From Nitrospirota bacterium (GTDB lineage: Bacteria; Nitrospirota; Thermodesulfovibrionia; Thermodesulfovibrionales; UBA9159), in contig JAJYIF010000028.1 in the NCBI GenBank assembly GCA_021790195.1, positions 1 to 40,682 on the forward strand: 40,682 bases of DNA, in the 5' to 3' direction. The stretch's first letter is position 1, and each line of letters opens with the position of its first letter. The notes below the pieces were generated by a model, which ran no database searches, was not told the origin of the DNA, and saw only the letters and a list, made by a program, of their open reading frames with translations. A program made the translations under genes and the position numbers. Below are positions 1-40,682 of this stretch, piece after piece.

Positions 1-101
1 GATTATGTTCTACAACCTATGCTAAAAAATCGAGGATAGGATGCTGCACCTGGGGGAATGACCCTGAAAACCAGGTGGGGGAATGCAGCTGAAAAATGAC
101 A
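1..101. mobile_element. Probable terminus of an IS21-family insertion sequence (remnant or window-truncated)
   Basis: Two phased copies of a TGGGGGAATG-type motif (52-60 and 76-84), each followed by a CTGAAA block, end in TGACA at 97-101. This arrangement of repeated GGTGGGGGAAT plus CTGAAA-TTGACA blocks is what the multiple terminal repeats of IS21-family elements look like. No istA or istB reading frame is visible, because the window starts here. The family call is from remembered motif style, not a search. Confidence 0.5.
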
Positions 102-296
102 CCGCAACCGAGAAGGAAGTTGCCCCTCGCCTGTATGTGTTCCGATTCTGACTATTCTTTCAGCCCCGTGACCGATCTCGCCTTTCTCAAATAAAAAATA
201 GATACCATCCTCCGGGATTGCTGATTCGTCAAATGGGAAATAATACCTCTTCATTGAACAAACAACCTCATGAAGAATCTTACATTCTTTGCTCAT
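3..296 (-). pseudogene. GIY-YIG-like nuclease-domain protein, 3' end replaced by an IS terminus
   Basis: The N-terminal part carries a GIYFLFEKGE segment and RIVRIGTHTGEGQLPSRLR, the signature of a small GIY-YIG-type domain family. ATG at 296 overlaps the stop of the DUF6884 gene as ATGA, so the two are translationally coupled. A longer in-frame upstream extension (to 392) lies inside the DUF6884 gene and is not needed. Similarity stops at SRLR (codon ending at base 102), exactly where the IS21-like end begins. The remaining 33 codons are out-of-family residues read from IS sequence. The conserved glycine and arginine region is present but the C-terminal half of the fold is missing, so the product is probably non-functional. 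Family membership is by eye. Confidence 0.6.
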
Positions 297-709
297 GAGG
301 TGAGATCCTTCAATTCTGAAAGTTGTTCTCCGATTCTTAAGCCTTGTAGCGGAATTGCGTAGTCCTTCAATGCAGGCAAGAGATACTTGCAATATCGGTT
401 GCCTGCGAGAAATATATATTTTGTATTTTCAATTTCAGAGACGCACCTTAGCTGGCGCAGCACTTCCATTGCCCACGACTTTACTTCTGACGCAGTCATT
501 TCATTGAGGGTCTGATTGTATGGAGCTATCTCGTCATTCAGTGATAACAACCCGTGTTTAGCGGAAAGAACATATATTTTATCTGGTCTCAATTGTTCTG
601 CATATTTCAGATTTAGTTTAAATAAAGTGCTTGTATAAAGGTCGCGCACTTTTGCCCGCCGAGATAATTTCTTACTCACGCAGGATATCAGGACTACCTT
701 CTTTTTCAT
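293..709 (-). CDS. DUF6884 domain protein
   Basis: 138 residues. It begins MKKKVVLISCVSKKL, followed by AKVRDLYTSTLFK and YVLSAKHGLLSLNDEIAPY. The SCxxKK start, the D-LY-S-LF segment and the SAKHGLL segment are the recognised pattern of DUF6884 (formerly grouped with YaaA-like or peroxide-stress-like folds). The biochemical role is unknown. In many genomes it sits beside a GIY-YIG-type gene, as here with an ATGA overlap, which suggests a joint function possibly linked to nucleic acid processing or defence; that is inference. No strong ribosome binding site precedes ATG 709. Confidence 0.7.
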   Translation of the reverse strand: MKKKVVLISCVSKKLSRRAKVRDLYTSTLFKLNLKYAEQLRPDKIYVLSAKHGLLSLNDEIAPYNQTLNEMTASEVKSWAMEVLRQLRCVSEIENTKYIFLAGNRYCKYLLPALKDYAIPLQGLRIGEQLSELKDLTS

Positions 710-1143
710 ATTGTTATCATTTTATTATTCGTACAACCAGTTATTGAGTAGTTACAAGAAGCATCCAAATTAGATGCCGGCATATAGTATTAGATGCGCT
801 TGGACTTTTTCGCTTGTCGGGAAAGGCATATAATTCTTCTCCAGGTTTTAGTTTCCGCCTCATTGTCAATTGGTCCCCTCCGGGACAGGCTTATAGGTTT
901 GCTTCTGGTTCTGCAGTGGCTGTTCGGTGAGTGAGGAGCAAAGAAATATATCCCCATCGAGTGCGACCTTGAAACCCCTCCCTGCTACCACCCCATTACC
1001 TCCTCCAAGATGAAGTGAACTAATATATCAACCCGTCTCCCCCTGCGTCAATAGAAACATTTACGCAGGCATAAGGCTTCAGCGAGACGGGAAGGATGGT
1101 GGTATCTTCAGATCGATGACGGCTAAAAGGCAAACGATAGTTT
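710..1143. other. Intergenic region with one long inverted repeat
   Basis: No convincing gene is present. A two-step inverted repeat is visible: CCCGTCT (1032-1038) pairs with AGACGGG (1085-1091), and CCTGCGT (1042-1048) pairs with ACGCAGG (1063-1069). It lies 53 bases beyond the fabD stop, so it could act as a structured terminator for the minus-strand etf-fabD operon, although no clear U tract follows. The 100-residue plus-strand frame starting near 1116 is antisense to fabD and is not counted. Confidence 0.35.
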
Positions 1144-2124
1144 CTACAACTGCGAGAGGGTACTTTCGAGGCCCTTCAAATCTTCCACATTATAGACTTT
1201 TGCATCCGGCGCAATCCTCTTTATCAGACCCGAGAGCACTTTTTCCGGCCCTATTTCCACGAACGTATCTATGCCTGAACCCGCTATGGTTTTTATGGAA
1301 TCTTCCCATAAAAGAGGACTGCTCAACTGCCTTACCAGAGACGACTTCACTCCCTGCACATCCCTTAGGAATACTGCGTCCGCATTGTTCACAAGGGGAA
1401 TCGCAGGGTTTTTGAATTCGATCCCCTCAATCAGCTCTCCCAGTCTTTTTGAGGCTTCAGCCATCAGTGCGCAGTGTGAAGGAACGCTCACCGCTAATGG
1501 CACAGCCCTCTTCGCGCCGGCCTCTTTGGCAAGCCTCATGACCTCTTCCACAGCCTCCTTTTCACCCGCAATCACTATCTGGCCGGGGCTGTTGTAATTG
1601 GCGGGCGCAGCATAGCCAGACTTAAGTGACAGACATATATTCTTCAGTCTGTCCCTGTCGAGTCCGAGGACCGCAGCCATCAGCCCCCTTCCCTCCGGCA
1701 CAGCCTCCTGCATAAACCGAGCTCTTTTCTCAGTGAGCTTCACCGCGTCTTTGAACGATATGACACCGGCTGCCACCAGCGCGGAATACTCTCCGAGGCT
1801 GTGGCCCGCGACAGCGGAAGGCGTCAGTCCTCTCGCAGAAACCGCTCTCAGAATCGCAATGCTCGCGGTCAGAATACAGGGCTGGGTCCTTATGGTTTTG
1901 TTAAGCTCCTCCGCAGGTCCTTCGAAACATAACCGTGCAACATCGTATCCAAGAGCGTCGGAGGCCTCATCAAAGACATTCTTTGCCTCAACGGAATTCT
2001 CGCAAATCTCCTTCCCCATCCCGACATATTGAGAGCCCTGACCGGGAAAGACAAAAACGAGACGGGGAGACCCGGTGACCCGGTGACCCGGTGAAATGGC
2101 AGCTACTTGGTTTTGATTACCCAC
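1144..2124 (-). CDS. fabD: Malonyl-CoA:ACP transacylase (FabD)
   Basis: Transfers malonyl from CoA to acyl carrier protein for fatty acid synthesis, in the cytoplasm. The PGQGSQ oxyanion loop, the nucleophile motif GHSLGEYSA, the Arg in EKRARFMQ and the catalytic His in VPSHCALM are all present, and the length (about 310 family residues) is normal. The start is odd. There is no ATG, GTG or TTG next to the native N-terminus (RLVFVFPGQGSQ); upstream lies a GGTGACCC tandem repeat, and the first usable start is GTG 2124, inside the preceding four-helix-bundle gene (22-base overlap). AGGAGG sits 7 bases before that GTG. The protein therefore carries a roughly 19-residue foreign leader. It stands apart from other fab genes. 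Confidence 0.93.
   Translation of the reverse strand: MGNQNQVAAISPGHRVTGSPRLVFVFPGQGSQYVGMGKEICENSVEAKNVFDEASDALGYDVARLCFEGPAEELNKTIRTQPCILTASIAILRAVSARGLTPSAVAGHSLGEYSALVAAGVISFKDAVKLTEKRARFMQEAVPEGRGLMAAVLGLDRDRLKNICLSLKSGYAAPANYNSPGQIVIAGEKEAVEEVMRLAKEAGAKRAVPLAVSVPSHCALMAEASKRLGELIEGIEFKNPAIPLVNNADAVFLRDVQGVKSSLVRQLSSPLLWEDSIKTIAGSGIDTFVEIGPEKVLSGLIKRIAPDAKVYNVEDLKGLESTLSQL
2061..2093. repeat. Right arm of the S23 cassette: tandem GGTGACCC repeats
   Basis: About three head-to-tail copies of an 8-base unit (CCCGGTGA) follow GACGGGGAGA. The block lies between the end of the four-helix-bundle gene and the conserved part of fabD and is translated as the FabD leader SPGHRVTGSP. Read on the other strand, it matches in style the GGTGACGCGGAGACGCGGGG block at the other side of the gene (2513-2580), giving roughly inverted arms. 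Confidence 0.6.
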
Positions 2125-2489
2125 TTGTGTGCCTCCTCGATCATTTTCACTATCTGACCGATAACTTGGTCATATGCAGCCTCGAAATCAGAAACGACTT
2201 CCTCCTTCACATATCCGCATCCAGTGCAGAATTCAAGCCAAACCTGAGTTTCAGCGGCTTCGCTTTCAGCGTCGCTCAACTTGGCAATAAAAGCTGCCTT
2301 GTATCTCCGTTTCCGCCACGCCTCGGCAATATTAGCACTGACCGACCTGGACGAACGACGTATCTGATCGACAAGCGAATACTTTTCTTCCACAGGAAAG
2401 GTCTTTGTAATCTCAAATATCTTCATAGCAGTCTCAAAGGAGTTTTGATATACCCTCAAATCCTTATATGTTCTAATAGGGTCTGCCAT
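2103..2489 (-). CDS. Four-helix bundle protein (S23/TIGR02436 family, Avd-like)
   Basis: 128 residues. It has YKDLRVYQNSFETAMKIFE, then QIRRSSRSVSANIAEAWRKR, then FIAKLSDAESEAAETQVWLE, the standard three landmarks of the family first described as 23S rRNA intervening-sequence proteins. Structurally known members form pentameric four-helix bundles, and a relative (Avd) assists diversity-generating retroelements, but no reverse transcriptase or variable region is seen here. It lies between etfA and fabD, with GC-rich repeats on both sides. It overlaps fabD by 22 bases and follows etfA after 77 bases. The gene seems inserted into an existing operon; its molecular role is unknown. Confidence 0.88.
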   Translation of the reverse strand: MADPIRTYKDLRVYQNSFETAMKIFEITKTFPVEEKYSLVDQIRRSSRSVSANIAEAWRKRRYKAAFIAKLSDAESEAAETQVWLEFCTGCGYVKEEVVSDFEAAYDQVIGQIVKMIEEAHKWVIKTK

Positions 2490-2512
2490 ATCATTCAGTC
2501 GCGTATGTCTTT

Positions 2513-2580
2513 TCCCCGCGTCTCCGCGTCACCGTTCCTCCGCATCGCGAGTTCCCCGTTACCTCGTCACTCCTTACTCC
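2513..2580. repeat. Left arm of the S23 cassette: GC-rich phrase repeats
   Basis: On the minus strand this reads as short related phrases (GGAGTGACGAGG, GGTAACGGGG, CGGTGACGCGGAGACGCGGGG). The etfA stop codon lies inside its first phrase. The phrases resemble the arm on the other side of the four-helix-bundle gene in inverted sense. Confidence 0.5.
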
Positions 2581-3772
2581 GATTCTCTTTGATCTTCTTG
2601 ATCAGCATTGGTATTACCTCATAGACGTCTCCGACTATGCCGTAGGTCGCTACGCCGAATATCGGGGCCTCAGGATTCTTGTTGATTGCGATGATGATAT
2701 CCGAGGACTGCATCCCGACCAGATGCTGGACAGCGCCCGAGATCCCGCAGGCAATATATATCTTGGGGCAAACCGTCTTGCCCGTCTGTCCCACCTGGTG
2801 GCTGTAAGGGACCCAGCCCTCATCCACAGCCGCTCTTGAAGCGCCTATGGAACCGCCGAGCGCCTCAGCCAGTTCTTCGAGCATGGCAAACCCCTTCTTG
2901 TCGCCGAGCCCCCTACCACCCGAGACGATGACCTCGGCCTCCTGCAGATTTACAGCGATATCGGATATCTCCTTTATGGTGTCGAGGACCCTAGTACGGG
3001 AAGAAAGCCCTTCCGCCTTCACATGGATAATCTGGCCCTGTCTGTGTTCGTCGCGCTTGCCGCGCTTCATCACTCTCGGTCTGACCGTCGCCATCTGGGG
3101 TCTGTTATTGGGACAGAGGATGGTCGCCATGATATTGCCGCCGAAGGCCGGCCGCACCTGAAGGAGATTTCCTGATTCCTTGTCGATTTCAAGAGAAGTG
3201 CAGTCCGCGGTAAGACCGGTCCTCAGTCTTGCGGCGACCCTGGGCAGAAAAGAACGACCTATAGGCGTAGCTCCGGCAAGGACTATCTCTGGCCGGTGCT
3301 CCCGGATCAACAGAGTGAGGATTTGCGAATAAGGCTCATCGTTGAACTTCCCGAAAAGCGTGTTGTTCGAGAGGAAGACCCTGTCCGCTCCCCCTTTGAT
3401 GAGCTCCAGGGCCTCCGATTCAGACGCCCCGAGCAGGACCGCCGAAAGCCCCGTATGCCGGTCGTCCGCAAGCTTCCTTCCAACTCCCAGAAGCTCGTAT
3501 GCTACGGAAGCGGCCTTTCCATCCCTCTGTTCGGCAAACACCCATACGCCGGAATACTTGTCAGTCTCCTCTTCCTTCCTGGCCGGTGTTTCACCCGGTT
3601 CGAGGACCTCCTTGATAGCGCCTTCCGGACAAACTCCGAGACAGGCGCGACAGAGCTGGCAGTATTCGGTTATGAACGCCTTGCCTTCCTTCACGACAAT
3701 GGCGGTATAGGGGCAGGACTCGACACACGTCTCGCAGCCGGTGCACTTCTCGGGTGTGATTACTATACGCAT
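2567..3772 (-). CDS. etfA: Electron transfer flavoprotein alpha subunit with N-terminal 2[4Fe-4S] ferredoxin domain
   Basis: 401 residues, longer than the ~320 of plain EtfA because of a ferredoxin module at residues 1-60. Two CxxCxxCxxxCP sets are visible (CTGCETCVESCP and CQLCRACLGVCP). The C-terminal FAD-binding part has SGGRG, the segment around HQVGQTGKTVCPKIYIACG, and SGAVQHLVGMQ with IAINKNPEAPIF. With EtfB it carries electrons between dehydrogenases and a quinone or ferredoxin partner. Ferredoxin-fused EtfA proteins are typical of anaerobes, where some Etf pairs bifurcate electrons. It overlaps etfB by 10 bases. No acyl-CoA dehydrogenase is adjacent, so the partner is unknown. Confidence 0.93.
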   Translation of the reverse strand: MRIVITPEKCTGCETCVESCPYTAIVVKEGKAFITEYCQLCRACLGVCPEGAIKEVLEPGETPARKEEETDKYSGVWVFAEQRDGKAASVAYELLGVGRKLADDRHTGLSAVLLGASESEALELIKGGADRVFLSNNTLFGKFNDEPYSQILTLLIREHRPEIVLAGATPIGRSFLPRVAARLRTGLTADCTSLEIDKESGNLLQVRPAFGGNIMATILCPNNRPQMATVRPRVMKRGKRDEHRQGQIIHVKAEGLSSRTRVLDTIKEISDIAVNLQEAEVIVSGGRGLGDKKGFAMLEELAEALGGSIGASRAAVDEGWVPYSHQVGQTGKTVCPKIYIACGISGAVQHLVGMQSSDIIIAINKNPEAPIFGVATYGIVGDVYEVIPMLIKKIKENRSKE

Positions 3773-4545
3773 TTCAGACCCCTCAGTTCGCGGACCAGGG
3801 CATCGACCTGCTCTTCGATGTCGCCCTCCAGGACTTTCCGGTTCTTCTTTGCCTCGGGAGCGAAGATGTTCTTAACCTGCGTGGGAGATCCGTTCAGGCC
3901 GATCTTGTCCGCCTCGGCCCCTATATCGGATGAGGTCCATTTTTTTATCTCCGCCTTCTTTGCCGCCATCTTTCCCTTAAGAGACGGCAGGCGCGGGGTA
4001 TTGATTTCTTTGACGATGGTAAGCAATACAGGCAGGGAAGATTCGACAATGTCATAACCCTCGTCCATCAGTCTCTGAACGAGCAGGTAATCCGCGCGGA
4101 CCTCCTCGATCATCCGTACATAAGATATATGAGGTATGTCCAGGAATTCCGCCATTTCCGGTCCGACCTGGGCTGTATCGCCGTCTATGGCCTGTTTGCC
4201 GCATACAACCACATCCGCGCCGATCTTTCTCACAGCCATGGACAGAGTATAGGAAGTGGCCCAGGTGTCCGAGCCGGCGAACGCCCTGTCGGTCAGGAGG
4301 ACCGCCTCGTCGGCGCCCATAGAGAGCACCTCTCTCAATGCCGTTTCCGCCTGCGGGGGTCCCATGGTTATCACCGTGACCCTTCCGCCAGCCTTTTCCT
4401 TTATCTGCAGCGCCGCTTCAACCGCGTGCATGTCGTAAGGGTTTATGATGCTCGCAACTCCGTCCCTTATGAGGGTGTTCGTCTCGGGGTTGATCCTCAC
4501 CTCTGCCGTGTCCGGGACCTGTTTGATGCATACGACTATATTCAT
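3763..4545 (-). CDS. etfB: Electron transfer flavoprotein beta subunit
   Basis: About 260 residues, normal length. It starts MNIVVCIKQVPDTAEVRI, with the usual INPYDMHAVEAALQIKE and GDTAQVGPEMAEFL segments (nucleotide-binding domain), and C-terminal LPSLKGKMAAKK. ATG 4545 is preferred because AAGGTGGGG lies just upstream; an in-frame GTG at 4554 adds three residues. It is the first gene of the minus-strand etfB-etfA-S23-fabD series. It pairs with the ferredoxin-type EtfA to form the heterodimer. Confidence 0.93.
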   Translation of the reverse strand: MNIVVCIKQVPDTAEVRINPETNTLIRDGVASIINPYDMHAVEAALQIKEKAGGRVTVITMGPPQAETALREVLSMGADEAVLLTDRAFAGSDTWATSYTLSMAVRKIGADVVVCGKQAIDGDTAQVGPEMAEFLDIPHISYVRMIEEVRADYLLVQRLMDEGYDIVESSLPVLLTIVKEINTPRLPSLKGKMAAKKAEIKKWTSSDIGAEADKIGLNGSPTQVKNIFAPEAKKNRKVLEGDIEEQVDALVRELRGLKCV

Positions 4546-5010
4546 TGTCCCCACCTTCCTTTTAAACGAAGATACTCACGATTCTCAGGCAAATTACAAG
4601 TGAGTATTATACGATGACGATGTTTGACATGTAAACCCTGACGCTGCAAAAACCGCATTGATACCGAAGGCGGATATGATGAAAAACCTTTTATGGCGAT
4701 ACCTTAAGAGCTCCTGGTGACCGGCAGTATTACGCTCATCAGACCTACAATCTGTGAACTCCTTCCAAATGCCAAATTTCTGATATAACATCGCATCATA
4801 AAAGTTTTGAGGCGTGTCCGCCTTGCGCTTTATGCGACACAGTCTTAAAGTTGAAAACGAGAAGTGGAAAGGCCTTTTTTAACGCGATACCGTAAGCCGC
4901 CTCATTCACAAAAATGGACGAACGTGGAGCAGAGCTTTTCTTTCACCCTTGGTGCTAAGTTCCTATAGGACCTTCATCCAATGCAGCGTCAGGGTTACAC
5001 AAAACCGGCT
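4546..5010. other. Intergenic region bounded by a 16-base inverted repeat
   Basis: No supported gene. GTAAACCCTGACGCTGC (4631-4647) and GCAGCGTCAGGGTTAC (4983-4998) are inverted copies differing by one inserted base and enclose about 330 bases, like a small non-coding element. A variant of the same motif (TAAACCCTAACGTTGCA) occurs at 34832-34848. Inside, CGATACCTTAAG (near 4699) and CGATACCGTAAG (near 4884) are similar. A 65-residue minus-strand frame here has no family features. Confidence 0.4.
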
Positions 5011-6315
5011 TCAGAATGTATATCCGCTTTCCCCGTGCTGGCTCACGTCGAGACCGTTGACCTCGTCTTCCTCGGATGTCCTCAGGCCCATCAACGCATC
5101 GATAAGCTTCAGCAGGACCACACTGACCACAAAAGAATATGCGCCGACCACGAGGATCGACTCGACCTGTACGACAAATTGATGGCCGTTTCCGAAGAAC
5201 AACCCGTCGGCCCCGGCAGGGTTTATCAGCTTTTGGGCGAGAAGGCCCGCGCCGAGGGTCCCCAAAATGCCGCCCACGCCGTGGACACCGAAGGCGTCAA
5301 GCGAGTCATCATAACCGAACTTTCCTTTCAGATTCAGCGCGGCATAACAGACCGCTCCGGCCGCGATGCCAATGGCAAACGCAGACATCGGACTTACGAA
5401 ACCCGAGGCAGGCGTAATAGTCGCAAGTCCTGCTATGGCTCCTGTGGCTGCGCCGAACATAGTGGGCCTTCCCCGGTGCACCCACTCGATAACAGCCCAT
5501 GACAGTGTCGCCGAAACCGCCGCTATATGAGTAGCCACGAACGCCATTGTGCTGAGAGCGCCGGCAGAGAGAGCGCTTCCTGCGTTAAAGCCGAACCACC
5601 CGAACCACAAGAGGCCAGCGCCAAGCACGGTCATAGGCAGGTTGTGAGGCATTATGATCTCGTGCATATAGCCTTTGCGTTTGCCGATCACAAGGGCCGC
5701 AGCGAGGGCGGAAATTCCGGACGTGAGATGGACGACCACGCCACCCGCAAAGTCCAGGACCCCCATATTCTTCAGCCATCCCCCCTGGCCCCAGACCCAG
5801 TGAGCAACCGGGTCATAGACAATCGTGGACCACAACAGGGTGAAAAGCATGAAGGAAGAAAACTTCACCCTCTCCGCAAACGCGCCGGTTATAAGCGCCG
5901 GGGTAATAACGGCAAACATTGCCTGGTAGATCATAAAAGCAATATGCGGGACCGTCGCGGCATAAGCGGCATTCGGCTCTATCCCCACCCCCCTTAAGAA
6001 GGCCCAATCAAGGCCGCCTATGATGCCGTGAATGTCCGGACCGAAGGAGAGGCTATAGCCGAAGAGCACCCACTGCACACTCACCAGCGCTATCGCCACA
6101 AAGCTTTGCATAAGTGTTCCGAGGACGTTCTTTCTTCTGACCATCCCGCCGTAGAACATCGCAAGCCCCGGCGTCATCAGCATGACAAGGGATGCGCATA
6201 TCAGGACAAAGGCAGTGTCTCCGGCGTCTATCTTCCCGGTGGTCTGGGCAAACCCGCTCGCGGGAAAGGCGATCAGGCAAAGCATTGAATACAAAGCAAT
6301 TTTCCATTTTTTCAT
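5011..6315 (-). CDS. amt: Ammonium transporter Amt (copy 1)
   Basis: 434 residues with a signal-peptide-like start (MKKWKIALYSMLCLIAFPASGFAQ) and 11 predicted membrane helices. The twin-His conduction pair is present in DFAGGVVVHLTSG and DAFGVHGVGGILG, and the phenylalanine-gate neighbourhood looks normal. It conducts ammonium across the inner membrane. ATG 6315 is chosen because AGGAG sits 8 bases upstream; an in-frame start at 6336 adds seven residues. A sigma-54 element (6354-6369) and three CTACATTTTTGTAG palindromes lie upstream, so it is probably induced by nitrogen limitation. Unusually, no glnK is next to it. Confidence 0.95.
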   Translation of the reverse strand: MKKWKIALYSMLCLIAFPASGFAQTTGKIDAGDTAFVLICASLVMLMTPGLAMFYGGMVRRKNVLGTLMQSFVAIALVSVQWVLFGYSLSFGPDIHGIIGGLDWAFLRGVGIEPNAAYAATVPHIAFMIYQAMFAVITPALITGAFAERVKFSSFMLFTLLWSTIVYDPVAHWVWGQGGWLKNMGVLDFAGGVVVHLTSGISALAAALVIGKRKGYMHEIIMPHNLPMTVLGAGLLWFGWFGFNAGSALSAGALSTMAFVATHIAAVSATLSWAVIEWVHRGRPTMFGAATGAIAGLATITPASGFVSPMSAFAIGIAAGAVCYAALNLKGKFGYDDSLDAFGVHGVGGILGTLGAGLLAQKLINPAGADGLFFGNGHQFVVQVESILVVGAYSFVVSVVLLKLIDALMGLRTSEEDEVNGLDVSQHGESGYTF

Positions 6316-6353
6316 AAACAGGCTCCTCGCGCGCAATAGATTGAGCTCGCTTC

Positions 6354-6369
6354 TGCGAAGAACATGCCT
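6354..6369 (-). promoter_or_regulatory. Sigma-54 promoter of amt1
   Basis: The minus strand reads AGGCATGTTCTTCGCA, with GG and GC separated by exactly 10 bases as in the -24/-12 consensus TGGCACGNNNNTTGCA. The predicted transcription start is near 6343, 28 bases before the chosen ATG. Confidence 0.65.
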
Positions 6370-6421
6370 GATGAAGCTTATTGATTTTAAAAGACTTTTT
6401 GACAGAACCCCATGGACGGAG

Positions 6422-6523
6422 CTACATTTTTGTAGCCTTCCGCTGCCTGGACGTCCTCATTTACATTTAGAAACGCTGGCTTCGACGATTAGCTACATTT
6501 TTGTAGGAGCTACATTTTTGTAG
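6422..6523. promoter_or_regulatory. Three enhancer-type palindromes CTACATTTTTGTAG upstream of amt1
   Basis: Identical 14-base sites lie at 6422-6435, 6493-6506 and 6510-6523. Their centres are about 86, 157 and 174 bases upstream of the predicted sigma-54 start, the range in which enhancer-binding activators act. The last two are 17 bases apart. Variants of the same palindrome precede three other promoters in this window. Confidence 0.72.
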
Positions 6524-6548
6524 GTCGTTCAAAAGACAATAGGCTGTC

Positions 6549-6615
6549 GGTCAGTGTCGGTGTCAGAATGCCTGATATATTACCAACAACACTGACATAA
6601 TCACCGACACTGACC
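6549..6615. repeat. Perfect 14-base inverted repeat after amt2
   Basis: GGTCAGTGTCGGTG (6549-6562) and CACCGACACTGACC (6602-6615) are perfect inverted copies, with an inner TGTCAG/CTGACA pair (6561-6566 and 6592-6597). It begins 7 bases beyond the amt2 stop. It can act as a terminator-like or boundary hairpin and stylistically resembles the arms of the S23 cassettes. Confidence 0.7.
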
Positions 6616-6622
6616 CGATCAC

Positions 6623-7978
6623 TTAAAAGTTGTATGCCTTCTCGCCGTGCTGGCTCTCGTCGAGACCGCTCATCTCGTCCTCGACGTCCACCCTGATTCC
6701 TACTACGACCTTAATGATCATAAATATTACTAAGGTCATTACACCGCTGTAGACCACGGTTGTGGCCACTGCTATGAGTTGTGTCAGCAGCTGGCCGGGA
6801 TTGCCGTAAAGAAGCCCCCTGCCCGCCTCATTGATCGCCGGGTCAGCAAAGACTCCGGTGAGGATTGCCCCCAGCATCCCGCCGATCCCGTGAATGCCGA
6901 AGGCGTCGAGCGTATCGTCATAGCCGAACAAGGGCTTGAGCTTGGCAACTGCGAAAAAGGGCACGATGCCCGCGACTATGCCGATGACGATGGCGCCGCC
7001 GATGTTTACAAAACCCGCAGCAGGCGTCACCGCTACGAGACCCGCCACCGCGCCGGAGGCAAGACCGAGGACCGTCGGCTTCTTTGAATGTACCCACTCC
7101 GTCACCATCCATGAGAGCGCTGCAGCGGCCGTAGCAGTATTCGTATTGATAAAGGCGGCCCCAGCCAACCCGTTTGCCGCCACCGCGGAACCCGCATTGA
7201 AACCGAACCACCCGAACCAGAGAAGGCCGGCGCCTGTAACTACCAGCGTCAGGTTGCCGGGCAAGATCGCTTTCTCACGCCGCTTCCCCAGGACCAGGGC
7301 GCCGACAAGGGCCGCGACGCCCGCATTGACATGAACGACTGTGCCGCCCGCAAAATCCAGGGCCCCGAGTTTAGCAAGAAAACCTCCTCCCCACACCCAA
7401 TGCGCAACAGGAACATACACGAGAGTCATCCATAATACCGTGAAGATTACCCAGGCGGAAAACTTCATCCTTTCGATGTACGCGCCGCTTGCAAGCGCAA
7501 CAGTAATCGCCGCAAAGGTGAGCTGATAAACGATATATACGAATTCCGGAATCGTCTTTGCCAGGTCTGTAATGCTGTTAGTGCCGACCCCGCTCAGAAA
7601 GAGTTTGGCAGGACTTCCGATCACGCCACCGATATCGCTGCCGAACGCCAGCGGATACCCGTAAATGACCCAGAGGAAACTGACGATACAGAAGGTCACA
7701 AAGGTCATGGCCATCGTATTGAGTGAGTCCTTGCGCTTTGCGAGACCGCCGTAAAAAAGCGCAAGCCCGGGAATCGACATGAGCATGACAAGAGCTGTGG
7801 CCACTATCATCCAGGCCGTGTCGCCAGTGTCGATCTTAGGCGCAGGCTGGACAGCGGAAGGGCCTGCCTGCTGAATACCTGCCGGGGACGGGGCTGCCGG
7901 CTGTATCTCTTCGGCAAGAGCCAGTCCCGCCATGCCCAGGATGCTCAACAACAATACAAAGCTTACGAACCTTTTCAT
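6623..7978 (-). CDS. amt: Ammonium transporter Amt (copy 2)
   Basis: 451 residues. A signal peptide ([24 protein letters not shown]) is followed by a Pro/Gln/Ala-rich linker of about 30 residues and then a full Amt core. The twin histidines are in [13 protein letters not shown] and [16 protein letters not shown] 7978 has GGAGG 7 bases upstream; the in-frame start at 7996 is less likely. The gene follows the small DNA-binding protein HTH1 by 87 bases on the same strand and has no clear sigma-54 element of its own, so the two are probably co-transcribed from the HTH1 promoter. It is similar to copy 1 and more distant from copy 3. Confidence 0.95.
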
Positions 7979-8065
7979 CTCAATCCTCCTTATCATCCTT
8001 TACCTATAATCTTTCCAGAATTCAAGACCGATAACAATCAGACTTATTGACCTACTTGACCTCTT

Positions 8066-8260
8066 TCACCTTCTTAGCCTTTCAGTAATCGCCGTCCCCT
8101 CCTCTTTTTTCAGCCCGTACTTCTTTATCTTGTAACCTATCATCCTCTCGGTGATCCCGATCATCCTCGCCGCCCTCGCCATGACCCAGTCGCATTCCCG
8201 CAGGGCATGGAGTATCTCCTCTTTCTCTATCTCCCTGATCTTCTCCTTCAGCGATCCCAT
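8066..8260 (-). CDS. Stand-alone NtrC/NifA-type Fis helix-turn-helix protein (HTH1)
   Basis: 64 residues, essentially one HTH_8 (Fis-type) domain. EEILHALRECDWVMARAARM followed by GITERMIGYKIKKYGL matches the C-terminal DNA-binding helices of sigma-54 activators (pattern A-L---GW--A-AAR-LG-T-R---Y-I-KYGI). There is no receiver or GAFTGA-bearing AAA+ domain, so it cannot itself open a sigma-54 promoter. ATG 8260 is chosen because the predicted sigma-54 start (8271) falls downstream of the alternative TTG 8275. By my count it shares 40 of 64 residues with HTH2 and has the same length. It leads the amt2 operon and has the CTACAnTTTTGTAG sites upstream, so autoregulation is likely. Confidence 0.85.
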   Translation of the reverse strand: MGSLKEKIREIEKEEILHALRECDWVMARAARMIGITERMIGYKIKKYGLKKEEGTAITERLRR

Positions 8261-8281
8261 TGCGGTCACCAACAATTATGT

Positions 8282-8297
8282 AGCCATAATCATGCCA
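8282..8297 (-). promoter_or_regulatory. Sigma-54 promoter of HTH1-amt2
   Basis: The minus strand reads TGGCATGATTATGGCT, with GG and GC 10 bases apart; the -24 half is near perfect. The predicted start is at 8271, 11 bases before ATG 8260. Confidence 0.7.
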
Positions 8298-8342
8298 AAC
8301 CGGACTTGCTTGTTTTTCAAGAGTATTTTCGTAAGGGAAGCG

Positions 8343-8387
8343 CTACAATTTTGTATTTAATACAATTATGTAGCACTAATTTTGTAG
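8343..8387. promoter_or_regulatory. Enhancer-type palindromes upstream of HTH1-amt2
   Basis: CTACAATTTTGTAT (8343-8356) and ATACAATTATGTAG (8360-8373) are two good sites 17 bases apart. CACTAATTTTGTAG (8374-8387) is a third with a degenerate left arm. Centres are about 79, 96 and 110 bases upstream of the predicted sigma-54 start. Confidence 0.68.
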
Positions 8388-8437
8388 AAGATAGGTAACG
8401 AGAGACTATCTCACACAAGTAAGCGCAGGCAGACCGG

Positions 8438-9595
8438 CTATCTGATCTTCCTGATTTGAAGCAGTCTTCCGAGAGCGAGCGCTATCAGGGCCGCACTGAA
8501 GCTCAATATCGCCCCCATCCTGGCGGCGCCCTGAACAACAGGGTCCGAGAAGGCCTCTCCCGCAATAAACAGGGCGACAGTGAAACCTATCCCGGCTATG
8601 ACGCTTACAAGGAGGAGGTCCTTCGCTTTCATGCCGGAAGGGAGAGGAAAACCGGATTTCCGGGCGACGGTGCCGAGAAAGAAGATGCCCCCGATCTTCC
8701 CCACGAGAAGGGAAACAAAGACGAGCCATGTCGCAGTGCCCGCAGAAGAAAAGGCCACTCCCGAATTGGCAAGTCCGAACATGAAGAGACCGAAGTCCAC
8801 GATCACCTTCCACTCGTGCTCGAACCTCGAAAGGGCGGAACGGTCTGCGACATCCTCCTCGAAGAAACGCTTGCTCTCGCGACTGGCGTGAGGCAGAAAC
8901 GGTATGATGAAGACCAGCGCCAGCGCCGGATGAAGGTGTGACTTGAAGAGACCCGTCCAGCTCAGACCTCCGCCGATAAGAACATATGGCCAGTAATTGA
9001 GGACCTTGCGGCGCTTCATTATAAGCGCCATCAGCACGCCGGCAGCCGTGAGAAGCAGCCAGGCCGACTGCGGCGGGACCCTTGGGTCCGGATAGAAGAG
9101 AGCAATAATCGCAAGGCCTATGCCGTCATCGGCGACCGCGAGAAGGAGGAGAAATGATACAGCCGGATGACGCTCTCCGAAAATGGCCTTTGCCACGAGC
9201 CACGCAAAGGCAATGTCCGTGGCCGTAGGGATGCCCCACCCGCGACGCAAAGTGTCGGAGCCTATAAAATGGTTCAAGACGAGATAGACGACCGCCGGAC
9301 CGAGCACTCCCCCTAGTGTGGCCAACAGCGGGTTCACCGCCTTCCCGGGCGGGTTAAGATCTCCTCCGGGAAGACAGCTCTGCGTTATTTCCACTGCGGC
9401 GATCCCGAAAAAGAAGACCATGAAGATGTCATTTGTCACGAAGTGGAAACTAAGGCGTCCGAAGAAATGGTTATAGAGAAACCTGGAATAGTTCTCCGGC
9501 GAGAGGTTCGCCCAGACCAGCGCCACAGCCACTCCAAGCACAAGCGGGACGGAAAACTCCCGCATAAGGTCTATTCTCTGTCTCACCTTGGTCAT
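8438..9595 (-). CDS. nhaA: Na+/H+ antiporter NhaA family
   Basis: 385 residues, about 11 membrane segments. The diagnostic NhaA stretch GIPTATDIAFAW is followed by LLAVADDGIGLAIIALFYP, with the adjacent Asp pair that binds Na+ or H+ in the family. The C-terminal part has GIGFTVALFIAGEAF. It exchanges sodium or lithium for protons at the inner membrane. It lies downstream of amt3 after 272 bases and upstream of the HTH1 enhancer sites. Amt-linked antiporters may help balance charge and pH during ammonium uptake, but this is only context. The start has a poor ribosome binding site. Confidence 0.9.
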   Translation of the reverse strand: MTKVRQRIDLMREFSVPLVLGVAVALVWANLSPENYSRFLYNHFFGRLSFHFVTNDIFMVFFFGIAAVEITQSCLPGGDLNPPGKAVNPLLATLGGVLGPAVVYLVLNHFIGSDTLRRGWGIPTATDIAFAWLVAKAIFGERHPAVSFLLLLAVADDGIGLAIIALFYPDPRVPPQSAWLLLTAAGVLMALIMKRRKVLNYWPYVLIGGGLSWTGLFKSHLHPALALVFIIPFLPHASRESKRFFEEDVADRSALSRFEHEWKVIVDFGLFMFGLANSGVAFSSAGTATWLVFVSLLVGKIGGIFFLGTVARKSGFPLPSGMKAKDLLLVSVIAGIGFTVALFIAGEAFSDPVVQGAARMGAILSFSAALIALALGRLLQIRKIR

Positions 9596-9867
9596 GTCTT
9601 GAGGCCGTTTCTAGATAAGGAATACTGAATTATACTTATAAAATCTTTGCGAGTCGACAGTCTTGAAGGACAATACATGGGCGGCGCAACAGGCGACGGC
9701 TGGCAGGCCTTGCCTGCTCAGCCGCTTGACAAGGAGGGTTAGGTAACGCCTGTCATCCGGCGTTTGTTCGGGACGCCGGAACCGATATACCTCTTAATCT
9801 AAATATATCCCAAATAGGACCGATGTCAATCGCAGACCGCCGCACGGCTCTTTCTTCCATCCTCGCT
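9596..9867. other. Intergenic region between amt3 and nhaA with two hairpins
   Basis: No gene seen. CCGGCGT/ACGCCGG (9757-9779) forms a 7-base-pair hairpin and CGGCTGGCAGGC/GCCTGCTCAGCCG (9697-9724) an imperfect 12-base-pair one. Neither is followed by a clear U tract on the minus strand. They may terminate or attenuate amt3 transcripts before nhaA. Confidence 0.4.
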
Positions 9868-11136
9868 CTACCTGCGCGTTTTAAGACTGAAGTCCGGATA
9901 TGCCGTGACAGACACTTCGTTCTGGTCCAGTCCCTCGAACTCCACCTCTTCCGAAACCCGCAGCGGGACTATCTTATCCAATGCCCTGAAAAACAGATAC
10001 ATAACCACAAAGACAAAGGCAAAGCTCACGGCAACACCGACTACCTCGGCCAGAAGCTGTGAAGAGTCGCCGTAAAAGAGTCCCCTCACCGGCCCGCTGA
10101 CGCTGTTAAGTCCGTCACCGCAAGTGCCGTCGGCAAAGAGACCAAGGGCCATCATTCCCCAGGCGCCTGATGTGGCGTGAACAGACACTGCCCCGACCGG
10201 ATCGTCAACCTTCAATCTTCTCTCAACAAAGAAGACGCTCGCGCAACAAAGGGTTCCTGCGACAAGTCCTATAATAACCGCCCCGCCGGGCCCCACAAAT
10301 GCACAGGGAGCCGAAATGGCGACAAGTCCGGCGAGCAGGCCGTTCGCCGAGAGCGAAAGGTCCGGCTTCCGGTAAAAAAGCCACATATAACACATCGCCG
10401 AAAAGCAGGCTGCAACACCCGCGAGCACAGTATTAGTTGCTATCAAGCCGATCCTCATATCGCCATACGCAAAGGCTGAGCCGGAATTGAATCCGAACCA
10501 CCCGAAAAAAAGTATCAGACACCCGACGACGGCCATCGGGACATGGTGCCCCGGAATTGCGTTGGGTGTTCCGTCGGCCTTGAATTTTCCCATTCGCGGA
10601 CCGAGGGCGACCGAGCCCGCAAGCCCTGCGATGCCGCCGGCCATGTGCACCACGGATGAGCCCGCGAAATCTATGACGCCGTGACCCAATCCAAAGTCCC
10701 GGCCAAGCCTGGACAGCCAGCCCCCGGACCATACCCAGCCTGCATAAAGCGGATAAGTCAGCGTCGAGAAAAAAAAGCCGTAGACGACAAATGACCTGAA
10801 CGTCCAGCGCTCGGCCATGGCCCCGATAGGGATGGTAGCCGCGATGCTCATCAAAACGGCCTGCCGCAGAAAGAGCGCGTCAACAGAGACATCCGGCGCC
10901 GTGCCGGTGAGAAAAAAAACCTTGCCCCCTGACTGAAGGGCATAGCCGGCAGCCCAGTAACCGAGCATAGTGAATACGAACACCGTCATATTCATCGCCA
11001 TGGTATGTCCGGCATTTTTTGATCTCGTGAAGCCGGTCTGCATCATCGCAAAGCCTGCCTGCATAAGAAAGACGAGAAAAGTGCAGATAAGGCTCCAGAT
11101 AAGATCGGGCGTGAGCGCGCTATGGTCTGCCGTCAT
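9868..11136 (-). CDS. amt: Ammonium transporter Amt (copy 3, divergent)
   Basis: 422 residues from ATG 11136; ATG 11139 adds one Met. The SD-like GGGAAGGGAG precedes both, and the start overlaps the stop of the small transporter gene (TGATG), so translation is coupled. The twin histidines remain (DFAGSSVVHMAGG and GAVSVHATSGAWG), but surrounding motifs differ clearly from copies 1 and 2. There is no signal peptide, and the N-terminus is ALTPDLIWSLICTFLVFLMQ. This points to a distinct Amt subfamily. It is a bacterial ammonium channel of the inner membrane, expressed from the sigma-54 promoter upstream of its partner gene. Confidence 0.93.
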   Translation of the reverse strand: MTADHSALTPDLIWSLICTFLVFLMQAGFAMMQTGFTRSKNAGHTMAMNMTVFVFTMLGYWAAGYALQSGGKVFFLTGTAPDVSVDALFLRQAVLMSIAATIPIGAMAERWTFRSFVVYGFFFSTLTYPLYAGWVWSGGWLSRLGRDFGLGHGVIDFAGSSVVHMAGGIAGLAGSVALGPRMGKFKADGTPNAIPGHHVPMAVVGCLILFFGWFGFNSGSAFAYGDMRIGLIATNTVLAGVAACFSAMCYMWLFYRKPDLSLSANGLLAGLVAISAPCAFVGPGGAVIIGLVAGTLCCASVFFVERRLKVDDPVGAVSVHATSGAWGMMALGLFADGTCGDGLNSVSGPVRGLFYGDSSQLLAEVVGVAVSFAFVFVVMYLFFRALDKIVPLRVSEEVEFEGLDQNEVSVTAYPDFSLKTRR

Positions 11137-11459
11137 CATACTCCCTTCCCGAACTGGATTATCATCGCGCCGCAGATGATAACGCTCAAGCCGAGCCATG
11201 TGGCCCTCGGTATGACCTCATCGAATACAAAACGTCCGAACAACACGCTCACCGCCGCGAAGACAGCCACATAGACACCCAGCAGTTTCGAAAAGTCCCA
11301 CTTCAACGTATTCACCACCACTCCATACGAGCCGAGCATGACGCATCCCGCCAAAACAATCGGCAGTCCGCTCCCGCGAAGCCCTTTTCTCACCACGGCA
11401 TCGCCTCCCACCTCCAGGAGCGCCGCACCGATAAATATAAGCCAGGTAATAAACGTCAT
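11136..11459 (-). CDS. Small four-helix membrane protein of the EamA/SMR (DMT) type
   Basis: 107 residues with four hydrophobic helices, including WLIFIGAALLEVGGDAVVRKGL with an in-membrane Glu and a C-terminal WLGLSVIICGAMIIQFGK. This is the layout of the small multidrug-resistance or half-EamA proteins in the drug/metabolite superfamily, which work as dimers. The substrate is unknown. It is directly coupled to amt3 by a TGATG overlap and shares its sigma-54 promoter, so a role in amine, ammonium or osmolyte transport is plausible but inferred. Start ATG 11459 has GGAG 8 bases upstream. Confidence 0.75.
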   Translation of the reverse strand: MTFITWLIFIGAALLEVGGDAVVRKGLRGSGLPIVLAGCVMLGSYGVVVNTLKWDFSKLLGVYVAVFAAVSVLFGRFVFDEVIPRATWLGLSVIICGAMIIQFGKGV

Positions 11460-11497
11460 CTCAGACTCCTTCGTCCTTTTTTCTTAAGCCATTGAAT

Positions 11498-11513
11498 AAC
11501 AATAAACATGCCA
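11498..11513 (-). promoter_or_regulatory. Sigma-54-like promoter of the small transporter-amt3 operon
   Basis: The minus strand reads TGGCATGTTTATTGTT. The -24 half is near consensus; the -12 half has TTGT in place of TTGC. The predicted start is near 11487, 28 bases before the ATG at 11459. Confidence 0.5.
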
Positions 11514-11556
11514 GGCCGATATGTTTGTTTTATAAAGAATCCTACTCAGGAATGAA

Positions 11557-11589
11557 CTACCAAAATGTATCTCGCTGACAATAATGTAG
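11557..11589. promoter_or_regulatory. Two enhancer-type palindromes upstream of the small transporter-amt3 operon
   Basis: CTACCAAAATGTAT (11557-11570) and TGACAATAATGTAG (11576-11589) lie 19 bases apart. They are weaker versions of CTACAnTTTTGTAG. Centres are about 77 and 96 bases upstream of the predicted start, matching the spacing at HTH1 and HTH2. Confidence 0.58.
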
Positions 11590-11621
11590 GTACGAGACAA
11601 GATGAACAGAAAATCAAAGCT

Positions 11622-13418
11622 CTAATGCGCGGTCCCGCGGTGAATTATAAGCAGGACCAGAAGGGCCAGGACAATAAGAGGGACCGCTACGGCCAATGCT
11701 ATCCAGGCCGCCTTCCTCCAGCCCCGCTTCCATGGGGAAGGGACCTGAAGCCGGTCGCACCGCCCGGTCAATTGCACGGCGGCCGGATTGTCCAGCTCCG
11801 TCTTCAGCTCTGCCGCCGTCTGATAGCGGCTCCGGGGCTCCCGCTCCATCGCGTGGAGGATGATCTCCTCGACCTGCGGCGAGACCTTCGGATTGCGCTT
11901 GCGCGGGGCCGCCGGGTCGCCGGTGACGCGCGCGTTCATGACCGCAAACGGGTTGTCCCCCTCAAAAGGCACTACCCCAACCACCATCTCATAGAGCATC
12001 GCCCCGAGACTGTAAATGTCTGTCCGGGCGTCGCCCCGCTTCCCCCTTACCTGCTCGGGCGCCATATAATCGGGTGTGCCTACGGCAGGCGTGAAGCCGG
12101 TGAATGTTATGCGCCTTCCGGCCCCGGCCCTCGCAATGCCGAAGTCCATGATCCGTATCGTGCCGTCGTAGCAGATCATGACGTTCTGCGGCTTCAGGTC
12201 CCTGTGGACGACTCCCTGCCCGTGCATGTAGGCCAGGGCCTCGCAGATAAGACCCGCCAGCTTGAGCGCGTCTTTTTCGGGCATCGGCCGGACGTTGTTC
12301 AGGAGATATGAAAGCGTATAGCCCCGGAGATATTCGGTCACTATATAAGGGCGGCTGCGCTGCTCCTCCTCCACGGGGATGAACCTCAGGATATAGGGAT
12401 GCTCCAGGCGGAGTCCAATCTCCTGCTCGCGCTGGAAACGGGAGTAGAAGCCTGGGTCGCTTTCGAACTGCATGAGCGGGACCTTAACAGCCACGGTCTG
12501 CTTCGTCTTCAGGTCCGTTGCCTTGAAGATAGTAGCCATGCCGCTCCGGCTTATGGTTTCGAGGATAAGGAAACGGTTGTCCAGTGTCTGACCGGGGCGG
12601 AGCTCATATTTTGTAGTCGGGTCCGCAGACTCCTGATACATTGCCACACCTCGATACAAAGCCACCTTCTCGACATCGTTGATCTGGAGGACCTGGACCG
12701 AGAGATTGTCGTCGGTCCCCCGCTGCTCGGCCAGAGCTACGAGCTGCCGGCAGGCCTGGGCCGGTGAAAGTCGCGACACAATGTCGGCTATCTCGCTGTC
12801 GGCGACATGCGCATACAGGCCGTCGGAACAAAGCACGACCTTGTCACCCTTGAAGACCGTCGCGTTCTCCACGTCGACCCGGATGACCGGCTCATGCCCG
12901 ACGCTTCGCGTAAGTATGGAACGCTTGTCGCTCGCCTTTGCCTCCTGCTCTGTGATCAGCCCGAACTTCTGCTGCATTCCGGTATAGCTGTGGTCCGTCG
13001 AAAGTTGTTTGATCGTCGCCTTGCGAACGAGATAGACCCGCGAATCTCCGACGTTGCCTACTGTGATTTCATTGTTACGGAAGACAACTATGGAAAGGGT
13101 CGTGGCCATACGAGCCCTGCCCCCCTCCTCCGTCCTCTTGTCGTATACCGCAAGATTGGCCGCATTGAACATCTGAGTTATCAACTGCTGGGCTGACTGC
13201 TCTCCGCGGGCTTCACGGAATGTCTTCAAGGCGGTTTCCACAGCGAGGCGGCTGGCCACTTCTCCGCGATCCAACCCGCCGACTCCGTCGGCCAACGCGG
13301 CTACCGCCCCGCGACTGCGCTTTTCCTCCAGCGCTTCGGGCTGCCAAAAGCCCGTGAAATCCTCGTTGTTCTCCCGCGCGGGACCCGGAGATGAAAGCTC
13401 AGAGTATGTCAGTTCCAT
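11622..13418 (-). CDS. PP2C-type phosphatase fused to a membrane-anchored Ser/Thr protein kinase
   Basis: 598 residues. Residues 1-245 are a PPM/PP2C phosphatase (ENNED at 16-20, ADGVGG at 43-48, GDSR at 124-127, DNLS at 237-240). Residues 275-545 are a Hanks-type kinase: VAVK lysine near 312, HRDLKPQN at 404-411, DFG at 425-427, APEQ near 454. The glycine loop is degenerate (ISRSGMATIF). A single membrane helix near 570-590 follows a basic stretch, leaving both catalytic domains in the cytoplasm. It could set and remove phosphate on shared targets. It lies between the APC-porin operon and amt3; a role in controlling transport is only suggested by position. Confidence 0.92.
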   Translation of the reverse strand: MELTYSELSSPGPARENNEDFTGFWQPEALEEKRSRGAVAALADGVGGLDRGEVASRLAVETALKTFREARGEQSAQQLITQMFNAANLAVYDKRTEEGGRARMATTLSIVVFRNNEITVGNVGDSRVYLVRKATIKQLSTDHSYTGMQQKFGLITEQEAKASDKRSILTRSVGHEPVIRVDVENATVFKGDKVVLCSDGLYAHVADSEIADIVSRLSPAQACRQLVALAEQRGTDDNLSVQVLQINDVEKVALYRGVAMYQESADPTTKYELRPGQTLDNRFLILETISRSGMATIFKATDLKTKQTVAVKVPLMQFESDPGFYSRFQREQEIGLRLEHPYILRFIPVEEEQRSRPYIVTEYLRGYTLSYLLNNVRPMPEKDALKLAGLICEALAYMHGQGVVHRDLKPQNVMICYDGTIRIMDFGIARAGAGRRITFTGFTPAVGTPDYMAPEQVRGKRGDARTDIYSLGAMLYEMVVGVVPFEGDNPFAVMNARVTGDPAAPRKRNPKVSPQVEEIILHAMEREPRSRYQTAAELKTELDNPAAVQLTGRCDRLQVPSPWKRGWRKAAWIALAVAVPLIVLALLVLLIIHRGTAH

Positions 13419-13469
13419 AGTTGAAACACTCTAACATTTATTTTGCGAAAGTGAAAGGCGCTTATAGAA

Positions 13470-13494
13470 GGACGGCCGCCGGGGGCGGCCGTCC
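13470..13494 (-). terminator. Strong GC hairpin after the APC permease gene
   Basis: A perfect 11-base-pair stem, GGACGGCCGCC (13470-13480) and GGCGGCCGTCC (13484-13494), with a 3-base loop. On the minus strand it is followed by TTCTATAAG, only a weak T run. It lies 47 bases past the APC stop and 52 bases before the kinase-phosphatase start, so it probably ends the HTH2-porin-APC transcript. Confidence 0.7.
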
Positions 13495-13540
13495 TGACTC
13501 CCTACTGATCGAAATGTCTGCATTACCTTACGGAACAGCC

Positions 13541-15463
13541 TTAGACTTTGCCGTTCAGCAGAGCTTCCCTCGCCTCGCTGCTGACCAGTATCTTCCTGCC
13601 CTTGGCCTTGCTGGTCTTAAGGAAGTAGAAGGCCCCGTAAGCACCCCACGCAGCACAAAAGGCGAGCGCTATGTAAGGCTCCTTCCAGCTCATGCCCGCC
13701 ACTGTAAACGGCCCGACCAGGTAAAAGAGCATGATCACAAGGTTAGCAAGCAGACCGAGGACCGGGACAACCAGGTGTTTGAACCCGTTAAAACTGTGGT
13801 GTTCCTTGAATGCCACCATCGCTATCAGACAGGTGATCATGTAAAGCATAAAGGTGCCGAAGTTGCTGATCAGAGTCATGATGACGAGCGTGTTGGGCAG
13901 CTTTGTATAAGTCTCAGGAGAGAAGATGCCGATGCTGTACCAGAAGTTGTGTTTGTCGAGAGGCGCCGGCACCGACGACTGTCCACCCATGTAGCCCAAC
14001 ACAGTCGCTATGCCTATGATTGCAGAGATGACGGCAAGGGTCCAGATCGCCCGGTACGGAGAGGCCGTCTTCCCGTGAAGCATGCCGAAGTGTGACGGCA
14101 CCTCCTCATCCCGTCCCATTGCGTAGGTAACGCGCGCCCCTGTGCTCAGACAGGAGAGCGTGGTGCCTATCAGCGCCAGAAAGACCGTAAAGGCCTGAAC
14201 CAGCATGAACGCCTTCCCTGCGGCATAGCTGCCGAAGAGCCACGTTCCTGCGATGACCATCATATCACCGATAGGCGCGCCGGAGGCCCCGGCGTTTGGC
14301 ATGGTGTAGCCGTTGTGGAGCATGTAGTTCGCCGCGAAATACTCGATCAGGTAACAGAACGTTCCCTGAATCGCCAGAGAAAGAAGGACTGCGCGCGGAA
14401 TGTCTTTCTTGGGCCGCTTCGCCTCTTCGCCCATCGCGGTTACCGACTCGAAGCCGACCAGGATCAGGATGGCGATGGCCGCCTGAATGAAGATGAAGTT
14501 GAACCCGTGAGGGGCGATGACGGAACCCGCAGTCGAATGGTAATTGAAGACCGGGTTGCCTTTATCGTCCTTTGTCATCGCTCCATCCTTATAGTCGACG
14601 GTGAAGGGGGCGGCAAGTTTCGGGTCGGACACGGCCTTGCCGTCCTTGTCCGCCGGCACGGGATTGCCGTCTTTGTCCTGCGCGTCCTGCATCTGATAGA
14701 CCGGCTTACCGTCCTTATCAATGGTCGGCTTGCCGCCGGCATCCAAAACAGGTATGGGATTTCCCTTTTCATCCTTTTGAGGCTCCTGGGCCACCTGGTA
14801 ATTTACCGCTATTCCGTTTGAAAGATGGAACCCGGTCGAGCCCTGCGGATGCTGTATGCGATAGCCGATGGCGATCACCGAAAACACAAGGAGGGCCGAA
14901 ATCTGCACTATGTTTATCACAACGTTGACCGCCGTTGTTCCGGTCACGCCGCGATAGGCGATATAGGCGACTCCGAGTGCAAAGACGACGCAGAAGAGCC
15001 ACATAAAGATCGGGCTGTTATATGTGCCGCTGAAGGTGTCCGGCAGAAACTGGCTCAGCAGGAAACCTCCGAGAATGGCGGTCACACCGACCATAACGCC
15101 CGGGTAGACCCAATAGTATAGATGACTCGCCCATCCTGTAACGAACTTGGCAAGCCGGGCGAACTTGTATGCGCGCGTCTTCGAGAGAAACGCCTGCTCG
15201 GCATAGAGATACGAGGAGCCCGGTCCCGGATATAGCTTCGAGAGCTCCGCATAACTGATAGCCGTGGCAAAACAGAGCAGGAGCGCGAAAAGGATGCCGA
15301 ACCACATGGACATGCCTGCCATTGGAGCTCCGTAAAGAGACTGCATTTGAAACGTCAGCCATAAGAAGGCCCCCGGCGCTATCAGGGCCATTGCGTTCAT
15401 CGTCAGACCCGTTATTCCAAGGGTCCCTCTGGTTACCTCGGATGAATTTGTTTTTTCAGACAT
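13541..15463 (-). CDS. APC-superfamily amino acid or amine permease with a long hydrophilic insert
   Basis: 640 residues, longer than the usual 450-500. The N-terminal glycine-rich helix TLGITGLTMNAMALIAPGAF and SKLYPGPGSSYLYAEQ are typical of amino acid/polyamine/organocation carriers. After about six helices there is an insert at roughly 205-318 rich in Asp, Lys, Gly and Pro, with repeated KDGKPV / KDGNPV units. It is predicted to face the periplasm or cytoplasm between helices. The start is supported by GGAG 8 bases before ATG. It is the third gene of HTH2-porin-APC, so it likely imports an organic nitrogen source under the sigma-54 regulon. The substrate is not readable from sequence. Confidence 0.88.
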   Translation of the reverse strand: MSEKTNSSEVTRGTLGITGLTMNAMALIAPGAFLWLTFQMQSLYGAPMAGMSMWFGILFALLLCFATAISYAELSKLYPGPGSSYLYAEQAFLSKTRAYKFARLAKFVTGWASHLYYWVYPGVMVGVTAILGGFLLSQFLPDTFSGTYNSPIFMWLFCVVFALGVAYIAYRGVTGTTAVNVVINIVQISALLVFSVIAIGYRIQHPQGSTGFHLSNGIAVNYQVAQEPQKDEKGNPIPVLDAGGKPTIDKDGKPVYQMQDAQDKDGNPVPADKDGKAVSDPKLAAPFTVDYKDGAMTKDDKGNPVFNYHSTAGSVIAPHGFNFIFIQAAIAILILVGFESVTAMGEEAKRPKKDIPRAVLLSLAIQGTFCYLIEYFAANYMLHNGYTMPNAGASGAPIGDMMVIAGTWLFGSYAAGKAFMLVQAFTVFLALIGTTLSCLSTGARVTYAMGRDEEVPSHFGMLHGKTASPYRAIWTLAVISAIIGIATVLGYMGGQSSVPAPLDKHNFWYSIGIFSPETYTKLPNTLVIMTLISNFGTFMLYMITCLIAMVAFKEHHSFNGFKHLVVPVLGLLANLVIMLFYLVGPFTVAGMSWKEPYIALAFCAAWGAYGAFYFLKTSKAKGRKILVSSEAREALLNGKV

Positions 15464-15498
15464 GGTATACTCCTTTTACTTAGCGTTGTTTGTGCGTT

Positions 15499-15520
15499 CC
15501 CGCCTCTGGCAGGAGGCGGG
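15499..15520 (-). other. Intercistronic hairpin between porin and APC permease
   Basis: CCCGCCTC (15499-15506) and GAGGCGGG (15513-15520) form an 8-base-pair stem with a TGGCAG loop in the 74-base gap. It has no U tract, so an mRNA processing or stability element is more likely than a terminator. Confidence 0.5.
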
Positions 15521-15537
15521 GGCGCGTTTGACATCTC

Positions 15538-16653
15538 CTACCAGGTATACATCACGCCGAGCGCAATGGTGTCCTGGCCCTTCTTCGTTCCGGAATCAAA
15601 GAACTCCTTGTCCGACCAGTCGTGCCTGTATTCGGGCCTCACGATAAGCGCCTTTGCGACCCTGAATTCCGGGGTCAGCGTTATCTCCTTGGCCTTCTGC
15701 GCAACGCCGGTCCTGAAGCCGTCTTTATCGTTGAAGTACTCGGCCCTGACCGTCGTGCTGAAGAAATCGCAGAAATCATACTTAACGTACCCGGCCACTC
15801 CGTACCATTTGGCGTCCGACCCGTCGGCAGCGGCCCTGCTCTGGGTCGCATAATCGCCGTTTACGACGAAGGCGAGGTCCTTTACAGGCTTCACCGTGAC
15901 CACCGTATCCGAGAGGAACCTGTTGGTGCGCACCCCGCTGCCGCTGACCACGACCTCACGCCCGTTCATAAGGTTCTCGACGAACGAGAACTGCTCGGCA
16001 GGGGTGTAGTTCACGGTGAGACCGAGGGTCTTGCTGCCGCCCACGTCTTCGCTGAAGTTGTCCCATCCGTTGACCACGTAGAAGTTCGCGCTTAGCTTAT
16101 CGCTAAATGGATAGCCGACCATCAGTCCGGTATGGGTAAAGGGGATAGAATAGTTGAAAAGAAGACCTCGCGAGTAGTTCATATCGTCCTTCGCCTCTAT
16201 AACCTCGGCGCCATGCATGGTAACGAACTTTCCGAACCGGAACTTGAGCCCTTTGCCGACGGGCGCCACGTAGTCGATGTATCCCTCGGTCAGATCAAAC
16301 GCGTCGCCCGGTTTGCCGAGTCCTGCCGCGTGGATGAACTTCGCGGTCTCGCCCGCCGAGAGTTTCAATCTGTAGCCTATCCCGCCGGTCTCCGCATCCC
16401 TGTTGAATACTATCTGCGCAAGGTCCAGGGTAAAGGCGTTGGCCTTGTGATCGAATATCCTCAGCTCGCTTTCTCCCGAGGAAGGGTCATTAAAATTATA
16501 GGTGTATCCCCCCTGAAGATAAATGCTAAGGCCGAGCATATTCTTGATGTCCAGCAGAGTCGCGCCTGCCGGCTTGGCGTCCTCCGCAGCAGCAACACCG
16601 CTCAATGAAAATAACGCTATCAACATACTAAGTGCAATTACAACCTTCCTCAT
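15538..16653 (-). CDS. Outer-membrane beta-barrel porin (bbp2/OmpL-like)
   Basis: 371 residues. It has a signal peptide cleaved near VAAAEDA and alternating beta strands such as SIYLQGGYTYNFND, IGYRLKLSAGE and LTPEFRVAKALIVRPEYRHDWSD, ending in aromatic VMYTW as outer-membrane barrels do. The segment GKGLKFRFGKFVTMHGAEVIEAKDD and the following NYSRGLLFNYSIPFTHTG are characteristic of the putative porin-2 family (PF07642). It probably lets small nitrogenous solutes into the periplasm for the APC permease next door. It lies 50 bases after HTH2 and has AGGAGG 5 bases before its ATG. Confidence 0.82.
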   Translation of the reverse strand: MRKVVIALSMLIALFSLSGVAAAEDAKPAGATLLDIKNMLGLSIYLQGGYTYNFNDPSSGESELRIFDHKANAFTLDLAQIVFNRDAETGGIGYRLKLSAGETAKFIHAAGLGKPGDAFDLTEGYIDYVAPVGKGLKFRFGKFVTMHGAEVIEAKDDMNYSRGLLFNYSIPFTHTGLMVGYPFSDKLSANFYVVNGWDNFSEDVGGSKTLGLTVNYTPAEQFSFVENLMNGREVVVSGSGVRTNRFLSDTVVTVKPVKDLAFVVNGDYATQSRAAADGSDAKWYGVAGYVKYDFCDFFSTTVRAEYFNDKDGFRTGVAQKAKEITLTPEFRVAKALIVRPEYRHDWSDKEFFDSGTKKGQDTIALGVMYTW

Positions 16654-16703
16654 TTCTTCCTCCTCAGATGTGTTTTGTCATCTCCCAAACTGCACTCTGC
16701 AAA

Positions 16704-16898
16704 TTAAACGCTTTGACGCTCGATATAAAGCAGTCTCTCCTCCTTTCTTATGCCGTATTTCCTGATCTTGTACCCCATCATCCTTTCTGTGATACCGAGC
16801 CTCCTTGCGGCCCTGGCCATAACCCAGTTGCACTCTTCCATCGCATGGAGTATCTCCTCTCTCTCCAGATCCTTGACCTTATCCCTCAATGAACCCAC
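16704..16898 (-). CDS. Stand-alone NtrC/NifA-type Fis helix-turn-helix protein (HTH2)
   Basis: 64 residues, a single HTH_8 domain: EREEILHAMEECNWVMARAARRLGITERMMGYKIRKYGI, with the recognition-helix region ITERMxGYKIxKYG the same as in HTH1. By my count 40 of 64 residues match HTH1. The start is GTG 16898, overlapped by an out-of-frame ATG at 16900; AGGAGG lies 4 bases before the GTG. It heads the porin-APC operon behind a near-consensus sigma-54 element and two palindromes. No receiver or ATPase domain is present. Likely roles are repressor or competitor of a full activator at the same sites, or a DNA-bending accessory. Confidence 0.85.
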   Translation of the reverse strand: MGSLRDKVKDLEREEILHAMEECNWVMARAARRLGITERMMGYKIRKYGIRKEERLLYIERQSV

Positions 16899-16924
16899 AT
16901 GACCTCCTGATGGAACAGGTGACT

Positions 16925-16940
16925 TGCCAAAACCGTGCCA
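16925..16940 (-). promoter_or_regulatory. Sigma-54 promoter of HTH2-porin-APC
   Basis: The minus strand reads TGGCACGGTTTTGGCA, differing from TGGCACGNNNNTTGCA at only one defined position. The predicted start is at 16914, leaving a 16-base leader containing AGGAGG. Confidence 0.82.
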
Positions 16941-16985
16941 TTCTTAAACCCGTTGATTTTGCAGAGAAGCTCCTAAAATAAACTA

Positions 16986-17018
16986 CTACACTTTTGTATT
17001 CCTGCTACCATTTTGTAT
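16986..17018. promoter_or_regulatory. Two enhancer-type palindromes upstream of HTH2
   Basis: CTACACTTTTGTAT (16986-16999) and CTACCATTTTGTAT (17005-17018) are 19 bases apart. They are centred about 79 and 98 bases upstream of the predicted sigma-54 start. Confidence 0.68.
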
Positions 17019-17053
17019 GAAGCCCTTTTTACTCATAGCTATTCAATAAAAAA

Positions 17054-17082
17054 TGACCGGAAGAACTGCTTCGGTATATAAT
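17054..17082 (+). promoter_or_regulatory. Possible sigma-70 promoter of the nitroreductase gene
   Basis: A perfect TATAAT (17077-17082) has a poor -35 (TGACCG, 17054-17059) 17 bases upstream. It lies 30 bases before the chosen GTG start. Confidence 0.4.
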
Positions 17083-17112
17083 GGATGCAAAACCCGGGAT
17101 AAGGAGGACGAC

Positions 17113-17679
17113 GTGGATCTCTTTGACGCTATAAGGACGAGGAGAAGCGTTCGCAGGTTCTCGGACAGGCCTGTGGAAGATGAAAAGCTTGAAGCTATAC
17201 TGGAGGCCGCACGGCAGGCGCCCTCCTGGGCGAATTTCCAGTGCTGGCGCTTCATTGTGGTGAGGGATCCTTTGACCAAAGAAAAGATAAGCGAGCTGTC
17301 CTACGTGGAATCTTTTTTTTCGCCCCTTGGCTACAAGTTCAATCCGGCCAAGAAGGGCCTGGCCGAGGCGCCCGTTATAATTGTGGCGTGCGCCGATCCC
17401 TCACGGTCCGGAAATATATGGTCTCAGCCCTACTACATGACGGACATGGGTATAGCGGCTCAGAACCTCATGCTTTCTGCGAGGGCCCTTGGACTCGGGA
17501 CCGTCTTTGTGGGCGTATTTGAGGAGGACAAGGTGATGGCATTGCTTGGGATACCCTCAAATATCAGGGTGGTAGGTCTTTTTCCTGTCGGATATCCCCT
17601 GGAGGAGAAGACCTCCGCTCCGTCGCGAAAACCGCTTAGTGAGATTGTCTTCCAGGAAAAATGGGAAGGGAAGCTATAG
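17113..17679 (+). CDS. Nitroreductase-family flavoprotein
   Basis: 188 residues. [48 protein letters not shown] is the FMN-binding N-terminus of the nitroreductase fold, with RRSVR contacting the phosphate. The middle holds [24 protein letters not shown], the usual core helix and strand. GTG 17113 is preferred to the upstream in-frame ATG 17053 because AAGGAGG lies 6 bases before it and the extra 20 residues are not family-like. It reduces nitro, quinone or related acceptors with NAD(P)H; the natural substrate is unknown. It is divergent from HTH2 and first of a plus-strand series. Confidence 0.9.
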
Positions 17680-17747
17680 GACCGTTGACCTGAACGGCTG
17701 GCTATTGCGCAAAGAGTGCAAAGAAAATTGATCTCTAGGGAAAATCT

Positions 17748-18179
17748 ATGGCGAGAATAGGGATACTCACTTGCTCCAATGCAACGCAGGATCTGGGCTG
17801 CTCTTCGGCGAGCTGTCTCGCGGATTTACGGAAGCGCGAGGGGACATTCTCGGATTATCCGAAGGACAAGCCCCTTGATCTTGTCGGTATCATCAACTGT
17901 CCGGGATGCCCTACTCTCGCCGGTGAAGACAAGCTGTTGCAGCGCATCAGGGCGCTCGCGGAATTCAGGGTCGAAGCGATCCACTTCACTTACTGCATCA
18001 AAACCCTCTGCCCTTTCAGGGAGAAATACAGGACCGCCTTGGAAAAGGCTTTTCCGGAGATAAAGATCGTCATAGGCACCCACCGGGAGCATATTACGCC
18101 CGAGGAGTTCAGACAAAGGGTAGGCAGATTGTTCGCCCAGCCTAGAAAGACAATGGTGGATCTATTAACTATCTCATAA
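17748..18179 (+). CDS. CGGC-domain (PF08821-like) cysteine-rich protein
   Basis: 143 residues. It starts MARIGILTCSNATQDLGCSSASCLADL, then has IINCPGCPTLAGEDKL and HFTYCIKTLCPFREKY. Seven or more cysteines in the NCPGCP and C-x4-CPF settings suggest metal or Fe-S binding, typical of the CGGC domain family, whose function is unsettled. The last six or seven codons (…LLTIS) and the TAA stop lie inside a dispersed repeat that recurs at 40552-40682, so the native C-terminus may have been lost or rewritten. Confidence 0.78.
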   Translation: MARIGILTCSNATQDLGCSSASCLADLRKREGTFSDYPKDKPLDLVGIINCPGCPTLAGEDKLLQRIRALAEFRVEAIHFTYCIKTLCPFREKYRTALEKAFPEIKIVIGTHREHITPEEFRQRVGRLFAQPRKTMVDLLTIS

Positions 18180-18288
18180 TAGTCTGTACTTCATAGTCGT
18201 CATTCCCGCGAAGGCGGGAATCCAGGTTGAGAAGCATGGATGCTCGACTAAGGACCTCGGGCATGACGGTCGAAAGCCAAAAGTCTGT
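18158..18288. repeat. Dispersed 131-base repeat, copy A
   Basis: It matches 40552-40682 with 3 differences (positions 18162, 18171, 18270). It contains the hairpin TTCCCGC-GAA-GGCGGGAA-like core, and CGTCATTCCCG / CGGGCATGACG as near-perfect inverted ends about 65 bases apart, the look of a REP or MITE-like non-autonomous element. The first 22 bases are the 3' end of the CGGC gene. Copy B stops at the window edge, so the true length may be greater, although nothing is visible beyond 18288 to compare. Confidence 0.9.
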
Positions 18289-18359
18289 AAATATTATTTT
18301 GAGACTGTTAATAATTCTAAATAAGGACAGATGATATTTCCGGAAGAGTATTGCAACAG

Positions 18360-18848
18360 ATGATCCGCCAATGCACTGAAAGAGATTTTGACGCAATCTA
18401 TTCGATAATCAACGATGCCGCGCAGGCATACAAGGGAGTCATACCGTCCGACCGCTGGAAGGAGCCTTATATGTCCGAGGAATACCTCAGGCACGAGCTG
18501 GACAGCGGAGTCGTTTTTTGGGGATACGAAGAAAACGGCGAATTGATCGGCGTGATGGGAATACAACATGTTCGGGATGTCGCTCTTATTCGGCACGCTT
18601 ATGTCAGGACCGTTCAAAGAAACAAGGGAATCGGAAGCAGATTGTTGTCCCACCTGAGAAAGATGACCGATCTTCCGATTCTCATCGGCACCTGGGCTGA
18701 CGCAACCTGGGCTATCCGCTTTTATGAAAAGCACGGATTTCATCTTGTCTCAGCAGAAGAGAAGAACCGTCTGCTCAAGAAGTACTGGTCGATCCCGGAG
18801 CGCCAGATAGAGACCTCAGTCGTCCTGGCGGAAGGCCGGGACCGATGA
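18360..18848 (+). CDS. GNAT-family N-acetyltransferase
   Basis: 162 residues. IRQCTERDFDAIYSIINDAAQAYKGVIP opens the fold. RTVQRNKGIGSRLLSHL supplies the acetyl-CoA pyrophosphate loop (R/Q-x-x-G-x-G/A). WAIRFYEKHGFHLV is the C-terminal motif. ATG 18360 is preferred as the family N-terminus; a TTG at 18351 adds three residues and is nearer to GGAAGAG. It transfers acetyl from acetyl-CoA to an unknown amine. Its TGA stop overlaps the ATG of the next gene, so the two are coupled. Confidence 0.88.
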   Translation: MIRQCTERDFDAIYSIINDAAQAYKGVIPSDRWKEPYMSEEYLRHELDSGVVFWGYEENGELIGVMGIQHVRDVALIRHAYVRTVQRNKGIGSRLLSHLRKMTDLPILIGTWADATWAIRFYEKHGFHLVSAEEKNRLLKKYWSIPERQIETSVVLAEGRDR

Positions 18849-19267
18849 CCATGCCTGATAATTTTGCCGAACTTGCGATCATGATGGGAGGGATATTCTC
18901 GTTGTTCGTAGCTGCCGGTCACAGCGCTTTTTACAGGCTCTTCCATTGGAGGTCCGATTTCGAAAAAATGACCATTCTGAACCGGAAAGTCCTTTACACC
19001 ATCCATGTATTCTTGACGCTATTCTTTTTCTTATTCGGCGTTGTCTCGCTTGCGTATGTCAGGGAGCTCAGCAGCGGCAGGGGACTTGGCGGAGGCATCA
19101 GCCTCTCATACGGCCTCTTCTGGCTCGCGCGTCTAATCTGGCAAATCATGTATTTCAGGCCCTCGTCGATACCCCACGACCTGAAGCTGCTGCTTTTCCA
19201 TTATTTCCTTATCGCAACGTTTATCGTGCTTTCTGCCTGTTATATCTTTCCTGTTTTGGCTGTGTGA
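18845..19267 (+). CDS. Small integral membrane protein, unknown function
   Basis: 140 residues with four hydrophobic segments (about 10-30, 48-72, 85-105 and 115-138), starting with an ATGA overlap from the acetyltransferase. Conserved-looking polar residues in membranes include His in AAGHSAFY and His in TIHVFLTLFFF. I do not recognise a family. Confidence 0.65.
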   Translation: MTMPDNFAELAIMMGGIFSLFVAAGHSAFYRLFHWRSDFEKMTILNRKVLYTIHVFLTLFFFLFGVVSLAYVRELSSGRGLGGGISLSYGLFWLARLIWQIMYFRPSSIPHDLKLLLFHYFLIATFIVLSACYIFPVLAV

Positions 19268-19398
19268 CCGGATAAAGGAAGCCCTACGCTCGTATCAGAA
19301 ACTTCTTCTCTGTCCAGCGGCAAAGCATTGTTATGGCGGCGGATCCTCTTATCGTGATAAACTGTCGGCATGGCGAATAAAGAAAGGACGGCTAGAGA

Positions 19399-20001
19399 GT
19401 GAAGGTATCGGTAATCCTCGCGCATCCCCGGGAAGGAAGCTTCAATCATGCAATCGCCGAGACGGTTGTCAGGACACTTTCACGCTGCGGCTACCAGGTT
19501 ATGTTTCACGACCTGTATAAGGAAGGCTTCGATCCCGTCCTGCCCTTCGCGGAAGTGTCGAGGGGCGCCGGACCGGACGAAGCGGTCCGGTTGCATTGCG
19601 ATGAGCTCGTGGATGCTCACGGCATTATCATCATTCATCCCAACTGGTGGGGGCAGCCGCCCGCGATCCTGAAGGGATGGGTAGACAGAGTTATGCGGCC
19701 CGGCGTCGCATACGAATTCCGCGAAGGCGACAGCGGCGAAGGCGTCCCGTATGGTCTATTGAAGGCCGAAACGGCGATTGTATTTAATACTTCAAATACT
19801 CCGGCAGAGAGGGAGCTTTCCGTCTTTGGAGACCCTCTTGAGACGATCTGGAAGAACTGCATCTTCAGGTTGTGCGGAGTAAACAATTTTTATCGCAAAA
19901 TGTTCGGCGTAATTGTCACCAGCCCTCATGAACAGAGGAAGGAGTGGCTGGAAGAGGTGGGGAAGACCGTGAAAGCGCATTTTCCTGCCGAACAGATATG
20001 A
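19399..20001 (+). CDS. NAD(P)H:quinone oxidoreductase, flavodoxin-like fold (KefF/MdaB type)
   Basis: 200 residues from GTG 19399. VSVILAHPREGSFNHAIAETVVRTL is the flavin phosphate-binding start. GIIIIHPNWWGQPPAILKGWVDRVMRPGVAYEF is the hallmark W-W-PA-LKGW-DRV segment of the quinone reductase family, and NTSNTPAERE follows. It is a cytoplasmic two-electron reductase of quinones. The ribosome binding site is weak. Its TGA overlaps the ATG of the AlkD-like gene. Confidence 0.9.
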   Translation: MKVSVILAHPREGSFNHAIAETVVRTLSRCGYQVMFHDLYKEGFDPVLPFAEVSRGAGPDEAVRLHCDELVDAHGIIIIHPNWWGQPPAILKGWVDRVMRPGVAYEFREGDSGEGVPYGLLKAETAIVFNTSNTPAERELSVFGDPLETIWKNCIFRLCGVNNFYRKMFGVIVTSPHEQRKEWLEEVGKTVKAHFPAEQI

Positions 20002-20720
20002 ATGCTATCCGCCGGCAACTGACCTCTTTCCGGAGGATGATTAAAGAAAACGCCGATCCCGAGAGGGCAGTACACGAGAAGCAGTACCTCAAGAGCCCTT
20101 TCAAATTCTTCGGAACCTCCGTGCCCTTCACCGACAAGCTGGCGAAAGACTTCAGGAAGGCGAACAGAGATGTCCGGCGCGAAGATATTGTGGAACTGGC
20201 AGAGAGGCTATGGGGTTCCGACTATCACGATGAAAAGCGGCTCGGACTGAGGGTCCTTCAGTATTATCCGGAATACCTCGACTTTGCGCTCATGCCCGTG
20301 CTTGAAAAGATGCTGGCAGCGTCGACAGGATGGGATTGTGTCGATGACATTTCCATCCACCTTGTCGGGGCCGTGCTCAGCAAAGACGCGAGGACTTACA
20401 GATACCTGCGCAGATGGAGCGCATCGGACAACTTCTGGATGAGGAGGGCAGCGCTCATCTCGCAGATCCTGCTTTTCAGAGTTGGAAGAGGAGATAAGGA
20501 CCTCTTCTTCGGGTTTGCCGAAATGATGATTTCAGAAAAAGAATTCTTCATCAGAAAGGCGATTGGCTGGGGACTTCGGGAGATGTCTAAGGCCGACCCG
20601 GAGAGTGTCGTCTCTTTTCTTCAAAGGGTAAGAAATAGGGCTTCCGGCCTCACACTCAGAGAGGCTTCGAAACTGCTCAGCGAGAAACAGAAGGCTGGGA
20701 TATTCCTTTTATCGAAATAA
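19998..20720 (+). CDS. DNA alkylation repair protein, AlkD-like (HEAT-like repeats)
   Basis: 240 residues from ATG 19998 (ATGA overlap with the quinone reductase stop); an in-frame start at 19944 would sit inside that gene. The family signature segments FFGTSVPFTDKLAKDF, LAERLWGSDYHDEKRLGLRVLQYY, WDCVDDISIHLVG and WMRRAALISQI are present, with the Trp/Asp pair in WDCVDD typical of AlkD. It removes bulky or charged alkyl adducts without base flipping in characterised members. Confidence 0.9.
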   Translation: MNAIRRQLTSFRRMIKENADPERAVHEKQYLKSPFKFFGTSVPFTDKLAKDFRKANRDVRREDIVELAERLWGSDYHDEKRLGLRVLQYYPEYLDFALMPVLEKMLAASTGWDCVDDISIHLVGAVLSKDARTYRYLRRWSASDNFWMRRAALISQILLFRVGRGDKDLFFGFAEMMISEKEFFIRKAIGWGLREMSKADPESVVSFLQRVRNRASGLTLREASKLLSEKQKAGIFLLSK

Positions 20721-20743
20721 TTATTTGAGAGATGGAGGAAATA

Positions 20744-20986
20744 GTGGAGACATTCAAAAACATGGGAGATATGTCTACAGACGAATTAAGGGCCGCACTG
20801 AAGAGGCTAAAAGACAATCTCTGCGACCTTGAGGACGTGCACTCGTTTTCATTTCAGAGGACCTCGGTCCATATCGGCGCTGAAAAGGCGCAAAACATGC
20901 AGGAGGAGTTCGAGGAAGAGTGCGGGAGATATAAGCAACAGATCGAAGAAATCGAAAAGGAGCTGAAAAACAGAGGCGGGCTCTGA
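20744..20986 (+). CDS. Small acidic coiled-coil protein, unknown function
   Basis: 80 residues from GTG 20744, chosen because GGAGG lies 5 bases upstream; ATG 20732 adds four residues but has no good ribosome binding site. The composition is Glu/Lys-rich, with heptad-like segments such as ELRAALKRLKDNLCDLED and YKQQIEEIEKELKNR, so mostly helical and probably oligomeric. No family recognised. It is in the same direction as AlkD, 23 bases after it. Confidence 0.6.
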   Translation: METFKNMGDMSTDELRAALKRLKDNLCDLEDVHSFSFQRTSVHIGAEKAQNMQEEFEEECGRYKQQIEEIEKELKNRGGL

Positions 20987-21116
20987 CTTCTTTTGTCTCA
21001 GTTAAAGAAACCTTATAGTTGCATGAACGATTGGCAACTTTGGGGCATGGAGGCAGAAGTGCTCAACGCATACAACATTAGGGTAGATTGCTAAGGACAG
21101 ATCTGGAGGAGATATT

Positions 21117-21536
21117 ATGAAAGACGCCTTATATTCGTTGCTGCCGGTGGGAGTGGTCCGCTCTTCCCTCAGGTCGCGTGATGAATGCCCGAAACAGGGA
21201 CGCGAAGGCGCGCCCGAAGCCTTTTTGGAAATTGATCCGGCTTATGCCGCAGCGCTTGACGGTCTGGAAGTCGGCCAGGAGATACTCCTTTTTACCTGGT
21301 TGCACCAAGGCAAGCGGGACCTCCTGAAGGTCCATCCGAGAGGCAACACCGCCCTGCCTCTCAAGGGCGTGTTTGCAACGAGGTCTCCGGACCGGCCAAA
21401 TCCCATAGGTCTGCACCGTGTCGAAATACTGGAGATTCAAGGGACGGCGAGCATCAGGGTCCGTCCGCTGGAGGCGCTGGACGGCACCCCGATTATCGAC
21501 ATCAAGTCTGTCCTGAGAGGAATGGAAGAGAGCTAA
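21117..21536 (+). CDS. trmO: tRNA (N6-threonylcarbamoyladenosine37-N6)-methyltransferase TrmO (TsaA/YaeB family)
   Basis: 139 residues with the diagnostic GVFATRSPDRPNPIGLHRVEI motif and the earlier PVGVVRSSLRS and ILLFTWLHQ segments. It methylates t6A37 in certain tRNAs using S-adenosylmethionine through an unusual beta-barrel fold. The length is that of the short bacterial and archaeal TrmO forms. A strong GGAGG is 8 bases before ATG. It ends 6 bases from the converging MFS gene, so no room for a separate terminator remains. Confidence 0.9.
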   Translation: MKDALYSLLPVGVVRSSLRSRDECPKQGREGAPEAFLEIDPAYAAALDGLEVGQEILLFTWLHQGKRDLLKVHPRGNTALPLKGVFATRSPDRPNPIGLHRVEILEIQGTASIRVRPLEALDGTPIIDIKSVLRGMEES

Positions 21537-21542
21537 CCCGCC

Positions 21543-22772
21543 TTACGACGAGACCGTGTCTCCCTCAATAAACTTCATGCAGAGGAAGGAAAGGAAGGCG
21601 GCGATGATGATTGCGACCGAGGTTGTCAAAAGCGAAAGCCTCAGTCCCCACATGTCCGAAAACCATCCAAGAACAGTGGGAGAGATCGCGTCTCCAAGGG
21701 CGTGTATGAAGAAGATGTTTACAGCAAAGGCCATGGCCCGCACAGACGGACCCGTTACGTTGACAATGACGGTATTCAGCGGTCCAGTGTTAAGAAACAG
21801 GAAGAACTCGGCAAAGAACATTGCCGTCATGCAATGAGACAGCGACGGCGTCATTAAGGCGTAAGCGGCGATAGGCGTGCCGAGCAGGAAGCCGCCGCCG
21901 GACACCATCAGGTATCCCTTCCGGCTCTTCCGCTGAAGCCTGTCCCCGAGCCATCCCCCGGCCAAGGTCCCGCTGATTCCGGACACCACTGTGATTGCGC
22001 CGAAGATGGTATTTGCCTTCGCCACATCAAGTCCGTGCAAGCGGTTGAGAAAGCTCGGCATCCACTGGGCCAGACCGCCGAGAGCAAAAGTCATAGCCGC
22101 CATCGCGAGAGTGTTGACGATATATGACCTGTTTCTGAAAAGCGTCGCGTATCTCTTGCCGGACCTGTTCGCATTCTGCGCGCTCCCCTCCATCGTACCG
22201 CGCACCGGCTCGCGGAGAGACCACAGAGGGAAGAAGAGGACCAGTCCCGGGACGCCCACTATAAGAAAGGCCGAGTGCCAACCGAATTCATGACCGAGAA
22301 GGCCGCCTAAGAGATACCCCAGTGCGCTCCCCACGGGTATGGCAAGAAACAGATATGAAAGGACCCTGCCCCTTCTCTCCTTAGGGAAATAATCCGCGAG
22401 GAGTCCCGGAGAGACCGTCCCGAAGCTTGCTTCTCCCACCCCTACGACCGTTCTCGCAGACAAGAGAGGCCCGTACCCCATAGCGAACCCGGCAAGGACT
22501 GTGGCGAGGCTCCAGATGGAAAGGCCTGTCGAGGCGAGCCTGACGCGGCTCATCCGGTCGCCCAGCCATCCGAAGACAGGGGCCGTCAGCATATAAAAGA
22601 TCATAAAGGCGCTCCCCAGGAAACCGAGAGCGGTATCGGACAACTGAAAGTCATGTTTGATGAGAGGGAAAACCGCGTAGAGGACCTGCCGGTCTATGTA
22701 GTTCAGCATATTGACCGCAAGAAGGAGGGCCAATGCGTAACGTCCATAGCTTATAGAATCATCTCTCTTCAC
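21543..22772 (-). CDS. Major facilitator superfamily transporter (spinster-like)
   Basis: 409 residues, about 12 membrane helices. NMLNYIDRQVLYAVFPLIKHDF and GWLGDRMSRVRLA (the loop 2-3 signature) with GVGEASFGTVSPGLLADYFPKERRGR are typical of spinster-like carriers. Its ATG overlaps the stop of the MurU-AmgK fusion (ATGA), so the two are coupled. Given NamZ and MurU-AmgK upstream, uptake or efflux of a peptidoglycan fragment such as MurNAc is a reasonable guess, not evidence of substrate. Confidence 0.88.
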   Translation of the reverse strand: MKRDDSISYGRYALALLLAVNMLNYIDRQVLYAVFPLIKHDFQLSDTALGFLGSAFMIFYMLTAPVFGWLGDRMSRVRLASTGLSIWSLATVLAGFAMGYGPLLSARTVVGVGEASFGTVSPGLLADYFPKERRGRVLSYLFLAIPVGSALGYLLGGLLGHEFGWHSAFLIVGVPGLVLFFPLWSLREPVRGTMEGSAQNANRSGKRYATLFRNRSYIVNTLAMAAMTFALGGLAQWMPSFLNRLHGLDVAKANTIFGAITVVSGISGTLAGGWLGDRLQRKSRKGYLMVSGGGFLLGTPIAAYALMTPSLSHCMTAMFFAEFFLFLNTGPLNTVIVNVTGPSVRAMAFAVNIFFIHALGDAISPTVLGWFSDMWGLRLSLLTTSVAIIIAAFLSFLCMKFIEGDTVSS

Positions 22773-24634
22773 AGGTCCGCGACAAGTCCGTAAATTGCGG
22801 GATATCCCTCTCTTGCCAGGTAAGCGTCTTCTTTCAAGAGTCTCAATCCCTCGCCTATATGTTTGAGAAAATATGTCTTGCCCTTCGAAGTCGAGAGAAA
22901 ACCATATGCCCCGAGGGCCTGCATGTGCCTTTGAAGACGGCAGGGAAGAAGCATATCCCTGAAGTTCCCCTCATTCGGATAATCGCCCCCGTTTACTCTC
23001 ATGGTTTCGATGTAATAATCTATCAACCCCGCTCTCATACTGTCATCGAGTCTGTGATACGGGTCCCAGAGAAGAGATGCGACGTCGTAAGCAGGAGGGC
23101 CTATCCTCGCGCCCTGATAGTCGATCAGGCGAGGCATCCCTTTTTTGATCATGATATTCTGCGATTGCAAATCCCTGTGCATGACAGTCTTCGGAAAAGA
23201 GTCCACTTGCAGAGCGAGCCTGTGGAATTCCTCTTCGATCCTGGAAGTCCTATCCGTCCTCATCTTCCTGATGCCCGAAACAAAGTTCTCCATGAAATAG
23301 GCCGTTTCCCAGCGCAGATGCTCATAATCGAATAGCCTTTCGGCCAGCGGAAAACACTCCGAAACATGCCTCGTTACCCTCGTATGGACCATAACAGCGA
23401 TGTCGATCACCTTTTTGTAAACCGCTTCGACCTCTTCTTCGGGTCGAGAGCACTTCAGCCAGCTATAGAGAGATAAATCTCCGAGGTCTTCGAACACGGT
23501 CTCCCTTAGGTCCTCGTCGACCTTAAGCAGGACCGGGACGGGAATTCCTTGCCTGCTCAAAAATGATGTATACGAAAAATGTCTGTGGAAATCACGGTCA
23601 TCAGGGCCGTACTTTACGAGCACGAATGAGTCCCCCTCTTCCCTCACGCGGTAGTATCTCCTGTCGGAGCCTCCCGACCCTATGAGGACCATATGAGCGT
23701 CTTCCGTCGCCGGCAGGACCTCTTTCTCTTTCAATGCTACCTCGAAGTCAGGGCCGACGATGCAGTTTTCATGACGGAGGTTTGAAGCGAGCCTCGTCCC
23801 GGGAAGGACTATGCAGTTCCTCAAGCCGGCCCCTTCGGCTATAACGCATCCCTCTTCAATTGACACATAACCGTCTATGTCAGCATTCCGGCAGCCCTCG
23901 GCCGAAGGATGAATAAAGACCGTCTCGCCCTCAGACCTCAGCTTATCGACGACCGCGGAGGCGTATGCCGCAGGAGTCCCTATGTCGCTCCAGTGACATC
24001 CGCTCACATCGAATGTGCCGATTTTATGGCCCAAACGCGCTGCTGCTATCCATGCACCCACCACACTCGATGAGCCGGCAGGAAGGACTCTCAGGAATTC
24101 CGGATCATATACAGCTATCCCGGTGAAGGCCATCTTCTTCGCGGATCGTCCTTCGATGACATGACTGCCGACAGCCGTTAATAGACCCTCGGCATCGACC
24201 GACACGTTATTGTATTTTGGGAAATCATGGACCGCAAGAGTGGCAAGGTTCCCCGATACCCTGTGCGCCTCAATCATCCCGTCAAGACTTATGTCGGAAA
24301 GTATATCGGCATTGTGGACGAGAAACGTTCCATCTGCCAGAAAGCTCTCCGCGTTCTTGAGCGCGCCGCCGGTCCCAAGGATTTCCTGCTCGGTGAAAAG
24401 CGTAATCCTGTCCCTCAATGCCGGGGAGCTTAGCCATGTCTCCAGGACGCTCTTTTTATGGTGAAGGTTTATCCCGATACGCTTGATGGAAAGCAGTGAA
24501 ACCCTTTCAAGGATCAGCTGCAGGACGGGCTTACCCGCGACTGGAAGAAGCGGTTTCGGGATATAATCGGTGATCGGTCGGAGCCTTTCGCCCAAACCGG
24601 CGGCAAGGATAAAGACGTTTACAGTCTCAGTCAT
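22769..24634 (-). CDS. Fused sugar-1-phosphate nucleotidyltransferase and sugar kinase (MurU-AmgK-like)
   Basis: 621 residues. Residues 5-232 are a nucleotidyltransferase (AAGLGERLRP-x5-PKPLLPVAGKP; HNADILSD metal site near 108-114; HWSDIGTP near 214-221). About 240-298 is a short left-handed beta-helix stretch. Residues 315-621 are an aminoglycoside-phosphotransferase-type kinase with HRDLQSQN (486-493) and LIDYQGARIGPPAYDVASLLWDPY (503-526), as in AmgK. AmgK and MurU are normally two proteins that phosphorylate MurNAc at C1 and turn it into UDP-MurNAc. Here both lie on one chain in reversed order. NamZ immediately upstream (8-base overlap) supports cell-wall recycling. Confidence 0.82.
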   Translation of the reverse strand: MTETVNVFILAAGLGERLRPITDYIPKPLLPVAGKPVLQLILERVSLLSIKRIGINLHHKKSVLETWLSSPALRDRITLFTEQEILGTGGALKNAESFLADGTFLVHNADILSDISLDGMIEAHRVSGNLATLAVHDFPKYNNVSVDAEGLLTAVGSHVIEGRSAKKMAFTGIAVYDPEFLRVLPAGSSSVVGAWIAAARLGHKIGTFDVSGCHWSDIGTPAAYASAVVDKLRSEGETVFIHPSAEGCRNADIDGYVSIEEGCVIAEGAGLRNCIVLPGTRLASNLRHENCIVGPDFEVALKEKEVLPATEDAHMVLIGSGGSDRRYYRVREEGDSFVLVKYGPDDRDFHRHFSYTSFLSRQGIPVPVLLKVDEDLRETVFEDLGDLSLYSWLKCSRPEEEVEAVYKKVIDIAVMVHTRVTRHVSECFPLAERLFDYEHLRWETAYFMENFVSGIRKMRTDRTSRIEEEFHRLALQVDSFPKTVMHRDLQSQNIMIKKGMPRLIDYQGARIGPPAYDVASLLWDPYHRLDDSMRAGLIDYYIETMRVNGGDYPNEGNFRDMLLPCRLQRHMQALGAYGFLSTSKGKTYFLKHIGEGLRLLKEDAYLAREGYPAIYGLVADL

Positions 24635-25802
24635 AGATCAGAAAACGCCTTCTCACGGTCCTTTGAAAATGAAGGCATTCTTCCCGCCACCATTGTTCCA
24701 TCCTATCAAGACCCTTCCCCCCATCAATTTCTTTTCGAAGCCTGTCCGTGCCCGCAAGAATATCGATCGGCATCTTCGCGGTCTCGTACTCATAAGGGGG
24801 ATTCTTCCATTGAAATAAATCCGGATAGAGATCGTGGACCGTCTTGATTACAGCAACTCCGCTTTTGAAAGGTTTGAAACGCTCTCTGTCCGTCACATGG
24901 ACCTGGGCGCCTCCGCAGAGTTTACCTGCGTGTTTTTGAAAGGTCGGCATAAAATAGAGCGGCCTGAAGATAACGCCCGGCAGTCTGAACTCCTTCAGTC
25001 TTTTCACAAGGGCATATGGATTTATATAAGGCGCTCCGAACATCTCGAAGGGCCTCGTCGTGCCCCGTCCTTCGCTCAAAAGGGTCCCTTCGAGAAGACA
25101 CATGCCCGGATAGACCGCCGCAGTTTCGGCAGTCGGCATATTGGGAGACGGCATAGCCCAGGGCAGGCCGGTTTCCTGAAACCACATCGCCCTCTTCCAT
25201 CCTTCCACGCTCACAACATGAAGGTCCAGTGACGGGTAGAATTCTTCGCAAAGATAACGCGCGATTTCACCTATCGTCATACCGTGGCGCACAGGCAGAG
25301 ACCGGTTTCCGACAAACGAAGCAAAGGATGGCGAGAGGACAGTACCCTCAACCTTCTCCCCTCCAATCGGGTTCGGCCTGTCGAGTACGATAAAGGCTTT
25401 CCGGTTTTCAAGGCAAGCCTGCATACAGAGCTCCATGGTCCATATGAACGTGTAATAGCGCGATCCCACATCCTGCAGATCGACAATCAGGACTTCGATC
25501 TCTCTCAGCATCGAAGGGACGGGCTTCCTGGTCTTGCCATACAGGCTGAAGACGGGAAGACCGGTCCTCCTGTCGCGGAACTCCTTCCACTCGACCATAT
25601 TGTCCTGCGTCTCTCCAAGGATGCCGTGCTGCGGGCCGAAAAGCGTGGTCAACCTGCACTTCTTCGATTTGAGGAGAAGATCGATTGCATGATCCAATCT
25701 TCCGTTGATTGAGGCGGGATGCACCACGAGTCCCGCCCTCGCGCCTTTAAGACGCGCGGGCCAATTCTTCTCAAGTCGGTCGAGTCCGGTCTTCACAGAC
25801 AT
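24627..25802 (-). CDS. namZ: DUF1343 exo-beta-N-acetylmuramidase-like protein (NamZ family)
   Basis: 391 residues, the size of the DUF1343 catalytic unit. Landmarks are [74 protein letters not shown] and [33 protein letters not shown]. Characterised NamZ enzymes release MurNAc from non-reducing ends of peptidoglycan fragments. No signal peptide is visible, so this copy appears cytoplasmic and would act on imported muropeptides. It overlaps the MurU-AmgK fusion by 8 bases and follows cusA by only 10 bases, placing a recycling cassette on the end of a metal efflux operon. Confidence 0.86.
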   Translation of the reverse strand: [391 protein letters not shown]

Positions 25803-25812
25803 ATAAGCAGTC

Positions 25813-28800
25813 TCAAGCCCTTTTGAATTCCCTGCCCTTCCAGATCATATAAATCGCAGGGTAGATGACGAGTTCGAGAATAGTGGACGTCACGACTCCT
25901 CCCACCATCGGCGCAGCAATGCGCTTCATCACATCCGCACCTGTCCCGTGGCTGAACATTATGGGAATCAGTCCCGCGAGTATAACGCTGACGGTCATGA
26001 TCTTCGGCCTTATCCTTTTGACGGCACCGTGCATGGTCGCATCCCTCAGATCATCCATGGTTTTAAGCTTCCCTTCCACTTTCCATTGCTCATAGGCAAG
26101 CTCGAGATAGAGGAGCATCACAACGCCCGTCTCCGCATCGAGTCCTGCCAGGGCTATGATCCCGACCCATACCGCCGTACTCATGTGATAGCCCAGGAAG
26201 TGCAGCAGCCAGAAGGAGCCGACAAGGGAAAAAGGGACAGCCAGCAGGACTATCATCGTTTTCGTCACGGACTTCGTATTCAAATAAATAAGGATGAAGA
26301 TTATGAGAAGCGTCAGAGGGATGACGATCTTCAGCCTCTCCTTTGTCTTTTCGAGATACTCGTATTCTCCGCTCCACTGCAGCCGGTAACCCGGAGGTAT
26401 GCTGACCATCGACGCGATCTTCTTCTTTGCCCGTTCAACATAGCTGCCGACATCGCTTCCCGCAAAATCTATATAGACATAATTGGCAAGAAGACCTTCT
26501 TCGCTCTTTATCTGGGTCGGTCCCTTGACGAACCGGATGTCGGCAAGCTCCCCTAGAGGTATATGGGCAATCTCAGCCGGACGTTTTTCAGCGGCATCCA
26601 TTCCGCCGGCATCTCCCGAAAGCCTGGCAGGCACGAATATAGCTTTTATCTTGTCGACATTGTTCCTCAGTTCTCTTGCATATCTGACGTTTACGGGATA
26701 GCGCTCCCTGCCTTCCACGGTAGTAGTAAGGTCCATCCCTCCAAGTGCGCTCGCTATCACTCCCTGGACATCATCCATGGAAAGACCGTATCTAGCTATC
26801 TCCTCCCTTTTCGGCCTTATGTCCAGGAAATACCCGGTCGTCGCCCTCTCGGCATACGCCATCCTTGTGCCGGGGACCTCCTTCAGAGCGTTTTCAACGC
26901 CTATGGAGACCTTCTCGATCGTATCGAGATTCGGCCCCAGGACCTTGACGCCGACGCGCCCTCTCAGTCCGGTAGCGAGCATCTGGATCCTTGTTTCGAT
27001 AGGCTGAAGGATGGTATTTGAGATGCCCGGTATCTGCACGGTATCATTTATCTCGTTCCTCAGCTTCTCCATATCCATGCCCTTCCGCCAATCTTTCTCG
27101 GGCTTGAGGTTTACCACCGTCTCAAACATCTCCACAGGCGCAGGGTCCGTGGCGGTCTCGGCGCGTCCGGCCTTGCCGAAAACCTGAGAGACCTCGGGAA
27201 CAGTCATCAGCAATTTGTCCTGAAGCTGGAGGAGTCTTGAGGCCTCCGGGACAGAAGCGCCCGGAGACGTAATAGGCATATAAAGTAACGTTCCCTCGTT
27301 CAGCGGGGGCATGAATTCAGAACCCAGTTTGAACGGAGAATACACCGTCAGGCCCAGCATCGGCAATATAAACAAGGTGAGGGTAACAAGGACGATTATC
27401 GCCGCGATGACGATGATGGTCCACTTGAACTTAAGCGCCAGTCTCGCTATGGGCTCGTAGATCTTGTGGAGAAGGACGCTCACGGGATGACTCTCCTCAG
27501 GATATATAGTGAAGATGTGTTTCAGAAGAGGCATCTTGCCGAATACAGGCACATATTCTCTGATGAACATCGTCATCATAAGCGGGGTCAGGGTGATAGC
27601 GAGAAAAGACGCAAAGAGCATCGCAAAGGTCTTCGTATATGCCAGGGGTCTGAAGAGACGCCCTGCCTGCTCCTGAAGCGTAAATACAGGGAGAAAGCCG
27701 ACCGTAATTACCAGGAGGGAGAAGAAAAGGGACGGTCCGACCTCCTTAGCGGCTTCGATAATCACGTCTATCCTCGGGCACGGCTTCACGAGCTCGCAGG
27801 TCCATGCCTCGAGTTTCTTGTGCGCGTTCTCGACCATGATGATGGACGCGTCCACCATCGCGCCGATGGCGATCGCGATGCCGCCGAGGCTCATTATATT
27901 TGAGGTGACTCCGATATAGTGCATGCAGATGAAGGAAGCGATGATCGCAAGGGGGAGAGTCAGGATTATCACGAGGGCGCTGGGGAGATGGAACAGAAAG
28001 ACGATGCAGACAGCGCTCACGATCACCGAAAGATAAACGATCTCGTGTTTAAGATAATCGATCGACCGGTGAATCAAATCGCTTCTGTCATAAGTGGTGA
28101 CGATCTTTACTCCCGGCGGCAAAGAAGGCTGTATCTCGTTCTTTATCTTCTCCTTCACCCTCTCGATCACTTTAAGGACATTTTCGCCGAAGCGCACGAC
28201 AACTATGCCTCCCGCAACCTCTCCTTTTCCATCAAGCTCAGCGACACCCCTCCTTATCTCGGGACCGAGCTGCACATGACCGACATCCCGTAAATAGACG
28301 GGCGTTCCGGAGCCGTCCGTACCCACAGCGATATCTTCAAGGTCCTTAAGCCCCTTGATATAACCGCGTCCCCTGATCATGTATTCCCTGCCGGAAAGAT
28401 CGAGTACCCTGCCCTCTACATCATTGTTACTTTTGCGGACGGCGTCAACCACCTTCATCAACGAAATGTTATACGCGGACAGGCGGTCGGGATCGACAGT
28501 CACCTGATATTGCTTCACAAAGCCCCCGATGCTCGCGACCTGTGAGACGCCGGGAACGCTCTCGATGGCGTATTTGATGTTCCAGTCCTGAATGGAACGG
28601 AGCTGTGACAGGTCGTGCCCCCCCTTATCATCGACAACAGCGTAGCTGAACCCCCACCCCACGCTCGTTGCATCGGGACCGAGCACGGGGTTAGCATCCG
28701 GCGGGAGCTTGCTCCTCACGGACTGAAGGTATTCGAGTACGCGGCTTCGCGCCCAGTAGATGTCGGTGCCTTCGTCGAATATGACGTAAATGAAAGAGCT

Positions 28801-29067
28801 GCCCAGGAAGGAATAGCCCCTTACCGCCTGTACCTTCGGGGCCGCGAGAAGAGTGGACGTTATCGGATAGGTCACCTGGTCCTCGACGAGGTCAGGGCTC
28901 CGGCCAGCCCAGTCGGTGTAAATTATTACCTGCGTGTCGCTGAGGTCCGGGATGGCATCAAGGGGCGTTCTGGTGAGGGCCCAGTATCCCCAGGCGAAAA
29001 GGAATATCACCATCAGGAAGATGATGAACCTGTTCCTCGCGCTGTATTCGATTATCCTGGAAATCAT
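25813..29067 (-). CDS. cusA: CusA/CzcA-type heavy-metal RND efflux pump
   Basis: 1084 residues, full length. DAIPDLSDTQVIIYTDWAGRSPDLVEDQVTYPI opens the porter domain. GRAETATDPAPVEMFETVV marks the Cu/Ag-type metal channel. AIAIGAMVDASIIMVENAHKKLE is the fourth-helix region with the proton-relay Asp. It is the inner-membrane trimer of a CusCBA tripartite pump exporting copper or silver from the periplasm. The ATG has no proper ribosome binding site of its own; it overlaps (ATGA) the stop of a decayed four-helix-bundle reading frame inserted between cusB and cusA. Confidence 0.95.
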   Translation of the reverse strand: MISRIIEYSARNRFIIFLMVIFLFAWGYWALTRTPLDAIPDLSDTQVIIYTDWAGRSPDLVEDQVTYPITSTLLAAPKVQAVRGYSFLGSSFIYVIFDEGTDIYWARSRVLEYLQSVRSKLPPDANPVLGPDATSVGWGFSYAVVDDKGGHDLSQLRSIQDWNIKYAIESVPGVSQVASIGGFVKQYQVTVDPDRLSAYNISLMKVVDAVRKSNNDVEGRVLDLSGREYMIRGRGYIKGLKDLEDIAVGTDGSGTPVYLRDVGHVQLGPEIRRGVAELDGKGEVAGGIVVVRFGENVLKVIERVKEKIKNEIQPSLPPGVKIVTTYDRSDLIHRSIDYLKHEIVYLSVIVSAVCIVFLFHLPSALVIILTLPLAIIASFICMHYIGVTSNIMSLGGIAIAIGAMVDASIIMVENAHKKLEAWTCELVKPCPRIDVIIEAAKEVGPSLFFSLLVITVGFLPVFTLQEQAGRLFRPLAYTKTFAMLFASFLAITLTPLMMTMFIREYVPVFGKMPLLKHIFTIYPEESHPVSVLLHKIYEPIARLALKFKWTIIVIAAIIVLVTLTLFILPMLGLTVYSPFKLGSEFMPPLNEGTLLYMPITSPGASVPEASRLLQLQDKLLMTVPEVSQVFGKAGRAETATDPAPVEMFETVVNLKPEKDWRKGMDMEKLRNEINDTVQIPGISNTILQPIETRIQMLATGLRGRVGVKVLGPNLDTIEKVSIGVENALKEVPGTRMAYAERATTGYFLDIRPKREEIARYGLSMDDVQGVIASALGGMDLTTTVEGRERYPVNVRYARELRNNVDKIKAIFVPARLSGDAGGMDAAEKRPAEIAHIPLGELADIRFVKGPTQIKSEEGLLANYVYIDFAGSDVGSYVERAKKKIASMVSIPPGYRLQWSGEYEYLEKTKERLKIVIPLTLLIIFILIYLNTKSVTKTMIVLLAVPFSLVGSFWLLHFLGYHMSTAVWVGIIALAGLDAETGVVMLLYLELAYEQWKVEGKLKTMDDLRDATMHGAVKRIRPKIMTVSVILAGLIPIMFSHGTGADVMKRIAAPMVGGVVTSTILELVIYPAIYMIWKGREFKRA

Positions 29068-29192
29068 TTCGGGGAAAGGATTGGGGATTCGGGTTTAGGA
29101 TTTGGTTTTGAAATCACCTTTACAAGTGTAATGGCGTCTTTCCAGATGTTCAGATCTCTGAAGCTCTTTATACTACTCTTAGTCGTCTCCAA
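29064..29192 (-). pseudogene. Decayed four-helix bundle (S23-type) N-terminus, now a 42-codon ORF coupled to cusA
   Basis: From TTG 29192 the frame encodes an IKSFRDLNIWKDAITLVKVISK segment, the first helix of the S23/TIGR02436 family, then runs into Pro/Ser-rich repeat residues and stops at TGA 29064-29066, which overlaps the cusA ATG. The rest of the gene is absent. It is flanked by GGATTAGG-type phrases. Translation may deliver ribosomes to cusA; that is inference. Confidence 0.7.
29071..29106. repeat. Right arm of decayed S23 cassette
   Basis: Plus-strand GGATTGGGGATTCGGGTTTAGGATTTGG-like phrase repeat (units of GGATTnGG), immediately before the cusA start. It is roughly inverted with respect to the arm at 29187-29219. 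Confidence 0.5.
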
Positions 29193-29219
29193 TCCCCGCC
29201 CCCTAATCCTAATCCCTTC
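29187..29219. repeat. Left arm of decayed S23 cassette
   Basis: On the minus strand it reads GGATTAGGATTAGGGGG then CGGGGATTGG. The cusB stop codon TAG is part of its first phrase, as the etfA stop is part of the arm of the intact cassette. Confidence 0.5.
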
Positions 29220-30492
29220 TTAGAGGTTTTACCCCTTTAAGCTGGGCCTCAGAATCGATAAGGAACGTCGCCGCCGAAGCCACCTTCTCGCCCGACTTAA
29301 GCCCGGCCAGCACCTCCCTGTAACCCTCGCCCCTCAGACCGAGCAGGACCTCCCTCGGCTCAAAATACCCATCGCCCTTGTCCACATAAACGACCTCTCT
29401 TGTCCCGGTATCGATGACCGCATCGTCCGGAACACAGAGCCTCTTGCCCAGATTGACTTTGATCACGACATCGGCGTACATCTGTGGCTTGAGCTGCATC
29501 CTCGGATTTGGGATCGTAAATCTCGCCTTGGCCGTTCTCGTCTCACTGGAGAGGGTCGGATAGATATAATCGATCTTCGAAACGAACTCTCTTCCCGGGA
29601 TGTAGCTGAGGGCGATCCGGGCCGTATCCCCGGACCTGAGCTCAGGAAGCTGATCTTCATAAATGTCGGCGATAATCCAGACCGTCGAAAGGTCGGCGAT
29701 GTCAAAAAGCTTTTCTCCAGGCATGACGCGCATTCCTTTCAGGGCAGCTTTCTGCACCACGTAGCCGCTGACCGGACTGTATATAGTCAGTGTCCTCAAA
29801 GGTTTCCCGGATTCCTCGATCTTCCGGATCTGGTCATCGGATATGTCCCATAGCCTCAGCCTCTGTTTTGAAGCCTCCACCATCATCTCCGAGTCTCTCG
29901 ATATCATCTTTCCGATACCAAGCCCGTCGCCCGTTCCAGTGTCCGGACCGGGCGCAGCAGGTTTCTTCGCCCACCTCAGGACATTGATGAACTCCTGCTG
30001 CGTCGCGATAAGCTCCGGGCTGTAGACCTCGGCAAGGGGCTCTCCCTTCTTCACATATCGCCCCGTGTAATCCACATACAGCTTTTCTATCCAGCACTCG
30101 AACTTGGTGTTTACCGTGGCCACCCTCTTTTCGTCGTACTCTATCCGGCCCACGGTCCTGATCGCCCTCACGAGAGGCCTTACTGCAACTTCCGTCGTCC
30201 TCACTCCTATCAACTGCTGTTTCTCGGAGGGGATTTCAACGGTCGGGGCCTCCTCGGCCTGCTGCTCTTCAGCAGCCTCTTTTGGCTGTTCTTTCGCGGG
30301 CTGGGGCTGCGACATGCCGGGCATTCCGGGCATCTCTCCTGATCCGGCATTGGCGGAAGCCGTCGCCGTCGATTGCTTTGCAATGGAACTACCGGCAGCG
30401 CCCTTTGACGCTCTGCCTGACATGAGAAAAATTACTCCGGCCGCAATAACAGCCACGGCAGTGATGACAAGGATAAGTCTACTCTTTCTCAT
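29209..30492 (-). CDS. cusB: CusB-type periplasmic adaptor of the metal efflux pump
   Basis: 427 residues. It has an N-terminal membrane anchor (RLILVITAVAVIAAGVIFLMSG), then a Met-rich stretch GEMPGMPGMSQ around 53-62 that can bind Cu(I) as in CusB, and the adaptor core (TVGRIEYDEKRVATVNTKFECWIEKLYVDYTGRYVKKGEPLAEVYSPEL). The beta-barrel part has VWIIADIYEDQLPELRSGDTARIALSYIPGREF. It links CusA and CusC across the periplasm. The ATG overlaps the cusC end by 14 bases. Confidence 0.93.
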   Translation of the reverse strand: MRKSRLILVITAVAVIAAGVIFLMSGRASKGAAGSSIAKQSTATASANAGSGEMPGMPGMSQPQPAKEQPKEAAEEQQAEEAPTVEIPSEKQQLIGVRTTEVAVRPLVRAIRTVGRIEYDEKRVATVNTKFECWIEKLYVDYTGRYVKKGEPLAEVYSPELIATQQEFINVLRWAKKPAAPGPDTGTGDGLGIGKMISRDSEMMVEASKQRLRLWDISDDQIRKIEESGKPLRTLTIYSPVSGYVVQKAALKGMRVMPGEKLFDIADLSTVWIIADIYEDQLPELRSGDTARIALSYIPGREFVSKIDYIYPTLSSETRTAKARFTIPNPRMQLKPQMYADVVIKVNLGKRLCVPDDAVIDTGTREVVYVDKGDGYFEPREVLLGLRGEGYREVLAGLKSGEKVASAATFLIDSEAQLKGVKPLRRD

Positions 30493-31780
30493 TCCATCTT
30501 TCCGTCAGCCGGGAATCCTGTATCCCGGTAATCGCCTCAAGCCTCGCAATAGCCTTCTCCCTTTCCACAAACTGTTTCCAGTAAAGGGTCTCATAATCCA
30601 GGAGAGCCCTGAGCCTGTTGATCACAGTCAATGCATCGACCTTGCCGCTGACATATCCGGCAAGGGCAAGCTCGAAGTCCTGATAGGACTTGGGAACAAG
30701 GCCGTCTTTGTAAAGCCCCATCAAATTCTCGGCGGACTTCATCATAGAGAAGGCGTCCCTTAAGTTCGATGACACCATCAGCTTGGTCGATTCGAGCTCA
30801 TTACGCGCAGCGCCCAGGGATGCCTTCGCCTCGTTGACCGCCTGTCTCTGCTTCGACCTGTAAAAGATGGGTATATTCATCGCCGTGGTCAGGCTCCACA
30901 TGTCGTCGAACTCCCCCGTCCTCTTCATCACATTTCCGGTAATGGTGAAGTCGGGATAGAAATCCTTCTCGGCAATCCTGACAGCGGCCTCAGAGGCGGC
31001 CACCATTTTTTCCCTGACCTTTATTTCCGGAGAATTCTCGTTGGCGAGGCTGATCAGTTCCCCCAGCTTTCTGCCGAAGGGCTCATAGGCCGTCTCTGCA
31101 GGCCGTCCAAGAGGGGCATTCACGTCCCTGCCGACCGTTGTGTTGAGCATGGCCTCAAGAGACTGGATCTTCTGTTTCAGCATCTCCTCCTTTTCGGCGA
31201 GCATATATTTTTCGGTCTGGGCCATCAGCATCTCCTGCTGGGGCGCCAGCCCTGCAGAGTAGCGCGCCCTCGCGGCCTCCTCCATTTTCGAAAAAAGCGA
31301 GGTCCTTTCCTTTATGATGTCGATATCCTTATAAGCGGAAAACAGATCGTAATAGAGGTCCCTGACCTTCTCGACGATCTTCAGTCTTGCAGCGCCGTAA
31401 GACTCCTGGAGTCCCTCGGACTCTTTTTCCGCCATCTCGCCGCGCAGGGAGAGTTTGCCCGGAAAGGGAAAGCTCTGGGACGCGGAGAACATCCACCACG
31501 ACATCTGCGACTCCCCGAAACTGTATTTCCCCCAACCCTCGTTCTGGTAGCCGAACATGAGCATCGGGTCGGGAAGGCTCTTTGCCTGCGGGACCCTATA
31601 CCTGGACGCAGAAGCCCGCGATTGCGCAGCGAGAAGCTCCGGGCTCTTACGCAGGGCCTCGTTGATGAGGTCCGGCAGGCTCAGGGTATCATCGGAAGCG
31701 GCCGCGACGCTTGAGAGGGCAATCAACAGTATTCCCGCCAGGAAAGATGCGCTGATGAAAATCCTGACGTGAGGACTCAT
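30479..31780 (-). CDS. cusC: TolC-family outer membrane factor (CusC-like)
   Basis: 433 residues from ATG 31780. The chosen start gives a good signal peptide (VRIFISASFLAGILLIALSSVAAAS); an in-frame start at 31813 would add 11 residues read from a GC-rich repeat. Two OEP repeats are visible: INEALRKSPELLAAQSRASASRYRV and, later, ISLANENSPEIKVREKMVAASEAAVRIAEKDFYPDFTI. It forms the outer-membrane tunnel of the metal pump, upstream of cusB with a 14-base overlap. Confidence 0.9.
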   Translation of the reverse strand: MSPHVRIFISASFLAGILLIALSSVAAASDDTLSLPDLINEALRKSPELLAAQSRASASRYRVPQAKSLPDPMLMFGYQNEGWGKYSFGESQMSWWMFSASQSFPFPGKLSLRGEMAEKESEGLQESYGAARLKIVEKVRDLYYDLFSAYKDIDIIKERTSLFSKMEEAARARYSAGLAPQQEMLMAQTEKYMLAEKEEMLKQKIQSLEAMLNTTVGRDVNAPLGRPAETAYEPFGRKLGELISLANENSPEIKVREKMVAASEAAVRIAEKDFYPDFTITGNVMKRTGEFDDMWSLTTAMNIPIFYRSKQRQAVNEAKASLGAARNELESTKLMVSSNLRDAFSMMKSAENLMGLYKDGLVPKSYQDFELALAGYVSGKVDALTVINRLRALLDYETLYWKQFVEREKAIARLEAITGIQDSRLTERWNEKE

Positions 31781-31794
31781 GGAAGCGGACACAT

Positions 31795-31866
31795 CCCCGC
31801 ATCTCGTCTTCACCGTTCTCCCGTCTCTCCGTATCTCATTCTCAGCTGTTTCCCCGCGTCGGTCTA
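31795..31866. repeat. GC-rich phrase repeat without a gene, S23-arm style
   Basis: On the minus strand, directly after the YtkA-like gene stop, it reads GACGCGGGGAAAC, GATACGGAGAGACGGGAGAACGG and GATGCGGGGATG. The phrases resemble the arm at 2513-2580 (CGGTGACGCGGAGACGCGGGG). No four-helix-bundle codons are present, so it may be the footprint of a lost cassette. Confidence 0.4.
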
Positions 31867-32256
31867 CTACTTGGCGTCTACCGTAAACTTCATCGTAGAC
31901 GTCTTCCCTCCCTTTATGATCTTCACAGCCACACTCCAGGAGCCGGACATCGAGAGGTTCATACTGCCCCTATACTCAGAGCCCTTTAGCACGCCCGGTG
32001 CCTTGTAATTCATGGCTGGCATTCCGGGCATAGCAGGCATGGAGTATTCGACAACGACCTTTGCGTCTGTCACGGTTCTCCCCGATGCGTCTTTGACCCG
32101 GACCTCGAAATTATTGTTTCCTACAATAGCGGGGTTATTGTCGATCTTGACCTCGACATTATACTCGCCCGCCCTCTTTGTTATTTCATAGTCCTTTGCA
32201 AACGCAACTCCTGCCGCCAGAAAAAAGACGACAGCCACAACTGCAAACTTCTTCAT
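31867..32256 (-). CDS. Secreted YtkA-like/FixH-like Met-rich protein
   Basis: 129 residues. A signal peptide (MKKFAVVAVVFFLAAGVAFAKD) is followed by a single immunoglobulin-like domain with NNFEVRVKDASGRTVTDAKVVVEYSMPAMPGMPAMNYKAPGVLKGSEY. The repeated MPxM cluster is suited to binding Cu(I) and is common in YtkA-like (PF13115) proteins next to CusCBA pumps. It probably acts in the periplasm as a metal-binding helper. AAGGAGG lies 7 bases before the ATG. First of the cus series, 81 bases after the PII-like gene. Confidence 0.82.
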   Translation of the reverse strand: MKKFAVVAVVFFLAAGVAFAKDYEITKRAGEYNVEVKIDNNPAIVGNNNFEVRVKDASGRTVTDAKVVVEYSMPAMPGMPAMNYKAPGVLKGSEYRGSMNLSMSGSWSVAVKIIKGGKTSTMKFTVDAK

Positions 32257-32337
32257 TTCGATCCTCCTTGATGTTTATATAATTTTTAGCATATCCGTTT
32301 GAATCAATTATGAATGAAATCTGCATATATTGTGAAG

Positions 32338-32640
32338 TCATTCCACCTTTTCCCTGGTCTGGATCTTTATCATAAAGTCCACGGGCATAACTACGACAAG
32401 CCCGTCTCCGGCAAACCCGGTATGGGCGTAATCCATGATGACATTTGCGGCCGCTTCCGCCTCTTCGTCCGGCAGGATGATCTGGATCATCTTGTGGATC
32501 GTATACGGGTTGAAAAGCTGGACCTGTTCCCCGATCCCTTTCACCTCGAATATGGTCATATGCTTTACGCCCATATCCTGAAGGGACTTTATAATGCGAT
32601 CGAGAGACGTTGTCCGGACTACGGCTTTTATAAGCTTCAC
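32338..32640 (-). CDS. PII-superfamily protein of the metal-linked group (PII-NG-like)
   Basis: 100 residues from GTG 32640 with AGGAGG 4 bases upstream. MKLIKAVVRTTSLDRIIKSLQDMGVKHMTIFEVKGIGEQVQLFNPYTIHKMIQIILPDEEAEAAANVIMDYA has the ferredoxin-like PII fold pattern. The T-loop is short and lacks the uridylylated Tyr and the RGAEY sequence of GlnB/GlnK, and the signature near the C-terminus (GDGLVVVMPVDFMIKIQT) differs from GDGKIFV. This matches the PII-like group found beside metal efflux pumps. It is therefore probably a metal or nucleotide sensor for the cus operon, not the amt partner. Confidence 0.85.
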   Translation of the reverse strand: MKLIKAVVRTTSLDRIIKSLQDMGVKHMTIFEVKGIGEQVQLFNPYTIHKMIQIILPDEEAEAAANVIMDYAHTGFAGDGLVVVMPVDFMIKIQTREKVE

Positions 32641-32648
32641 GGCACCTC

Positions 32649-32888
32649 CTACGGTTTGGTGAGATCGTCCCTCATCCTGTCGAATTCCTCCTTGCTTATC
32701 TCACCCTTCGCATAACGCTTCTTCAGGATATCTATGGCGGTCTCTTCCTTCTCTCCCTTTCTTCCGCCTCCGGCAATCAATCTTACAATATGCGCAACAC
32801 CGAGGATGACCAGGACCCAGAAGATAAGCATAAATAACCAGCCGAAACCAAGGCCCATTCCCCAGCCCCATCCGTAATCCCAGCGCAT
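32649..32888 (-). CDS. Small membrane protein with C-terminal SHOCT domain
   Basis: 79 residues. An aromatic and Gly-rich N-terminal membrane segment (WGWGMGLGFGWLFMLIFWVLVILGVAHIVRLI) is followed by AIDILKKRYAKGEISKEEFDRMRDDL, a textbook SHOCT motif. Such proteins are common beside copper and metal operons, with unclear function. It lies 8 bases before the PII-like gene, likely coupled. Confidence 0.85.
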   Translation of the reverse strand: MRWDYGWGWGMGLGFGWLFMLIFWVLVILGVAHIVRLIAGGGRKGEKEETAIDILKKRYAKGEISKEEFDRMRDDLTKP

Positions 32889-32977
32889 TTAGTTCACCTC
32901 TTTTCGAAAATCATACCACAAATACAACCCTGAAAAAACCCGGATTCAAAACAACAGCCATTTGGCCGCTCTTACGA

Positions 32978-34747
32978 TTACTCGCCGGCTTTCAGCACCT
33001 CGCGGTTGTAAGCGTCGGTCAAATCCTTGCGCTTTATCATGGCCACTACTCTTCGGGGGTCGTCCCCTGCCACCACGGGGACCTCTTCTATGTCCTTCAG
33101 TGAAAAGGCCGCCATCGCCTTATTGAGATCGTCCTCGGGCCTAAGGACAATTACATCCTCGGTCGCTATGTCAAACGCCTTCACCACTTTCTTTACCTTT
33201 TCCTCGAAAAGCGCGGGCCTCACGTCCTGACTCGATACTATCCCCACCATATTGCCGTCATGGTCGGTGACAGGGACATAAAACCTGTCTTTCTTTATCA
33301 TCACGCCGATAAGGTCTTTCAGGAGCATGTCCTTCGGCACAGTGACGAAATCCCTCTCCATTACATCTCCCACCTTTATCCGGCTCATCACCGAGACTTC
33401 CCTTCCCGCATGTATCCTTATGCCCTTCTTCGTGAGCTCGACCGTATCTATGGAGTCGGAATGCAGCTTCTTCGAGACCACAGTGCCGATGACGGACGCG
33501 AACATAAGCGGCACGATGATCTCGTAATTTCCGGTCATCTCAAATAAAAGGAATATCCCTGTCAGGGGCGCATGCGTGGCCGCGGCAAGGAACGCCCCTA
33601 TGCCGACCGTCGCATATGCTCCGGGGGACGCGGTGGACAGCGGGAAAAGATGGTGCACGACATATCCGAAGCTTCCTCCCGCCATAGCGCCAATGAAAAG
33701 CGCGGGCGCGAAGATACCGCCCGCACCGCCGGAGCCGAGGGTCACCGCGGTCGCAATGATCTTGAAGAACACGAGGAGGACAACGACGGGGAAGACGACC
33801 CTGCCGACGAGCGCCGCATCGATGAACTCATAGCCGTTGCCCATGATCTGCGGCAGGAAGATCCCCATCGCTCCGACGATAAATGCGCCCGCCACGGGCT
33901 TCAGCTGCGGATGAAGTCCGCATGCGTCGAAACGGTCTTTCAAGTCGTGAAAGACCCTGATATAGATCACCGCGAGCAGGCCGACGATCAAACCGAAGAA
34001 GATATAGAGCGGGATCTCAACAGGGCTCTTCAGCTCATAGTGCGGGACAGGAAAGGCAGGGTTGGCCCCGTAAAATCCCCTTGAAACAACGGTCGCGATT
34101 CCGGAGGAGATGACGATTGCGGAAAAAGAGGAAAGCTCATAATTGCCCAGGAGCACTATCTCCACGGCAAACATTATACCGGCAATAGGCGCATTGAAGG
34201 TCGCCGCGATGCCTCCGGCGGAACCGGCCGCGATAAGAAGCTTCATCCGGCCCTCCGACATCCTGAAAAGCTGCCCTATCCCTGAGCCGACCGCGCCCCC
34301 GATGATTGCGATAGGCCCTTCCACTCCCGCGGAACCGCCCGACCCGATGGTAAGCGCAGGGGCGATCGTCTTAAGAAAGATGTTCCTGATCCTTATGACA
34401 CCGCCTCTTATATTAACGATCTCAAGGAACCTCGAAAAACCGTACCCGTTAACCTCGCCGGGAAAGGCAAGCGACAGCGGAATGAGCAGGACCGCGCCGG
34501 CCATCGGAAGCAGCGGCAAGAGGGCCTTGAACATGCCGCCACGGTCGATATGGAGCAGGCGCGCCCCATCAAGGAAAATCAATTGGTGGGCAAGGCCCAT
34601 CACAGTGCGGAACATGACGTTCGCCCCTCCGGCCAGCGCCCCCACCAGGACGGCCAGGATAATAAGTGTCGGCTGTTCCCCGAAACGGCCGAGCTTCATG
34701 AATTCCTTCATGAACCCCTCTCTTATTCTCTTGAGCTCATTCCGCAT
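32978..34747 (-). CDS. ClC-type chloride channel/antiporter with tandem CBS domains
   Basis: 589 residues. Ion-filter region: SGGSAGVEGPIAIIGGAVGSGIGQ (GSGIP replaced by GSGGS; the gating Glu, here E143, is retained). A second filter segment, GSGGAGGIFAPALFIGAMAGG, follows, with the conserved GxFxP-like context. Residues about 455-585 hold two CBS domains (VGDVMERDFVTVPKDMLLKDLIGVM and the later ATEDVIVLRPEDDLNKAMAAF), which bind adenosine nucleotides. It moves anions across the inner membrane, possibly with protons. It is the first gene of the long minus-strand series. Confidence 0.9.
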   Translation of the reverse strand: MRNELKRIREGFMKEFMKLGRFGEQPTLIILAVLVGALAGGANVMFRTVMGLAHQLIFLDGARLLHIDRGGMFKALLPLLPMAGAVLLIPLSLAFPGEVNGYGFSRFLEIVNIRGGVIRIRNIFLKTIAPALTIGSGGSAGVEGPIAIIGGAVGSGIGQLFRMSEGRMKLLIAAGSAGGIAATFNAPIAGIMFAVEIVLLGNYELSSFSAIVISSGIATVVSRGFYGANPAFPVPHYELKSPVEIPLYIFFGLIVGLLAVIYIRVFHDLKDRFDACGLHPQLKPVAGAFIVGAMGIFLPQIMGNGYEFIDAALVGRVVFPVVVLLVFFKIIATAVTLGSGGAGGIFAPALFIGAMAGGSFGYVVHHLFPLSTASPGAYATVGIGAFLAAATHAPLTGIFLLFEMTGNYEIIVPLMFASVIGTVVSKKLHSDSIDTVELTKKGIRIHAGREVSVMSRIKVGDVMERDFVTVPKDMLLKDLIGVMIKKDRFYVPVTDHDGNMVGIVSSQDVRPALFEEKVKKVVKAFDIATEDVIVLRPEDDLNKAMAAFSLKDIEEVPVVAGDDPRRVVAMIKRKDLTDAYNREVLKAGE

Positions 34748-35170
34748 TGCTCTTCATTCTCCGTTGCGCTGCATCTATGATACAACACTGTTGAGGATTA
34801 ACCCACCTGCTTCATGAATAGGTGCAATTTATAAACCCTAACGTTGCATTCCATTGGACATAAATCCCGAAAAAACTTTATATATGGCGACTAGATTACG
34901 TAGTCACAATCTCAAAGGGGGATTTCATATCCGGTGCAATCCTGATAAGAGCTGCAAATTCTGCTGCAACGAATATGAGGTGTCGCATATAAAGCTTTTT
35001 TCGGCCTCCATGTCCACATGCGCCGATTCTTTATGCAACTGCAAGGTAAACTTAGCTCGTCGTACTTGTATCATACGGAGACATACTTAAAGATTGAAAA
35101 AAGGCATAAATTTGATATGCTCAAGGAGAAACGGTTGCCATGCTTGTTTCAGCTTTTTGTGGAGGACACA
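34748..35170. other. Divergent intergenic region, no supported gene
   Basis: It separates ClC (minus) from the secreted YtkA-like gene (plus). Seen: TAAACCCTAACGTTGCA (34832-34848), a variant of the inverted-repeat motif at 4631-4647; and a GACTA...TAGTC hairpin around 34890-34905. A Cys-rich 78-residue plus-strand frame (34854-35090, TTG start) has no ribosome binding site and no family features. Confidence 0.35.
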
Positions 35171-36022
35171 ATGACAGGTAATCGAGCCATCAGAATACTC
35201 TTCATGCTATTTGTTGTTTCCGTGTTCGTGGGCCGGGGCCAGGCCTGCGCGGAAACGAGGGAAGAACAAGTTGTCGCCACCATCCAGACCGTGCCGGAAC
35301 ACATTACTACGGGGACACCCACTACCATATTTTTTTCTATCAGGGACCGCCAGGGCCGGCCGATAACCGACCTCACCGTCATGCACGACCGTCTCATTCA
35401 TGTGGTGATAGCAAGTCAGGACTTTAGCGTGTTCGCCCACATCCATCCGCAGGACTTCGGGCCGATAACACCCGAGATGAAAAAGATGGCCAGATACCAG
35501 GTAAAGTTCACCTTCCCAAAAGCAGGAAGTTATATCGTAGGCATCGACTTTGCGGTTAGTGGCCGGTCTGTCTCAAAACATTTCCTCGTGCATGTTACGG
35601 GCGGGCCGGAGATGGCGCATCCGAAAAAGGACCTGACAAGGGAAAAGATCTTCGGGGGTCTCGACGTCAGGTTTTCCTCCAAGCCGGAACACATAACAGC
35701 AGGGAAGAAGACGGTGCTCACATACCGCTTTACGGAAAAAGGAAGACCTGTCACCGATCTCCAACCATATCTTGCCGCCCCCATGCACCTCGCCGTAATC
35801 TCGGAGGACCTGACTCATTTCATGCACACGCACGGCGAATTGCCCGGCATGCCGCACATGGGACACGATGAAGAAAGCATGCAGATGACGGTCCCTGAGA
35901 AGTTCGGTCCCGAACTTGAGGTTCATTTAGTCTTCCCGTCCAAAGGACTGTACCAGATCTTCGGTCAGGTGCGGCATAAAGACAAGGTCATACTCACAAG
36001 CTTTATGGTAGAAGTCGATTAG
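35171..36022 (+). CDS. Secreted protein with two YtkA-like domains, His/Met-rich
   Basis: 283 residues from ATG 35171 (GGAGG 7 bases upstream). Signal peptide AIRILFMLFVVSVFVGRGQACA, with Ala-Cys-Ala that could also be a lipoprotein-like cleavage site. Two similar beta-sandwich units each contain a TAGT/PT...YRF/FFSI…DLxxxM/HLxVIS pattern: HDRLIHVVIASQDFSVFAHIHP and APMHLAVISEDLTHFMHTHGE. The second is followed by MPHMGHDEESMQM, a Cu- or metal-binding style His/Met cluster. It likely acts in the periplasm, in line with the neighbouring metal efflux genes. It converges with the stress protein gene. Confidence 0.75.
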   Translation: MTGNRAIRILFMLFVVSVFVGRGQACAETREEQVVATIQTVPEHITTGTPTTIFFSIRDRQGRPITDLTVMHDRLIHVVIASQDFSVFAHIHPQDFGPITPEMKKMARYQVKFTFPKAGSYIVGIDFAVSGRSVSKHFLVHVTGGPEMAHPKKDLTREKIFGGLDVRFSSKPEHITAGKKTVLTYRFTEKGRPVTDLQPYLAAPMHLAVISEDLTHFMHTHGELPGMPHMGHDEESMQMTVPEKFGPELEVHLVFPSKGLYQIFGQVRHKDKVILTSFMVEVD

Positions 36023-36048
36023 GACAAAATTCTATCCCGTGGCAGGAA

Positions 36049-36498
36049 TCACCTTCTGACCACGAGGACCGGCGCCTTGGTATCCTTGTGTATCACGCCG
36101 AACGTAACGCTTCCGAGTACTGCCATCTTAAGAGCGCTCTTGCCGTGCGACCCCATGACAATGAGATCGGCCTTCGATCTTTCCGCCTCTTTTACTATCT
36201 CCTCTACCGGATGGCCTCTCCTGACTACCTTCTTTGATTTGACTCCCTTCTTCTCGCACAGTCTTTCGACATCATCGAGACAGGCTTCAGCCACCTGCCT
36301 CAGGTAGTCTTCGATCGGCTCGATCAGGTGCGTCGGCGCCGCTATCGAGGGGACCGATTGGGACGCAAATAGAGTCTTATCTATTACACTCACCAAGATT
36401 GCAGAGGCGCCAATCTGCCCTGCAAGCTCCACTGCATATTTCGCAGCTTTCTTTGCCGTCTCTGAACCGTCCGTGGGTACAAGAATCTTCGAGATCAT
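36049..36498 (-). CDS. Universal stress protein UspA family
   Basis: 149 residues. ILVPTDGSETAKKAAKYAVELA starts the Rossmann-like domain. LIVMGSHGKSALKMAVLGSVTFGVI is the ATP-binding G-x2-G-x9-G-(S/T) motif, followed by APVLVV at the end. ATP-binding members respond to stress or energy limitation. It is convergent with the preceding secreted-protein gene (26 bases between stops) and divergent from the cytochrome operon. Confidence 0.92.
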   Translation of the reverse strand: MISKILVPTDGSETAKKAAKYAVELAGQIGASAILVSVIDKTLFASQSVPSIAAPTHLIEPIEDYLRQVAEACLDDVERLCEKKGVKSKKVVRRGHPVEEIVKEAERSKADLIVMGSHGKSALKMAVLGSVTFGVIHKDTKAPVLVVRR

Positions 36499-36676
36499 AA
36501 TTCCTCCTTCACATTCTCAAAAAAATATCTTTTCCGTTCTGGAAAAGTCTTGTTCGCAGATACCCAAGTATTACCTCCTATTACAGTGTACCAGCGATAT
36601 CGCCACAGACAAGCGCCAAGTCCGGCGTTTGTTGTTATCACTACTGCTGCAGCCACCTATGCCGGCCGACCTCAAG

Positions 36677-36704
36677 TTGACATTTTCTTATTCGATGCAA
36701 TAAT
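36677..36704 (+). promoter_or_regulatory. Likely sigma-70 promoter of the cytochrome b6/Rieske operon
   Basis: TTGACA (36677-36682), a 16-base spacer and AATAAT (36699-36704). The predicted start is near 36712, giving a leader of about 96 bases before ATG 36808. The rest of 36499-36807 has no supported gene. Confidence 0.5.
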
Positions 36705-36807
36705 TACGAGTAGCCCCGCTGTTGCCGGTGCGAGGTTTCGGCGGGCAGAGTACGATGGGAGATGTAATAATGCGGAACTGGAAACATTTTCAGGGAAGAC
36801 AGGGACA

Positions 36808-37536
36808 ATGAACACATTTTTTCGCATGGCATTCCTGACAATTGTCTTGAGCCTCATAGCTGCGACCGGCGTCAGCGCCCAGGAAAAGACCATTGCATGC
36901 GTAATATGCCACGAATATCTCGGCGGTGAGCTGGCAAGACCGGTGAAGGAGTGGAAAGGTTCCCTCCATCAGCAGAACGGCATCACCTGCGATTTATGCC
37001 ACGGAGGGGACCCGGCCGTCGACATCGGGAATATCAGGCAGCTCTCTTCGTCGCAATTTGCCGACAGACAGGCGCGGGCAATGTCGAAATCCCACGGCTT
37101 CATCGGCAAACCTGCAGGTAAGCAGCTGTTCGACGTCTGCGGGCGGTGCCACGAGGCTTCAGTGGACAGATACGCAGGCAGCATAATGGGCAAGGCATAT
37201 CTCGGGGGAAAGGGCGGACCTTCCTGCGTTGTCTGTCACGGCACGCACAATAACGTTATCCCTCAGGTCCCGAAGGTCTGCTCCGGGTGCCATAAGGACA
37301 CGACGGGGTTCGAGCAGATAGACCCGATGAGTGTAAGCGAATCGACAATTGCGGAGCTTTCGAGAATAAAGATAAAGCTCGCCTCGGAAAAGACGAGAGG
37401 CGCCAGGCCCGCCTTCCTACCGGAGTTCCCGGAAGACCTGGGATCATTCCAGATAGGTTTCGTCGCTTTCGGGGCCGTGATCGCTCTTTTCCTCATAGGC
37501 TGTCTCATATATGTGATATTGGAGAAAAGGAGATAA
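36808..37536 (+). CDS. Membrane-anchored pentahaem cytochrome c
   Basis: 242 residues from ATG 36808 (AGGGA upstream); longer in-frame extensions to 36550 are not family-like. Signal peptide TIVLSLIAATGVSAQ. Five CxxCH haem sites: residues 31 (CVICH), 61 (CDLCH), 111 (CGRCH), 140 (CVVCH), 158 (CSGCH). A C-terminal helix near 213-238 anchors it. It is paralogous to the last gene of this operon: both have VK-x2-WKGS-x-HQ-x3-G-x-TCD-x-CHGG. It probably passes electrons from the b6/Rieske core to periplasmic acceptors, taking the place of cytochrome c1 or f. Confidence 0.92.
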   Translation: MNTFFRMAFLTIVLSLIAATGVSAQEKTIACVICHEYLGGELARPVKEWKGSLHQQNGITCDLCHGGDPAVDIGNIRQLSSSQFADRQARAMSKSHGFIGKPAGKQLFDVCGRCHEASVDRYAGSIMGKAYLGGKGGPSCVVCHGTHNNVIPQVPKVCSGCHKDTTGFEQIDPMSVSESTIAELSRIKIKLASEKTRGARPAFLPEFPEDLGSFQIGFVAFGAVIALFLIGCLIYVILEKRR

Positions 37537-37537
37537 T

Positions 37538-37801
37538 ATGGGCTTTGATATGGTGGAGCAGAAGAAGGCGTCCTATTCTCCTGTTGCCGCGGCCGTTATT
37601 GTGATACTTGCCGTCATACTCCTCGGAATGGCCGGGGCCTTTGCATATTTCCTGATATCGGGGAAGGGAAATGATTACCTCCTCGGCACGCTTCTCGCTT
37701 TCGAGTTCCTGTTGATGGGCATCGAGGTCATTCTCTTTGCCAGGTACTTTATCACCTTCAGGAGGGTGGCCGAGGACAGGGAGGAGGAATTGCTGTGGTA
37801 G
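37538..37801 (+). CDS. Small two-helix membrane protein of the cytochrome operon
   Basis: 87 residues. Two hydrophobic helices (AAAVIVILAVILLGMAGAFAYFLIS and LLGTLLAFEFLLMGIEVILFARYF) with a Glu in the second helix and a charged tail. AAAGGAGA lies 4 bases before the ATG. The end overlaps the Rieske gene start (GTG 37795) by 7 bases. A structural or assembly subunit of the complex is likely; no family recognised. Confidence 0.75.
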   Translation: MGFDMVEQKKASYSPVAAAVIVILAVILLGMAGAFAYFLISGKGNDYLLGTLLAFEFLLMGIEVILFARYFITFRRVAEDREEELLW

Positions 37802-38409
37802 AGGAAGAGAAGGAAAGGCCCGAGGAAAAGACGGGCATAAGCCGGAGGAAGTTCACCCTTGGGGTGCTCGTCGCCTCCGTCCTCGGCGCGCTCGGCTCGG
37901 TCTTTACTCTTCTTAAGGTGCTCTCCCCCGGGAAGAAGGGCGGGGGTTACGTGACGACTATTGAGCCGGGTGACGGTCTTGTATACGCAAAGGGAAGCAA
38001 TGCGGGAGCATCGATTCAGGCGTCCTCGATGAAGACAGGCGACGCAGTGCTCGCCTATCCTGCCGGCAAGACGTCTAACCCTGCAAACCTTGTCCAGTTG
38101 ATAAGGATAGACGAGAAGGACTTTAAGGCCCCCACCGACATCGCCCTTACCGATAAGGGTTTCGTAGCTTACAGCGCAATATGCACTCATCTGGGCTGCA
38201 CCGTCTCATGGATAAGAAACGACAAGGCGCTATCCGCGTCTTACACGGAGTGTTTCTGCCATAACAGCATCTTCGATCCTGCGCGCGGGGCCAAGGTCAT
38301 GGGCGGACCCGCGCCGATACCTCTCGCCCAGATAGGCGTGAAGGTGAAAAGCAACGGCACGCTCGTTTTTACGAGCGGGTTCAAAGGCCCGGTAGGGCCG
38401 CAGGTATGA
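37795..38409 (+). CDS. Rieske iron-sulfur protein of a b6-type quinol-oxidising complex
   Basis: 204 residues from GTG 37795. A Tat-type start SRRKFTLGVLVASVLGALGSV holds the twin arginines (17-18) and the anchor helix. The 2Fe-2S site is CTHLGC (130-135) and CFCHNS (153-158), with two His and two Cys ligands plus the disulfide pair. The second box is CFCHNSIFDP, not the common CPCHGSxFD, which could shift the midpoint potential. It takes electrons from quinol at the Qo site and passes them to a cytochrome c. Confidence 0.93.
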   Translation: MVEEEKERPEEKTGISRRKFTLGVLVASVLGALGSVFTLLKVLSPGKKGGGYVTTIEPGDGLVYAKGSNAGASIQASSMKTGDAVLAYPAGKTSNPANLVQLIRIDEKDFKAPTDIALTDKGFVAYSAICTHLGCTVSWIRNDKALSASYTECFCHNSIFDPARGAKVMGGPAPIPLAQIGVKVKSNGTLVFTSGFKGPVGPQV

Positions 38410-38435
38410 AGGTATGAAGGTTTGAGGGCAAGGCA

Positions 38436-39689
38436 ATGATATTCAAATGGTTTAATGAAAGACTCGAAATCGACAAGTTCAGGGCCAAGTTCCTGAGCAA
38501 AACATTCCCGACACATCCGACGTTCCTGCTGGGGGAAATGGCGTTCTTCTCGTTTGTCACTCTCGTGGTTACAGGCATCTTTCTCGGGCTCCTCTACGAG
38601 CCTTCGACAAAGATGGTCGCCCTCTTCGGCGCGATGGTCCCGGCGTCCTATGCAAGCGTGGTGAAGATAGACCTGCTCCCCATGGGCATGATCATAAGAC
38701 GCATCCATCACTGGTCTGCCATGCTGATGATTGCGGCCGTCCTGGCCCACCTGACGCGCATCTACTTCACATCGGCATACAGGAGGCCGAGGGAGATCAA
38801 TTGGTTCGTGGGACTCGGGCTTTGGGGCATAACAATGCTCGCGGCCTTTACCGGATATCTGCTGCCTTACAGCCAGTTTTCCGTTACCGCAACCTCCATA
38901 GCTTATTTCATCTCAAAGTCGGTCCCCTGGGTCGGAGACTGGACCTCAAGACTCCTCTTCGCAGGGGAGTTTCCATCGGACGCCACTGTCCCCCGCTTCT
39001 TCTTCATGCACGTGATGTTGGTCCCGGTCGCGCTCCTGGGCCTGATCAGTCTCCATATGCTGATACTCGTAAAGCAGAAACATACGGAGCCTCCTTCCAA
39101 CAGATGGCTGAAGGAATCAGAGGGCGGCAGGAAGCTCATCGGCATACCGGTCTGGCCGGAGCAGACTGTTGTAAGCATGTCGTTCTATTTGTTTCTCCTG
39201 TTCGTCGTAGTCCTTATTGCGACCTATATACCTCTGAACCCTGTTGAGACCTACGGCCCTCCTTCTCCGGGGACGCCGGTGATGCGGCCGGACTGGTATT
39301 TTCTTCCAATATACGGCTTCCTTAAATTGATACCCGGCGACCTTTCATTCTCTGTCCCCGGAGGGAAGATCACGCCGGAGACCATCGGCGGAGTAATATT
39401 CCCTGGTTTCCTGGCGCTCGTTCTTGCGCTCATACCTTTTCTCGACCGGGCGAAACAGGACCAGCATTATATGGCGAACCCGCTCCGCAGGCCTTTTATG
39501 ACGTCCTTCGGCATGGCGGGCATCGTGTTCATCTGCATGGACGCGGTGTCGGGTTATATAGACGTGCTTCACATCGCTCCGGCCAAAATGGCGGTCTACG
39601 TGGTCTTTGCGACCCTCGCGGCCTGGGGCGTTTCCTTCGGGCTGCTGCGCTCCTATAACAGAAAGAGAGGTAGCGATGTCAAGACTTGA
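38436..39689 (+). CDS. Cytochrome b (b6 type with fused subunit IV)
   Basis: 417 residues, eight or more helices. Haem ligand candidates are H91 or H92 and H105 (HHWSA...H) with H192 and H207. The second pair is separated by 14 residues (15 apart), as in b6 proteins rather than mitochondrial b. PDWYF at 285-289 corresponds to the Qo-site PEWY/PDWY motif. Both the b6 half (to about 220) and the subunit-IV-like half are on one chain. It oxidises menaquinol. Just before the start there are repeats of GGTATGAA (38402-38425 region). Confidence 0.93.
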   Translation: MIFKWFNERLEIDKFRAKFLSKTFPTHPTFLLGEMAFFSFVTLVVTGIFLGLLYEPSTKMVALFGAMVPASYASVVKIDLLPMGMIIRRIHHWSAMLMIAAVLAHLTRIYFTSAYRRPREINWFVGLGLWGITMLAAFTGYLLPYSQFSVTATSIAYFISKSVPWVGDWTSRLLFAGEFPSDATVPRFFFMHVMLVPVALLGLISLHMLILVKQKHTEPPSNRWLKESEGGRKLIGIPVWPEQTVVSMSFYLFLLFVVVLIATYIPLNPVETYGPPSPGTPVMRPDWYFLPIYGFLKLIPGDLSFSVPGGKITPETIGGVIFPGFLALVLALIPFLDRAKQDQHYMANPLRRPFMTSFGMAGIVFICMDAVSGYIDVLHIAPAKMAVYVVFATLAAWGVSFGLLRSYNRKRGSDVKT

Positions 39690-40434
39690 GCGTATTCTGA
39701 TCTGCTGCGTTGTGGCATATGGCATCTCTTCATTTTGGGCGCCTGTCAATGCCGCAGGGAATAAGAACGGGTCCAACTCCTGTGTAGACTGTCATATCCA
39801 CCTACCCGGCAGCAGTTTTGTCGAGGTCAAGTCTCATAGCTGGAAGGGTTCGATTCACCAGAAGAAAGGAGTGACATGCGATAAATGCCACGGCGGCAAT
39901 CCGCACGCCTCTGATCAAAAAGCGGCGCACGCGGGGGTCCTCGGCTCAAGTGATCCGAGAAGCCCTGTCTATTACAAGAACATCCCCTCGACCTGCGGCA
40001 AGTGCCACGGCGGGGAATTCTACAAATTCACGCAGAGCCTGCATTATAAGATGCTTGAATCAAAGGGAAAGGGTCCCGAGTGCGTGACCTGCCACGGCTC
40101 GATGGTCACCAGCATTTTAACTCCCGACACTGTCGCGTCAGTGTGCGAGCAATGCCATAACGAAAGGATGGGCATCTTCCCTTACGTGCCGCAAAAGGCA
40201 AAGGCCGTGTTGCTTCTGTTTAAAGAGAGTGAGGCCCTTTTGGATGCCGATAGAAAGATTTATCACCCCTCACGGGGCTCTGCAAGGGAGCGATATCTGC
40301 GTGAGGCCCAGTCATCACTGCACGCGGCCAAACTGGACTGGCACAGGTTCGATCTCGACTCCATCACCGGCCAGCTGCAGGATCTGTATAGCTCTCTTGA
40401 GAAACTGCAGTCGGAGAGCCCGCATAAACCCTAA
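39676..40434 (+). CDS. Soluble or loosely bound pentahaem cytochrome c, paralogue of the first operon gene
   Basis: 252 residues from ATG 39676 (14-base overlap with cytochrome b). Signal peptide ILICCVVAYGISSFWAPVNAAG. Haem sites: residues 36 (CVDCH), 68 (CDKCH), 107 (CGKCH), 136 (CVTCH), 157 (CEQCH). The region GSIHQKKGVTCDKCHGGNP and the GKGPECVTCHGS part match the first cytochrome. The C-terminal 80 residues are helical and charged, with no second membrane helix. It likely completes the electron exit path of the complex. Confidence 0.92.
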   Translation: MSRLERILICCVVAYGISSFWAPVNAAGNKNGSNSCVDCHIHLPGSSFVEVKSHSWKGSIHQKKGVTCDKCHGGNPHASDQKAAHAGVLGSSDPRSPVYYKNIPSTCGKCHGGEFYKFTQSLHYKMLESKGKGPECVTCHGSMVTSILTPDTVASVCEQCHNERMGIFPYVPQKAKAVLLLFKESEALLDADRKIYHPSRGSARERYLREAQSSLHAAKLDWHRFDLDSITGQLQDLYSSLEKLQSESPHKP

Positions 40435-40481
40435 CCCGGCATAGCCGGAACCAAAAAAAACTTTCTCGCGCAAAGCCGCAA

Positions 40482-40508
40482 AGCTTGCCTGCCGCAGGCA
40501 GGCAAGCT
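40482..40508 (+). other. Perfect hairpin downstream of the cytochrome operon
   Basis: AGCTTGCCTGCC and GGCAGGCAAGCT form a 12-base-pair stem with a GCA loop. It lies 47 bases beyond the stop and is not followed by a T run, so it is a possible Rho-type or stability element. A smaller CCGGC-ATA-GCCGG hairpin is at 40436-40448. Confidence 0.6.
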
Positions 40509-40551
40509 CAATTGAGGGAATCGACACGAGCCGCTGGCTCACAAAGGTTAA

Positions 40552-40682
40552 GGATATATTAACTGTCTCATAATAGTCTGTACTTCATAGTCGTCATTCC
40601 CGCGAAGGCGGGAATCCAGGTTGAGAAGCATGGATGCTCGACTAAGGACCTCGGGCATGACGGACGAAAGCCAAAAGTCTGT
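40552..40682. repeat. Dispersed 131-base repeat, copy B (runs off the window)
   Basis: It matches 18158-18288 with 3 differences and has the same CGTCAT...ATGACG inverted ends and the GCGAAGGCGGGAA hairpin. It lies about 120 bases after the last cytochrome gene. The right boundary cannot be seen. Confidence 0.9.

Follow-up and report, generated by a model that had tools for sequence, protein, structure and literature searches.

What can the DNA-binding domain of an activator do when it is encoded alone, at the head of an ammonium transporter operon? The question is raised by gene HTH1, found in a stretch of 40,682 nucleotides from a Nitrospirota bacterium (contig JAJYIF010000028.1), which is called here the window. 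HTH1 lies on the minus strand (8066-8260, with the ATG at 8260 and the stop codon included) and is translated as MGSLKEKIREIEKEEILHALRECDWVMARAARMIGITERMIGYKIKKYGLKKEEGTAITERLRR, a protein of 64 residues. The gene directly downstream is amt2 (6623-7981, minus strand; PF00909, TIGR00836), in agreement with an earlier note on this DNA which had placed HTH1 at the head of an ammonium transporter operon.

A NifA-related HTH_8 protein and its family

The sole Pfam match of HTH1 above the cut-off was HTH_8 (PF02954), covering residues 8-48 (E 8.6e-14) and passing the gathering cut-off with 51.4 bits against 22. HTH1 is a complete Fis-type HTH with little besides, and the earlier description of it as an HTH with no regulatory or ATPase domain holds. 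The AAA+ sigma-54 interaction domain (PF00158) is absent from its 64 residues in the Pfam search, which means that HTH1 is not a sigma-54 activator, and no AAA+ or receiver domain adjoins the gene, a promoter region being found upstream instead. The top NCBIfam match was the HTH end of TIGR01817 (nifA), at 37.2 bits and far below the full-length cut-off of 528.85, so that HTH1 is not a NifA equivalog.

The AF2 model, computed with 87 homologues, has three confidently predicted helices (residues 4-22, 27-34 and 38-48; mean pLDDT 85.5), of which the first is long. Foldseek found the nearest solved folds among the DNA-binding domains of the NtrC class, including NtrC4, and in Fis, whose HTH_8 domain is presumed to be of activator origin; the E-values were weak (best 4.6e-3), as is usual with a chain of this length. 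In the sequence comparison the nearest chains were 2m8g (1.5e-15) and then the NifA structure 9qq6 (6.3e-11). HTH1 is not a member of the Fis family, since its model has no N-terminal extension of the Fis kind in front of the HTH and its setting is an amt operon, not dusB-fis. Among the activators of its own genome it is nearest to the HTH of NifA, which places it in a NifA-related HTH lineage.

About 100 homologues were found, short like HTH1 and forming their own clade across Nitrospirota; we refer to them as orphans. Of 140 genomes sampled from the order, 69 have such a homologue, counted as a short open frame. Outside the order, homologues exist in further orders of the class and in a few more classes, some of the matches there being full-length activators. 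A scan of named genomes gave 80 loci, and the titles of almost all of them read Nitrospirota, Nitrospirae, Nitrospiraceae or Thermodesulfovibrionia. One genome (G340) contains six matches to the orphan profile, at least one of them full length. The short ORF, the motif G-I-T-E-R-M-I-G-Y-K, a sigma-54 promoter and ACA-N4-TGT sites define the proposed Nitrospirota amt-operon orphan family, and HTH1 has all of these.

The operon is conserved as well. Among the 60 orphans with at least 2.6 kb of downstream sequence, 50 have an amt gene on the same strand within 2.5 kb (44 with glnK too) and four have a permease in its place, which answers the suggestion of the earlier note to look for HTH_8-only proteins beside amt genes in other genomes. 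The gene between orphan and amt often resembles an outer-membrane barrel, with a Pfam assignment for the porin of the window only. At one locus (L117, 5001-5808) a tandem pair of orphan HTH genes stands ahead of a permease.

Differences among the homologues reach 0.54 at the third codon position, against 0.21 and 0.17 at the other two, and in this sequence comparison the pattern is that of purifying selection on the orphan gene. In a tree the orphan HTHs stood apart from those of NifA (support 0.81), although the alignment has 44 columns and the tree resolves nothing beyond that split; a single leaf is misplaced (L099), and it resembles the end piece of a NifA truncated at a contig edge. The short ORF and the draft assembly might suggest a spurious reading frame or, as the earlier note had warned, a fragment of a broken activator, but given some 100 short homologues, the codon-position pattern, the separate clade and the conserved promoter and operon we see practically no chance of this.

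Promoters and palindromes

HTH1 and amt2 are preceded by a sigma-54 -24/-12 promoter, TGGCATGATTATGGCT (8282-8297, minus strand). The same element type, searched for as strict TGGCAH-N7-GC within 75 nt of the start, precedes 77 of the 98 orphan genes, where shuffled sequences gave a mean of 0.16. Two TACAWWWWTGTA sites lie before HTH1, and the palindromes which the earlier note had seen in its promoter are indeed there: the proximal one reads GCTACAATTTTGTA on the plus strand (8342-8355), with 47 bp between the end of its core and the -24 box, and the distal one reads GCTACATAATTGTA on the minus strand (8361-8374), 17 bp from the proximal palindrome. An additional, operator-like ACA-N4-TGT core is located directly downstream of the -12 element (8272-8281), where a bound protein would, given the position, block the polymerase. 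Such a core was found after the -12 element in one of 77 orphan promoters, HTH1 of this genome only, and a conserved operator over the -12 box was discarded for this reason.

The gene amt1 (5011-6315, minus strand; PF00909) has its own sigma-54-like promoter, AGGCATGTTCTTCGCA (6354-6369, minus strand), and three copies of the palindrome CTACATTTTTGTAG (6422-6435, 6493-6506 and 6510-6523). A second orphan HTH_8 protein identified with Pfam, HTH2 (16704-16898, minus strand), is 63% identical to HTH1 and heads a cluster composed of a beta-barrel porin (PF07642; 15538-16653, minus strand) and an amino-acid permease (Pfam; 13541-15463, minus strand). Its sigma-54 promoter is TGGCACGGTTTTGGCA (16925-16940, minus strand), with two palindromes before it (16985-16998 and 17004-17017). 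The distance from core to -24 box is 47 bp at both HTH1 and HTH2 and 54 bp at amt1, where the sigma-54 element is weaker. Tandem degenerate palindromes, 19 bp apart, are also found (11559-11587) upstream of a small gene (11136-11459) that precedes amt3 (9868-11139).

Within 6.5 kb (5011-11459) the window holds three ammonium transporter genes and an NhaA antiporter, and further on a single protein (11622-13418) in which a PP2C phosphatase domain is fused with a Ser/Thr protein kinase domain. The third orphan of the genome, HTH3, is on contig 53, where kdp genes are followed by HTH3, a P-II (glnK-like) gene that overlaps it and a porin similar to that of the window (L053, 6377-8133). No palindrome was found at HTH3, and its recognition helix is divergent (Q-W-I).

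Exact TACAWWWWTGTA occurs six times in the whole genome, against once for the reversed-pattern control, and all six sites are upstream of genes, three at amt1, two at HTH1 and one at a NifA-like gene. When one mismatch was allowed, GCTACANNTTTGTA gave 12 sites in the 3.3 Mb genome, of which seven are in the window, upstream of amt1, HTH1 and HTH2. A wider palindrome regulon was rejected, the remaining near matches being at control level and the one examined lying inside a coding region. A search with the pattern TTGTAGNNCTACAA gave no result, and no RNA elements were found with Rfam.

The same arrangement is seen across the family. ACA-N4-TGT cores are present upstream of 92 of 98 orphan genes, with 179 sites in total where mononucleotide shuffles predict 4.3, and they form sharp peaks at -55 to -57, -74 to -76 and -87 to -89 relative to the -24 box. 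Tandem pairs are rigid, 18-19 bp apart. The full extended flank is carried by 71 of the 179 sites, and between proximal and distal sites no difference in flank was found. The amt upstream regions of the sampled genomes without an orphan are devoid of TACAWWWWTGTA, with the exception of a single TACA-N4-TGTA at -385, whose spacer is GC-containing.

A NifA-type activator and the nif promoters

The earlier note had assigned the HTH to the NtrC/NifA type, and it is the NifA half of this assignment that stands. Of the 20 true sigma-54 activators of the genome, a NifA-like protein on contig 26 (L054, 8696-10228, minus strand) is the only full-length one whose HTH matches the orphan profile (E 1e-10), and with 601 bits it exceeds the TIGR01817 cut-off of 529. 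NtrC was rejected as the reader of the palindromes: in a scan of ten activators the best NtrC-like protein was below the NtrC cut-off and its recognition helix is unrelated. A split activator, in which an HTH-less activator would be the partner, was likewise rejected, as the activator without a Pfam HTH match has an HTH of its own. No nifH was found in this genome, despite its NifA-like activator. Such an activator is retained in 10 of 11 orphan-carrying genomes without nif, this one included.

The spacing of the sites points in the same direction. In most cases the core nearest to the -24 box is 44-48 bp away from it in orphan genes, a rigid spacing of about 46 bp, and 53-58 or 66-69 bp away at nifH. 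These distances differ by steps of about 10 bp, so that the sites face the same side of the helix, as would fit a single activator for both kinds of promoter. Since the nifH promoters of relatives share the core about one helical turn further out, NifA is likely to activate both nifH and the orphan-amt promoters.

The two proteins differ at defined positions of the recognition helix, which is T-E-R-M-I-G-Y-K in the orphans (E in 97/99, M in 92/99) and T-P-R-Q-I-G-Y-K in NifA (Q in 28/29). Their presumed sites differ too. In orphan-carrying genomes the nifH sites usually consist of the bare ACA-N4-TGT core, often twice and 20 bp apart. Extended TACA-N4-TGTA is found at nifH in 13 of 18 orphan-less genomes against four of 40 orphan genomes (G011, G067, G106 and G139), G059 being placed in the orphan class; the statistic (Fisher p 4e-6; p 0.002 at genus level) is suggestive rather than conclusive, because the orphan-less genomes are largely from two families, several are incomplete and ancestry is not fully corrected for. 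A suggestive reading is that the orphan recognizes the outer bases and that its presence at nifH is selected against, from which this difference would be expected. We also observed that nifH loci of this order (L181-L201, L261-L300) commonly have two ACA-N4-TGT palindromes exactly 20 bp apart, and that the classical TGT-N10-ACA is contained between them.

At nifA itself an ACA-N4-TGT palindrome is present near the start codon, mostly at about -32, in 10 of 22 orphan genomes against none of seven others, a weak difference (p 0.06). No strong sigma-54 element was found upstream of nifA. Several genomes have TTTACA within this palindrome and, about 17 bp further on, TTAAAC; the two together are possibly a sigma-70 promoter with the palindrome over its -35 box.

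Proposed role and comparison with known systems

The protein and its family, the operon, the promoter, the positions of the sites and the differences in helix and flank can be read directly from the sequence. A NifA-type activator probably drives the sigma-54 promoters of HTH1-amt2, amt1 and HTH2-porin-permease, by way of ACA-N4-TGT palindromes whose helical phase is fixed. The orphan, as the first product of the operon, would then bind the extended sites (C)TACA-N4-TGTA(G). An AAA+ domain is required to activate sigma-54 polymerase; having none, the orphan could not open the polymerase and would compete with the activator or replace it at the extended sites, and perhaps also sit on the palindrome over the nifA promoter. 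The outcome would be negative feedback on the ammonium-uptake operons, with the nif promoters left alone.

We infer from this architecture that the orphan binds DNA, that NifA binds at the amt promoters and that the effect is negative, and we give an even chance to the orphan being a NifA-derived competitor which represses ammonium-uptake operons, perhaps nifA, and spares nif. Competition is the simplest account because the core sites are shared, the recognition helix is changed and the extended flank is avoided at nifH. The earlier note had proposed such a competitor with feedback: the core shared with nifH sites and the flank avoidance are circumstantial evidence in its favour, and the bending or helper role which the note had also named is a less probable reading. 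As to binding, the isolated DNA-binding domain of another NifA binds a nifH UAS, but weakly (at 20 uM), and in solution it is a monomer; domains of this class that have an extra helix A dimerise stably (PMC10590331). A stand-alone domain can therefore bind, maybe weakly unless the long first helix aids dimerisation.

The orphan could instead raise amt expression: like Fis, this small protein would bend the DNA at the tandem palindromes or bring in the activator there. Its predicted fold matches the DNA-binding domains of Fis and NtrC4, pairs rigidly spaced at 18-19 bp can accommodate a NifA dimer beside an orphan dimer, and DNA bending is known for Fis and NinH (PMC7166090). Nevertheless exclusion is a simpler idea than cooperation when the core is that of the presumed NifA sites, the extended flank is avoided at the nifH promoters of orphan genomes, and proximal and distal sites show no difference in flank, so that we consider a positive helper rather unlikely.

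It is a quite improbable variant that the orphan acts in a hetero-complex rather than by binding DNA alone. NifA-class activators bind palindromes as dimers (PMC10590331), R, Y and K of the recognition helix are common to both proteins, and the long N-terminal helix is predicted in the orphan, but the separate recognition code (E and M against P and Q) and the flank preference suggest that it reads its sites independently.

NifA or another activator might also be the sole reader of the palindromes, with the orphan binding elsewhere or serving something unrelated, such as signalling with GlnK or Amt. The nifH of orphan-less genomes carries the same extended palindrome, which means that a full-length activator can read it. 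We judge this decidedly improbable, as the recognition helix of the orphan is nearly invariant and the palindrome is found at amt promoters where an orphan is present and is absent from the orphan-less genomes tested.

If the orphan is the competitor proposed above, a conserved, promoter-specific protein of this kind would correspond, in bacteria, to dominant-negative partial transcription factors, flanking bases would be able to separate the targets of one activator, and the retention of NifA-like proteins in Nitrospirota without nitrogenase genes would be easier to explain. No description of a NifA-related, amt-linked, promoter-specific HTH_8-only protein with a distinct site was found in the open-access literature, to which the search was confined.

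Bacterial proteins with an activator-type HTH_8 and nothing else are mainly familiar as nucleoid proteins, and with Fis and NinH as stand-alone proteins of this type the kind itself is already known. NifA (TIGR01817) resembles the orphan in an HTH about 52% identical on average, in the recognition residues R-I/L-G-Y-K and in the target core ACA-N4-TGT, whereas the orphan is without GAF or AAA+, has T-E-R-M in place of T-P-R-Q, tends to the extended flank and heads amt operons. The NtrC1/NtrC4-class DNA-binding domains (2m8g, 3e7l, 4l5e) are the closest solved folds by sequence and structure, but are parts of full activators. NinH of phage lambda is a small Fis-like HTH protein, which dimerises and bends DNA (PMC7166090); unlike the orphan it is a phage gene, connected neither with sigma-54 promoters nor with nitrogen. 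Fis, the nucleoid-associated protein of E. coli, has been noted as a stand-alone HTH_8 domain of presumed activator origin (PMC7166090) and is similar in fold (Foldseek TMq about 0.67), but it is longer, abundant and binds degenerate sites, whereas the orphan has few and strict sites, an amt operon setting, a sigma-54 promoter and a sequence nearer to NifA.
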